A stretch of 46,087 nt of DNA, from NCBI RefSeq assembly GCF_029937855.1, contig NZ_JAPYPC010000014.1:1-46087 (forward strand), read 5' to 3'. A model generated the notes under the pieces. It did no database searches. It was not told the origin of the DNA and saw only the letters and a program-made list of their open reading frames with translations. Both the position numbers and the translations under genes were made by a program. Shown here in pieces: positions 1-46,087 of this stretch. Source of the stretch: Christiangramia sp. (GTDB lineage: Bacteria > Bacteroidota > Bacteroidia > Flavobacteriales > Flavobacteriaceae). Numbering within the stretch: the first letter of the stretch is position 1; each line of letters begins with the position of its first letter.

Positions 1-223
1 TAAATTATAATCTACAAAGGGTTCAGAAAAGATGCACTTAGACGGACGCATACTTGGTTAAAAGTAAATGTTGTTACTAAAGTTTCTTCAAAAAAATCGT
101 TCTCAAAAGTTTCTTTTACGATGTTAATGGAACACCCTTTTTTCCGAAACTGTCTTGAGCTTGTCGAAGGATAGGAGAGGAGTAGAATGTGTGTGAAATG
201 AAATAGGTATAATCAATTCAAGT
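1..223. other. Left-edge non-coding stretch with a REP-like motif
   Basis: No convincing gene is seen here. At about 151-170 lies the phrase CTTGAGCTTGTCGAAG, an imperfect palindrome of a kind that recurs between genes in many Bacteroidota. It sits just downstream of the LytTR regulator gene, which ends at 224. I see no clear hairpin followed by a T-run, so I do not call a terminator. Confidence 0.4.
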
Positions 224-925
224 TTATTTAAAAAGTTGATTGATATTTACTTTGTATAGTTTTCCTATTGGTACAATATGATCTGAAATATGAATTCTAT
301 TTCCTTCTATGCTACTGATGTGCTTTTTTGCAACTGCAAACGATTTATGCACTTGAAGAAAATCATTATCTGAAAGTAATTGTATCGTATCAGATATTTT
401 TTCACGGATGGTTATGGTAGCTTTAGTAGTAAAGACTTTGGTATAATTTCCAGAAGCTTCAATAAATAGAATACTATCTAAATCGACTTGAATATGACTA
501 TTGTTTTGCTTTAGAAAAATGTGCTTTTCTTCAGGTTTTAAGTTTGTATTAGTTTCCTTTTTTCCTGTGTATGTGTTAGAAGTTGTCACTTTATTCACAG
601 CACTCAAAAAGCGTTCAAAACTGAATGGTTTTAATAAATAATCGACAACATTTAATTCGTAGCCTTCAATGGCAAACTCGCTATATGCTGTTGTAACAAT
701 AACTTTTGGAGGAAATGATAAGGTTTTTAAAAATTCAAACCCTTTTAATTTGGGCATATTTAAATCTAAAAAAATAAGATCAACCTTGTGTTGGCTCAAA
801 TAATCAATGGCTTCTATAGCATCATAACAATCTGCTTTAAATTCTAAATTTGGCAGCATATCACAATAGCCTTTTATAATATCGTGTGCAATATGCTCAT
901 CATCTACTATTAAATAAGTAGTCAT
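224..925 (-). CDS. LytTR-family response regulator
   Basis: A 233-residue two-component response regulator. Residues 1-115 form a CheY-like receiver with the acidic pair DDE near residues 8-10, the phosphoacceptor Asp54 in LIFLDLNMP, and the conserved Lys in LLKPF. Residues about 135-232 form a LytTR DNA-binding domain, recognisable by ILFIEASGNYTKVF and FLQVHKSFAV. The gene overlaps the kinase gene upstream by 4 bp, so the two are translationally coupled partners. LytTR regulators typically bind pairs of short direct repeats on one face of the DNA, and such repeats occur in the adjacent divergent region at 1755-1862. I infer that it controls the divergent ABC/peptidase operon and perhaps its own operon. 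Confidence 0.93.
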   Translation of the reverse strand: MTTYLIVDDEHIAHDIIKGYCDMLPNLEFKADCYDAIEAIDYLSQHKVDLIFLDLNMPKLKGFEFLKTLSFPPKVIVTTAYSEFAIEGYELNVVDYLLKPFSFERFLSAVNKVTTSNTYTGKKETNTNLKPEEKHIFLKQNNSHIQVDLDSILFIEASGNYTKVFTTKATITIREKISDTIQLLSDNDFLQVHKSFAVAKKHISSIEGNRIHISDHIVPIGKLYKVNINQLFK

Positions 926-1713
926 AAAGTTATATTCAGTTTAGCTTTATAAATAGAATCGATTTTAGAGACTTCAAAATAATGCTTTTTTGGATAGGCT
1001 AGTTCTAATCGTCGCTTTAAATTCTTTAAGCCTATTCCAGTTTCAGAATTATCCTCAGATGCATCAAAATTATTTTCAATTTTGAATTTCACTTCATTAT
1101 TTTGAGCTATTAAATTTATATGTACAAAGGCATTTTCTCTTAAATTTTCTACACCATGTTTAAAGGCATTTTCTAAAAGAATAATAAATAGAAGGGGCAT
1201 TATTTCATAATCATTATCGTTTGTTTCAATATAAAATTGCACATCAATAGCCTTATGATAACGCATTTTATGGAGTTCGATATAATTTTGCAGATACGTA
1301 ATCTCTTCAGACAATAAAACTGTGTCCTTATCGCCTTCATAGATACTATAACGCATCATATCAGAAAGTTTTAAGATGAGTTCTTGAGCCTTTTTAGAAT
1401 CTTTATCTACCAAACCATAAAGGTTATTAAGCATATTAAAAAAGAAATGAGGATTCACCTGGCTTTTTAAATGCAACAATTCTGTTTTTGCTTTTTCATT
1501 CTTTAATTTAATAATGGACTTGATTTGCTTAAAAATCCAATGTGCAATTGTGATAAAAACAAGTATAAAATAGAATGCAAGAAACTCTGCAAACCCTTCT
1601 AATTTTCCAAAAGTGTCATTAAAAATTACAATGAAAAAGCCTATAATAACAAGCGCTATTTTATAAAATCGCTTTAAATTTTTCTTTTTACTGTCTGATA
1701 TATTCAACTTCAT
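922..1713 (-). CDS. LytS/YehU-type sensor histidine kinase
   Basis: A 263-residue membrane histidine kinase. Two hydrophobic segments (about residues 18-32 and 41-60) anchor it with almost no extracytoplasmic sensor. The His_kinase domain follows, with phosphoacceptor His89 in SQVNPHFFFNMLNNL, then a HATPase region with LLENAFKHG (N box) and GIGLKNLKRRL (G box). This short form is the usual partner of LytTR regulators in Bacteroidota. It is the first gene of the minus-strand pair and its last 4 bp overlap the regulator start. With so little exposed protein, it may sense membrane state or a neighbouring membrane protein such as the divergent ABC permease; that is inference. Confidence 0.92.
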   Translation of the reverse strand: MKLNISDSKKKNLKRFYKIALVIIGFFIVIFNDTFGKLEGFAEFLAFYFILVFITIAHWIFKQIKSIIKLKNEKAKTELLHLKSQVNPHFFFNMLNNLYGLVDKDSKKAQELILKLSDMMRYSIYEGDKDTVLLSEEITYLQNYIELHKMRYHKAIDVQFYIETNDNDYEIMPLLFIILLENAFKHGVENLRENAFVHINLIAQNNEVKFKIENNFDASEDNSETGIGLKNLKRRLELAYPKKHYFEVSKIDSIYKAKLNITL

Positions 1714-1754
1714 AAATCAATATTAATTAAATAAAAAACCTGAAACAAATTAGT

Positions 1755-1862
1755 TGACAAACAGTATCTCGTCAGTGACAAACAATCATAAAGGTGTTTT
1801 AAGAAGCCTTATAATATAGAATAATCTGTTCGTCACTAAAACCTATACTTGTGTCACAAACA
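1755..1862 (+). promoter_or_regulatory. Putative LytTR operator: two pairs of 21-bp-spaced direct repeats
   Basis: TGACAAACA occurs exactly twice, at 1755-1763 and 1776-1784, with a 12-bp spacer, so the start-to-start distance is 21 bp. A second related pair is TCACTAAAA at 1833-1841 and TCACAAACA at 1854-1862, again 21 bp apart. Paired 9-bp repeats with about 12 bp between them are the known binding architecture of LytTR regulators (AgrA, VirR type). The second pair ends 24 bp before the -7 box of the ABC operon, a position suited to activation. The spacing is seen directly; the assignment to the regulator encoded at 224-925 is inference. Confidence 0.6.
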
Positions 1863-1886
1863 TTTTATATAGGCTAAAATCACATA

Positions 1887-1894
1887 TATGTTTG
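1887..1894 (+). promoter_or_regulatory. Candidate -7 box of the ABC/M1-peptidase operon
   Basis: TATGTTTG matches the Bacteroidota sigma-A -7 consensus TAnnTTTG and ends 27 bp before the ATG at 1922. I see no good -33 TTG, which is consistent with an activator-dependent promoter using the repeats immediately upstream. Confidence 0.5.
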
Positions 1895-1921
1895 TGTTAA
1901 TCACTCAAAAAACGAGCAAAT

Positions 1922-2809
1922 ATGGAACTCATTATTAACAATCTATCTAAAACCTATTCTAATGGTGTTAAGGCATTGCAGAACATTTCATTAGAAATCC
2001 CAACCGGTATGTTTGGCTTACTAGGTCCAAATGGTGCTGGTAAATCTACATTAATGCGAACCATTGCAACATTACAAGAACCAGACTCTGGAAATATTTC
2101 ACTTGGAGACATCAATGTGTTAAAACAAAAAAATGAGTTGAGACAAGTTTTAGGATACTTGCCACAACAGTTTGGTTTATACCCTAAAATTTCCGCCGAA
2201 GTTTTACTCAATCATTTTGGGGTTCTCAAAGGAATTACTCATAAGGGTGAGCGTAAAGACTTGATAGATGCCCTATTGCATAAAACAAATTTATACGAAT
2301 TTAAAAAACAAAATCTTAAAGGTTATTCTGGCGGAATGAAGCAACGATTTGGCATTGCACAAGCCTTACTTAATAATCCTAAACTACTTATTGTAGATGA
2401 ACCAACTGCAGGATTAGATCCTGTAGAACGTAATCGGTTTTATAACGTGTTAAGTGAACTAGGAGAGCAGACTGTTGTCATTTTATCTACACATATTGTT
2501 GACGATGTTAAAGAACTCTGCACAAATATGGCAATCATCAATCAAGGGCAAGTTTGCTTAAGGGGGAATCCATTGCAAATACTAGAAAACTTAAAAAGTA
2601 GAGTCTATAAAAAAACAATCAAAAAGTCAGAATTAAAAGTATACAAGCAAAATTATAAAGTCATTAGTGAAAAGTTATTTCTTGGAAAACCAACCATTCA
2701 TATCTTATGTGATGTATATCCTGGTGATGGCTTTTCGCTTATTAATACCGAATTAGAAGATGTGTATTTCTCTGAAATATTTAATAATACGAACGCTAAA
2801 TCTATATAA
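1922..2809 (+). CDS. ABC transporter ATP-binding protein
   Basis: A 295-residue ABC-type ATPase that would energise the permease encoded 2 bp downstream. Walker A is GPNGAGKS at residues 35-42, the ABC signature is YSGGMKQR in the middle of the protein, and Walker B with the catalytic Glu is LLIVDEPTAGLDP, followed by the switch His in LSTHIV. The family resembles CcmA/NatA-type ATPases that pair with ABC-2 permeases. The C-terminal 80 residues after the ATPase core have no motif I recognise. It is the first gene of a two-gene operon preceded by a candidate promoter and LytTR-like repeats. Confidence 0.93.
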   Translation: MELIINNLSKTYSNGVKALQNISLEIPTGMFGLLGPNGAGKSTLMRTIATLQEPDSGNISLGDINVLKQKNELRQVLGYLPQQFGLYPKISAEVLLNHFGVLKGITHKGERKDLIDALLHKTNLYEFKKQNLKGYSGGMKQRFGIAQALLNNPKLLIVDEPTAGLDPVERNRFYNVLSELGEQTVVILSTHIVDDVKELCTNMAIINQGQVCLRGNPLQILENLKSRVYKKTIKKSELKVYKQNYKVISEKLFLGKPTIHILCDVYPGDGFSLINTELEDVYFSEIFNNTNAKSI

Positions 2810-2811
2810 TT

Positions 2812-5800
2812 ATGTGGTACCATATTTTTAAGTTCGAATTACAGTATCGTATTAAACGTGCTGACGCTTATGTGTTTTTTCTATTCCTATTTCTATTTTC
2901 AATTGTTGGTGTAGACTTTATTTTTCAAGGATCAGATATGGGACTCATGAAAAAAAACTCACCGCTAGTGATTGCTAAAACAATGGGAGCAATTACAGGA
3001 CTATTCATGATTTTGGCATCCATGATTATGGGTGTTTCCATATTAAGAGATTTTGAATACAACATAGAATCGTTAATATATACGACTCCAATAAACAAAA
3101 AAGACTATTTATTAGGTCGCTTTTTAGGAGCGTTTACAGTGTTGCTATTTGCGTTTACTGGGATTTTATTTGGTATGATGCTGGGCGAATTTATGCCATG
3201 GCACAATCCAGAAGACTTACTAGCATTTAATGTTTTGCTGTATGTAAAAACCTTTCTAATGATAACCTTACCCACTTTATTTTTTGGCGCATCGTTGTTT
3301 TTTGTCACTGGTGCTTTAAGTAGAAACCTAGTGGTTGTCTATACACAAGGTATTATTGTCTTTGTGATTTTTATGCTAACCAAAGCCATCACAAATGATT
3401 TTTGGCAAGCCATACTAGACCCATTTTCACTAACAACGACCACTTTTGTTACTAAATCTTGGTCTGCTATAACTAAGAGTACACAAGACATTCCTTTTAT
3501 TGGAGCATTGCTATATAACAAACTGTTTTGGGTTGCTCTAGGAATAATCGCTATGATTTATGGTTATAAAAAGTTCAATTTCAATGTGGTTAAAGTTAAA
3601 AGATCTAAAAAAATAAAGTCGCAAATAGTAACTCATAAAATCACCAATGTAGTTAATGATGTCCTAATACCTGATGTTAAAAAACAATATGGTTTACTCT
3701 CAAAATGGAATCAATTAATACAATTTACGAGGTTTTATTTCACAGGTATTTTTAAACAAGCATCATTTTGGGGTATTGTTATTTGCGGTATGATTATTAT
3801 CCTTATTAATTCAGTTAATCTAGGGACTGTATATGGAGTGGATAGTTATCCGGCAACCTATTTTATAGTAGAAGAGCTTAAAGAAACGTCTATGTATTTC
3901 TTTATTATCCTTTTGGTGTTTTATTCTGGTGAATTGGTATGGAAAGAACGAAGTGTTAAACTAGATCTCATCTATGACGCAACTCCAATGTCCAATTTTA
4001 TAAAACTATTGGGCAAGTATATTGGGTTGAATTTAGTATATGTAATATTAATGCTTGCATTAATTGGTTCAGGTATCATATTTCAAACATTAAGTGGTTA
4101 TTATAAATATGAATTTCAGGTGTATTTATTTGGTTTCTTTTTAGAGATTTTACCGTTTTTGGCTTTATACACATGCATCGCATTTTTTATTCAATCTATT
4201 GTAAATCATAAATTTTTAGGCATTATGTTAGTGATTGTTTTCTTAATCACCAATATCGCGTTAGGTTTATTTGGTTTCGACCATGATTTATATTTCTTTG
4301 GAGGAAATGCTTTAGGTAACTATTCAGATATGAACGGTTACGGTCATTTTTTAAAACCATATCTCATTATTAAAGCGTACTGGTTTCTTTTCGGGATGCT
4401 ATTACTAATTATTGGTTCTTTAATAAACGTAAGAGGTACAGAAACAAATATTTGGAAGCGAATAAAAGCAAGCAAATACAGATTAAGCAAGCCACTTCTT
4501 AAACTAACAGTTATAGTCTGTTTATTATTTATAACTATCGGAAGTTTTATCTTTTACAATACCAATGTTTTAAACACGTACTGGACTAATTCGGAAACCA
4601 TGGATTTTAGAGTAGCTTATGAAAAAGAACTTAAGCAATTTGAATATATACCACAGCCTAAAATAGTAGATGTCAACTTACAAGTAGAATTGTATCCTAC
4701 AACAAGAGATTATGTAGTAGAAGGGTATTACATTTTGAAAAACACCGCTAAAGAAGACATTCAATCCATTCACATTCAAAAGCTACTCGAAGATAATGTT
4801 ACCTTAGATACTATCACTTTTGAAGGCGGATTTACAACCGATACCAAATATGAAAAGTTTGATTATTCTATTTTCAATCTAGATACCGCTTTAAAACCAG
4901 GAGATGCTATAAAAATGCATTTTAAGCAAAGCTTTATCACAAGAGGATTTGAATCTGGTAACTCTAATGTAAACATCCATAATAACGGTACATTTTTCAA
5001 TAATACACATTTACCAACCATAGGCTATAATAAAAAATATGAACTGAATGATGCTGATGAACGTAAAGAATATAGCTTACCATTAAGAATTCATACTGCG
5101 AATAGAGAGGATCTAAATGAGCTTAAAAACGCAAGAAATGGAAGTGATTCTGATGGTATTAATTTTGAAATGATTATTGGGACTTCAAAAAATCAAACAG
5201 CTCTAGTGCCTGGGAATTTATTGAAAAACTGGACAGAAAATAACCGTAACTATTTTCATTATAAAATGAAAAAACCAATGATCAATTTTTATTCTATAGT
5301 TTCAGCGGAATATGAAATAAAGAAAGATGAATGGGTAACGAGTCAGGATTCTATAGCAAAACCTGTTGATCTTGAAATTTATTATCATAAGGCACACGAT
5401 TACAATGTCGACAGAATGATGACGGCAATGAAAGCGTCGCTAGCGTATTTCAGTAATAATTTTAGTCCTTATCAATACGAGCAATTACGCATTATGGAGT
5501 TTCCGCGCTACGCGCAATTTGCGCAATCATTTCCAGGAACCATTCCATTTTCAGAAGCCATCGGTTTTGTTTTAGATATCGATGATGAAAAAGATGTAGA
5601 TATGGCATTTTACGTAACTGCACACGAAATTGCGCACCAATGGTTTGGCATGCAAGTAGAAGCAGCAAATGTTAAAGGACGACTAACCATATTAGAAACC
5701 TTGTCGCAATACGCAGCAATTATGGTATTGAAACAACACTATTCCGAAGAAAAAGTATTGCAATTTTTAGAAGCGCAAAAAGAGGATTATAAAAAAGGAA

Positions 5801-6102
5801 AAGATAGAGAAGATGTAAGAGAGCCGCCCTTAGCTTTGGTTGAAAATCAAGACTATGTGTATTATGCAAAAGGAGCCATCAGTATGTATCAATTTCAAAA
5901 AGCAATAGGAGAGGAGCAAGTAAATAAAGCGTTGCGATGTTTTCTCGAAGACTGGAATACAACAAATGGCAAACTAAAAATAGCAACAGATAGATATGCA
6001 ACAACAAAGGATTTATTTGGTTATTTTAGGGAGGTTACCCCAGATTCGCTTCAGTATTTAATTTCTGATTTGTTTGAAAAAGTTAAGCCATTAAAATTGT
6101 AA
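2812..6102 (+). CDS. ABC-2 permease fused to an M1-family metallopeptidase
   Basis: A 1096-residue fusion. Residues 1-270 and about 315-550 are two ABC-2-type membrane blocks with roughly six hydrophobic segments each. A further membrane segment near residues 565-585 leads into a large, probably periplasmic domain (590-1096) of the M1 aminopeptidase (gluzincin) fold. The zinc motif is HEIAH at about 937-941, and the third ligand is the Glu of ILETLSQY 20 residues further on. The loop FAQSFPGTIPFSEAIGF occupies the place of the usual GxMEN motif, so exopeptidase specificity is uncertain. Such fusions recur in Bacteroidota, but the substrate is not known to me. It may export a peptide or process envelope proteins under control of the divergent two-component system. 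Confidence 0.9.
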   Translation: MWYHIFKFELQYRIKRADAYVFFLFLFLFSIVGVDFIFQGSDMGLMKKNSPLVIAKTMGAITGLFMILASMIMGVSILRDFEYNIESLIYTTPINKKDYLLGRFLGAFTVLLFAFTGILFGMMLGEFMPWHNPEDLLAFNVLLYVKTFLMITLPTLFFGASLFFVTGALSRNLVVVYTQGIIVFVIFMLTKAITNDFWQAILDPFSLTTTTFVTKSWSAITKSTQDIPFIGALLYNKLFWVALGIIAMIYGYKKFNFNVVKVKRSKKIKSQIVTHKITNVVNDVLIPDVKKQYGLLSKWNQLIQFTRFYFTGIFKQASFWGIVICGMIIILINSVNLGTVYGVDSYPATYFIVEELKETSMYFFIILLVFYSGELVWKERSVKLDLIYDATPMSNFIKLLGKYIGLNLVYVILMLALIGSGIIFQTLSGYYKYEFQVYLFGFFLEILPFLALYTCIAFFIQSIVNHKFLGIMLVIVFLITNIALGLFGFDHDLYFFGGNALGNYSDMNGYGHFLKPYLIIKAYWFLFGMLLLIIGSLINVRGTETNIWKRIKASKYRLSKPLLKLTVIVCLLFITIGSFIFYNTNVLNTYWTNSETMDFRVAYEKELKQFEYIPQPKIVDVNLQVELYPTTRDYVVEGYYILKNTAKEDIQSIHIQKLLEDNVTLDTITFEGGFTTDTKYEKFDYSIFNLDTALKPGDAIKMHFKQSFITRGFESGNSNVNIHNNGTFFNNTHLPTIGYNKKYELNDADERKEYSLPLRIHTANREDLNELKNARNGSDSDGINFEMIIGTSKNQTALVPGNLLKNWTENNRNYFHYKMKKPMINFYSIVSAEYEIKKDEWVTSQDSIAKPVDLEIYYHKAHDYNVDRMMTAMKASLAYFSNNFSPYQYEQLRIMEFPRYAQFAQSFPGTIPFSEAIGFVLDIDDEKDVDMAFYVTAHEIAHQWFGMQVEAANVKGRLTILETLSQYAAIMVLKQHYSEEKVLQFLEAQKEDYKKGKDREDVREPPLALVENQDYVYYAKGAISMYQFQKAIGEEQVNKALRCFLEDWNTTNGKLKIATDRYATTKDLFGYFREVTPDSLQYLISDLFEKVKPLKL

Positions 6103-6112
6103 TTATTGGCAT

Positions 6113-6130
6113 TATTATGTAAAATAGAAT
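6113..6130 (+). repeat. 18-bp direct repeat, copy 1
   Basis: TATTATGTAAAATAGAAT lies 10 bp after the stop codon of the permease-peptidase gene. An identical copy lies 621 bp downstream at 6734-6751. The two copies bracket the gene-free stretch. Confidence 0.7.
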
Positions 6131-6682
6131 CTCGATTTTAACTTGGCCTCATAAAATTTAAGCTAAAACAATAGGAGAAATGAGCGTGCATATTTTAGGG
6201 GTTCAGTAATATAGTTTCCTTAAATTTTTCAATTATACAAGAGATTTCAAAGCAATATTAATAGTTACATATTTTCCTAAAAAATAGCGAATGAGCCGTT
6301 AATTTTTTCCAAAATTACATGCAGCCTTGAATTTTTGTTTCTTTTGTTTCAAGACAAAAGATAATGAAATGAATAAAAACTAATTTAAAAATAGAATATA
6401 ACAAGTGCATAGAATTTTATTCTTACTCACATATTTAATTATTTGCAAAAACTTCAAATGTGTTCGTGAATCTCTTAAAAAGTCGATTACGTAAAATTTA
6501 TGCTCTTGTGGTAAGCTTAGTAGAATCGTCTAAAATTTTTTATTACATATATTTTATTGAATACACGATTTTGAATACGCGCGGGTTAGCAAGCGATGGA
6601 TAATTGTGTATAAAATAAATTGCCAAAGCAATTTGATTTTATAAAACAATCGAGTCCCGATAGCTACGAGAGTAGCGGCTTA

Positions 6683-6755
<73 letters not shown>

Positions 6756-6912
6756 TGAACATTTGTTTTTTTACAATCTACAATGCTTATTATTTTAGCT
6801 TACACCTCCCTCTTGAAACTATTCCCTCTACAGTAAATAAATAATTAGATTTTATAATTCATTGATAGGAAAACTGCTGGGAACATCCTAAAATTTAATT
6901 TCATGAAAAATT

Positions 6913-7425
6913 TCAATTTTCGTCCAATTCAGAAACTTCACCCTGATATGAAATGTTAGAACGTTGTGAAGAATTCACCGAAGTATTTGAAGTATTGTTA
7001 TCAAATAAAGTAATGATAAAATCTAAAATTTCGCCATCCTGGGAACCTTTAAATCCTATGATCATCCTGGATTTTGAAGGTTCTTCTGTGATAGTTAGAT
7101 TGGTAGGAGCTCCTGTAAATTTTATACCTCCTTCTCTTCCATATGAGCCTCCAAAGTTTCTGGTACCAAAAAATGGTAGAAAAATATCCACACTATCCTT
7201 GTTAAACCTCAAATAATTAGGATTTCCGATTAAATTAATCCGGTTTCCAATAGACGGATTAGCAAAATCATTCACAATCTCAAATTTTCTCTGTTCTACC
7301 AATGATTTTAGTTCTTCAAATTCATTCGCTTCAGACTGCGACAATTCTTTTTTACCGCCACAGGAGATGAAAATAAGGATCAAAAGAACTATAAATAAGT
7401 AAGAACCAGATCTAATCATTGCCAT
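6913..7425 (-). CDS. DUF4251-like lipoprotein
   Basis: A 170-residue protein with an N-terminal hydrophobic segment ending in IFISC-GG, a lipobox placing the lipidated Cys at about residue 22. The mature part (QRKFEIVNDFANP, then NKDSVDIFLPFFG) resembles the DUF4251 family, beta-rich lipoproteins of unknown role found mostly in Bacteroidota. It would be exported and anchored in the envelope. ATG codons at residues 1 and 3 are both possible starts; the first begins 3 bp after the upstream stop. The preceding small charged gene is probably in the same operon. The function is unknown. Confidence 0.82.
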   Translation of the reverse strand: MAMIRSGSYLFIVLLILIFISCGGKKELSQSEANEFEELKSLVEQRKFEIVNDFANPSIGNRINLIGNPNYLRFNKDSVDIFLPFFGTRNFGGSYGREGGIKFTGAPTNLTITEEPSKSRMIIGFKGSQDGEILDFIITLFDNNTSNTSVNSSQRSNISYQGEVSELDEN

Positions 7426-7428
7426 TGC

Positions 7429-7638
7429 CTATTTCTTATCTTCATTTTTCTTGCTGAGGGATTCCAGTGTATCCTTAATAGACTCATCTTCTTTCTCAGA
7501 TACCTTCTTCTTATCCTTTTCCAATTTTAAATTGCCATCACCATCTTTTCTTAGACCATCATCTTTTTCATTAAAATTAGAAGGTCTTCCGGAATTTTTC
7601 TGCCAGTCAGCTTTCTTGTTTTTATCCTCTTCAGACAT
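7429..7638 (-). CDS. Small Lys/Asp/Glu-rich hypothetical protein
   Basis: A 69-residue, very hydrophilic protein rich in Lys, Asp and Glu with no Cys, signal peptide or membrane segment, probably largely disordered. It lies 3 bp upstream of the DUF4251 lipoprotein gene, suggesting one transcript. I prefer this frame over the overlapping plus-strand frame at 7451-7663, whose run of Ser, Phe and Leu is what the antisense of a Lys/Glu-rich gene produces. I do not recognise a family. Confidence 0.6.
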   Translation of the reverse strand: MSEEDKNKKADWQKNSGRPSNFNEKDDGLRKDGDGNLKLEKDKKKVSEKEDESIKDTLESLSKKNEDKK

Positions 7639-7732
7639 AGTATTTGATTTTATCCTAAAATAATCATTTCATATTGTTTAAGCTATTCCTTTAAATTTCA
7701 TTTAACAGCGTAGCATGGTACTTTTTATATTG

Positions 7733-7761
7733 AAAAAAAAAGCTTTGTACTTGAGCAAAGC
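7733..7761 (-). terminator. Leftward intrinsic terminator without an obvious gene in front
   Basis: GCTTTG (7742-7747) and CAAAGC (7756-7761) form a 6-bp stem with an 8-nt loop. On the minus strand it is followed by nine T residues (7741-7733). No minus-strand gene ends here, so it would end a leader transcript or a small RNA starting between 7762 and 7933. Confidence 0.55.
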
Positions 7762-7933
7762 AACAAAAATAGTAGTCCTGACGGTATTGTTTATTAAAGC
7801 AGTGGTCAAAGTAGTCAGATATATAGTATATTTTATTTTGATGTGCCACCTATATCTATTGCAGGAATTTAATGTAAATTAGTCTAAAATATTTTTTGGC
7901 GATGTCATCCCTGGCATCCAATTATATAACTGC

Positions 7934-9148
7934 ATGGAGACTTACTTATGGATTTATATCATAATTGGTTTATTTGGTCTTTTTTTACCATGGCTTAAAA
8001 GTTTCGAAAAAATTCAAATCCTCAATGTACCTATAGTAGCTATAATTATGGGAATGCTTCTATTCTCTCTTCCCATTAATTTACCCGAGCCAAATCCAAT
8101 AAAATATGAAAAAGAGATATTAAAACTATCTGAAATTGCAGTTATAATTAGCTTGATGGGTGCCGGTTTAAAAATTAATCGTGACTTTTCATTTAGAGCA
8201 TATCGAGTGCCTTTACTTTTGATTCTTTTTACTATGACAGGATGTATCGCAGCAACCGCCATTCTGGGATGGTGGTTTGGATTGGTTCCTGCAACAGCTC
8301 TTTTGCTTGGCGCAGTTTTCGCTCCTACAGATCCTGTTCTTGCCAGTGATGTACAGGTAGAAATAGAAGAAAACGCCGATAAAGAGCATCCCGTGCAATT
8401 CAGTCTTACCAGTGAAGCAGGTCTGAATGATGGTATGGCCTTCCCTTTTACCTGGCTTGCCATTTCGGTCGCTATGTATGGCTTTACTTTTAATGATTGG
8501 TTAAGCACATGGATATTTAAAGATTTACTTTATCGTATCATTGGGGGAATTATTCTTGGGTATGCATTTGGGAGAATAATTGCTTGGTTTTTTTTTTCAT
8601 TACCACCTAAAATTAGTATCAAACCGAAGCGCTTAGGGTTTCTTGCAGTAGCTGTCACCTTTTTTATATATGGTACTTCTGAGGCTGCACAGGTGTATGG
8701 TTTCATTGCAGTATTTGTAGCAGCCCTTACTATTCGGCATCATGAAAAACAACATACATTTCATAAAGAAATGCATGATGTTGTCGAACAGGTTGAGCAA
8801 TTCTTACTTACAATAATTTTGATGTTATTAGGTGGGTATATTGTACATAGTTGGTTTCAGGTTTTAACATTTCCTGTTATTAGCTTATGCTTAATATTTA
8901 TTTTTGTTATCCGGCCATTCTTCGGCATTTTCCCAACTTTATCAACGGCTATGCCCTGGAAACACCGCTGGTCTGTTGCGTTTTTAGGAATTAAGGGAGT
9001 TGGTAGTTTCTTTTACCTCGCCTTTGCTCTACATGAAACGGATTTCCCCCAAAAGGATCTTTTATGGAGTACAGTAGCATTTTTAGTACTTATATCTGCC
9101 ATTGTTCACCGAATTGTAGGGTTTTATGTCAAAAAGAAAATTTTGTAA
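7934..9148 (+). CDS. Na+/H+ antiporter, CPA1 (NhaP-like) family
   Basis: A 404-residue polytopic membrane protein with about 12 hydrophobic segments. FAPTDPVLASDV and TSEAGLNDGMAFPF are the two characteristic motifs of CPA1 cation:proton antiporters, the second carrying the Asn-Asp pair needed for ion binding. It would exchange cytoplasmic Na+ (or K+) for protons, which fits a marine or halotolerant organism. No cytoplasmic regulatory tail (TrkA-C or CNMP) is present, and the protein ends soon after the last membrane helix. It appears monocistronic, with gaps on both sides. The exact ion specificity cannot be read from the sequence. Confidence 0.9.
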   Translation: METYLWIYIIIGLFGLFLPWLKSFEKIQILNVPIVAIIMGMLLFSLPINLPEPNPIKYEKEILKLSEIAVIISLMGAGLKINRDFSFRAYRVPLLLILFTMTGCIAATAILGWWFGLVPATALLLGAVFAPTDPVLASDVQVEIEENADKEHPVQFSLTSEAGLNDGMAFPFTWLAISVAMYGFTFNDWLSTWIFKDLLYRIIGGIILGYAFGRIIAWFFFSLPPKISIKPKRLGFLAVAVTFFIYGTSEAAQVYGFIAVFVAALTIRHHEKQHTFHKEMHDVVEQVEQFLLTIILMLLGGYIVHSWFQVLTFPVISLCLIFIFVIRPFFGIFPTLSTAMPWKHRWSVAFLGIKGVGSFFYLAFALHETDFPQKDLLWSTVAFLVLISAIVHRIVGFYVKKKIL

Positions 9149-9538
9149 ATCTGGTTAAATAATCTAAGGATGGCAAATTTGATATTGGTGATGAACAATA
9201 GCTTGCTTCGATAATCTAAAATGGTTGAATGAAAGTTTTCAATATATAGGAGTCTTCAAAACCAAGACTTACTTCAATAAAATTTTTGAATTTTTAAATA
9301 GATTTATAGTTATACAATTATTACTTTCTACAGATCCCTAACATTCATTTATTTAAAAAAATACAGACCCACTTATATCTTAGACTTAATTTCACAATAC
9401 CTATACAGATATTATTGTAATTTTAAGTTTGTACTTTACCAGTCTAAAAATAGTACTAAAACTTTGCTAAATCTAACCTAAGAAACTTGGTAAGCCTTTT
9501 AGAAATAAGTTTATTTAGGTAATCAAAAATTGAAAAAA
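9149..9538. other. Intergenic region of about 390 bp upstream of the hibernation factor gene
   Basis: No gene is seen. TAAGTTTG at 9424-9431 matches the TAnnTTTG -7 box and could drive the hibernation factor gene with a leader of about 100 nt. No clear hairpin follows the antiporter stop. Confidence 0.4.
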
Positions 9539-9838
9539 ATGGAAACTATATTTGAATTTGTAAATATTGATAAAAGTCAAAATCTGGAAGCCTTCACCCA
9601 GAAGAAATTGAATAAACTGGAAAATAAATATGACTGGATCGTAAGAGCCAATATCTATTTTAAAAGAGATGAAAACCAGAAACCTAATGGCTATATTTCT
9701 GAAATTAGGCTCAGTGCTCCGGGACCTGAAATTTTTGCACAATCCAATGAAAATTCTTTCGAATCATCTATCGCCAATACGGTAAGTGATCTGGATAGGC
9801 AATGTGATAAGCGTAAGGCTAAAATGAGTACACACTAA
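9539..9838 (+). CDS. hpf: Short ribosome hibernation promoting factor (HPF/YfiA family)
   Basis: A 99-residue protein of the sigma-54-modulation/HPF family, which binds the 30S decoding region and stabilises idle ribosomes during stress or stationary phase. The alternating beta-alpha pattern and the phrase AFTQKKLNKLENKYDWIVRA fit the short, single-domain form with no dimerisation tail. I choose the ATG at 9539; a TTG three codons upstream is also in frame but is less likely. The gene converges on aconitase and shares a strong terminator with it at 9865-9896. Confidence 0.85.
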   Translation: METIFEFVNIDKSQNLEAFTQKKLNKLENKYDWIVRANIYFKRDENQKPNGYISEIRLSAPGPEIFAQSNENSFESSIANTVSDLDRQCDKRKAKMSTH

Positions 9839-9864
9839 TATTTTTCAATAAGAAGTAATATTTG

Positions 9865-9896
9865 AAAACCCTTTCATTTTTATTAAAGGGTTTTTT
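9865..9896. terminator. Bidirectional intrinsic terminator between hpf and aconitase
   Basis: AAAACCCTTT (9865-9874) and AAAGGGTTTT (9885-9894) form a 10-bp stem with a 10-nt loop and a T-run on the plus strand. The symmetric A/T ends also allow termination of the opposite transcript, whose gene stops at 9917. Confidence 0.85.
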
Positions 9897-9916
9897 ACAT
9901 TTATCATGGTGAGTGT

Positions 9917-11902
9917 TTAAGCTTTAAGATCTTCTTCTTCAAGCTTTTCTTTAAATTCATTAATAATACCACCTTTTAGTAGCACATCTATCTGCCGATC
10001 GCTCATAGAATGTGTCGTTTCAAATTCTTCTTTTTTACCTTTCTCATTCTTAACAATCACCTTAATGTTATTTCTGCTTTTTACATCTTCCCGAAGATTT
10101 CTAAAATAGACCAGATCCCCCTGTTCTATCTTTTCAAAATCATCAATATTAATGAACTCGAGTGGCAAAATTCCGAAATTAACTAAATTTTGCCAGGCGA
10201 TACGAGCATACGAATTTGCGATTACTGCGACCTGCCCAAGATATTTTGGCGCAATCGCTGCGTGTTCACGGCTCGAGCCCTGGGCATAATTATCTTTTGC
10301 CACTACAATATGACCTCCGTGCTCCTGTTTGGCAACCATAGCCCGGTCATAAAAACTTTCGTCTATTACCGTATATGAATATTTACTGATTTCCGGTAAA
10401 TTACTTCTGAATGGAAGTACCTCTGCCCCTGCTTTTAAAATCTCATCAGTTGAAATATTATCTCCCATTTTTAGTAAAACAGGAACACTATACTTTTCCT
10501 GCATAGGTTCTATGTATGGAAGTGACTTAATATTAGGACCTTTTTTTAGTTCTATACCACTACCATCTTCCGGGGGAGCCACCAGCATTTCTGTATTGAT
10601 GATCTCAATTTCGGGGTGTTCAAATTTCGGATACTTCATATCATAAAGCTTTTCCATATCCCGGGGATCTGTAATTTTTCCAGTTAATGCGGAAGCAGCA
10701 GCAGTTTCAGGACTGCATAAATGCACCTGATCATCTTTAGTCCCAGACCTGTCCGGGAAATTTCTCGGCATGGTTCTTAAACTAATGGTTCCAGATGCAG
10801 GTGCCTGCCCCATTCCTATACATCCCATACACCCAGACTGGTGGAATCTTGCTCCTGCTTTGATTAAATTAGCAAATGCCCGGTTTTCTAGCATGTTCTG
10901 AATCATTTGCCTGGAAGTGGGGTTGATATCAAAAGAAACATCGTTATTCACCGATTTTCCTTCAACTATTGCTCCAGCAATCCAAAAATCCCGAAGTCCG
11001 GGATTGGCAGAAGAACCAATTACTACCTGGCTTATATCTTTTCCTTCGACCTCTCTCACCGAAACTACATTTCCGGGACTGGTGGGAAGAGCTATTAATG
11101 GGACTAGTTCATCTAAAATAATTTCATCTTCAAAATCATATTTACAACCTTCATCAGCTTTTAATTCCACCCAATCTTCTTCCCTGTCCTGGGATTTTAA
11201 AAATCTTTTGGTCTCTTCATCGCTCGGAAAGACAGTGGTGGTTGCTCCTAATTCAGCACCCATATTAGCAATTACATGACGATCCATCGCGCTCAAATGT
11301 TTTAGACCTTCCCCATAATATTCTATTACCTTCCCTACTCCTCCTTTTACATCATAACGTCTGAGCATTTCAAGAATAACATCCTTGGCACTCACCCAAT
11401 CTGGTAATTTACCACTTAGTTTTACGCCCATCACTTTAGGCATTTTGACGAAATATGGCTGGCCGGCAATGGCTGCTGCAACATCTAGTCCCCCGGTTCC
11501 TATTGCTAACATCCCAAGGGAACCTGCTGCGGGCGTGTGACTATCTGACCCTACCATGGTTTTTCCAGGTTTTCCGAACCGCTGCATATGTACAGGATGG
11601 CTTACACCATTTCCGGGACGACTATACCATAAGCCAAATCTTTGGGCGGCAGACAGAAGAAAGAGGTGATCATCTGCATTTTTAAAATCAGTTTGTAAAA
11701 GGTTATGATCCACATATTGAACTGCAACCTCTGTTTGAGCCTTTTTTAAGCCCATTGCTTCCAGTTCCAGCTGTACCAAAGTTCCTGTGGCGTCCTGGAG
11801 TAATGCCTGGTCTATCTTGATCCCAATTTCTTTACCTGGTTCCATTTCACCTTTCAGGAGATGTTCTTTGATTAGCTTTTGTGTGACATTTAATTTTGAC
11901 AT
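9917..11902 (-). CDS. Aconitate hydratase (Aquifex-type, short form)
   Basis: A 661-residue aconitase that isomerises citrate to isocitrate in the TCA cycle. Conserved parts include VDHNLLQTD, MVGSDSHTPAAGSLG, the Cys pair in GCMGCIGMGQAP and the swivel-domain phrase QGSSREHAA. The length is well below the 750-900 residues of AcnA, AcnB or the mitochondrial enzyme and fits the short putative bacterial/archaeal form. In the segment usually reading GSCTNS, which supplies the first Fe-S ligand, this protein has GSSANPG, while HLCSPE later supplies a Cys where many homologues have none. The function as aconitase is likely but the cluster ligation deserves checking. It is monocistronic with its own promoter and terminator. 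Confidence 0.88.
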   Translation of the reverse strand: MSKLNVTQKLIKEHLLKGEMEPGKEIGIKIDQALLQDATGTLVQLELEAMGLKKAQTEVAVQYVDHNLLQTDFKNADDHLFLLSAAQRFGLWYSRPGNGVSHPVHMQRFGKPGKTMVGSDSHTPAAGSLGMLAIGTGGLDVAAAIAGQPYFVKMPKVMGVKLSGKLPDWVSAKDVILEMLRRYDVKGGVGKVIEYYGEGLKHLSAMDRHVIANMGAELGATTTVFPSDEETKRFLKSQDREEDWVELKADEGCKYDFEDEIILDELVPLIALPTSPGNVVSVREVEGKDISQVVIGSSANPGLRDFWIAGAIVEGKSVNNDVSFDINPTSRQMIQNMLENRAFANLIKAGARFHQSGCMGCIGMGQAPASGTISLRTMPRNFPDRSGTKDDQVHLCSPETAAASALTGKITDPRDMEKLYDMKYPKFEHPEIEIINTEMLVAPPEDGSGIELKKGPNIKSLPYIEPMQEKYSVPVLLKMGDNISTDEILKAGAEVLPFRSNLPEISKYSYTVIDESFYDRAMVAKQEHGGHIVVAKDNYAQGSSREHAAIAPKYLGQVAVIANSYARIAWQNLVNFGILPLEFINIDDFEKIEQGDLVYFRNLREDVKSRNNIKVIVKNEKGKKEEFETTHSMSDRQIDVLLKGGIINEFKEKLEEEDLKA

Positions 11903-11945
11903 AGTTGGAAATTTTAATCCTTAAATTACCAACTTTCATAGAAAA

Positions 11946-11953
11946 CAAAGATA
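11946..11953 (-). promoter_or_regulatory. Candidate -7 box of the aconitase gene
   Basis: TATCTTTG on the minus strand matches TAnnTTTG and lies 43 bp upstream of the aconitase ATG, leaving a leader of roughly 35-40 nt. No TTG is seen at the expected -33 distance. Confidence 0.45.
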
Positions 11954-12058
11954 CCTTTAACAGAACCTTAGATTAAAAACAAGAATGATTGACTTTATTT
12001 TGCTAAAATCCTTCATTCAAAATATTCTTAGATTTAGCTGGTAATAAAACTAAAATAG

Positions 12059-12607
12059 ATGAATCAAATAGTTAAACGAGCGATTGTAGGTGGGGTGGTC
12101 TCTACGATTGTAATGGGTACAGGTACTTTTATCCTGGGACAAATTTCAGGATATAAAGCCCTGGAACTGCTAAAAAATTCCATGTCTGGGATTAATATGC
12201 TTTGTAATACAGTAATTCTTGGTTCCACAACCATTCTCGCCCTAATGCTTACGTTATTGGGGCTTAGCAGATCTTCAGAATCAAGTTTAACAGATAGGCA
12301 TTATAAAGATGTACTCACTATTGCCAAATCTGATACCATTTTGATAGTTGCTGCCGTAATAACTTTTTTAATGCTCAATTTACCAATTAGTGAATCTGAA
12401 GAAGTCGGCAGTGCCTGGTACCAAACTATATATTATGTGAGCCTGGGAATGGCTGCATTATTAGGTGGGGGATTTATCGCGGTGGTTATGATGCTTTATG
12501 GAACAATAACCAATGTGATTTTAATTGTAGGTCTCAATATTAAAGAACACCCTTTGATTTCAGATGAAGCGGCGGAAGAACAGGAGCAAAAGGAAAAAGA
12601 GAATTAA
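12059..12607 (+). CDS. Four-helix membrane protein of unknown function
   Basis: A 182-residue protein with four hydrophobic segments (about residues 8-28, 42-68, 91-107 and 124-160) and a short acidic C-terminal tail rich in Glu, Gln and Lys. The spacing, with a hydrophilic loop after helix 2 (RSSESSLTDRHYKDV), suggests a small inner-membrane protein. I do not recognise a family. It is divergent from aconitase and followed by only about 115 bp before the convergent metallo-beta-lactamase-like gene. No partner gene suggests a role. Confidence 0.7.
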   Translation: MNQIVKRAIVGGVVSTIVMGTGTFILGQISGYKALELLKNSMSGINMLCNTVILGSTTILALMLTLLGLSRSSESSLTDRHYKDVLTIAKSDTILIVAAVITFLMLNLPISESEEVGSAWYQTIYYVSLGMAALLGGGFIAVVMMLYGTITNVILIVGLNIKEHPLISDEAAEEQEQKEKEN

Positions 12608-12723
12608 GTACGTAAATGAGAAAAGGACACTTAGAAAAAATTGCTGACGGATTTGCTGAATTCAAGACAATCGTGATCAGACATATCTTTTTAAATGCCC
12701 TTTCTGAAAATTAATTTTTAAAA

Positions 12724-13440
12724 CTAGCTTTTCCCAAGTTTATTAAGGATATCAATTTGATGCCCTTCTTCAAGATTAAAACCTGGTTTACCTTTTCTCG
12801 GAAATAAATAAGTAAAAGGTGTATCAAAGGCAGCCCAACTTTCAGCCAGCCCATAATCATTATTTTCATTTTTCTTTTCCGGTCTAATAAAAGTATTTAA
12901 TTCAGAATCATAATCAGATCCTACGGCATCCTCGCCGGGAAACAACATTCCGTCATTAATTTCTGAATATACAACCACTGAGGCACCTTCATTTCCAGGC
13001 AGATCAAAAATATTAATATCAAAACTATCTAATACTTTATCCTTTGCGGTAATATCTTTCGTTTTAAATCCGTCTTTAAAATTATTTCTAGGATGCGCAT
13101 ATATTGGAGCACCACCTGCATCTTCAGAAATGGATTTAAGATCTGCATAGGCTGAATTTAATACAGCATCGCAGGTTATCAATATACCTTTAATATTGTA
13201 GCCTTCTTCTACTAACCTTTTAATCGCAGCCTGAGAAGATTTTTCCACAACATCTATTAAAATCATATCTCTACGATTTAAATGTCGAATCGCATAACCC
13301 TGGTTAAAAACGCCATTTTCTTTTTCCCCTTTTATAATAAAAGTATCGGGAATTAATTTTAAAAATTTCCCTGTTTCACCTTGCTCAATAAACTCTGCCG
13401 ACTGGCTGTGAAGTACCTCCATTTTATCTACTGTCTTCAT
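12724..13440 (-). CDS. Metallo-beta-lactamase-fold protein lacking metal ligands
   Basis: About 238 residues with the outline of an MBL hydrolase: an early MILIDVV strand, GILITCDAVLNSAYADL where active enzymes have THxHxDH, APIYAHP, LPGNEGASVVVY where they have PGHTPGSV, and LFPGEDAVG where they have FTGD. All the usual His ligands of the HxHxDH and PGH motifs are replaced, so hydrolysis by the usual di-metal mechanism is unlikely. I prefer the ATG at 13440; an ATG 12 codons upstream (13476) is also in frame but overlaps a weak -7-like box (TATCTTCA). It follows the type III PKS operon on the same strand after about 80 bp and may be co-transcribed. A binding or scaffolding role is possible. 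Confidence 0.7.
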   Translation of the reverse strand: MKTVDKMEVLHSQSAEFIEQGETGKFLKLIPDTFIIKGEKENGVFNQGYAIRHLNRRDMILIDVVEKSSQAAIKRLVEEGYNIKGILITCDAVLNSAYADLKSISEDAGGAPIYAHPRNNFKDGFKTKDITAKDKVLDSFDINIFDLPGNEGASVVVYSEINDGMLFPGEDAVGSDYDSELNTFIRPEKKNENNDYGLAESWAAFDTPFTYLFPRKGKPGFNLEEGHQIDILNKLGKS

Positions 13441-13522
13441 ATATAAATGATTTTTAATTGATGTTTGAAGATACAAAACAAGCCTAAAGGCATCAACCCT
13501 GTTTTTAAATGTTTAACTGGTT

Positions 13523-14083
13523 TTAGGACTTAATTAACGGAATAACGAAAGCAGTAAAATGGCCATGATGGCTTAAGGAAAAAGGCATAATTTTATCTAT
13601 TCCCATTATATGTAAAGAAGGAATATTCTTTGGATCTTTTGTTATACGAAGCATATCTGCTTCAAAGGATAGCTTTAATGCCAAATGTTTCAATAAATCC
13701 TCCTGTGAGAAAATTTTATTAAAATAGATTTTTCGCAGAATTTCTGCAGAATCAACCCAGCTATGAACATAATTGGGAGAAATTTCCGTTTTTGTATAAT
13801 AAAATTTCTTGCCTACCCGTACGGTTCCTGCATTTTCCATTGATCTTAAAGAACACTCAAAAGCTAAGGGATTCAATTTTCTTAAAGTGCCGGTTATTCG
13901 CTGGTGTGCTTTATAAACTGCTTCTTTCATGGACCAAAATTCCCAAAGCATTATATTGGGACATTCAGATTCATGAATGCACTCTATCTCCTTAGGAGAA
14001 AAGACCTTTTTCAGAAATCGGAAATTACCAGCTTTACTGGTGGTTAAGGATATATTAAGATCTATAATATCATTTCCTATCAA
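13523..14083 (-). CDS. 4'-phosphopantetheinyl transferase (AcpS/Sfp-like)
   Basis: A 186-residue enzyme that transfers the phosphopantetheine arm of CoA to a carrier-protein serine. The two signature blocks are present: GNDIIDL at residues 3-9 (Mg-binding Asp) and FWSMKEAVYKA at 49-59 (WSxKEAxxK). The end of the protein keeps a FSLSHHGHF element typical of the Sfp-like fold. It overlaps the ACP gene by 4 bp, a strong sign that it activates that ACP. A private PPTase in the operon suggests that the pathway does not depend only on the housekeeping AcpS. Confidence 0.9.
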   Translation of the reverse strand: MIGNDIIDLNISLTTSKAGNFRFLKKVFSPKEIECIHESECPNIMLWEFWSMKEAVYKAHQRITGTLRKLNPLAFECSLRSMENAGTVRVGKKFYYTKTEISPNYVHSWVDSAEILRKIYFNKIFSQEDLLKHLALKLSFEADMLRITKDPKNIPSLHIMGIDKIMPFSLSHHGHFTAFVIPLIKS

Positions 14084-14331
14084 TTCGCCAGTTTTTTCTC
14101 AATAATATTTTTTGCATCGCCCACGGTAAGCATCCCTTCCATGGAATCATTATCAATCTCAATATTAAATTCATCTTCCACATCCAGGACTACATCTACC
14201 AGATTGGCAGAGTTTATCTGGAGATCGTTTAAAAAATCAGTCTCTTCCCTAAAATTTTTCAAGCCTTCCATTCGTTGCACATAAGGTTCCACGATCTTCT
14301 TTAGCCTGATAATTATCTCTTTTTCATTCAT
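14080..14331 (-). CDS. Acyl carrier protein
   Basis: An 83-residue acidic four-helix carrier. The phosphopantetheine site is Ser41 in DLQINSANLVDVVLD. The usual DSL triplet is changed to NSA, so the Asp before the Ser is Asn and the Leu after it is Ala, while the following LVDVV helix-II pattern is kept. This marks it as a specialised rather than housekeeping ACP. It lies 2 bp after the ketosynthase gene and overlaps the PPTase gene by 4 bp. I infer that it carries the growing acyl chain for the ketosynthase, dehydratase and reductase and hands it to the type III PKS. Confidence 0.9.
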   Translation of the reverse strand: MNEKEIIIRLKKIVEPYVQRMEGLKNFREETDFLNDLQINSANLVDVVLDVEDEFNIEIDNDSMEGMLTVGDAKNIIEKKLAN

Positions 14332-14333
14332 AA

Positions 14334-15608
14334 TTAAACAATATATTTTTTGAATAACACTACGGCATTTACATCTCCAAAACCAAAACTGGCTTTAGCC
14401 AAAATATTAATTTTTTTTTGCTTTTTTTCCTTCGGAATTTTATTTGGATCTATCAATTCTGAAATTTCCGGATGCACCTCCTCACAATTTAAATTTCCGA
14501 AAATAAACTCTTTTTCTACCTGAAGCACAGAGGCGACGCACTCAATAGACCCGGAAGCACTTAAGCAGTGGCCGGTCATCCCCTTAAGGGAATTTATAAA
14601 AGGAAAATCTTTGCCTTTCCGCTTCAGCGCCTTTGTCCAATTTTTAATTTCTGTGGAATCCCTGCTTGTAGCTGTTAAATGCCCATTTATAACATCAATT
14701 TCAGTTGACTTAATATTCGAATTAATTAAAGCTCTCTCAATACATCGCTGTACCGCTTCATTATTAGCGGCAGTCATACTTCCTGTCCCTCTTTGTCCTC
14801 CGCTATTGATTTCACCTCCCAGAACTTCAGCATATATTTTAGCACCTCTCTTTTGCGCCAGTTCCATATCTTCCAATACTAAAGCTCCGGCACCACTTCC
14901 CGGAACAAAACCACTGGCGGTTTCGCTCATAGGCCGGGATGCTTTTTCTGGATCATCATTATATCTATTCGGCAAAATACGCATGGCATCAAAACCACCC
15001 CAAACATAAGGTCCATGATCTGCACAACTTCCTACAAGCATTCGTTTTGCCCTGCCAGCTTTTATCCGGTCAAAACCCATAAGTAAAGCTTCAGTTCCTG
15101 TAGTACAGGCTGATGAATTGGTAGTGACCTGGTTTCCACAACCGAGAATTCCGCCAAGATAAGCACTAATTCCGCTAGCCATAGTTTGTATCACACTCGT
15201 ACTGCCCAATCTCCTGGTTTTACCTCCATCGATCAAATGAATTGCTTCCCTGAATTTATCAACGCCCAGAATTCCTGTTCCAAAAATAATCCCTGAATCC
15301 CAATCTGGTGATCCATTCTCAGAAATTTCAAGTCCTGCGTCTTTCCATGCATCTGTACCAGAGATTACACCATAAACGATCCCGCTGCTATTTAAACCGC
15401 GAAGCTGAAGCGGCGTAAAGTACTCTTTTAAAAGATCTTCGGAAATTTCAGGCTTCCCTCCTATCTGGCAACTAAAATTTAGTTTTTCCAATTCAGGAAA
15501 AAAACGAATCCCACTCTGACCCTGTTTTAAGGCTTTTTCAAAATTATTTAGTCCTACTCCATTAGGTGCTGCCACCCCCATTCCCGTAATCACGACTCTC
15601 TTCTCCAT
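14334..15608 (-). CDS. FabF-like beta-ketoacyl-ACP synthase
   Basis: A 424-residue condensing enzyme of the KAS I/II class. The catalytic triad is intact: Cys168 in NSSACTTGTEALL, His310 in NGHLTATSRD and His347 in LKGMTGHCLSASGS, with Lys342 preceding the last. The His310 block departs from the standard AHGTST, so it is a divergent clade and not housekeeping FabF. It would elongate malonyl units on the ACP encoded 2 bp downstream. The dehydratase gene ends 4 bp upstream. No chain-length-factor partner and no acyltransferase are encoded in the operon, so malonyl-ACP presumably comes from housekeeping FabD. Confidence 0.92.
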   Translation of the reverse strand: MEKRVVITGMGVAAPNGVGLNNFEKALKQGQSGIRFFPELEKLNFSCQIGGKPEISEDLLKEYFTPLQLRGLNSSGIVYGVISGTDAWKDAGLEISENGSPDWDSGIIFGTGILGVDKFREAIHLIDGGKTRRLGSTSVIQTMASGISAYLGGILGCGNQVTTNSSACTTGTEALLMGFDRIKAGRAKRMLVGSCADHGPYVWGGFDAMRILPNRYNDDPEKASRPMSETASGFVPGSGAGALVLEDMELAQKRGAKIYAEVLGGEINSGGQRGTGSMTAANNEAVQRCIERALINSNIKSTEIDVINGHLTATSRDSTEIKNWTKALKRKGKDFPFINSLKGMTGHCLSASGSIECVASVLQVEKEFIFGNLNCEEVHPEISELIDPNKIPKEKKQKKINILAKASFGFGDVNAVVLFKKYIV

Positions 15609-15612
15609 TCTT

Positions 15613-16056
15613 TTACTGAGTTTTTATCATCATTCCGGCAATAACTCCTTTACAAACCATACTTCCTTCTGCATTATACATAACCACCTTGCATTTGAGC
15701 TTATTAAATCTAAAATATTGTTTTTCTGAAACTACCCTTACCGTTTCACCCGGATAAATAGGTTTTAAATATTCAATTTCTGAAGATGTCAATGCTACCT
15801 GAGATAAATTCTCTTTTTTATTTTCAGTATTTAATAAATAAATTCCCAGACAAACAACACCAATCTGAGCCATACACTCTGTTAATATGACACCTGGTGT
15901 GACGGACTTATTTTTAAAATGTCCTCTATAAAATTCCATTTCCGGTAAAAATGTGAATTCACCGATAATAGAATTTTCATCTACTTCAAGAATATGATCT
16001 ACGAATAAAAAAGGTTCAGAATAAGGTAACTGTGAAATAATAGAAGTACTGTCCAA
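15613..16056 (-). CDS. FabZ-like 3-hydroxyacyl-ACP dehydratase
   Basis: A 147-residue single hot-dog protein. PFLFVDHILEV, YRGHFKNKSVTPGV and ILTECMAQIG align with FabZ; the expected catalytic residues are His46 and Glu60. It would remove water from 3-hydroxyacyl-ACP intermediates. It lies 4 bp before the ketosynthase gene and 18 bp after the SDR gene. Clustering with KS, ACP and an enoyl-reductase-like SDR argues for a role in building an acyl chain for the type III PKS and not in bulk fatty acid synthesis. Confidence 0.88.
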   Translation of the reverse strand: MDSTSIISQLPYSEPFLFVDHILEVDENSIIGEFTFLPEMEFYRGHFKNKSVTPGVILTECMAQIGVVCLGIYLLNTENKKENLSQVALTSSEIEYLKPIYPGETVRVVSEKQYFRFNKLKCKVVMYNAEGSMVCKGVIAGMMIKTQ

Positions 16057-16074
16057 CTTGTTGTGTGATTACAA

Positions 16075-16869
16075 TTACATTAAGTGTTCGCCCCCGTTCA
16101 CGGGAATAATGGTACCGGTTATCCAGCTGGCTTCATCTTTGCTTAATAGATACACTGCGTTGGCGACATCATCTGGAACGGTTAATCTCCTAAACGGATT
16201 ATGTTTTAAAGCGTGCACGCGTAAGGTCTCATTTCCAGGAATCATTTGGAAGGAACGGGTTACGGTAATTCCGGCCTGAATACAGTTTGCCCTTATCCCA
16301 TGCCTGGCAAATTCCAACGCCATACTCCTGGTAAGTGATTCCAGAGTAACCTTTGCTGCTGAAACTGCCGCATAGTTCTTCCATGCTTTTTTATTGCCGT
16401 CACTGGTAAAAGAAATTACCCTGGCATCTTTAGCGAAAAGATTATTTCTAAAAACAGCCTGCGTCCAATCGTAAAGACTTAAAGCCATGGCATCTATGGT
16501 TAGCTGAAAATCAATATTTCCCAAAATATTTTCTTCGCCAATCATAGGTTTTAGATTTCCTTTGGCTATACTGTGCAAGAGAGTTCTAATTTTGCCTTTT
16601 TTACCTATAAGCTGTTTTATTTTGGCAACCAGCTCTTCCCTGCTTTCTTTTTTTACAGCATCGGCATTAAAGCTTTCAAATTGAACGCCCGATGCTCTAA
16701 TTTCGTCAAAAGCTTCTTCAATATCAGGTATTTCGCTTCTCCTGTCACGATGAATAATAATAATGTTCATCCCATGTTTGGCCAGTTTTTTAGCACTGGC
16801 ATAACCAAGGCCGCTACTTCCCCCCAGAATAAGTGCCCAATAATTTTGATCTTGAAAGTCCATCACCAT
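16075..16869 (-). CDS. SDR, enoyl-ACP-reductase-like (FabL/FabI type)
   Basis: A 264-residue short-chain dehydrogenase. The nucleotide-binding motif is GGSSGLG at residues 16-22 and the catalytic pair is Tyr166 and Lys173 in NYAAVSAAK. The spacing is Tyr-x6-Lys, as in FabI and FabL enoyl reductases, and not the Tyr-x3-Lys of ketoreductases such as FabG. This points to reduction of enoyl-ACP. Its start overlaps the end of the type III PKS gene by 7 bp; a second ATG two codons later forms a TGATG stop-start junction. If the assignment is right, the operon lacks its own ketoreductase and would borrow FabG. Confidence 0.85.
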   Translation of the reverse strand: MVMDFQDQNYWALILGGSSGLGYASAKKLAKHGMNIIIIHRDRRSEIPDIEEAFDEIRASGVQFESFNADAVKKESREELVAKIKQLIGKKGKIRTLLHSIAKGNLKPMIGEENILGNIDFQLTIDAMALSLYDWTQAVFRNNLFAKDARVISFTSDGNKKAWKNYAAVSAAKVTLESLTRSMALEFARHGIRANCIQAGITVTRSFQMIPGNETLRVHALKHNPFRRLTVPDDVANAVYLLSKDEASWITGTIIPVNGGEHLM

Positions 16870-17915
16870 TCTATTAAAATTCTTTGTGCCGAAAAACCGG
16901 GACCAAAACTGAGCATGATTCCTTTTTCCCCTCTTTTGATATTTTTATTCAAAAATCTTTCAAGGACATAAAGAACCGTTGCACTACTCATATTACCATA
17001 AAGGCGTAAAGTTTCCCGGGTATCGTCTATATTCTTTCCTAAGTTACCAAAAAGATCAGAAACTGTCTGCACAATTTTTCTACCACCGGGATGAAATATT
17101 AAATGATCCACTTTATCTATTGAAGTTCCGTATTTCTCCAAAAACGGATGTATTATCTCCGGAAAGTGACTGGAAATAGTCTCGGGAACCGCAGGGTCTA
17201 GGATCATTTGTAAGCCCGTATTTTTAAGGTCAAAACCCATCATATGAGTGGCGTCAAAAAAATGGTACATTTCTTCTCCTACTATGGCCGGGCCAACGGC
17301 ATTCTCTTCAGAAGATAGTAAAACGCAGGCTGCTCCATCCCCAAAAATAGCTGCACTCACCATATTTGCCATACTAAAATCATCAAGCTGAAAAGTGGCC
17401 GTAGGGCTTTCTACGGCGATCACTGCTGCTCGTTTACCAGGATTAGCTTTTAAAAAGTTGTAGGCGTATATCATTCCTGAAATTCCCGCTGCACAACCCA
17501 TTTCGGTTACCGGCAGGCGGGTGATATCTCGCTTTAAATTAAGCTCATTTATTAAATAGGCATCCAGAGAAGGTATCATAATTCCGGTACAACTAACCGT
17601 AATTATATAATCCAGGGAATTTGGTTCCCAGCCCGAATTATCTAAGGCTTTCTTCAGAACATTCCCCCCTAATTTCTTCACTTCCCGAACATAAATATTA
17701 TTCTTGTCTTCAAAGGAAGTTGCCGTAAAAACATCTTCAGGAGACATGATAGAATATCTTTTATCTACTCCGGCGCCCTCAAAAATCTTAAGGATTTTTC
17801 TTCTGAACCTTTCATCCTGATCTGCCAGCCAATCTTCCACAAGAGGTAACACGTCTCTTGTTTCTCGTGAATATTCCGGAAGCTCCTTTTCAACCTTAGC
17901 AATTTTTACACTCAT
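16863..17915 (-). CDS. Type III polyketide synthase (chalcone/stilbene synthase superfamily)
   Basis: A 350-residue homodimeric-type condensing enzyme that extends an acyl starter with malonyl-CoA and cyclises the product. The Cys-His-Asn triad is complete: Cys141 in TEMGCAAGIS, His275 in IFHPGGRK and Asn308 in RLYGNMSSAT. The C-terminal SFGPGFSAQ loop is the family signature. The length is typical. It sits in the middle of the operon, 3 bp after the methyltransferase gene and overlapping the SDR gene by 7 bp. Bacterial relatives make alkylresorcinols, alkylpyrones or phloroglucinols. The adjacent acyl-chain-building genes favour a long-chain acyl starter; ring type and chain length cannot be read from the sequence. 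Confidence 0.94.
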   Translation of the reverse strand: MSVKIAKVEKELPEYSRETRDVLPLVEDWLADQDERFRRKILKIFEGAGVDKRYSIMSPEDVFTATSFEDKNNIYVREVKKLGGNVLKKALDNSGWEPNSLDYIITVSCTGIMIPSLDAYLINELNLKRDITRLPVTEMGCAAGISGMIYAYNFLKANPGKRAAVIAVESPTATFQLDDFSMANMVSAAIFGDGAACVLLSSEENAVGPAIVGEEMYHFFDATHMMGFDLKNTGLQMILDPAVPETISSHFPEIIHPFLEKYGTSIDKVDHLIFHPGGRKIVQTVSDLFGNLGKNIDDTRETLRLYGNMSSATVLYVLERFLNKNIKRGEKGIMLSFGPGFSAQRILIEW

Positions 17916-17918
17916 AAT

Positions 17919-18638
17919 TCAATGATTCTTTTTAATAATCCACTGGTACCTAAACGCCCATTTCCAGGAAATTTCATGATTTTCTGCCGGAATCTCTAAA
18001 GCAAACTTCTTAATATCTTCCTTTTTAAAACCTCGTAAAATAGAAATTAAACCGTCTTTACGAGCAATTTTATTATGAACGAAAACCGCACAAAATGCTT
18101 TAAAAAGAAAATAAGCTGAGCTGCTTCTTTGTAAATCATTGACCACCACTCCTAATCTGGATTGCTGGGATAATTGCTTTATGAGGCTCATAATCTCCCG
18201 ATCCTTAAAATGATGTAATGTTAAGGTACAGAGGATGATATCAAATTCCATTTCTTTAAAAATTTTACTGAAAATATTATAGTCCAGGAATTTTAAATTG
18301 GTTTGATTTTCTGATAATTCGGTGGCGATTTGAACCGCATGCGCGTTCGCATCGATCCCGGTCAATTCAAAATTATAATTTTTACTTTCGGCCCATTTGG
18401 CAATTTTTCTAAGCATCGCCCCATTTCCGCACCCAATATCAGCAATACTGATTTTTTTTGATTTCGGACATTCACTTATTAATTTCTTAATTCCATCAAT
18501 AGTAATTTGATTGCCGCCCAACCAGGCATTTATATTCTCCAAATCTTTTAATGTGCGTCGCAAATCATTTCCCATAAGATCGAAATCATCCATAATCTCG
18601 CTCTCCTTGCTGCGATATGAAGTATCTATTTTAAACAT
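17919..18638 (-). CDS. SAM-dependent methyltransferase
   Basis: A 239-residue class I methyltransferase. Motif I is ADIGCGNG at about residues 66-73, followed by an acidic ELTGID strand end and FDIILCTLTLHHF, a common motif IV/post-IV pattern. It overlaps the flavin oxidoreductase gene by 8 bp and ends 3 bp before the type III PKS gene. Methyltransferases next to type III PKSs elsewhere methylate a ring hydroxyl or the ring itself, as SrsB does for alkylresorcinols. I infer a similar tailoring step here; whether it is O- or C-methylation is open. Confidence 0.88.
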   Translation of the reverse strand: MFKIDTSYRSKESEIMDDFDLMGNDLRRTLKDLENINAWLGGNQITIDGIKKLISECPKSKKISIADIGCGNGAMLRKIAKWAESKNYNFELTGIDANAHAVQIATELSENQTNLKFLDYNIFSKIFKEMEFDIILCTLTLHHFKDREIMSLIKQLSQQSRLGVVVNDLQRSSSAYFLFKAFCAVFVHNKIARKDGLISILRGFKKEDIKKFALEIPAENHEISWKWAFRYQWIIKKNH

Positions 18639-19758
18639 GAACTTTCTTTCCGTGAGTTCTTTTAATAATTTGTGGTAACAAACCTGGTATTTTATTTAAA
18701 ACACCCTGGGAAATATTCGCAAAAGATTTATTCAATAAAATTTTTTGTAGTATTCTGCCAGTTCTAATTCTGGATCTAAAATGTTGATTCCATTCCTTTC
18801 TATAATTATTTTCAATATCTCTACGAGTTTTATTTCTATCGTTGTAGAAGCTCAGGAGGTTTTCTGCTGCAATTTTTGCACTATGAATTGCCATGGCCAT
18901 TCCATTCCCACATAAAGGATGGATTAACCCTGCTGAATCTCCAATCATGAGAATATGATTTTCGATAAGTGATTTTTTATCAAAGCAAACCTGCGCTATG
19001 CTTAGTTCTTTTTTAAAATCCATTTCAGCAAGTTGGAAAAATTCATTTAAATGAGGGTTTTTCATTAGAACCTGTTCTTTGTATTCACCGGTATTCTTCT
19101 GATTTTTAAAACTCTCATAGGTTGCCAGATAACAAACATTTATAGTATTCAAATCTGTTCTCGAAAGACCGCAATAGCCTCCTTGAAAATTATGCAGGGA
19201 AACCAGGTTCTCAGGATATATTTCAGCCTTATAATGGGCTTTCACTGCAAGCCATCCCGACTGATCCTGAATAAACTTTCTTTTTAATTTCTTATCAAGG
19301 TTAGAGCGTTTTCCAAATGCTCCTAACACAAATTGCGACTGTATTATTTTTCCATCAGCAGTAGTTACTCTAAAATTCTGGTTGTTATATTCTATTTCTG
19401 TAGCTAAAGAATTTATTAGCTCACAGCCCGCATTTTTTGCTTTAGTATATAATAAATGATCAAGGGAGTACCGACTTACCCCAATACCACCCATCTCCAA
19501 ATTAGCTTCTATCAATTTTCCTGAAACTGTCGAATACCGCAACCTATCAATCTTCGGTGCTTTGAGGCTACTTAGATCTAACTCCAAATATTCTAAATAC
19601 GGAATGATTTCCTGGGAAAGATATTCGCCACAAACTTTATGGTGGGGATAATTTTCTTTTTCCAAAAGAACTACCTGAAGATTACTTCTACACAGATGTA
19701 TTGCTGCTGTTAAACCTGCCAGGCCTCCGCCGATGATTATGATCTGGGTATTTTGCAC
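18631..19758 (-). CDS. FAD-dependent oxidoreductase (UbiH / geranylgeranyl-reductase superfamily)
   Basis: A 375-residue flavoprotein. The dinucleotide-binding motif GGGLAG lies at residues 10-15, the phrase HHKVCGEYLS at about 39-48 is typical of geranylgeranyl-reductase and halogenase relatives, and ILMIGDSAGLIHPLCGNG in the C-terminal half is the second FAD motif. The start is a GTG directly after an in-frame TGA, and no ATG upstream or soon downstream would keep the Rossmann motif. It is the first gene of the type III PKS operon. By analogy with SrsC, it may hydroxylate the phenolic ring towards a quinone; reduction of a double bond is the alternative. Confidence 0.88.
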   Translation of the reverse strand: MQNTQIIIIGGGLAGLTAAIHLCRSNLQVVLLEKENYPHHKVCGEYLSQEIIPYLEYLELDLSSLKAPKIDRLRYSTVSGKLIEANLEMGGIGVSRYSLDHLLYTKAKNAGCELINSLATEIEYNNQNFRVTTADGKIIQSQFVLGAFGKRSNLDKKLKRKFIQDQSGWLAVKAHYKAEIYPENLVSLHNFQGGYCGLSRTDLNTINVCYLATYESFKNQKNTGEYKEQVLMKNPHLNEFFQLAEMDFKKELSIAQVCFDKKSLIENHILMIGDSAGLIHPLCGNGMAMAIHSAKIAAENLLSFYNDRNKTRRDIENNYRKEWNQHFRSRIRTGRILQKILLNKSFANISQGVLNKIPGLLPQIIKRTHGKKVHV

Positions 19759-19780
19759 TCACTGAAGGTACTTAAATAAT

Positions 19781-19809
19781 AAAAAAATCCCGGATGAAGA
19801 TCCAGGATT
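19781..19809 (-). terminator. Intrinsic terminator after the OmpA-like gene
   Basis: Minus-strand AATCC-A-or-C-GGAT arms (19786-19795 and 19800-19809) pair over nine bases with one mismatch, a GAAG-type loop and a run of seven T residues at 19787-19781. It lies between the OmpA-like gene (stop at 19837) and the start of the type III PKS operon at 19758. Confidence 0.8.
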
Positions 19810-19836
19810 CTTTAAAGTTCTTTTCAAAAAAACCAA

Positions 19837-20544
19837 TTAGTTTTCATTGTTTTGTTGTTCTGCCTGCTGCTTGGCCTGTTCTTTAAGCTCTTCATTAGCT
19901 ACTATAGCAAGTTCTACCCTACGGTTCTTAGAACGACCCTCAGCAGTTGAATTATCGTATTTAGGCTGAGACTCTCCATACCATTTGGTGGTAAATCTAC
20001 CTCTATCAATCCCATTATCTACAAGGTATCCGGTTACAGCCTGTGCCCTGTTTTTAGAAAGCGTTAAATTATAACTATCGCTACCAGTATTATCTGTATG
20101 TCCTTCTACGAGAATGTTAGATTGAGGATATTCTTTAAATATATCTGCTAACTTATTGAGAGTGGCTTGAGATTTGGAGTTGATATTATATTTTTCAGTA
20201 TCAAAATAAACTCCGCTGGACTCGTCAAAAGTCACGTTGATTCCTTCACCTACACGCTCCACTTCAGCACCTGGGATTTCTTCTTCGATTTGCTTGGCTT
20301 GTTTATCCATTCTATCACCGATAATTGCACCGGCAGCACCACCAACAACACCACCAATAATAGATCCAAGAGCGGTATTACCGTCTCCGGTATTATTACC
20401 GATAACTCCGCCTATTACGGCTCCACCGGTAGCACCTATTACAGCACCTTTTTGTTTATTATTTGCGTTTCTGGTCGCCTCACAACCAAATAATAGGCTG
20501 GAAACAACTAATATTGCAAACATTTTATTCAAAACTGTATTCAT
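19837..20544 (-). CDS. OmpA-family lipoprotein with glycine-zipper segment
   Basis: A 235-residue envelope protein. The signal peptide ends in the lipobox LLFGC (Cys about residue 21). Residues 32-80 are a glycine-rich zipper (GAVIGATGGAVIGGVIG and a second GGVVGGAAGAIIGD block) that probably inserts in or packs on the outer membrane. Residues about 105-220 form an OmpA C-terminal domain with NILVEGHTDNTGSD and NLTLSKNRAQAV, the peptidoglycan-binding signature. A Glu/Gln/Lys tail follows. The layout resembles YiaD. It lies 23 bp after the lipocalin gene and is probably co-transcribed with it, ending at the terminator near 19800. Confidence 0.9.
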   Translation of the reverse strand: MNTVLNKMFAILVVSSLLFGCEATRNANNKQKGAVIGATGGAVIGGVIGNNTGDGNTALGSIIGGVVGGAAGAIIGDRMDKQAKQIEEEIPGAEVERVGEGINVTFDESSGVYFDTEKYNINSKSQATLNKLADIFKEYPQSNILVEGHTDNTGSDSYNLTLSKNRAQAVTGYLVDNGIDRGRFTTKWYGESQPKYDNSTAEGRSKNRRVELAIVANEELKEQAKQQAEQQNNEN

Positions 20545-20567
20545 AGCTATTCTATTTATATTATTTA

Positions 20568-21047
20568 TTATTTAGAAAAATTCATTCGTATGGTAAAAGG
20601 AGAACCATCTAAACTTACTGTTTGCTCCCAAACCATACTGGTTTCAGTAACACTTTTCAGATTCAACCTGAAACCCTGGTTACCTGTTGTAGATTTATAA
20701 TCGTCGTTTGTTGGCTTCAATAAGAAATCATAAACTCCAGTAGGAGTATTTTCTTCATCTATAGACCAAATAAAATAGTTTGTATCACCATCACAACCTA
20801 CACCACTTACAGTATAGGTGCCGCGGTTGTTATTTGAAACAAAATCCCAGGTACTGTTTTCAAAGCAGGAAGCTGAAGCTTCGTTGAAAAGAGTTACATT
20901 AAAGTCTCCCGCATTATTAGGATAGGTAATACTGGTTAAGGTCCAATTGCCATCAAAAGTTTTTCTGGCTTCTTTTGCCACCTTACTGGTGCCTCCACAT
21001 GCTGCAATTAGAGCTGCCATGGTAAATAAAAATAAATACTTTTTCAT
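20568..21047 (-). CDS. Lipocalin-like lipoprotein
   Basis: A 159-residue protein with a signal peptide ending in ALIAAC (lipobox Cys about residue 17). The mature part begins with the FDGNWTLTSITYP strand that marks lipocalin-like domains and has alternating beta-strand patterns ending in TIRMNFSK. Such lipoproteins are common in Flavobacteriia and are thought to bind small hydrophobic ligands or act in stress, but the ligand here is unknown. It is followed by the OmpA-like gene 23 bp downstream. Its leader contains competing hairpins (21054-21111), one of which has the form of a terminator, so expression may be attenuated. Confidence 0.82.
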   Translation of the reverse strand: MKKYLFLFTMAALIAACGGTSKVAKEARKTFDGNWTLTSITYPNNAGDFNVTLFNEASASCFENSTWDFVSNNNRGTYTVSGVGCDGDTNYFIWSIDEENTPTGVYDFLLKPTNDDYKSTTGNQGFRLNLKSVTETSMVWEQTVSLDGSPFTIRMNFSK

Positions 21048-21053
21048 AGTAGG

Positions 21054-21111
21054 ATTGGATTTAAATTAAAAATCCAATGTGTACTATGAACTTCATTAGA
21101 ACACATTGGAT
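21054..21111 (-). promoter_or_regulatory. Terminator hairpin and competing hairpin in the lipocalin leader
   Basis: On the minus strand, ATCCAATGTGT (21111-21101) pairs with ACACATTGGAT (21082-21072) over 11 perfect bases with an 18-nt loop, followed by a T-rich tail: a plausible terminator of the DUF1328 gene. A third segment, ATCCAAT at 21060-21054, just before the lipocalin ATG, can pair with the same middle segment over 7 bases. The two folds exclude each other, as in an attenuator. Confidence 0.6.
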
Positions 21112-21130
21112 ACATAATTTGTTTTTTATA

Positions 21131-21292
21131 TTATCTTCTGAAAAGTCTACTTAAAAGTGAAATAACCAGCAAGACAAGAAATATGTAGAAAATGATCTTT
21201 GCAATATCTGCTGCTCCTTCAGCTACACCACCGAAACCAAAGATTGCAGCAATGATAGCGATGATCAGAAAAATAACGATTAAACGTATCAT
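21131..21292 (-). CDS. DUF1328 (YtjA-like) small membrane protein
   Basis: A 53-residue protein read directly from the minus strand. It starts [20 protein letters not shown], continues with the conserved [12 protein letters not shown] loop and a second hydrophobic helix, and ends SRLFRR. Two membrane helices around a Gly-Ala-rich turn and this length match the DUF1328/YtjA family of small inner-membrane proteins of unknown function. It lies 130 bp after the E1 dehydrogenase gene and upstream of the lipocalin and OmpA-like genes on the same strand, separated from them by a terminator-like hairpin. A stress or envelope role is suggested only by its neighbours. Confidence 0.88.
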
Positions 21293-21422
21293 AATTTATA
21301 GTTTTATTGATTAGTTAAGCCTAAATTACAGCAGTGATAGTACCTCCACAAAAGATTATTAATAATTTAACAGTGGATTTGTTAAGTATTCTTAATTCGT
21401 TGTGACTTATTCTACAAGCTTA

Positions 21423-23429
21423 TTAATATTCTATTAAATCTTTCAGTTTTTCCCTGAACCTTTCTTTTGGTAAATATTGTTTCTCCAGGTTTTCAGCAAA
21501 AGGAATTGGAGTATCCATGCTTCCTACCCTTACAACTGGTGCGTCCAGATGTTCAAAACAATTTTCAGAAATTTGTGCTGCAACTTCAGAGGCAAAGCTG
21601 CCAAACTGGGAATCTTCAGTAAGAATGATACATTTACCTGTTTTTCTTACAGATTGAAAAATGCTTTCCAAATCCAGGGGTTGTAAACTTCTAAGGTCTA
21701 TTAAGTCCGCATTGTTATATTCCATTTCATCCAGTGTTTCCAGAGCCCAGTGCACCCCGGCGCCATAGGTGATTATACTAATTTCCTCACCTTTTTTTAA
21801 TATCGATGCTTTTCCAAATGGAAGGGTATAATAATCTACAGGAACCTCCTGCCTGATATTTCTATATAAACCCTTATGTTCAAAAAAAAGCACTGGATTT
21901 GGATCATTGAAGGCAGTATTTAGCAAACCCTTAGCATCATAAGGAAAAGCGGGATAAATTACCTTTAATCCTGGCACTTTCGTAAACCAGGCTTCATTGG
22001 TTTGGCTGTGAAAAGGCCCTGCCCCTACACCACCCCCACAGGGCATTCGTATCACCACATCTGCATTTTGGTTCCACCTGTATTTAACCTTAGCCAGATA
22101 ATTCACTATTGGATTAAAACCAGAACTTACAAAATCACTAAACTGCATTTCTACCATGGCTTTCATTCCATTAATAGAAAGACCCATCGCTGCTCCAACC
22201 ACTGCAGATTCACAGATAGGTGTATTTCTTATCCTTTCTTTCCCGAATTCCTCTACAAATCCTGCTGTAATTTTAAATACACCACCATAATCTGCAATGT
22301 CCTGTCCCATTAAAACAAGGTTCGTATGTTTCTGAACTGAAGCTCTTAAACTCTGAGAAATAGCATCTATAAAACGTATGTTTTCAGTTTTATCATTATG
22401 TTCAAATTGTTGATATTCAAATTTTTCAAAAACGTCATTTAACTCTACACTTGAATCTGAAACAATTACTTCTTCAGAAAAGGCTAATTGTAGATTTTCA
22501 TCGATTTCAGAAAAGATTTCATTCCTTAATATATCTATTGTTTCCTGGGTGAGAATTTCCTTTTCTATTAAATATTCTTCAAAATTCTTAAGGGGATCTT
22601 TCAGCTGCCATTCATCCATCAATTCCTGAGGCACATATTTAGTTCCGCTGGCCTCTTCATGCCCCCGCATTCTGAAAGTTTTAAACTCTACCAGCACAGG
22701 GCGGGGTTCTTCCCTAATGCTTTCGGCTATTTCTGAAATTTGAGTATAGATCTCTAAAATATTATTTCCGTCGATCACATGGGATTCCATTCCGTAGCCA
22801 GCACCTCTATCTGCAAGATCCTTACAGCGGTACTGTTCTATTGTTGGGGTGGACAAGCCGTAGCCATTATTTTCAATGCAAAACAATACCGGCAGATCCC
22901 ATACCGAAGCTATATTTAGGGCTTCATGAAAATCACCTTCACTGGTGCCTCCTTCCCCAGAAAAAACGGCTGTCAATTTTTTCTCATTCCTCAGTTTATG
23001 AGCGAGGGCAATTCCATCTGCAACACTAAGTTGCGGCCCTAAATGGGAAATCATTCCCACGATTTTATATTCTTGAGTACCAAAATGGAAACTCCTATCC
23101 CGTCCTTTGGTGAAGCCCGATGCTTTTCCCTGCCATTGAGCAAATAATCTATGCAAGGGAATATTCCTGCTCGTAAACACCCCAAGATTTCGATGCATCG
23201 GAAGTATATATTCGTCATCTTTTAAAGCTCTTGTCACACCAACAGCTATGGCCTCCTGACCAATTCCGCTAAACCATTTAGAAATCTTACCCTGCCTTAA
23301 AAGTATGAGCATCTTTTCTTCTATCATTCTGGGTTTGAGCAGGGATCGATAAAGATCCAGTAAAGTGGCATTAGAGAAATGAAAATCCTGATAATTCATA
23401 GCAGGAGATTTGGTGTTTTCAGGAAGCAT
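21423..23429 (-). CDS. Fused E1 alpha-beta 2-oxoacid dehydrogenase component
   Basis: A 668-residue thiamine-diphosphate enzyme in which the E1 alpha (about residues 15-330) and E1 beta (about 345-668) subunits are one chain. The ThDP/Mg motif of alpha is FSGEGGTSEGDF followed by FCIENNGYGLST. Beta begins with NLVLMGQDIADYGGVF and has SDFVSSGFNPIVN. The sequence is closest in character to branched-chain 2-oxoacid dehydrogenases, decarboxylating the 2-oxo acids from Val, Leu and Ile and passing the acyl group to lipoyl-E2. No E2 or E3 gene is adjacent. Starts at residue 1 or 11 are both possible. Branched acyl-CoA starters from this route could prime fatty chains. Confidence 0.9.
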   Translation of the reverse strand: MLPENTKSPAMNYQDFHFSNATLLDLYRSLLKPRMIEEKMLILLRQGKISKWFSGIGQEAIAVGVTRALKDDEYILPMHRNLGVFTSRNIPLHRLFAQWQGKASGFTKGRDRSFHFGTQEYKIVGMISHLGPQLSVADGIALAHKLRNEKKLTAVFSGEGGTSEGDFHEALNIASVWDLPVLFCIENNGYGLSTPTIEQYRCKDLADRGAGYGMESHVIDGNNILEIYTQISEIAESIREEPRPVLVEFKTFRMRGHEEASGTKYVPQELMDEWQLKDPLKNFEEYLIEKEILTQETIDILRNEIFSEIDENLQLAFSEEVIVSDSSVELNDVFEKFEYQQFEHNDKTENIRFIDAISQSLRASVQKHTNLVLMGQDIADYGGVFKITAGFVEEFGKERIRNTPICESAVVGAAMGLSINGMKAMVEMQFSDFVSSGFNPIVNYLAKVKYRWNQNADVVIRMPCGGGVGAGPFHSQTNEAWFTKVPGLKVIYPAFPYDAKGLLNTAFNDPNPVLFFEHKGLYRNIRQEVPVDYYTLPFGKASILKKGEEISIITYGAGVHWALETLDEMEYNNADLIDLRSLQPLDLESIFQSVRKTGKCIILTEDSQFGSFASEVAAQISENCFEHLDAPVVRVGSMDTPIPFAENLEKQYLPKERFREKLKDLIEY

Positions 23430-23446
23430 AAAATGTTTTTATATCT

Positions 23447-23454
23447 CAAATGTA
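23447..23454 (-). promoter_or_regulatory. Candidate -7 box of the E1 dehydrogenase gene
   Basis: TACATTTG on the minus strand fits TAnnTTTG and lies 17 bp upstream of the first ATG (23429). It is back-to-back with the promoter of the divergent dioxygenase operon. Confidence 0.5.
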
Positions 23455-23512
23455 ACCAAATTTCTATTTGCTAAGAAAAATATAAACCAATCCCATATCC
23501 CTTAATTTTATT

Positions 23513-23520
23513 TAACTTTG
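23513..23520 (+). promoter_or_regulatory. Candidate -7 box of the dioxygenase operon
   Basis: TAACTTTG matches TAnnTTTG and ends one base before the in-frame ATG at 23522. Transcription would start a few bases later, beyond that ATG, so translation must begin at 23552 or 23558. Confidence 0.55.
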
Positions 23521-23551
23521 TATGTTAGCTTTAAATAAAATACTGCTTAAA

Positions 23552-24505
23552 ATGGCAATGAATAACATCCCTAGCGTAAATTTGGCCGACTTTTTATCAG
23601 ACGATCCAAAACGCAAAGAAAAATTCGTAAATGAGATTGGTAAAGCCTATGAAGAGATAGGCTTTGTAGCCTTAAAAAATCACTTCTTAAGCGATGAACT
23701 TGTTGATGAATTATATAAAGAAGTAAAATCATTCTTTGATCTTCCTCTGGAAACAAAACGTAAATATGAAATAGAAGGCCTTGCAGGACAGAGAGGTTAT
23801 ATTTCTTTTGGTAAGGAGCATGCAAAAGGCAAAAAAGAAGGAGATCTTAAAGAATTCTGGCATTTTGGTCAGGAGCCTTCTGAAGATGCCAATCTTACAG
23901 AAGAATACCCAGAAAATATACAGGTTGAAGAATTAAAAGATTTCAATCATACTGGAATGGAAGCTTATAGGATGCTGGAAAAAACAGGGATCTATGTGCT
24001 GAGAGCCCTGGCATTATACATAGGTCTGGAGGAACATTATTTTGACCATTGGGCCAGTAATGGAAACAGTATTTTGAGACCTATACATTATCCCCCAATT
24101 ACAGAAGAACCAAAAGGCGCAGTTAGAGCAGGTGCTCATGGGGATATTAACCTTATAACTTTATTAATGGGAGCTTCTACAGGAGGCCTTCAGGTTTTAA
24201 GAAAAGATGGGGAATGGATCGATGCCGTTCCACAAGAAGATGAATTGGTGATTAATGTTGGCGATATGTTAGAGAGACATACCAATAATAAGCTAAGGTC
24301 TACCATCCATCGGGTAACTAATCCGCCAAAAGAACAATGGGACAAGCCAAGATATTCAATTCCTTTCTTTATGCATCCAAGAAGTGAAATGAAACTGAAT
24401 TGTTTGGAAGAATGTATAGATGAAGATCACCCAAAACAGTATGAAGATATCACTGCAGGTGAATTTCTTCATCAGCGTTTGGTAGAGATAGGGCTCGCAA
24501 AATAA
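23552..24505 (+). CDS. 2-oxoglutarate/Fe(II) dioxygenase, isopenicillin-N-synthase-like family
   Basis: A 317-residue non-haem iron oxygenase of the IPNS/gibberellin-oxidase type. The Fe ligands are His196 and Asp198 in AHGDIN and His253 in STIHRV; Arg267 in RYSIPFF binds the 2-oxoglutarate carboxylate. The N-terminal DIOX_N part begins IPSVNLADF. The start at 23552 (MAMNN) is chosen because a good -7 box at 23513-23520 leaves the ATG at 23522 outside the transcript. It is the first of four closely packed genes with YciH, a DUF1835 protein and a nucleoside phosphorylase. The substrate is unknown. Confidence 0.9.
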   Translation: MAMNNIPSVNLADFLSDDPKRKEKFVNEIGKAYEEIGFVALKNHFLSDELVDELYKEVKSFFDLPLETKRKYEIEGLAGQRGYISFGKEHAKGKKEGDLKEFWHFGQEPSEDANLTEEYPENIQVEELKDFNHTGMEAYRMLEKTGIYVLRALALYIGLEEHYFDHWASNGNSILRPIHYPPITEEPKGAVRAGAHGDINLITLLMGASTGGLQVLRKDGEWIDAVPQEDELVINVGDMLERHTNNKLRSTIHRVTNPPKEQWDKPRYSIPFFMHPRSEMKLNCLEECIDEDHPKQYEDITAGEFLHQRLVEIGLAK

Positions 24506-24510
24506 TTGTT

Positions 24511-24867
24511 ATGGCGAAAAAGAAATTAGGTCTGGAAGATCTCGGCGGTTTCGTTTTTTCGACCAATGATGATTTTGACGAATCTGAATATTCTAATGGC
24601 GAAACTCAAGAAGAACTTGCTCCTGGAGAACAGCAACTTGAAGCACATTTCAGCAATAAAGGACGTGGTGGTAAGACCGTAACGATTATCAGGGGTTATG
24701 AAGGTCCTGAAGAAGATTTGATAGCACTGGGTAAAATGTTGAAAAAAAAATGTGGAGTTGGTGGTTCCACTAAAGATGGTGAAATCATTATACAGGGTGA
24801 TGACCGGGAGAAAATAATGAAGATTCTTAAAAAAGAAGGATATAAAGTTAAACGTGTTGGAGGATGA
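24511..24867 (+). CDS. yciH: SUI1/YciH-family translation factor
   Basis: A 118-residue protein. The C-terminal 65 residues form the SUI1 (eIF1-like) domain with TVTIIRGYEGPEEDL, the Cys-Gly-Val-Gly-Gly stretch KKKCGVGGSTKDGEI and a final IMKILKKEGYKVKR helix. Bacterial YciH binds the 30S subunit and is thought to affect start-site fidelity or stress translation. The N-terminal 45 residues are acidic and low in complexity. It starts 5 bp after the dioxygenase stop and is followed 25 bp later by the DUF1835 gene. Confidence 0.9.
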   Translation: MAKKKLGLEDLGGFVFSTNDDFDESEYSNGETQEELAPGEQQLEAHFSNKGRGGKTVTIIRGYEGPEEDLIALGKMLKKKCGVGGSTKDGEIIIQGDDREKIMKILKKEGYKVKRVGG

Positions 24868-24892
24868 TCTAGCACGTTTTTTATACGTTAAA

Positions 24893-25822
24893 ATGAAGAG
24901 TAAAACCTTACACATAGTAAACGGCGATAGCCTTGCAGAACAGATGCAGGAATTAGATCTTCCCGGGGAACTCATTATCTGGAGGGAACTACTTTGTGAA
25001 GGGCCAACCAGTAAAGAGATAGACAGCAATTTTTTTAGATTAAGAAAGAAATTTCTCCTAAAAACCTATAACATTTCTGCTGAAAACTATGAGGAGCGTT
25101 TTATAGCTGAAATTAAAATCTTAAAAAAGCTGAAAGATTACGATAAAGTGGTGCTTTGGTTTGAATTCGATCTTTTTTGTCATCTTAATATGTTGGCAGC
25201 CATAAGTCTACTTGCAGAGAAACATGATTACCTTGATGTTTCTCTTGTATGCAGTAAAAAACTAAAAGGAGAGAAAGAGTTTCAGCCATTATCCCAACTT
25301 AATTCAAAAGAATTAGAGAATCATTATAAGAATAGGATTCCGCTCAATCAAGAGGATATAGAAGCAGCGGTACTTATTTGGGAATTATATTGTGGTGACA
25401 ATCCATTAAAATTAAAACCACAGATAAAGGTTAACACCAATTTTGAATATTTGTCCAGTTGTGTAAGAGCACATATAGAGCGGTTTCCCAATAGTATTAC
25501 CGGAATAAATTCTCTTGAAAAAAATGTGCTTAAGTTAATAGAGAAACATGATATTAAAAATATAAATCACCTTTTAGGTTATGCGCTACAGTACCAGGGA
25601 TATTACGGGTATAGTGATAATCAAATGCAAAGGCTACTGGATAAATTGTCAATTTTCTATGAAACCACAGAAAATAAAATAGTCCTTTCCGAAAAAGGAC
25701 ACCTCGCCCTTGATGGTAAAAAGAACTTTTACAGGGAATTGAAAAATGAAGAATATTTTGGCGGAGCTAAAATGTATGATTTCCTTTATGAATCTGAATC
25801 CCACCGTTTATTAAAATTATAG
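24893..25822 (+). CDS. DUF1835-domain protein
   Basis: A 309-residue cytosolic protein. The N-terminal part LHIVNGDSLAEQMQEL and IIWRELLCEGP is the DUF1835 signature, and FVLWFEFDLFCHLNML-type text (VVLWFEFDLFCHLN) follows in the middle. The rest is helical with no further motif I know. I choose the ATG at 24893; a GTG 13 codons upstream is in frame but lies inside the yciH gene. It is the third gene of the dioxygenase operon and ends 1 bp before the phosphorylase ATG. The biochemical function of the family is not established. Confidence 0.85.
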   Translation: MKSKTLHIVNGDSLAEQMQELDLPGELIIWRELLCEGPTSKEIDSNFFRLRKKFLLKTYNISAENYEERFIAEIKILKKLKDYDKVVLWFEFDLFCHLNMLAAISLLAEKHDYLDVSLVCSKKLKGEKEFQPLSQLNSKELENHYKNRIPLNQEDIEAAVLIWELYCGDNPLKLKPQIKVNTNFEYLSSCVRAHIERFPNSITGINSLEKNVLKLIEKHDIKNINHLLGYALQYQGYYGYSDNQMQRLLDKLSIFYETTENKIVLSEKGHLALDGKKNFYRELKNEEYFGGAKMYDFLYESESHRLLKL

Positions 25823-25823
25823 A

Positions 25824-26693
25824 ATGAGTTTAGAAGCTTCAGAGTTGATCCTTAATAAGGACGGTTCTATTTATCACCTTGGTTTATTACCTGAAGAAAT
25901 TGCCAGCACAATAATTACGGTTGGCGACCCTGCCAGAGTACCAAAGATCAGTACTCATTTTGATACGATAGAAGTAAAAAAACAAAAGCGCGAATTCTGT
26001 ACACATACCGGTACTTATAAAGGAAAAAGAATATCTGTGATGTCTACCGGAATGGGAACAGATAATATAGATATTGCCCTCAACGAATTGGATGCCCTCG
26101 TAAACATAGATCTAAAAGCAAGAACGCTCAAAGACAAAGTTACCAGCCTGGATATCATCAGAATAGGAACTACCGGTTCCCTTAGAAAAGAAATTCCTGT
26201 GGGGAGCTATATTTTAAGTGAATTGGCCATTGGTTTTGACGGACTCATGCATTACTACGAAGATGATTCATTTTTAAATAATGAAATTGCAGAAGCATTT
26301 GTAGAACAAACAGGATGGCCCACAAAAAGAGCTTTTCCTTATGTGGTGGAAGGCGCAAGAAAGCTTATCGAAAAACTGCATTCAGATATTATTGTTCAGG
26401 GCATGACTGGAACAAATGTTGGTTTTTATGGACCTCAGGGAAGGATTCTCCGGGCTAATGTTTCAGATTCGGAGATGAATGATAAAATTACCGCCTTTAG
26501 CTACGATAGGTTTAAGGTTACTAACCTGGAAATGGAAACCTCAGGAATATATGGAATATCCAAATTATTGGGCCATAATGCAGCTTCCATGAACCTGGTT
26601 TTGGCAAATAGGGAAATCGGTGATTTTTTAGAAAACGCTTCTGAAATGATGGAAAAACTAATCATTTATACGCTCAACAAGATCGCCGAATAA
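25824..26693 (+). CDS. Nucleoside phosphorylase (uridine phosphorylase-like)
   Basis: A 289-residue PNP/UDP-phosphorylase family protein. ITVGDPARVPKI near residue 31 is the phosphate-binding entry, followed by SVMSTGMGTDNIDIALNEL, IIRIGTTGSL in the centre and TNLEMETSGIYGIS, the ribose-binding Met-Glu motif. It would cleave a nucleoside with phosphate to a base and ribose-1-phosphate in salvage. The sequence is nearer to uridine phosphorylase than to PNP by these motifs, but specificity is not certain. It closes the four-gene operon. Confidence 0.88.
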   Translation: MSLEASELILNKDGSIYHLGLLPEEIASTIITVGDPARVPKISTHFDTIEVKKQKREFCTHTGTYKGKRISVMSTGMGTDNIDIALNELDALVNIDLKARTLKDKVTSLDIIRIGTTGSLRKEIPVGSYILSELAIGFDGLMHYYEDDSFLNNEIAEAFVEQTGWPTKRAFPYVVEGARKLIEKLHSDIIVQGMTGTNVGFYGPQGRILRANVSDSEMNDKITAFSYDRFKVTNLEMETSGIYGISKLLGHNAASMNLVLANREIGDFLENASEMMEKLIIYTLNKIAE

Positions 26694-26820
26694 TTTCTTA
26701 TTTAACAATAAATTAAAAGCAAAGCATAGCCAACTTTGTATTTTTGATTAAACAATTTTGTATATCCGTTTCTGTCCTTATATTCTTTTGTCACCGTTAA
26801 TTTATTTCAGGGCCTCATTT

Positions 26821-26828
26821 TAACTTTG
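26821..26828 (+). promoter_or_regulatory. Candidate -7 box upstream of ppk1
   Basis: TAACTTTG matches TAnnTTTG, 84 bp before the ppk1 ATG. The leader would be about 80 nt. Confidence 0.4.
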
Positions 26829-26912
26829 ATGATATTAAAATGAGATTCGGAAACAAGTTTAGAATGAGGTAATTAGGATAATTTACAGACAAACCAAAAT
26901 AATTTATAATCC

Positions 26913-28967
26913 ATGCAGCAACCTAACGACGACCGATTTAGACACCGAGATCTAAACTGGTTGAGCTTTAATGAACGGGTTCTTCAGGAGGCCGCAGATA
27001 AGATTAATCCTTTATATGAAAGGATGAAATTTCTGGCCATATTTTCTTCTAATCTGGATGAATATTTCAGGGTAAGGGTTTCTCAATTACGGCAAATGAA
27101 GCGGGTAAAAAAAAGTATCCGTAAAAAACTTGCCCTTCGTCCCTCAAAGATTACCAAACAAATTATTAAAGAAGTAAAAGAGCAACAGAATGCTTTTGGT
27201 GATATTTATCATAATCAGATAATTCCTGAGTTGGCTGAAAACGGAATTCATATTAAAGATGCGGCTCACTATAGTGATAATCACAAGAAGTTTGCTAACT
27301 CCTACTTCAATAAAAAAGTTGAGAAGCACATAAAACCAATGCTGATCGATCTTAATAAGGAAAATGAGCTTTTTCTGGAGAATTCGGTATTATACTTTCT
27401 TATTACCTTTAAAAATGAAGATAAACTTGCCGTGGTAAATATTCCCGTAGAGGAATGCGGAAGATTTGTGATGATGGATGATGTGGATGGAGAATATAAT
27501 ATCACCTATCTGGACGAAATTGTTCGGCATGAAGCTTTTAAAATATTTCCGGAAGATGATATTACCGGTATATACGAAATAAAACTTTCCCGTGATGCTG
27601 AACTTTATATAGATGATATTTACGAAGGGGTGCTGGCAGAAAAAATATATGCTTCACTAAATCAGCGTACAGATGGGCAGCCTACTCGTCTACTTTACGA
27701 TGCAAAACTTCCAAAGGAGATTCATAAAAAAGTTCGTAAACTTTTAAATCTTGGAAAAATTGATATGATGCCAGGCGGGCAATATCATAATTTCAAGGAT
27801 TTTTTCTCTTTCCCGGATCCTACAAATAATACAAGATTACATTTTAAAGAATTACCTGCCCTACCCCACAAAACGCTGGATAAAAGCAAAAATTATTTCG
27901 AAGATATTGCTGAAAAAGATCAGGCTTTACATTTTCCTTATATGTCTTTTTCTTATGTGGAAAAGTTCGTGGATATGGCTGCTGAAGATAAAGATGTAAC
28001 AGATATAAGTATTTCTTTATATAGAGTCGCAGACGAATCCCAATTAACAAATTCCCTGATTAAGGCCCTGGAAAATGGAAAGAAAGTAACTGTTTTTGTG
28101 GAAGCTAAGGCAAGATTTGATGAAGAAAACAATATTAGCTGGGGAAGAAAATTTGAAGAAAAAGGGGCTAACGTTATATACAGCTATCCTAAAGTTAAGG
28201 TACATTCCAAGATTATGCTAATCGGCAGGAATGAAGGTGAGGAGAAAGTACGGTATGCCTATATAGGTACCGGAAATTTCAATGCCGAAACCTCCAAAAT
28301 CTATTGTGATCATGCCATATTTACAGCAAATAAAAATATTACCAAAGAGTTACATAGATTATTCAAAGTACTGGAAGGTGAGTTGATAATCCCAAGAGAA
28401 AAAAACCTGCTTATTTCACCCTTTTCTACCCGGCAGGAATTTGTAAAACTAATTTACAACGAGATCGAAAATGCCCGGGAGGGTAAAAAGGCTAAGATCA
28501 CCGCCAAAATGAACAGCCTGGAAGACGAAGAAATGATCGAACTTCTCTACAAGGCCAGTGAGGCCGGTGTGGAGATTAGAATGCTTATTCGTGGATTTAC
28601 CTGTTTAATCCCCGGAATAAAAGGTTTAAGTGAAAATATTTATATAACCAGTGTGGTAGACAGATATTTAGAACATGGCAGAATTTATCTTTTTGAAAAT
28701 GGAGGTGAAGAATTGATGTTCTACGGTAGCGCCGATTGGATGAATAGAAACCTGGATAGAAGGATAGAAGTGATCTCCCCCGTACTGGATGAAGATATTA
28801 AACAGGAATTCAAGGAAATCCTGAATATACAGTTAAAAGATAACGTAAAAGCCCGCATTCAGGATGCCGAAGAATCCAATAAATATATAGAACGAAAAAA
28901 AGGTGATAAAAAAATACGTTCTCAGTATGAAATTTATAAGTATCTGAAGAAAAAGCACACATCATGA
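26913..28967 (+). CDS. ppk1: Polyphosphate kinase 1
   Basis: A 684-residue enzyme that polymerises the gamma-phosphate of ATP into polyphosphate. The N-terminal domain begins RDLNWLSFNERVLQEA with SSNLDEYFRVRV, both PPK1 hallmarks. The autophosphorylated His is His431 in KVHSKIMLIGR, and a second conserved His lies in YCDHAIFTAN. FYGSADWMNRNLDRRIEV near the C-terminus is the last conserved block. The length is normal. The stop overlaps the next gene by 4 bp (ATGA), so that gene is translationally coupled to ppk1. Confidence 0.96.
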   Translation: MQQPNDDRFRHRDLNWLSFNERVLQEAADKINPLYERMKFLAIFSSNLDEYFRVRVSQLRQMKRVKKSIRKKLALRPSKITKQIIKEVKEQQNAFGDIYHNQIIPELAENGIHIKDAAHYSDNHKKFANSYFNKKVEKHIKPMLIDLNKENELFLENSVLYFLITFKNEDKLAVVNIPVEECGRFVMMDDVDGEYNITYLDEIVRHEAFKIFPEDDITGIYEIKLSRDAELYIDDIYEGVLAEKIYASLNQRTDGQPTRLLYDAKLPKEIHKKVRKLLNLGKIDMMPGGQYHNFKDFFSFPDPTNNTRLHFKELPALPHKTLDKSKNYFEDIAEKDQALHFPYMSFSYVEKFVDMAAEDKDVTDISISLYRVADESQLTNSLIKALENGKKVTVFVEAKARFDEENNISWGRKFEEKGANVIYSYPKVKVHSKIMLIGRNEGEEKVRYAYIGTGNFNAETSKIYCDHAIFTANKNITKELHRLFKVLEGELIIPREKNLLISPFSTRQEFVKLIYNEIENAREGKKAKITAKMNSLEDEEMIELLYKASEAGVEIRMLIRGFTCLIPGIKGLSENIYITSVVDRYLEHGRIYLFENGGEELMFYGSADWMNRNLDRRIEVISPVLDEDIKQEFKEILNIQLKDNVKARIQDAEESNKYIERKKGDKKIRSQYEIYKYLKKKHTS

Positions 28968-29815
28968 AAACGATTACAGTAGGGGGTGTTCCGGAACATT
29001 TTAATCTTCCCTGGCATCGCTGTATTGAGAATAAAAAATTCCTGGAAGCTGGGGTTAAGGTAATTTGGAAAGAATTTCCCGAAGGTACCGGTGCTATGTG
29101 CAAAGCCTTGCGTACTGGTGAAATAGATGTCGCAGTTATTCTTACTGAAGGAGTGATACGCGACATTATCAATGGAAATAAGAGTAAAATTATACAGACA
29201 TATATTGGGAGTCCATTAATTTGGGGAATTCATGTAGATGCAGCTTCACCGTATAAAGATTTACAGGATCTGGAAGGTACCAGTGCCGCAATTAGTAGAA
29301 TGGGTAGTGGATCTCATCTAATGGCTTATGTAAATGCGGAACATTTAGACTGGGATATTAATGAATTAAAATTCGAAATCGTTAATAATCTTGATGGAGC
29401 CATTCAGGCTCTAAAAGATGACGATGCCCAGTATTTTATGTGGGAACATTTTACCACCAAACCACTGGTAGATAATAAAACTTTCAGGTTAATTGCCGAT
29501 TGCCCTACTCCGTGGTCTTGTTTTGTAATTGCGGCCAATGAAGAAAGCATTAGAACAAAACCTGAAGCTCTGAAAACAATGCTGGAGGTATTGAATTCAG
29601 AAACCAAAGATTTCAAACTTCAGAAGAATATTGCTGTCGAACTTTCTGATAGATATCAGCAGAAGTTAGAAGATATTAGGAAATGGCTGGATCTTACCAG
29701 TTGGAGTCAGGAGCAAATTTCAGAAGATGAAGTGAATAAGGTGATGGAAAAATTATTGACTTTAAAATTAATCGACTCCAAAACTAAATATTCCAAAATC
29801 ACCCATAATTTGTAA
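28964..29815 (+). CDS. Periplasmic-binding-protein-like protein without signal peptide
   Basis: A 283-residue protein with the fold signs of a type 2 substrate-binding protein: an opening TVGGVPEHFNLP strand, GEIDVAVILTEGV, a middle LEGTSAAISRMGSGSH hinge region and LDGAIQALKDDDAQYFMWE. It has no signal peptide or lipobox, and no permease or ATPase lies nearby, so it is probably cytosolic. It overlaps ppk1 by 4 bp and converges on ung with a 2-bp gap. The coupling suggests a link to phosphate or polyphosphate metabolism, but the ligand is unknown. Confidence 0.75.
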   Translation: MKTITVGGVPEHFNLPWHRCIENKKFLEAGVKVIWKEFPEGTGAMCKALRTGEIDVAVILTEGVIRDIINGNKSKIIQTYIGSPLIWGIHVDAASPYKDLQDLEGTSAAISRMGSGSHLMAYVNAEHLDWDINELKFEIVNNLDGAIQALKDDDAQYFMWEHFTTKPLVDNKTFRLIADCPTPWSCFVIAANEESIRTKPEALKTMLEVLNSETKDFKLQKNIAVELSDRYQQKLEDIRKWLDLTSWSQEQISEDEVNKVMEKLLTLKLIDSKTKYSKITHNL

Positions 29816-29817
29816 CA

Positions 29818-30483
29818 TTACCATTCTATAGATTCTTTTCCATTCTTTATTAAATATTCATTTGTTTTACTAAAATGCTTATTTCCAAACCAGTAACCGC
29901 GATTGGCACTTAAAGGTGATGGATGCCCACTAGTTAGGATCAAGTGTTTAGAAGCATCGATGAGCTTCGCTTTCTTTTTGGCATAACCACCCCACAATAA
30001 GAAAACTACATTTTCTTTTCTATCAGATATCAACCTGATTACCTTATCCGTAAATTTTTCCCATCCTTTATTTTGATGGGATCCCGCCTGGTGTGCTCTA
30101 ACCGTTAAAGTAGCATTCAGGAGCAAAACCCCCTGGTTAGCCCAGCGTTCGAGGTTTCCGGTATTTGGTAATGGTTTATCTAAATCTGAATCTATCTCCT
30201 TAAAAATGTTTATTAAAGAGGGAGGAAAAGCAATACCATCTTTAACCGAAAAACATAAACCATTAGCCTGTCCTAATCCATGATAAGGATCCTGTCCCAA
30301 TATTACCACCTTAGTGTCTTCAAATTTTGAATGGTCAAAAGCCGCAAATATATCTGAACCTGGCGGAAAGCATTTGTGCTCAGTGTACTCTTCTTTAACG
30401 AAACTTATTAGCTCTTTAAAATACTCTTTTTCAAATTCGGTTTCCAGCTCCTTTTTCCAGCTCTGATCTATTCCTACGTTCAT
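29818..30483 (-). CDS. ung: Uracil-DNA glycosylase, family 1
   Basis: A 221-residue DNA repair enzyme that excises uracil from DNA. The water-activating loop is GQDPYHG at residues 63-69 with catalytic Asp65, the uracil-recognition region is GLCFSV, and the Leu-loop is HPSPLSANRG with the catalytic His. LLLNATLTV completes the family pattern. The length is normal. It is divergent from the mutS2-like gene, another DNA-maintenance gene, 47 bp away. Confidence 0.97.
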   Translation of the reverse strand: MNVGIDQSWKKELETEFEKEYFKELISFVKEEYTEHKCFPPGSDIFAAFDHSKFEDTKVVILGQDPYHGLGQANGLCFSVKDGIAFPPSLINIFKEIDSDLDKPLPNTGNLERWANQGVLLLNATLTVRAHQAGSHQNKGWEKFTDKVIRLISDRKENVVFLLWGGYAKKKAKLIDASKHLILTSGHPSPLSANRGYWFGNKHFSKTNEYLIKNGKESIEW

Positions 30484-30493
30484 GAGAATTAAG

Positions 30494-30501
30494 TAACTTT
30501 G
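30494..30501 (+). promoter_or_regulatory. Candidate -7 box of the mutS2-like gene
   Basis: TAACTTTG fits TAnnTTTG and lies 29 bp before the ATG at 30531, within the short divergent gap shared with ung. Confidence 0.5.
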
Positions 30502-30530
30502 TATCGCCTCAAAAGTAGGGAAAAATTCAT

Positions 30531-32714
30531 ATGATAAAAATTAGCTCCAGGAGTCTTGACGATCTGGAATTTCCAGTAGTCTGTAACCAAATTAGCGAAT
30601 TATGCATCACCGGCCTGGGCAGGGAAAAAGCGCTTGGCATACAACCCTATCCTAATTATAAAAAAACGGTTTTCGGTTTAAATCAAACCAAAGAATACTT
30701 CGATTCTAAAACAGTGGATCAGCCTATCCCCAATCATGGTTTTGATGCTATTCAGCAGGAAATAAAATTACTTGGTATTGAAGGCTCTGTGGTTGAAATT
30801 AGCGGGTTCAGAAAGATAGCTTCCATTACAGAAAGCGTTAACGCACATTTAAAATACTTTAAAAAATTCAAGGAGCATTACCCGGCCCTCTCTGAAACTG
30901 TCTCTCATATTGAATTAGATTATAGCCTTACCGATAGGATTAACGGAGTAATAGACCGTTTCGGGGAAATGAAAGATGATGCTTCTCCCCTGCTTCAGAA
31001 TTTAAGAAGGTCTATAAATTCTGTAAAAGGAAAAATAAATTCAAGTTTCAATGCTGCTTTAACCACCTATCAGTCTTACGGGTATCTGGATGAAATAAAA
31101 GAAAGTGTAGTAGAGAACGTTCGGGTTCTTGCCGTGAGTTCCATGCATCGCAGAAAGGTAAAAGGTGGGATCCTGGGAAATTCAAAAACCGGAAGCATTG
31201 TTTACATTCAACCCGAAGCGACGTATCAATTTACCAGAGAGTTGAATAATCTGGAATATGAGGCTAAAGAAGAGGTAAAAAGGATTTTAAAAGCTTTAAC
31301 CGAATTTACACGCCCCTACCGTGAAACTTTAATAGAATATCAGGAGTTACTGAGCGATATGGATGTGATTGCGGCAAAATCTAAATACGCTGAGAAAATA
31401 AATGGTGTCTTGCCTAAAATAACCAAGGAAAGGGAATTGCATATTCAGGATGCCTATCATCCGTTACTTTATTTGAGCAACAAGAAAAAAGGCGAAAAAA
31501 CATTTCCTCAAAGCATAGAGTTAATTCCAAATAACCGGATCATGGTCATTTCCGGGCCCAATGCCGGAGGAAAAAGTATTACGCTGAAAACGGTTGGTTT
31601 ACTACAGGTAATGCTTCAAAGCGGAGTGCTTATCCCAGTGCACGAATACAGCCGAATGTGCATTTTTAGAAAAGTCCTTACCGATATTGGTGATAATCAA
31701 TCCATTGAAAACCACCTGAGCACCTATAGTTACAGGTTGAAGAATATGAATTATTTTCTTCGGAAATGTGACGAGAAGACCTTATTCCTGATCGATGAAT
31801 TTGGAACAGGTAGTGATCCTGAACTTGGAGGAGCCCTGGCGGAAACTTTTCTTGAAGTATTCTATGAAAAAGGTTCTTACGGGATATTAACTACGCATTA
31901 TGCCAATCTTAAAAAACTGGCGAACGAACTTCCCGAAATGAGCAATGCCAATATGATGTTCGATAATAAAACGCTGGAACCTCTATATAAACTTCAGGTT
32001 GGGGAAGCCGGGAGTTCATTTACTTTTGAAGTAGCACAAAAAAATGGTATTCCCTATAGCCTTATTAATCGTTCCAAAAAGAAAGTGGAACGTGGTAAAA
32101 TACGTTTTGACAGGAGTATTGCCAATCTTCAAAAAGAGCGATCTGTGCTTAGAAAAACTACAGATTCACTTAAGGAAAAAGAACAAAAAGCTGCAGCCCA
32201 AAAAGATAAACTTGAAGAGGTAAACTCCCGAATTCAGCAAAAACTGGAAAATTATCAGGAACTTTATGACGCTAACCAAAAACTTATTTACTTAGGACAA
32301 AAAGTAAATGATCTTAGTGAAAAATACTTCAGTAATAAGAAGAAAAAAGAGCTTATTGGCGAGTTCCTGAAGCTGGTAGAAATCGAAAATTCAAAGAGAA
32401 AAAAAGAAAGCGCTGCGGAAAAGAAAAAGAAAAAAGCCAGGGAAAAACAATTAAAACAGGAAGTTCAGAAGAAAATTCAACCGATTAGAGAAAAGAAAAA
32501 GGAAGATAAAAAGAAAGAGGAAGAGTTTAAAAAGAAAGAAGCAAATAAGCCTAAAGCGAAATTAAAAATTGGCGATCGCGTAAGACTTGAAGATGGTAAG
32601 GCGGTTGGTTCTATTGACAATATTGAAAAAGGAAAGGCTATAGTAAATTACGGAATGTTTACGACTTCTGTAGGCCTGGAACAGTTGGAGCTGGTGCAGG
32701 CAGCAAAAAAATAA
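30531..32714 (+). CDS. MutS2-like ATPase without Smr domain
   Basis: A 727-residue MutS-family protein of the MutS2 type. Residues 1-300 form the core and lever region, Walker A is GPNAGGKS at about 342-349, and Walker B is LFLIDEFGTGSD, with TTHYANLKKLA after it. Residues about 510-680 form a long Lys/Glu-rich coiled coil, and the end (KLKIGDRVRLEDGKAVGSI) is a KOW-like segment. Standard MutS2 is about 780 residues and ends in an Smr nuclease domain; here the protein stops before it, and the next gene begins 4 bp later, so no relic remains. It may act on recombination intermediates or stalled ribosomes without its own nuclease. Confidence 0.9.
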   Translation: MIKISSRSLDDLEFPVVCNQISELCITGLGREKALGIQPYPNYKKTVFGLNQTKEYFDSKTVDQPIPNHGFDAIQQEIKLLGIEGSVVEISGFRKIASITESVNAHLKYFKKFKEHYPALSETVSHIELDYSLTDRINGVIDRFGEMKDDASPLLQNLRRSINSVKGKINSSFNAALTTYQSYGYLDEIKESVVENVRVLAVSSMHRRKVKGGILGNSKTGSIVYIQPEATYQFTRELNNLEYEAKEEVKRILKALTEFTRPYRETLIEYQELLSDMDVIAAKSKYAEKINGVLPKITKERELHIQDAYHPLLYLSNKKKGEKTFPQSIELIPNNRIMVISGPNAGGKSITLKTVGLLQVMLQSGVLIPVHEYSRMCIFRKVLTDIGDNQSIENHLSTYSYRLKNMNYFLRKCDEKTLFLIDEFGTGSDPELGGALAETFLEVFYEKGSYGILTTHYANLKKLANELPEMSNANMMFDNKTLEPLYKLQVGEAGSSFTFEVAQKNGIPYSLINRSKKKVERGKIRFDRSIANLQKERSVLRKTTDSLKEKEQKAAAQKDKLEEVNSRIQQKLENYQELYDANQKLIYLGQKVNDLSEKYFSNKKKKELIGEFLKLVEIENSKRKKESAAEKKKKKAREKQLKQEVQKKIQPIREKKKEDKKKEEEFKKKEANKPKAKLKIGDRVRLEDGKAVGSIDNIEKGKAIVNYGMFTTSVGLEQLELVQAAKK

Positions 32715-32718
32715 AGTT

Positions 32719-33138
32719 ATGAGCACTATTTTACCTAAAAATAAAAAGATCGTACTTTTTGATGGAGTTTGTAATCTCTGTAATGATGCAGTTCAGCGTA
32801 TAATAAAGCATGATAAAAAGGATGTTTTCAGGTTTGCCTCCCTGCAAAGTGATTTGGGAAAAAAGCTGGTGGAAGAGAGAAACCTGGATCCCGAAGCGTT
32901 AGATTCCATTATCTTAATTGATCCTGGAGTAGCTTATTACAGAAAATCAACTGCCGCTTTGGAAATTTCAAGGGATCTTTCAGGTGGCTACTCATTATTA
33001 AGAAATTTCTTGTTTCTTCCAGAAAGCCTGCGGGATGGTATTTACGACCTTATTGCAACAAACCGCTATAAATGGTTTGGTAAAAAAGACCAGTGTATGA
33101 TCCCTTCTCCCGATTTAAAAGCTAAATTTTTAGAATAA
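32719..33138 (+). CDS. DCC-family thiol-disulfide oxidoreductase-like protein (DUF393)
   Basis: A 139-residue protein with the family motif DGVCNLC at residues 15-21, which gives a CxxC redox pair after an Asp-Gly. The rest follows the DUF393 pattern, including FRFASLQSDLGKKL and a C-terminal NRYKWFGKKDQC. The family is thioredoxin-like and presumed to handle disulfides, but its substrates are not known. It follows the mutS2-like gene by 4 bp and is probably co-transcribed with it. The transcript would end at the hairpin at 33153-33184. Confidence 0.87.
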   Translation: MSTILPKNKKIVLFDGVCNLCNDAVQRIIKHDKKDVFRFASLQSDLGKKLVEERNLDPEALDSIILIDPGVAYYRKSTAALEISRDLSGGYSLLRNFLFLPESLRDGIYDLIATNRYKWFGKKDQCMIPSPDLKAKFLE

Positions 33139-33152
33139 AACACTTCTAAACC

Positions 33153-33184
33153 AATTCTCCCCGAGGCGGAGCCGTCGGAGAATT
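33153..33184. terminator. Hairpin between the convergent DCC and symporter genes
   Basis: AATTCTCC (33153-33160) pairs with GGAGAATT (33177-33184), with additional CGA/TCG pairing inside. The loop is GC-rich. The T-run is poor on both strands, so this is either a weak bidirectional terminator or an intergenic repeat. Confidence 0.5.
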
Positions 33185-33191
33185 TATAAGG

Positions 33192-34526
33192 TTAAACTTT
33201 TTCAGTTTTAGCAAGTGTTTCTTCTTCAGGATGATAATCATCATCCCATTCCTTTACGTTGGGAGGTCCCATCATATCTACAGATTTGGCGACCATCAGT
33301 GATACCGCCGCATCCCCGGTTACATTTACGGTGGTTCTACACATATCCAACGGCCTGTCTACGGCAAATATCAGGGCTAATCCTGCCTCAGGAATACCTG
33401 CCTGAGCAAGTACAATAACCAACATGACCATTCCGGCTCCGGGAACCGCTGCAGAACCAATAGATGCTAAAGTTGCTGTTGCAATAATTCCTAATTGTGC
33501 ACCCAAAGTAAGATCCATCCCGAATGCCTGAGCAATAAATACTGCTGCCACGGCCTGGTATAAGCTGGTCCCATCCATGTTAATAGTCGCTCCAATCGGT
33601 AATACAAAACTCGTAACCTCCTTGTTAACTCCCATATGTTCTTCTACTCTTTCCATAGTTACTGGAAGGGTGGCCGCACTGGAACTGGTAGAAAATGCAA
33701 GTAATTGAGCCGGAGCGATACCATTGATAAAAAAAGATGGTGTATTTTTTGTGAATACCCAAACCAATAACACATATACCCCAATCATCAAAGCGAGACC
33801 GAGTAAAACTGTTAAGGCATACATAGCCAGAGCTGCAAAAAGATCGGCGCTGGGAGATTCCACTACCAGGGCTGCCAATAATGCAAAAACACCGTATGGC
33901 GCTGTGAGCATGATCAGGTCGATCATTTTTAAGATCACTTCATTGAAGCCATCAAAGAAATCCTTTACCGGTTTAGCAGTTTTTTCTGGAATTAGGATTA
34001 AACCAATTCCGAAGAAGATAGCAAAAAAGATTACCTGTAACATATTGCTATTATCGCTGGCTGCACCAAATATATTACTGGGCACAAGATCTTCCAGGGC
34101 TTGCAGAGGCCCAGCTTCTTTTTGCTTTTGCGCATCAGATATCCTCACAGAAGCATCCCCTTCATAACTTGAAATAAGATCACTTCGGGTTTCTTCTGAA
34201 ATCGTCCTGCCAGGACCTATAAGATTTACCAGTAGTAGACCAATAGACACCGCAATTATCGTGGTTACAATATAAGTGGCAATGGTTCGGGTACCCATCT
34301 TAGAAAGCTTGGAAATGTCTTTTAAGTCAGAAATTCCCTTAACCAGCGAAGCCAGGATTAATGGCACTGCTATTAATTTAAGGGCATTAATAAAAATGTT
34401 ACCGAATGGTTTGATCCAGTCGCCAACAAAATCTGCCCCCCAACTAAAATTAGTCATGATAAGGGCAAAAACAACCCCTGCAGCCATTCCTAATAATATC
34501 TGCCAATGCAGTGCAAGTTTTTTCAT
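33192..34526 (-). CDS. Dicarboxylate/amino acid:cation symporter (DAACS family)
   Basis: A 444-residue secondary transporter of the glutamate/aspartate/C4-dicarboxylate family. About eight hydrophobic helices and two re-entrant loops are indicated by the motifs AFSTSSSAATLPVT (serine-rich loop), PIGATINMDGTSLYQ (NMDGT cation and substrate site) and a RPLDMCRTTVNVTGD segment near the end, where Arg and Asp contact the substrate. It would take up a dicarboxylate or acidic amino acid with Na+ or H+. It starts 19 bp after aroC on the same strand and may share its promoter. Exact specificity is not predictable. Confidence 0.92.
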   Translation of the reverse strand: MKKLALHWQILLGMAAGVVFALIMTNFSWGADFVGDWIKPFGNIFINALKLIAVPLILASLVKGISDLKDISKLSKMGTRTIATYIVTTIIAVSIGLLLVNLIGPGRTISEETRSDLISSYEGDASVRISDAQKQKEAGPLQALEDLVPSNIFGAASDNSNMLQVIFFAIFFGIGLILIPEKTAKPVKDFFDGFNEVILKMIDLIMLTAPYGVFALLAALVVESPSADLFAALAMYALTVLLGLALMIGVYVLLVWVFTKNTPSFFINGIAPAQLLAFSTSSSAATLPVTMERVEEHMGVNKEVTSFVLPIGATINMDGTSLYQAVAAVFIAQAFGMDLTLGAQLGIIATATLASIGSAAVPGAGMVMLVIVLAQAGIPEAGLALIFAVDRPLDMCRTTVNVTGDAAVSLMVAKSVDMMGPPNVKEWDDDYHPEEETLAKTEKV

Positions 34527-34545
34527 ATTATTTTATTTCTAAAAA

Positions 34546-35610
34546 TTAGATTTTCGATGATTTATTCTGAAGATAATAGTCGGCAATGACTAATGCGGCC
34601 ATAGATTCAACTATAGGCACGGCCCTTGGGACCACACAGGGATCATGTCTTCCTTTTCCCTGCATTTCAACCTGTTCACCTTTAGAATTGATGGTTTCCT
34701 GCTTTTGCATCAATGTAGCAACCGGTTTAAAAGCTACTTTAAAATAAATATCCATGCCGTTGGAAATACCACCCTGTATACCCCCGCTTAAATTAGTTTG
34801 GGTAGAACCATCTTTATTAAAATGATCGTTATGTTCACTTCCCCGCATCTTTGTTCCTTCAAATCCACTGCCGTATTCAAAACCTTTTACGGCATTAATA
34901 GAAAGCATGGCTTTGGCCAGCTCAGCATGTAGTTTATCAAACACAGGTTCCCCAAGGCCTTTTGGTAAATTCTTAATCACACATTGAATTGTTCCTCCAA
35001 CCGTATCGCCATCTGCCCTTATTTCCCTGATATAAGCTTCCATTTCTTTAGCCATATCAGGATCGGGACAACGAACAGGGTTTTTTTCTATTTCTGAAAA
35101 ATCAAGTTCAGAATAATGCTTTTCTAATTCTATTTTTCCTACGGAAGAAACAAAGGCATTAAAACTTATATTTTGAAGCAGCTGCTTGGCAATACTACCG
35201 GCCACTACCCTACAGGCAGTTTCCCTGGCGGAAGATCTGCCGCCACCGCGGTAATCCCTAACGCCATATTTCTCATCATACGTATAATCTGCATGGGAAG
35301 GCCTGTACGTATCTTTTATATGTGAATAATCTTTGGATTTCTGGTTGGCATTTTTAATAATGAACCCAATCGGTGTTCCGGTAGATATCCCTTCGAAAAT
35401 TCCTGAAAGAAATTCTACAGTATCAGGCTCTTTCCTCTGAGTAACAATAGCCGACTGTCCGGGTCTTCTTCTGTTCAAATCATTTTGAACACTTTTAATA
35501 TCTATTTCAAGGCCCGCAGGACACCCGTCTATAATACCACCAATTGCAAGACCATGAGACTCGCCGAAAGTGGTTAATCTGAACATTTTACCAAAGGAAT
35601 TTCCGGGCAT
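34546..35610 (-). CDS. aroC: Chorismate synthase
   Basis: A 354-residue FMN-dependent enzyme that converts 5-enolpyruvylshikimate-3-phosphate to chorismate, the last shared step of the aromatic amino acid pathway. Motifs include [17 protein letters not shown] near the N-terminus, [17 protein letters not shown] in the middle and [16 protein letters not shown] near the end, all family signatures. The length is normal. A good -7 box lies just upstream. No other aro gene is adjacent; the symporter gene follows 19 bp downstream. Confidence 0.97.
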
Positions 35611-36101
35611 TTATAGGATTTTCAACAAATGTAATTTTTTAAGAACATATTTGAAAATGGAATCCTATTTAATCTTAAATATTGCTCAACAGCTCTGCCT
35701 CGAGCTTTTCCGATTTATCTCTCCTCTGGCATTCAACGTCAACAGGGAGATGAGAACTCTAGCAGGTAAGAATTATTTTTATGCAGTTCCGGACGTAGGA
35801 GGAGTGATAAAATATCTAAGAAAAATAATTTTATCCTATTTCACTCATGTCCGGGTAAAGAAACTGGACCGCTTCGCTTTTAGATATAAGAAGTTGGGCT
35901 TGAACTAAACGAACTGATAAACAAAAGAGTTTGAAATAGTGTTTTTCAAAGAATACCGCCACTCAAAAAATTGTACGAATAGGTAATAGATCATAGTAAA
36001 ATTTAGAAATTACTAAAAATACCGGTTTCAGGTTCATTCCTTACTAATTCTTTAAAACACTACTCATTTTATTTATAATTTTCTCAGAGGTAAACTATTA
36101 T
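35611..36101. other. Intergenic region of about 490 bp with an unconvincing frame
   Basis: It contains the aroC promoter candidate. A plus-strand frame from ATG 35657 to 35908 would give 83 residues with no recognisable family. The segment around 35870-35905 (CCGCTTCGCTTTTAGATATA) resembles the degenerate intergenic repeats common in Flavobacteriia. I therefore leave the frame uncalled. Confidence 0.4.
35626..35633 (-). promoter_or_regulatory. Candidate -7 box of aroC
   Basis: TACATTTG on the minus strand fits TAnnTTTG and lies 15 bp before the aroC ATG, which gives a very short leader. Confidence 0.45.
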
Positions 36102-36473
36102 TTATTGTGGTTTGTGTTCCTTAAGTATGGTGCTTACTTTAGTATTTAAAGTTTCCATATCAAAAGGCTTTGCAATAAAGTCGACCGCACCGGCTGATCT
36201 ACAAATATCTCCAACATTATGGAGAGCAGACATCATGAGTACAGGTACATGAGCTACTTTTTCATCCTGTTTTAATTCTGCACATACATCGGTTCCATCA
36301 ACTCCAGAAATAAGTTTATCCAGGAGTATCAATTCAATATCATGTTCCAATATATTCTCTTTGGTCTTTCTTGGTTGTTGGGAAACTATTACCGTATGAT
36401 CATTAAACTCAAGAATGTCTCGAAGCATAAAACCGATGGTTTGATCATCGTCAACAATTAGGATCTTTGCCAT
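36102..36473 (-). CDS. Single-domain response regulator (CheY-like)
   Basis: A 123-residue receiver with no output domain. The acidic pocket is DDD at residues 8-10, the phosphoacceptor is Asp52 in LLDKLISGVDG, and the conserved Lys is in FIAKPFD. Its ATG follows the histidine kinase stop with no gap, so it is the likely phosphorylation partner. Without a DNA-binding or enzymatic domain, it must act by protein contact or as a phosphate sink or relay. Confidence 0.93.
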   Translation of the reverse strand: MAKILIVDDDQTIGFMLRDILEFNDHTVIVSQQPRKTKENILEHDIELILLDKLISGVDGTDVCAELKQDEKVAHVPVLMMSALHNVGDICRSAGAVDFIAKPFDMETLNTKVSTILKEHKPQ

Positions 36474-38447
36474 TTATTTTGTTTTTTGTTTGGGTAGCGT
36501 AAAAGTAAATTCAGAACCTTTTCCAATTTGGCTGTCTAAATATATTCTACCTTTATGTCTTTTTATAATTTCATTAGAAAGGTATAGACCTATTCCAAAA
36601 CCGGCATAGGTATAATCCTTATTTCCAGCTATTCTATAGAACCTTTTAAAGATCTTCTTCTGTTCCTTTTTAGCTATTCCTATTCCAAAATCTCTCACAC
36701 TCACTCCAACATGAGCATTTTTTCCTTCAAATATTTTTATAATCACCCTATTACCCTCAGGAGAATATTTTAAAGCATTGGTGACAAAATTGATAATTAC
36801 CTGACCTATTCTATCTTTATCTGCAAAGACTTCACTTTGATCCTGGTGTTGTAATTCTATTTGAACATCTCTATTTGAATAAGAAATATCTTCTATGATT
36901 TGCTCTACATGTTCGTTAAGTTTGAAATATTCTTTCTTAAGTTGTAATTCTTTCTGCTCGATCCTTGATAGATCCAGCATCTCAGAGATAAGCCTGATAA
37001 GTCTTTCAATCTGAATTTCCATTCTGTTCAGGTAAGGTCTCACCGGTAATTTTTTATTATTTTCCTTTTCCTCCTCTTCTTTAGGAATCATGGAAAGTAA
37101 TAATTGAACATATCCCTTTATAGAGGTGACAGGAGTTTTTAATTCATGACTCACGAGTTTTAAAAAGTCATCTTTACGTTGTTCCTCTTCTTTTAATTTA
37201 TGGATTTCAGTACAGGAAGAAATCCAGGAAGTGATCTCCCCTTCTTCATTTTTTATTGCTGTCGCTCTAAACAGATGCCATTTGGGACTTCCATTTTTAT
37301 CAAAAATTCGTAATTCCATTTCCAAATCCTGCCCTGTAGCCAGAACTTTCTCCCCCATTTGTTCAGTTCGTTCCCTATCATCTGGATGAATAAGCGATTG
37401 CCAGGAATTTTCAAGTAAATTTTCAGCATTTTTTCCTGTATAGGTTACCCAACTATTATTATAAAAAACAGGTTCTCCGGTTGCGCTGGACATGGAGATT
37501 TTATGGGGCATAAAATTTACGAGTTCCCGGAACTCTTTTTCACTTTCACGAACTTTTTTGTTTAAGATTCCCTGTTGGGTAACGTCCTGTGCTATAACAG
37601 CCACACCATCTATTTGATTGTGGATATTCCGCTGCGGTTGATAAACAAAATCAAAATAACCAAGTTTCATCTCTCCATCCTTCTTGTGCAAAAGAGGTTT
37701 TTCCTGAGCAAAATGTGGTTCTCCGGTTTCATAAACTTCATTAAATAATTCAGGCATCCCCTGGCCTATCATTTCCGGCAGGATTTCGAACAACGGCTTT
37801 CCTTCAACATCATTTCCCTTCCCCCAAACTGATTTAATTGCATTGTTCGCGATTTCTATGACCATTTCCTTACCTCTTAAAATAGCAATAAGGGAATTGG
37901 AAGAGTGAATTAATTCACGATACCTGTATTCGTTTTCACGTACTTTCTTATTTAAAAGAGCCTGTTTGGTGACATCTGTAGCGATATCTGCAACCCCAAT
38001 AATTTCTCCCTTCTGATTTTTCTGAGGTTGATATGTAAAATCAAAATATCGTATTTCCGGAATTCCGTTTATAACTAACTCAACCGGAACTTCATCAGCG
38101 TGATAAGGAATCCCGGTATTATATACCTGATCGAGTAAGTCGTCTATACCTTGTTTTCTTAATTCAGGTAAAACTTCTAATAAAGGTTTACCTATAACAT
38201 TATGGCCTTTTCCCCAAACGTCCCTAATCGATTCGTTGGCTACATCAATGATGTAATCTTTACCCATAAAAATAGCGATAAGAGAATTAGAAGAATGAAC
38301 CAGGTCCTCATATTTGTAGACTTCATCTTTTAATTCATCAATAGAGTTTGAAAGCCTTTTATTCATGTGGTTAAGGCTCTGGATTTCCTGATCTTTTCTT
38401 TCTAACTCCTGCTCTAACTCCTTTATACGAAGATCTTGATTCATCAT
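36474..38447 (-). CDS. Soluble triple-PAS sensor histidine kinase
   Basis: A 657-residue kinase with no membrane segment. A coiled coil (residues 1-48) is followed by three PAS domains at about 48-165, 175-300 and 305-425. The first two are clearly related to each other: both contain HSSNSLIAI and WGKG at corresponding places and are followed by NKKVRE linkers. The kinase core has phosphoacceptor His in LVSHELKTPVTSIKGY, an N box NFVTNALKYSPEG and G boxes RDFGIGIAKKEQ and GFGIGLYLS. It would sense a cytoplasmic signal such as redox, oxygen or a ligand through PAS. The receiver-only gene follows directly. Confidence 0.93.
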   Translation of the reverse strand: MMNQDLRIKELEQELERKDQEIQSLNHMNKRLSNSIDELKDEVYKYEDLVHSSNSLIAIFMGKDYIIDVANESIRDVWGKGHNVIGKPLLEVLPELRKQGIDDLLDQVYNTGIPYHADEVPVELVINGIPEIRYFDFTYQPQKNQKGEIIGVADIATDVTKQALLNKKVRENEYRYRELIHSSNSLIAILRGKEMVIEIANNAIKSVWGKGNDVEGKPLFEILPEMIGQGMPELFNEVYETGEPHFAQEKPLLHKKDGEMKLGYFDFVYQPQRNIHNQIDGVAVIAQDVTQQGILNKKVRESEKEFRELVNFMPHKISMSSATGEPVFYNNSWVTYTGKNAENLLENSWQSLIHPDDRERTEQMGEKVLATGQDLEMELRIFDKNGSPKWHLFRATAIKNEEGEITSWISSCTEIHKLKEEEQRKDDFLKLVSHELKTPVTSIKGYVQLLLSMIPKEEEEKENNKKLPVRPYLNRMEIQIERLIRLISEMLDLSRIEQKELQLKKEYFKLNEHVEQIIEDISYSNRDVQIELQHQDQSEVFADKDRIGQVIINFVTNALKYSPEGNRVIIKIFEGKNAHVGVSVRDFGIGIAKKEQKKIFKRFYRIAGNKDYTYAGFGIGLYLSNEIIKRHKGRIYLDSQIGKGSEFTFTLPKQKTK

Positions 38448-38536
38448 AAGTAAGCTATCATTCTTGGGGATGTGAATTTCGGCTAAAGTTAATGGTTTAG
38501 GGGGTTAAGAAACATTTTTTAAAAAAGTATTAACAT

Positions 38537-41464
38537 TCAGGATTTTTTTAAAGCCTGTCTCAGTATACTTACGGGGTGTTGCGCCAGCCTACCTGTTCCA
38601 TCTTTTATCTGGTGCCTGCAACTGGTGCCGTTTGCCGAAATTATAACATTCTTATCTGATTTTCTAATTGCCGGAAATAAAGAGTTTTCTCCTATTCTCA
38701 TACTAATCTCATAATGCTCTTTTTCGTAACCGAAGGAGCCAGCCATTCCGCAGCAACCTGAAGGAATAATAGTTACCTTAAAATTTTCAGGAATATTTAA
38801 AATATCAAAAGTTCGGGAAACATTCGATAATGCTTTTTGATGGCAATGTCCGTGGATTTTTACTGTTGCATTTTTTTTAGAAAATTGCTCTGAGATAATA
38901 TTGCCCTTAGCCACTTCCAGTTTTAAAAACTCCTCGATAATAAAGCTATTCCTGGCTAGCTCTTTTGCAGCTTCTTTATCATCTGCTAATCTTAAATACT
39001 CATCTCTAAAAGTTAAAATTGCTGAAGGTTCTATCCCTATTAAAGGAATTTCCTCTGTAATCAATTCTTTAAAAATATCAACATTAGCATTAGCGAGTTG
39101 CTTTGCTTTTGAAAGAAAACCTTTAGATATCTGACTTCTTCCACTTTCGGGATGATCTATTATTAAAACCTGATACCTAAGTTTTGCCAACAGATTCAAT
39201 GCGTCCTTCCCTACCTGCACATCGAGATAATTGGTAAATTCATCATTGAACAGATACAGTGTTTTTAAAGGATTTTTTACCTGAAATTTCTCTTTATTTT
39301 TATGATAATATTGTTTTAAGGTTTGTTTGGCTACAACAGGTAAGTCCCGTTCTTTAGCAACGCCTAAAACTTTCTTTAAAATACCTGAAGTCAATTTGTT
39401 GGACATGACAAAGCGGGAAATCCCAGGAAGTTTGGAAGCTCTTTCGTTTTGTTGGGTAATATTGGCAAATGCTTTGTCACGAAATCCTGGTTTGTTAGAT
39501 TTATGATATTGATGCAGGAATTCGGTTTTTAATGCTGCCATATCTACATTAGAAGGACATTCGCTTTTACAGCCTTTACAACTTATACAGAGATCCAGTA
39601 CTTCCTTTAGCTCAGGATGGTCAAAACGGTTAGATTTATCGGAGTTTGTTAAAAATTCCCTCAAAGCATTCGCCCTTGCCCTGGTAGTATCTTTTTCATC
39701 TTTGGTAGCACGATAACTAGGACACATGGTTCCGCCGGCTTCCACAGATTTACGGCAGTCACCACTTCCGTTACATTTTTCCGCCAGCCTCAGAAACCCA
39801 TCGGCTTCAGAAAAATCCATAAGAGTTTCTATCTGCGGCTCCACTCTGTCTGGCACATAACGCAAAGAAACATCCATGGGTGGTGCATCCACAATTTTTC
39901 CCGGATTAAAAATATTCTGGGGATCAAAGGTTAATTTCACCTCCTGTAAAAGTTTATATATCTTTTTACCGAACATCAATTCAATAAACTCTGCTCTTAC
40001 TCTACCGTCGCCATGCTCTCCACTTAAAGAACCGTTGTATTTTTTTACTAATTCTGCGACCTCTCTGGTAATATTTCTGAATAACTTTACATCTTCAGAT
40101 TTTTTTAAGTTCAGAATAGGCCTTAGATGAATTTCCCCTGCACCGGCATGGGCATAATAAACAGCCTGCTGATCGTAGGAATTCATGATCTTGCTAAAAT
40201 CTGAAATATAATCGGCTAAGACCGGTAATGCGACAGCGGTATCTTCTATACAGGCTACTGCTTTTTTGTCTCCTTTCAGGTTACCAAGCAAACCCAGGCC
40301 TGCTTTCCTTAGTTCCAGAGCCTGTTCTATTTGCTCATCATAAAGTACAGGAAAGGCATATCCCAAATTTGATGATTGTAGGGTTTGAAGCAATTCTTTT
40401 ACCTGATGCTGCAATTCTTCTTCAGAATCGCTTCTCAATTCCAGCATTAAAATCCCTAATGGATCTCCTTCTATAAAAAAACGGTTGTCCCTGTATTTTA
40501 AACTCTCTTTAGTACAGTCCAGGATTACCTTATCCATCATCTCACAGGTAAATAAGGAATGTCTCATTGCAGGAACTACGGCCTGCATACAGGCGTCTAC
40601 ACAGGAATAATGTGCCGCGACCATTGCAGTATGCTTAGGCGGCAATTCATCAAGCTGTAAGGTTATTTCGGTAATAAAAGCCAGTGTACCTTCACTTCCG
40701 GCCATAAGTTTACTGAAATTGAATTTTTCCTGGCTTCTATCAAATACTTCTGTATTCAACAATTCATCGATGGCATAACCCGTATTTCTCCTATGCAATT
40801 CTGCTGGTGGATAATTACTTGTTATTTCCGCCTGATTATCTTTGTCTTTTAGATGCTTATAAATTGAACGATATAGCTGCCCTTCAAGGTTATTAAGTTT
40901 TAATTTTTGTTCAAATTCAGCTGAAGTAAGATCTTTAAATTCAGCCTTGGTTCCATCGCTCAATAAAACTTTTAAGGCTATTAGCTTATCCCGGGTAGTT
41001 CCATATTTTATAGAGGTGGTCCCACTGGAATTATTTCCTACCATTCCTCCAATCATGCAACGATTAGAAGTTGATGTATTAGGGCCAAAAAACAAACCAT
41101 GTCTTTCTAATTGCCTGTTAAGATCATCGCGAATTACCCCGGGCTGAACAATAACCCTTTTATGCCTGGGTTCCACTTTAATAATATCAGTAAAATGCTT
41201 AGAAACATCCACCACGATACCGTTCCCGGTGCATTGGCCTGCAAGCGAGGTGCCTGCTGTTCTGGGAACTAGAGAAGTCTTATGCTTCCTGGCAAAAGAT
41301 ATAAGTTCAACCAGGTCCTTTTCGTTTTTCGGATAACATACCGCTAAAGGTATTTCGCGATAAACTGAAGCATCAGTAGCATAAATACTTTTCCATAATT
41401 CATCGTAAAATAAACTACCAGACAGCAGACCTGAAAGATCTTTTAAGTTTTTCTCTAATTTCAT
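38537..41464 (-). CDS. FAD-linked / Fe-S 2-hydroxyacid dehydrogenase (YdiJ-like)
   Basis: A 975-residue fusion. Residues about 30-460 are an FAD-binding PCMH and FAD-oxidase C-terminal unit (LVPRTAGTSLAGQCTGNG, GGMVGNNSSGTTS, LSGEHGDGRVRAEF). Residues about 560-640 carry Fe-S cysteines in CNGSGDC and CISCKGCKSECPSN. Residues about 800-970 hold a Cys-Cys-Gly (GlpC/HdrB-like) part with HGHCHQKAL and SGCCGMAGSFG. This layout matches YdiJ, which oxidises D-2-hydroxyglutarate or similar D-2-hydroxyacids and passes electrons to quinone or another acceptor. I start it at the ATG at 41464; a TTG two codons earlier is also in frame. It appears monocistronic. Confidence 0.9.
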   Translation of the reverse strand: MKLEKNLKDLSGLLSGSLFYDELWKSIYATDASVYREIPLAVCYPKNEKDLVELISFARKHKTSLVPRTAGTSLAGQCTGNGIVVDVSKHFTDIIKVEPRHKRVIVQPGVIRDDLNRQLERHGLFFGPNTSTSNRCMIGGMVGNNSSGTTSIKYGTTRDKLIALKVLLSDGTKAEFKDLTSAEFEQKLKLNNLEGQLYRSIYKHLKDKDNQAEITSNYPPAELHRRNTGYAIDELLNTEVFDRSQEKFNFSKLMAGSEGTLAFITEITLQLDELPPKHTAMVAAHYSCVDACMQAVVPAMRHSLFTCEMMDKVILDCTKESLKYRDNRFFIEGDPLGILMLELRSDSEEELQHQVKELLQTLQSSNLGYAFPVLYDEQIEQALELRKAGLGLLGNLKGDKKAVACIEDTAVALPVLADYISDFSKIMNSYDQQAVYYAHAGAGEIHLRPILNLKKSEDVKLFRNITREVAELVKKYNGSLSGEHGDGRVRAEFIELMFGKKIYKLLQEVKLTFDPQNIFNPGKIVDAPPMDVSLRYVPDRVEPQIETLMDFSEADGFLRLAEKCNGSGDCRKSVEAGGTMCPSYRATKDEKDTTRARANALREFLTNSDKSNRFDHPELKEVLDLCISCKGCKSECPSNVDMAALKTEFLHQYHKSNKPGFRDKAFANITQQNERASKLPGISRFVMSNKLTSGILKKVLGVAKERDLPVVAKQTLKQYYHKNKEKFQVKNPLKTLYLFNDEFTNYLDVQVGKDALNLLAKLRYQVLIIDHPESGRSQISKGFLSKAKQLANANVDIFKELITEEIPLIGIEPSAILTFRDEYLRLADDKEAAKELARNSFIIEEFLKLEVAKGNIISEQFSKKNATVKIHGHCHQKALSNVSRTFDILNIPENFKVTIIPSGCCGMAGSFGYEKEHYEISMRIGENSLFPAIRKSDKNVIISANGTSCRHQIKDGTGRLAQHPVSILRQALKKS

Positions 41465-41523
41465 ACTCAAATTTAAAAGTTTTCCCTTAGTCAGCTTAAC
41501 AGTTTTTTAAATAATATTAACAA

Positions 41524-41531
41524 TACATTTG
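41524..41531 (+). promoter_or_regulatory. Candidate -7 box of the small barrel gene
   Basis: TACATTTG fits TAnnTTTG and lies 67 bp before the ATG at 41599, implying a leader of about 60 nt. Confidence 0.45.
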
Positions 41532-41598
41532 CGACTATAGACGTTGTTATAACGGGAATCAACATAAATTTGTTACCAATCAAACAAAAAAATCGAAT

Positions 41599-42099
41599 AT
41601 GAAAAAATTAGTAGTTTTAGTAGCTTTCACTATTGGTGCTGTTTTCTTTAGTGATCTAAAGGCGCAGAATATTTCACAGAATGCACTTGGCCTGCGAATT
41701 GGCGGAGGTAATGGTTATGGGGCTGAAATATCTTATCAGAGAGCCACTGGAGGAAACAATAACCGACTGGAATTTGATCTTGGCTGGAGAAATGATAGTC
41801 ATTATGATGCCATTAAATTAGTAGGTCTTTATCAATGGGTGTGGAACATCGAAGGCGGCTTTAACTGGTATGCTGGTGCGGGAGCCGGGTTGGGCAATTA
41901 CGATCACAATCATAATCATGATCATGGAGATGACGATGGAATTTTTGCTCTAATCGCAGGGGATATTGGAATCGAGTATAATTTTGACTTTCCGTTGTTA
42001 TTGTCGTTGGATTTTAGACCGGAAATAGGATTTTCAGATTTTCATGACTACAACGACTTTAGCCCGGATATAGCTTTGGGAATTAGATATCAATTTTAG
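41599..42099 (+). CDS. Small outer-membrane beta-barrel protein with His/Asp-rich loop
   Basis: A 166-residue exported protein. A signal peptide covers about residues 1-22 and ends at DLKAQ. The mature part shows alternating strands ending in aromatic residues, starting with LGLRIGGGNGYGAEISYQ and finishing with the terminal IALGIRYQF, a Phe-ended barrel signal. Between strands, residues about 102-114 read DHNHNHDHGDDD, a His/Asp cluster that could bind Zn, Ni, Cu or Ca. It resembles eight-stranded opacity-type barrels. The gene stands alone with its own promoter and a terminator at 42128-42157. Confidence 0.8.
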   Translation: MKKLVVLVAFTIGAVFFSDLKAQNISQNALGLRIGGGNGYGAEISYQRATGGNNNRLEFDLGWRNDSHYDAIKLVGLYQWVWNIEGGFNWYAGAGAGLGNYDHNHNHDHGDDDGIFALIAGDIGIEYNFDFPLLLSLDFRPEIGFSDFHDYNDFSPDIALGIRYQF

Positions 42100-42127
42100 A
42101 TTTTCTTAGATAGGTTTAAGAAAGAAG

Positions 42128-42157
42128 AAGGTGGGGATGAATTTCTCCACTTTTTTT
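42128..42157 (+). terminator. Intrinsic terminator after the barrel gene
   Basis: AAGGTGGGGA (42128-42137) pairs with TCTCCACTTT (42144-42153) through 10 positions including two G-U pairs, followed by a T-run. It touches the stop codon of the convergent bshA gene and may serve both transcripts. Confidence 0.75.
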
Positions 42158-43286
42158 ATGCCTGAATTAAAGCTTTTTCATACAACTCTTCATACATGGG
42201 AACAATTTGATTAATATCAAATCGTTCAGCCGCTTCTCTGGCCTGTTCTTTAAATTTATTTAATACTGAAATATCCTGCAGTATAAAAACGGCACTTTTG
42301 GCCATTCCATTAATATCTCCCACTTCATGTAAAAAGCCTGAAAAATCATTGACATTCACTTCAGGCAAACCACCTGTATTTGAAGATATTACAGGCACTG
42401 ATTGAACCATAGCTTCAAGGGCAGCCAAACCAAAACTTTCTGTTTCAGAAGGCAAAAGGAATAGATCTGAAAAACATAAAATTTTATCTATCTCATTACT
42501 CTGGCCAAGGAACAACACCCTATCGGTTATATCTAATTCACGTACCAGCTTTTCAGCATTTTCTCTCTCGGGTCCTTCACCCACCATCATCAATCTTGCT
42601 TTTACATTCTTCTGAATTTCAAAAAATATTCTTACTACATCTTCAACCCGTTTTACTTTTCTGAAGTTACTCACATGGGTAATGATCCTTTCGTCATCAT
42701 GTGCCATTAACTCCCTCTGACAATCGGTAAAAATCTTCTGTTTGAATTTCGAAACATCAATGAAATTAGGAATCACTTCTATTTTCTTTCGGATATCAAA
42801 AAACTTCAAAGTGTCCTCCTTCAAACTTTCAGAAACTGAAGTCACTATATCACTATTATTAATGCTGAAAGTAACTGCAGGTTTATAAAAAGGATGATTA
42901 CCTACCAGCGTAATATCGGTACCATGAAGAGTGGTGACCATAGGAATATAAACACCTTCTTCTTCCAGCATTTTTTTCGCCATATAACCGGCATAAGCGT
43001 GAGGGATAGCGTAATGAACGTGTAGAACCTCGATCCCGTAATTCTTAACCACATTTACCAATTTACTGCTTAAAGCCAGCTCGTATGGCTGATAGTGGAA
43101 TAATGGATATTCAGGAACATTAACCTCGTGAAATCTAATATGACTGGAAATAGTTTCCAGTCTCACCGGTTGTTTATAGGTTATAAAATGAACTTCATGA
43201 CCTCTTCGAGACAGAGCCAGGCCCAATTCAGTAGCTACAACCCCGCTACCTCCAAAGGTAGGATAACAAACAATGGCAATTTTCAT
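42156..43286 (-). CDS. bshA: N-acetyl-alpha-D-glucosaminyl L-malate synthase
   Basis: A 376-residue GT4 glycosyltransferase that joins UDP-GlcNAc to L-malate in the first step of bacillithiol synthesis. The start MKIAIVCYPTFGGSGVVATE is highly characteristic of BshA, and HVHYAIPHAYAGYMAK and LLPSETESFGLAALEAM (the GT4 UDP-sugar site with two Glu) follow. The length matches the family. It follows the glycoside hydrolase gene by 3 bp and may be co-transcribed with it. Its presence implies that the cell uses bacillithiol; bshB and bshC are not in the window. Confidence 0.94.
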   Translation of the reverse strand: MKIAIVCYPTFGGSGVVATELGLALSRRGHEVHFITYKQPVRLETISSHIRFHEVNVPEYPLFHYQPYELALSSKLVNVVKNYGIEVLHVHYAIPHAYAGYMAKKMLEEEGVYIPMVTTLHGTDITLVGNHPFYKPAVTFSINNSDIVTSVSESLKEDTLKFFDIRKKIEVIPNFIDVSKFKQKIFTDCQRELMAHDDERIITHVSNFRKVKRVEDVVRIFFEIQKNVKARLMMVGEGPERENAEKLVRELDITDRVLFLGQSNEIDKILCFSDLFLLPSETESFGLAALEAMVQSVPVISSNTGGLPEVNVNDFSGFLHEVGDINGMAKSAVFILQDISVLNKFKEQAREAAERFDINQIVPMYEELYEKALIQA

Positions 43287-43289
43287 CAG

Positions 43290-46087
43290 TTAAAAATCTA
43301 TAGATTCGTAAATCACTTTCTGGATCTCAGAGCGTATATCTTCCCGAATAAGTTTTCTGTTATTCGAATCTGGATATGTTCGGTTAGACAAAAATACATA
43401 AACAATTTCTTCCTCCGGATCTGCCCAGGCTAAGGTTCCTGTAAAGCCGCTATGCCCAAAGCTGGACATGGAAACACAATTACAGGTAGGCCCCACTTGC
43501 TTTAGTTGTGGTTTGTCGAAGCCCACACCTCGCCTTACATCATCTTCACAATAATAACAAGTATTATACTTATCTATAGTTTCTTCATTCAGAAATTTCT
43601 CTCCTCCATAAGAACCGCCGTTTAAATAGGTTTGCATGATCTTGGCAACATCATTGGCGGTACTAAAAAGGCCTGCATGACCGCCAATACCCCCTTGCAT
43701 GGCAGCTCCCTGGTCATGAACATAACCTCTTACCACCTGCCTTCTCCATAATTGGTCATTCTCGGTAGGCGCTATTTGTAAACTATCAAATCTCGTTCTT
43801 GGCAAATACCCGGTATAATTTGCACCCAGGCGCTGATAAAGGTGTTCCTGTGTAATATTTTGCATAGAAGAATCATAATACGCTTCCAGGTAATATTTTA
43901 AGAGATAATAGGGAAGATCACTGTATTTATAAGCCAATCGTCTCTCCAGGTCACTATTTCTGATGGTATTCACAATGGTATCGCCAATATCTTTTCTAAT
44001 AAACATCTTATCTGCTACCTGAGCATTAAATAATTCTGACGGAACCTCACTATAATAAGAGTTAGAAACTTTTTTGGTTCTTGGATCTATAGTTGAAATG
44101 TAAAAAGGGATCCAGGCCTGCAATCTGGCATAATGCATCAACATATCCTGTAACCTGATATTCTGTTTATTTGAGCCTTTAAAGGAAGGGAAAAGCTCTC
44201 CCAATGTAGTATCAAAACCTAAAACTCCTTTTTCATCCAATTCCATGACCAAGGGCAGAGTAGCAAGAATCTTAGTTAATGAGGCCAGATCATAAACCGT
44301 AGTATCGCTCACCGGCAATTCTTTTTCATAGGTTTGATATCCAAAACTCTTTTGATAGAATACCTTTCCTTTTCTCGCTACCAGAATTTGAGCTCCAGGA
44401 GTCATCTTTTTATCTATGGCATTTTTTATAATACTATCTATCTTCTTCAGTTTTGCTGAATTCATTCCCACACTTTCCGGGGTACCGTAAGCCAGTCTTT
44501 TCAGGTTTTTTGTATTGAAACCAGTGTTTACAGGGAATTCACTCTTAATACTTACCGGAAGCCTACCCCTGGCATTTAAAGCCCCAAACAACACCTGAGC
44601 AACTTTTTCCTGGGCAACAGGATGATTTTGATATCCTATAATAATCCCCTCCAGATTGGCAAAGCTCTTTACCTCATTAAGTGCATAGGGTCTGGAAAAC
44701 AGTGATAATACCGTTTTATTTTTTCTGGCTATTTCATGCAACCAAACCAACTCCTTATCAGAAAACTTATAAGAAGCCCAGGGACTTTTATTCGATTTAT
44801 GAAAGCCAATCACCACATAGTTGTAAGCCTCCAATTTCTCAAGCAAATCCGGCAACTTAGCTGCTTTTACCCAATCAATTTCAGCATATTTTTTCATCTG
44901 GTTCAAAAACGGACTTCCGTCATCATCACCAAAATTGACATAGGCTATTTTCTGCTTTTCCAGATTTTTTACAGGAACAACTGCTTTATTATTTTTTATA
45001 AGAGTTGTTGCATTTTCATAAAGCTCACCTAATAAAGCCTCATCTCTTGAGGTATATAATTCTTCTATAAGAAAATTAGTAGTAATCGGCTGGAAATTAT
45101 TTAAACCTACCTTATATTTTGCATAAAGTATCTTCTTTACTGAAAGCTGCAATCTTTCTTCTGAAACCTGCCCAGAATTTACCGCCTCTATAATACTGGC
45201 CGCTGCTTTTCCAATATCTTCACTCATAAGCAACACATCATTTCCTGCCATAAAAGCATCCAGGTCTACTTCACCTGGCTCTTTATTTTTAGACACGCCC
45301 TTCATATCCAGGGCATCAGTAAAAATAAGTCCATTAAAGCCCATATTTTTTTTGAGAATATCAGTGATAATGCTTTTGGAAAGCGATGCAGGTTTTCCGT
45401 CTTTTGATTCCAAGGTGGGGACATTTAAATGTGCAACCATAACACTGCTTAGACCCTTTGGGATAAGTTCCCGGTAAGGATGGAGCTCAACTTCGTTAAT
45501 TCTTTCCGCAGAAAAATTTATTGTTGGTAAGGTTTTATGCGAATCGGAATCTGTATCACCATGTCCCGGAAAATGTTTTGCACTGCTAAGCACCCCTTCC
45601 CTGTGCATCCCATTCATAAAAGCCAGTGCTTTTTCTGTGACATTTATTTTATCCTCGCCAAATGATCTGTTGCCAATAATGGGATTATCGGGATTGGTGT
45701 TAATATCCACTACCGGGGCAAAGTTAAAATGCACTCCGAGTCTTTTAGTATGCCGGGATATGGCAGCACCTGCCTCCTCTATTAATTTATTATCCTGAAT
45801 GGCACCCAGCGTCATATTCCAGGGTAAAGCAAAAGTACTGTCAAGCCTCATGGCAAGACCCCACTCTGCATCCATACCCACAAGAAGTGGTATTTTAGAC
45901 ATTTTTTGAAATTCATTGGTAAGCTGCGCCTGCCTTACCGGGCCACCTTTAGAGAAAATAAGTCCCCCAATATGATTTTCCCTGATCTGTTTTCGAATAC
46001 TATCAGCTTCGTTCTCATTCCTGGACCAGATACTGGCCATAAATAACTGTCCTACTTTTTCCTTTAAGTTCATGGAATCATACACAC
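43290..46087 (-). CDS. GH3 (NagZ-like) glycosidase fused to a beta-lactamase-like serine hydrolase, N-terminus cut by window edge
   Basis: At least 931 residues; the frame is still open at the window end, so the first residues, probably a signal peptide, are missing. Visible residues 1-330 are a GH3 domain with SAKHFPGHGDTDSDSH at 168-183 (the Asp-His general acid/base loop of NagZ-type N-acetylglucosaminidases) and the nucleophile Asp257 in FTDALDMKG. Residues about 345-530 are a GH3 C-terminal domain. Residues about 540-925 form a class C beta-lactamase/DD-peptidase fold with SLTK (SxxK), a YKYSD segment and HSGFTG. It is likely an envelope enzyme in peptidoglycan recycling. bshA follows 3 bp later. 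Confidence 0.9.
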   Translation of the reverse strand, partial: VYDSMNLKEKVGQLFMASIWSRNENEADSIRKQIRENHIGGLIFSKGGPVRQAQLTNEFQKMSKIPLLVGMDAEWGLAMRLDSTFALPWNMTLGAIQDNKLIEEAGAAISRHTKRLGVHFNFAPVVDINTNPDNPIIGNRSFGEDKINVTEKALAFMNGMHREGVLSSAKHFPGHGDTDSDSHKTLPTINFSAERINEVELHPYRELIPKGLSSVMVAHLNVPTLESKDGKPASLSKSIITDILKKNMGFNGLIFTDALDMKGVSKNKEPGEVDLDAFMAGNDVLLMSEDIGKAAASIIEAVNSGQVSEERLQLSVKKILYAKYKVGLNNFQPITTNFLIEELYTSRDEALLGELYENATTLIKNNKAVVPVKNLEKQKIAYVNFGDDDGSPFLNQMKKYAEIDWVKAAKLPDLLEKLEAYNYVVIGFHKSNKSPWASYKFSDKELVWLHEIARKNKTVLSLFSRPYALNEVKSFANLEGIIIGYQNHPVAQEKVAQVLFGALNARGRLPVSIKSEFPVNTGFNTKNLKRLAYGTPESVGMNSAKLKKIDSIIKNAIDKKMTPGAQILVARKGKVFYQKSFGYQTYEKELPVSDTTVYDLASLTKILATLPLVMELDEKGVLGFDTTLGELFPSFKGSNKQNIRLQDMLMHYARLQAWIPFYISTIDPRTKKVSNSYYSEVPSELFNAQVADKMFIRKDIGDTIVNTIRNSDLERRLAYKYSDLPYYLLKYYLEAYYDSSMQNITQEHLYQRLGANYTGYLPRTRFDSLQIAPTENDQLWRRQVVRGYVHDQGAAMQGGIGGHAGLFSTANDVAKIMQTYLNGGSYGGEKFLNEETIDKYNTCYYCEDDVRRGVGFDKPQLKQVGPTCNCVSMSSFGHSGFTGTLAWADPEEEIVYVFLSNRTYPDSNNRKLIREDIRSEIQKVIYESIDF

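Follow-up and report, generated by a model that had tools for sequence, protein, structure and literature searches.

A conserved flavobacterial operon combining a type III polyketide synthase with a private acyl-chain module, a candidate source of phenolic or quinone lipids

The 46,087-nucleotide stretch of Christiangramia sp. DNA analyzed here (hereafter, the window) carries, at positions 13523–19758 of the minus strand, eight tightly packed open reading frames that form one pathway whose gene order recurs unchanged elsewhere in Bacteroidota. On balance, we lean toward the view that the product of this operon is a phenolic or quinone lipid of membrane type, an acyl-ACP being converted into an alkylresorcinol-type ring and then into a methylated, hydroxylated quinol or quinone lipid, a product class suggested by analogy with related gene sets.

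All genes lie on the minus strand. The first, FMO (18631–19758, GTG start), encodes a FAD-dependent monooxygenase-like protein of the GG-reductase/QhpG/UbiH superfamily and is followed by MT (17919–18638), a PRK06202-like class I SAM methyltransferase, by the type III polyketide synthase PKS3 (16863–17915), and by a short-chain dehydrogenase/reductase (SDR) that is probably an enoyl-ACP reductase of the FabL type (ENR, 16075–16869). Next come DH (15613–16056, TTG start), a FabZ-type hotdog dehydratase; KS (14334–15608), a β-ketoacyl-ACP synthase of a FabF-type subfamily; ACP (14080–14331), an acyl carrier protein with an N-Ser41-A motif; and PPTase (13523–14083), a 4′-phosphopantetheinyl transferase of the Sfp/AcpS superfamily whose TTG start overlaps the ACP stop. 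These coordinates agree with an earlier note on this DNA as to the eight minus-strand genes and a largest gap of 18 bp, whereas the four overlaps that it counted come down to three: from FMO to PPTase, the junctions are an overlap of 8 bp, a gap of 3, an overlap of 7, gaps of 18, 4, and 2, and an overlap of 4. Each protein is single-domain (83–424 aa), and there is no type I multidomain fatty-acid synthase (FAS) of the ArsA/ArsD kind. A hairpin followed by a T-run (19782–19813, minus strand) separates the operon from an OmpA-like gene; it lies 23 bp ahead of the FMO start and is only suggestive of a terminator because four terminator-like sites were found in the operon region against 5.5 expected. 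The scan for sigma-70-like promoters (38 sites vs. 22.4 expected) was uninformative and its consensus may not be that of the host, Bacteroidota promoters being of a different type.

The unity of the operon is best seen in its conservation. In 88 listed loci (the best 80 of 579 confirmed matches from one scan, plus 8 further genomes that may duplicate some of them), the order FMO–MT–PKS3–[ENR]–DH–KS–ACP–[PPT] is never permuted, which excludes a chance arrangement. Of 395 genomes of the phylum, the 33 that have PKS3 are also those that have KS, and a complete congener (G009) is devoid of precisely this set of eight, with 13 of the 14 flanking genes tested still in place, so that the view of the eight genes as one pathway is upheld. 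Over 64 loci, the divergences of PKS3 and KS correlate at 0.88, or 0.74 once that of the neighboring PDH gene is removed (PKS3–PDH, 0.71); this tree agreement is thus partly plain vertical descent. The ACP–PKS3 correlation (0.53) is no better than that with OmpA (0.58). Comparison with three congeners shows purifying selection on every one of the eight genes, with dN of 0.06–0.62 over 24 comparisons and dS saturated in 10 of these and at 1.26–3.15 in the remaining 14. PPTase is recognized in 31 of 84 untruncated loci and ENR is missing from 13 of the 88 listed, so neither is essential to the operon design; DH is found in every one of the 87 loci (out of 88) whose sequence extends far enough to include it, and one locus (L081) has an extra SDR, with a Tyr-x3-Lys site, inserted between ENR and DH. 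One sample of 41 genomes from the same family has the operon in 30, and no type III PKS match at E ≤ 1e-50 in that sample is of another kind; in a second sample, of 12 same-family genomes from other genera, the operon is present in 6. It is therefore a pathway that is not rare and that is vertically kept and unpermuted.

This linkage also bears on the idea that the chain module makes an unusual membrane-lipid fatty acid and that PKS3, MT, and FMO merely share its promoter. In its favor, in one stretch (L225) a related ENR–DH–KS set adjoins GNAT-like and GT2 genes, with a gene of the BioF/serine-palmitoyltransferase family about 4 kb away and no type III PKS in the stretch. However, the invariable linkage in the 88 listed loci, the co-occurrence in 33 of 33 genomes, and the absence of the whole block from G009 make this idea very unlikely for the window.

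At the level of single proteins, the families named in the earlier note stood, with ACP slightly below threshold (Pfam score of 19.8 vs. a cut-off of 20.8 bits), and the SDR among them is probably a FabL-type enoyl reductase. PKS3 scores 70.6 bits for PF00195 and 67.2 bits for PF02797, over a cut-off of 27, and its Cys141-His275-Asn308 triad, kept in 88 of 88 listed loci, marks it as a type III PKS. KS is more distant from its reference, reaching 268.9 bits against TIGR03150 (FabF, KAS II; cut-off 493.75) when the genome's own FabF reaches 596.1, and MT scores 140.9 bits against PRK06202, under the cut-off of 243. The catalytic residues reported as intact in PKS, KS, DH, SDR, and PPTase are so, and are conserved across the relatives long enough for alignment: Cys168/His310/Lys342/His347 of KS in 84 of 84, His46/Glu60 of DH in 86 of 86, Tyr166/Lys173 of SDR in 75 of 75, and Asp5, Trp50, Lys53-Glu54, and Lys58 of PPTase in 31 of 31, to which can be added Asn40-Ser41 of ACP in 84 of 84. 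The SDR carries the Tyr-x6-Lys active site of FabL, which is its best NCBIfam match (140.9 bits, below the curated cut-off of 328), and its best PDB match is the enoyl-ACP reductase 3oic; a ketoreductase assignment was rejected on this site and the FabL ranking. Since the eight-gene operon also holds neither a ketoreductase nor a malonyl transacylase, the private type II set proposed to supply the starter consists of discrete enzymes, as claimed, but is incomplete, and as its SDR is an apparent enoyl reductase it would still require the host FabG. As for FMO, its AlphaFold model (pLDDT 88.9) has as Foldseek neighbors flavin halogenases, PltA being the first, and 3-hydroxybenzoate 6-hydroxylase, a ring para-hydroxylase. 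A halogenase role was set aside despite the close fold, with little weight given to the point, on the P-x2-G-x-G end of the FAD motif, which we take to be hydroxylase-like rather than halogenase-like (Mpy16 was among the compared rows).

The role of the chain module is illuminated by two other Bacteroidota (L222 and L223), in which a homologous ENR–DH–KS–ACP–PPTase module lies head to head with a DarB gene set (DarB scores of 634.8 and 614.7 bits; cut-off 550). This adjacency to a ring former that, as in dar/flx clusters, is DarB and not a type III PKS suggests a module dedicated to providing ring-forming synthases with acyl chains. The MT–FMO pair is seen again at two further loci (L164 and L170), where its neighbor is another type III PKS and the chain module is missing. 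Plasmid-borne type III PKSs were considered and set aside: in the stretches around four of them, the FAS-module genes of the window have no match, and by annotation the PKS has an isoprenylcysteine-type methyltransferase as neighbor in two cases, a hypothetical gene in one, and no such neighbor in one.

DarB itself is absent from all 24 genomes of the genus at E ≤ 1e-60, that of the window included, while FlxA, the flexirubin TAL, exceeds its cut-off in 21 of 24; outside the genus (59 genomes in total), all 6 genomes in which FlxA exceeds its cut-off have a DarB that does so too. The operon could hence be imagined to substitute for the absent dialkylresorcinol pathway by supplying the phenolic moiety of a flexirubin-like aryl-polyene ester, the more so as FlxA lies about 62 kb away on the same contig. 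Yet ordinary synteny accounts for a similar spacing within one genus, FlxA is retained in G009 in the absence of the operon, G016 has the operon and no FlxA over cut-off, and the operon, FlxA, and DarB coexist in G024, G034, and G035, which leaves this substitution highly improbable.

The resemblance to Ars- and Srs-type systems drawn in the earlier note is apt, owing to the dedicated FAS genes and to the adjacent PKS, methyltransferase, and FAD oxidoreductase. In the ars operon of Azotobacter vinelandii (ArsABCD), a dedicated FAS hands acyl-ACP to type III PKSs (PMC6274091, PMC13291983), ArsB and ArsC being the acceptors (PMC6274091). KS, DH, ENR, and ACP of the window operon are likewise adjacent and co-inherited, but they are discrete type II enzymes without a ketoreductase where ars has a type I multidomain FAS, and there is one PKS with Phe, plus MT and FMO, where ars has two PKSs (Trp281, Gly284). 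The PKS–methyltransferase–oxidoreductase adjacency, seen in 88 of 88 listed loci, is that of srsABC, pkqABC, hidABC, and a planctomycetal operon, for which the described products are polyketide quinones (PMC9927152), hierridins (PMC8086630), and alkylresorcinols (PMC10896814), the role of the planctomycetal FAD oxidoreductase having stayed unresolved (PMC10896814). In the available text of these sources, however, these are three-gene sets with no mention of a private KS–DH–ENR–ACP–PPTase module, and Trp281 is retained by PkqA and by the Streptomyces enzyme, at what is very probably the column of Phe228 in the window PKS.

On these precedents, the PPTase, or another one encoded elsewhere in the genome where it is missing, would arm the private ACP, on which KS, DH, and ENR would build a dedicated acyl chain assisted by host FabG and probably by further enzymes of the primary FAS. 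The acyl-ACP would then prime PKS3, which would add malonyl units and close a resorcinol-type ring, as for ArsA/ArsB and CylI, and MT and FMO would methylate and hydroxylate this ring into a methyl- or methoxy-alkyl-hydroquinone or quinone, as for Srs and Pkq. This acyl-first course is favored by the position of the same chain-maker next to DarB, a different resorcinol former, in L222/L223, by the recurrence of the MT–FMO pair beside another type III PKS, by the 3-hydroxybenzoate 6-hydroxylase fold neighbor of FMO, and by the second place of CylI among the folds nearest PKS3. It is disfavored by the Pro171/Phe228 pocket and the pyrone-making closest fold, by the phylogenetic separation of PKS3 from methyltransferase-bearing PKSs, by the loss of ENR in 13 of 88 listed loci, and by the poor ACP–PKS3 agreement together with the partly vertical origin of the tree agreement.

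The pocket of PKS3 is indeed distinctive. Pro171 and Phe228 are both found in 88 of 88 listed relatives, when the other type III PKS loci retrieved (29 from Bacteroidota and 4 from plasmids, which is not a census) have Cys in 33 of 33 and Trp in 32 of 33. Phe228 aligns with Gly256 of CHS and Tyr224 of THNS (RppA), and judging by the alignment its column is very probably that of ArsB 281, where neither the Trp of resorcinol formers nor the Gly of pyrone formers is found in any listed locus. With Pro171/Phe228 in place of Cys/Trp, an alkylresorcinol outcome is not implied and the product cannot be read from sequence; chain type and cyclization mode may differ from the precedents. A grouping of PKS3 with the methyltransferase-bearing type III PKSs of other Bacteroidota was rejected (AU p 0.003–0.004) on a tree from which the long-branched rows of a first tree (L158, L175, and three PDB entries) had been dropped, a result that bears on these Bacteroidota PKSs and not on SrsA, PkqA, or HidC. 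By its sequence, PKS3 is a separate type III PKS subfamily marked by Pro171/Phe228.

This pocket opens the way to a reverse flow, in which PKS3 would make a ring from malonyl-CoA alone, as RppA, PhlD, and DpgA do for small aromatic rings, and pass it to the private ACP for KS, DH, and ENR to extend into an aryl-fatty chain decorated by MT and FMO. In its favor, the best PDB sequence matches of PKS3 are Pks11 and THNS, and its Cys109 corresponds to THNS Cys106 in 88 of 88 listed loci, though Cys also occurs in 10 of 33 other PKSs. Phe228, moreover, is bulky like the Tyr of RppA at this column, which favors a malonyl-CoA starter (PMC6274091). The dedicated chain module and the MT–FMO pair nonetheless suit the acyl-first precedents, and the operon encodes no ligase to load a free aromatic acid. 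The homologous module also adjoins DarB, which requires acyl precursors. Nor is PKS3 to be taken for a DpgA: although this is its best NCBIfam match (NF042429, 172.2 bits), the score is generic, five other type III PKSs scoring alike (four from other clades at 146–179 bits and one close PKS3 relative at 196) against a cut-off of 425. We thus deem the reverse flow unlikely; if true, a type III polyketide would here prime a type II fatty-acid synthase, in the opposite direction to ars.

The fold of PKS3 brings up a different handover. Its structure model (pLDDT 76.8, moderate confidence) finds Pks11 and then CylI by Foldseek as the closest solved folds, at 24–28% identity and with other partner enzymes. 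Pks11 is a pyrone synthase (PMC6274091), and CylI, in a parallel to the present operon, operates together with a free-standing ACP and PKS chain (PMC8086630). As CylI was crystallized among others with a β-ketoacyl-SNAC, and as the chain module is devoid of its own ketoreductase, KS might pass a β-ketoacyl-ACP straight to PKS3, in the manner of CylI or germicidin synthase, with KS contributing the first two carbons of the resulting alkylpyrone or resorcinol. We hold this to be decidedly unlikely, since such a handover would leave DH and ENR without a role at this step, yet DH persists in every listed locus long enough to show it, and the inserted SDR of L081 looks as if it completed the reductive cycle.

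With respect to the literature, the arrangement matches no characterized cluster in the publications or curated family libraries scanned, as the earlier note had supposed, and no product of a flavobacterial type III PKS was recognized in the open-licence papers searched. T3PKS clusters nevertheless make up 10.74% of the BGCs in a survey of 2,680 Flavobacteriaceae genomes (PMC10734526) and 9% in another flavobacterial survey (PMC7440613); these orphan clusters share the host family of the operon, and the available survey text gives neither their gene set nor their product (PMC10734526, PMC7440613). Given its presence in 30 of 41 family genomes, as the sole kind of type III PKS at E ≤ 1e-50, the operon may lie behind much of this orphan count in marine flavobacteria. 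The Pro171/Phe228 pocket offers a clear test of starter choice and ring closure in type III PKSs, G009, with the whole block missing, is a natural control for the operon, and the occurrence of the private chain module beside two different ring-forming systems is a handle for finding more phenolic-lipid pathways. The product is probably a routine lipid of marine flavobacteria; menaquinone being the quinone of Bacteroidota, it would, if it is itself a quinone, constitute a second redox lipid next to menaquinone in this phylum.

Between positions 13523 and 19758 of the window, on the minus strand, the eight genes proposed by the earlier note are borne out, in the order flavin monooxygenase-like gene (FMO), methyltransferase (MT), type III PKS, SDR, FabZ-like dehydratase (DH), FabF-like synthase (KS), ACP, and PPTase. 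Their tight packing also stands, with a widest gap of 18 bp, but the overlaps number three instead of the four first counted (junctions in order: overlap 8, gap 3, overlap 7, gap 18, gap 4, gap 2, overlap 4). No deviant gene order was encountered in 88 loci with a close PKS (the best 80 of 579 confirmed matches plus 8 from genomes that may repeat some of these); FMO, MT, PKS, DH, KS, and ACP are all present in the 84 of these loci uncut by a contig end, the SDR is absent from 13 of the 88, and the PPTase is recognized in 31 of the 84. Strong matches to the PKS (>600 bits) and to the KS (>690 bits) each occur in 33 of 395 Bacteroidota genomes, and these form an identical set, five further genomes carrying a more distant KS. 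Within the family, the PKS is found in 30 of the 41 genomes of this sample and in 6 of 12 genomes of other genera in a second one. Across 64 loci, PKS and KS distances correlate at 0.88 (0.74 once the neighboring PDH gene is allowed for), the correlations with the PKS being 0.71 for PDH and just 0.53 for the ACP. The fixed order, the shared genomes, and the correlated distances uphold the proposed grouping into a single pathway: the eight genes are one unit. Alongside this linkage, a scenario in which the SDR-to-PPTase module makes a membrane-lipid acid, with PKS, MT, and FMO merely co-transcribed, appears very unlikely.

A natural absence delimits this unit. The PKS is present in 23 of 24 genus genomes, the exception being G009, a one-contig genome with a listed completeness of 100%. 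Of 14 flanking window proteins searched against 19 kb of that genome (L228), 13 are matched in order, the fourteenth, a sodium/proton exchanger (window 7934-9148), having no match there; none of the eight operon proteins is matched in the stretch, and the matched parts of the OmpA-like gene and of the operon-following gene lie 219 bp apart. The FMO has no match elsewhere in G009. Since the whole block is missing between conserved flanks, the natural unit is exactly these eight genes.

With regard to enzyme types, the catalytic residues described as intact are indeed present in the PKS (Cys-His-Asn triad), KS, DH, and PPTase, as is the Tyr-x6-Lys of the SDR, an enoyl-reductase pattern conserved in 75/75 relatives. 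Among family models, this SDR scores highest with FabL, although its 140.9 bits fall short of the 328 required, and among solved structures its best match is the enoyl-ACP reductase 3oic; the SDR being enoyl-reductase-like (ENR), the set is without its own ketoreductase. The idea of a private fatty-acid-like module thus holds for KS, DH, ACP, PPTase, and an ENR-type SDR, but fails for the ketoreduction step. Apart from the operon, the window genome encodes a FabG (345.8 bits, cut-off 297.75), a FabF (596.1 bits, cut-off 493.75), and one additional PPTase-family protein, and L081 (Salinimicrobium nanhaiense) places an extra SDR with Tyr-x3-Lys between ENR and DH. That the KS would pass a beta-ketoacyl-ACP directly to the PKS seems quite unlikely to us. 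The ACP likewise has its catalytic residue; its motif is Asn-Ser in 84/84 relatives, the usual one being Asp-Ser.

The PPTase (window 13523-14083) evolves much faster than its neighbors (dN 0.51-0.62 vs. 0.06-0.15 for PKS, ENR, KS, and ACP across three congeners). Among the best 80 of 579 loci, an uncharacterized membrane protein of ~141 aa lies 3' of the ACP in 26 and never co-occurs with the PPTase, 23 loci lacking both; one of the 26 is the copy at L131:13828-14253, for which Pfam gives no match. Two Aquimarina loci insert an alpha/beta hydrolase gene (Abhydrolase_3) between DH and KS (L132:12380-13279, L136:12912-13808), and in others the insertions, located near DH, are small genes of lipoprotein-like type or a gene resembling transglutaminases.

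The module is also found in other settings. The distant KS of genomes G155 and G446 sit in ENR-DH-KS-ACP-PPTase sets that face a dialkylresorcinol cluster head to head. Beside the module, DarB scores 634.8 bits in L222 and 614.7 bits in L223 (cut-off 550), with ACPs 44% and 48% identical to that of the window and PPTase-like genes at 24.9 and 33.1 bits (Pfam cut-off 25); in L222, the sole locus scanned for both, DarG reaches 197.8 bits (cut-off 170) and DarH 453.7 (cut-off 300). The module adjoins two different ring formers, a gene neighborhood which points to acyl supply as its probable role. DH-KS pairs in G103, G134, and G183 (L224, L225, and L226), which adjoin a GT2 gene together with an ACP-like stretch (33-38%), perhaps represent another use of the chain module; ENR accompanies the pair in L225 only, and a weak GNAT match adjoins it in L224 and L225, the two loci scanned. 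L225 also holds a BioF/serine-palmitoyltransferase-family gene ~4 kb from the pair.

As for the PKS itself, alignment to THNS and the numbering in the available text of PMC6274091 equate Cys109 with THNS Cys106, and place Pro171 at CHS Thr194 and Phe228 at CHS Gly256/THNS Tyr224. Both Pro171 and Phe228 occur in 88/88 relatives (best 80 of 579 matches plus 8), when the other retrieved type III PKS loci have Cys in the first column (33/33) and Trp in the second (32/33); ArsB Trp281 very probably shares the Phe228 column. The PKS clade has a support of 100/100 and a long stem in a first tree, and its union with MT-bearing PKSs of other Bacteroidota was rejected (p 0.0029 and 0.0039) on a quick tree excluding five long rows, with groups picked after viewing the first tree. 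The operon's PKS thus differs from that of other Bacteroidota MT-FMO sets, and precedent cannot tell its product. Its AlphaFold model, of moderate confidence (76.8), is closest in fold to Pks11 and CylI.

Such MT-FMO sets include L164 and L170, where homologs (FMO 37-39%, MT 29-34% identity) accompany a type III PKS without the module, the PKS being directly preceded by a UbiA-family gene (L164:6886-7755, 66.5 bits; L170:7655-8518, 54.9 bits; cut-off 34.2), possibly a prenylated polyketide quinone pathway. The accessible portions of PMC8086630, PMC10896814, and PMC9927152 likewise describe operons combining PKS, MT, and oxidoreductase (hidABC, a planctomycetal operon, pkqABC, and srsABC), with alkylresorcinols, hierridins, and polyketide quinones as products, the role of the planctomycetal oxidoreductase being left open by its authors (PMC10896814). 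The predicted FMO model (pLDDT 88.9) resembles flavin halogenases and 3-hydroxybenzoate 6-hydroxylase. Given the observed gene set, conservation, enzyme types, and linkage, the most likely mechanism is that a dedicated acyl-ACP would prime the PKS, which would close a ring, presumably a resorcinol rather than a pyrone, later methylated and hydroxylated; a quinone end product and its chain length are equally putative. The opposite flow, where the PKS would build a small ring from malonyl-CoA before KS, DH, and ENR extend a chain on it, we regard as unlikely.

A flexirubin-type aryl polyene cluster lies on the window's contig, outside the window (G000:C39:67000-86902, L229; FlxA 848.6 bits, cut-off 700; LolA2 236.7, cut-off 125), and DarB has no match at E <= 1e-60 in this genome. 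Among 59 relatives scanned, 21 of the 24 from the genus have FlxA above cut-off, and none of the 24 has DarB; of the three genus genomes negative for FlxA, two have a completeness of just 67% and 73%. All six FlxA-positive genomes outside the genus also carry DarB. The operon product could then be the phenolic half of a flexirubin-like ester, replacing the dialkylresorcinol pathway; however, FlxA without the operon in G009 and the coexistence of operon, FlxA, and DarB in G024, G034, and G035 speak against simple replacement, making this highly improbable. Elsewhere in the window, a 931-aa protein (43290-46085) fuses glycoside-hydrolase-3 (PF00933, 275.9 bits) and beta-lactamase-family (PF00144, 136.5 bits) domains.

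In the sections available to us, type III PKS clusters as a class make up 10.74% of BGCs across 2,680 Flavobacteriaceae genomes (PMC10734526) and 9% of those in a less extensive collection (PMC7440613), while those of Aquimarina are termed likely novel (PMC9323603); this operon may be among the clusters so counted. The open-licence literature yielded no product for this pathway. Our verdict is that the operon is a real, widespread, orphan pathway, a variant of type III PKS phenolic-lipid systems not previously described.
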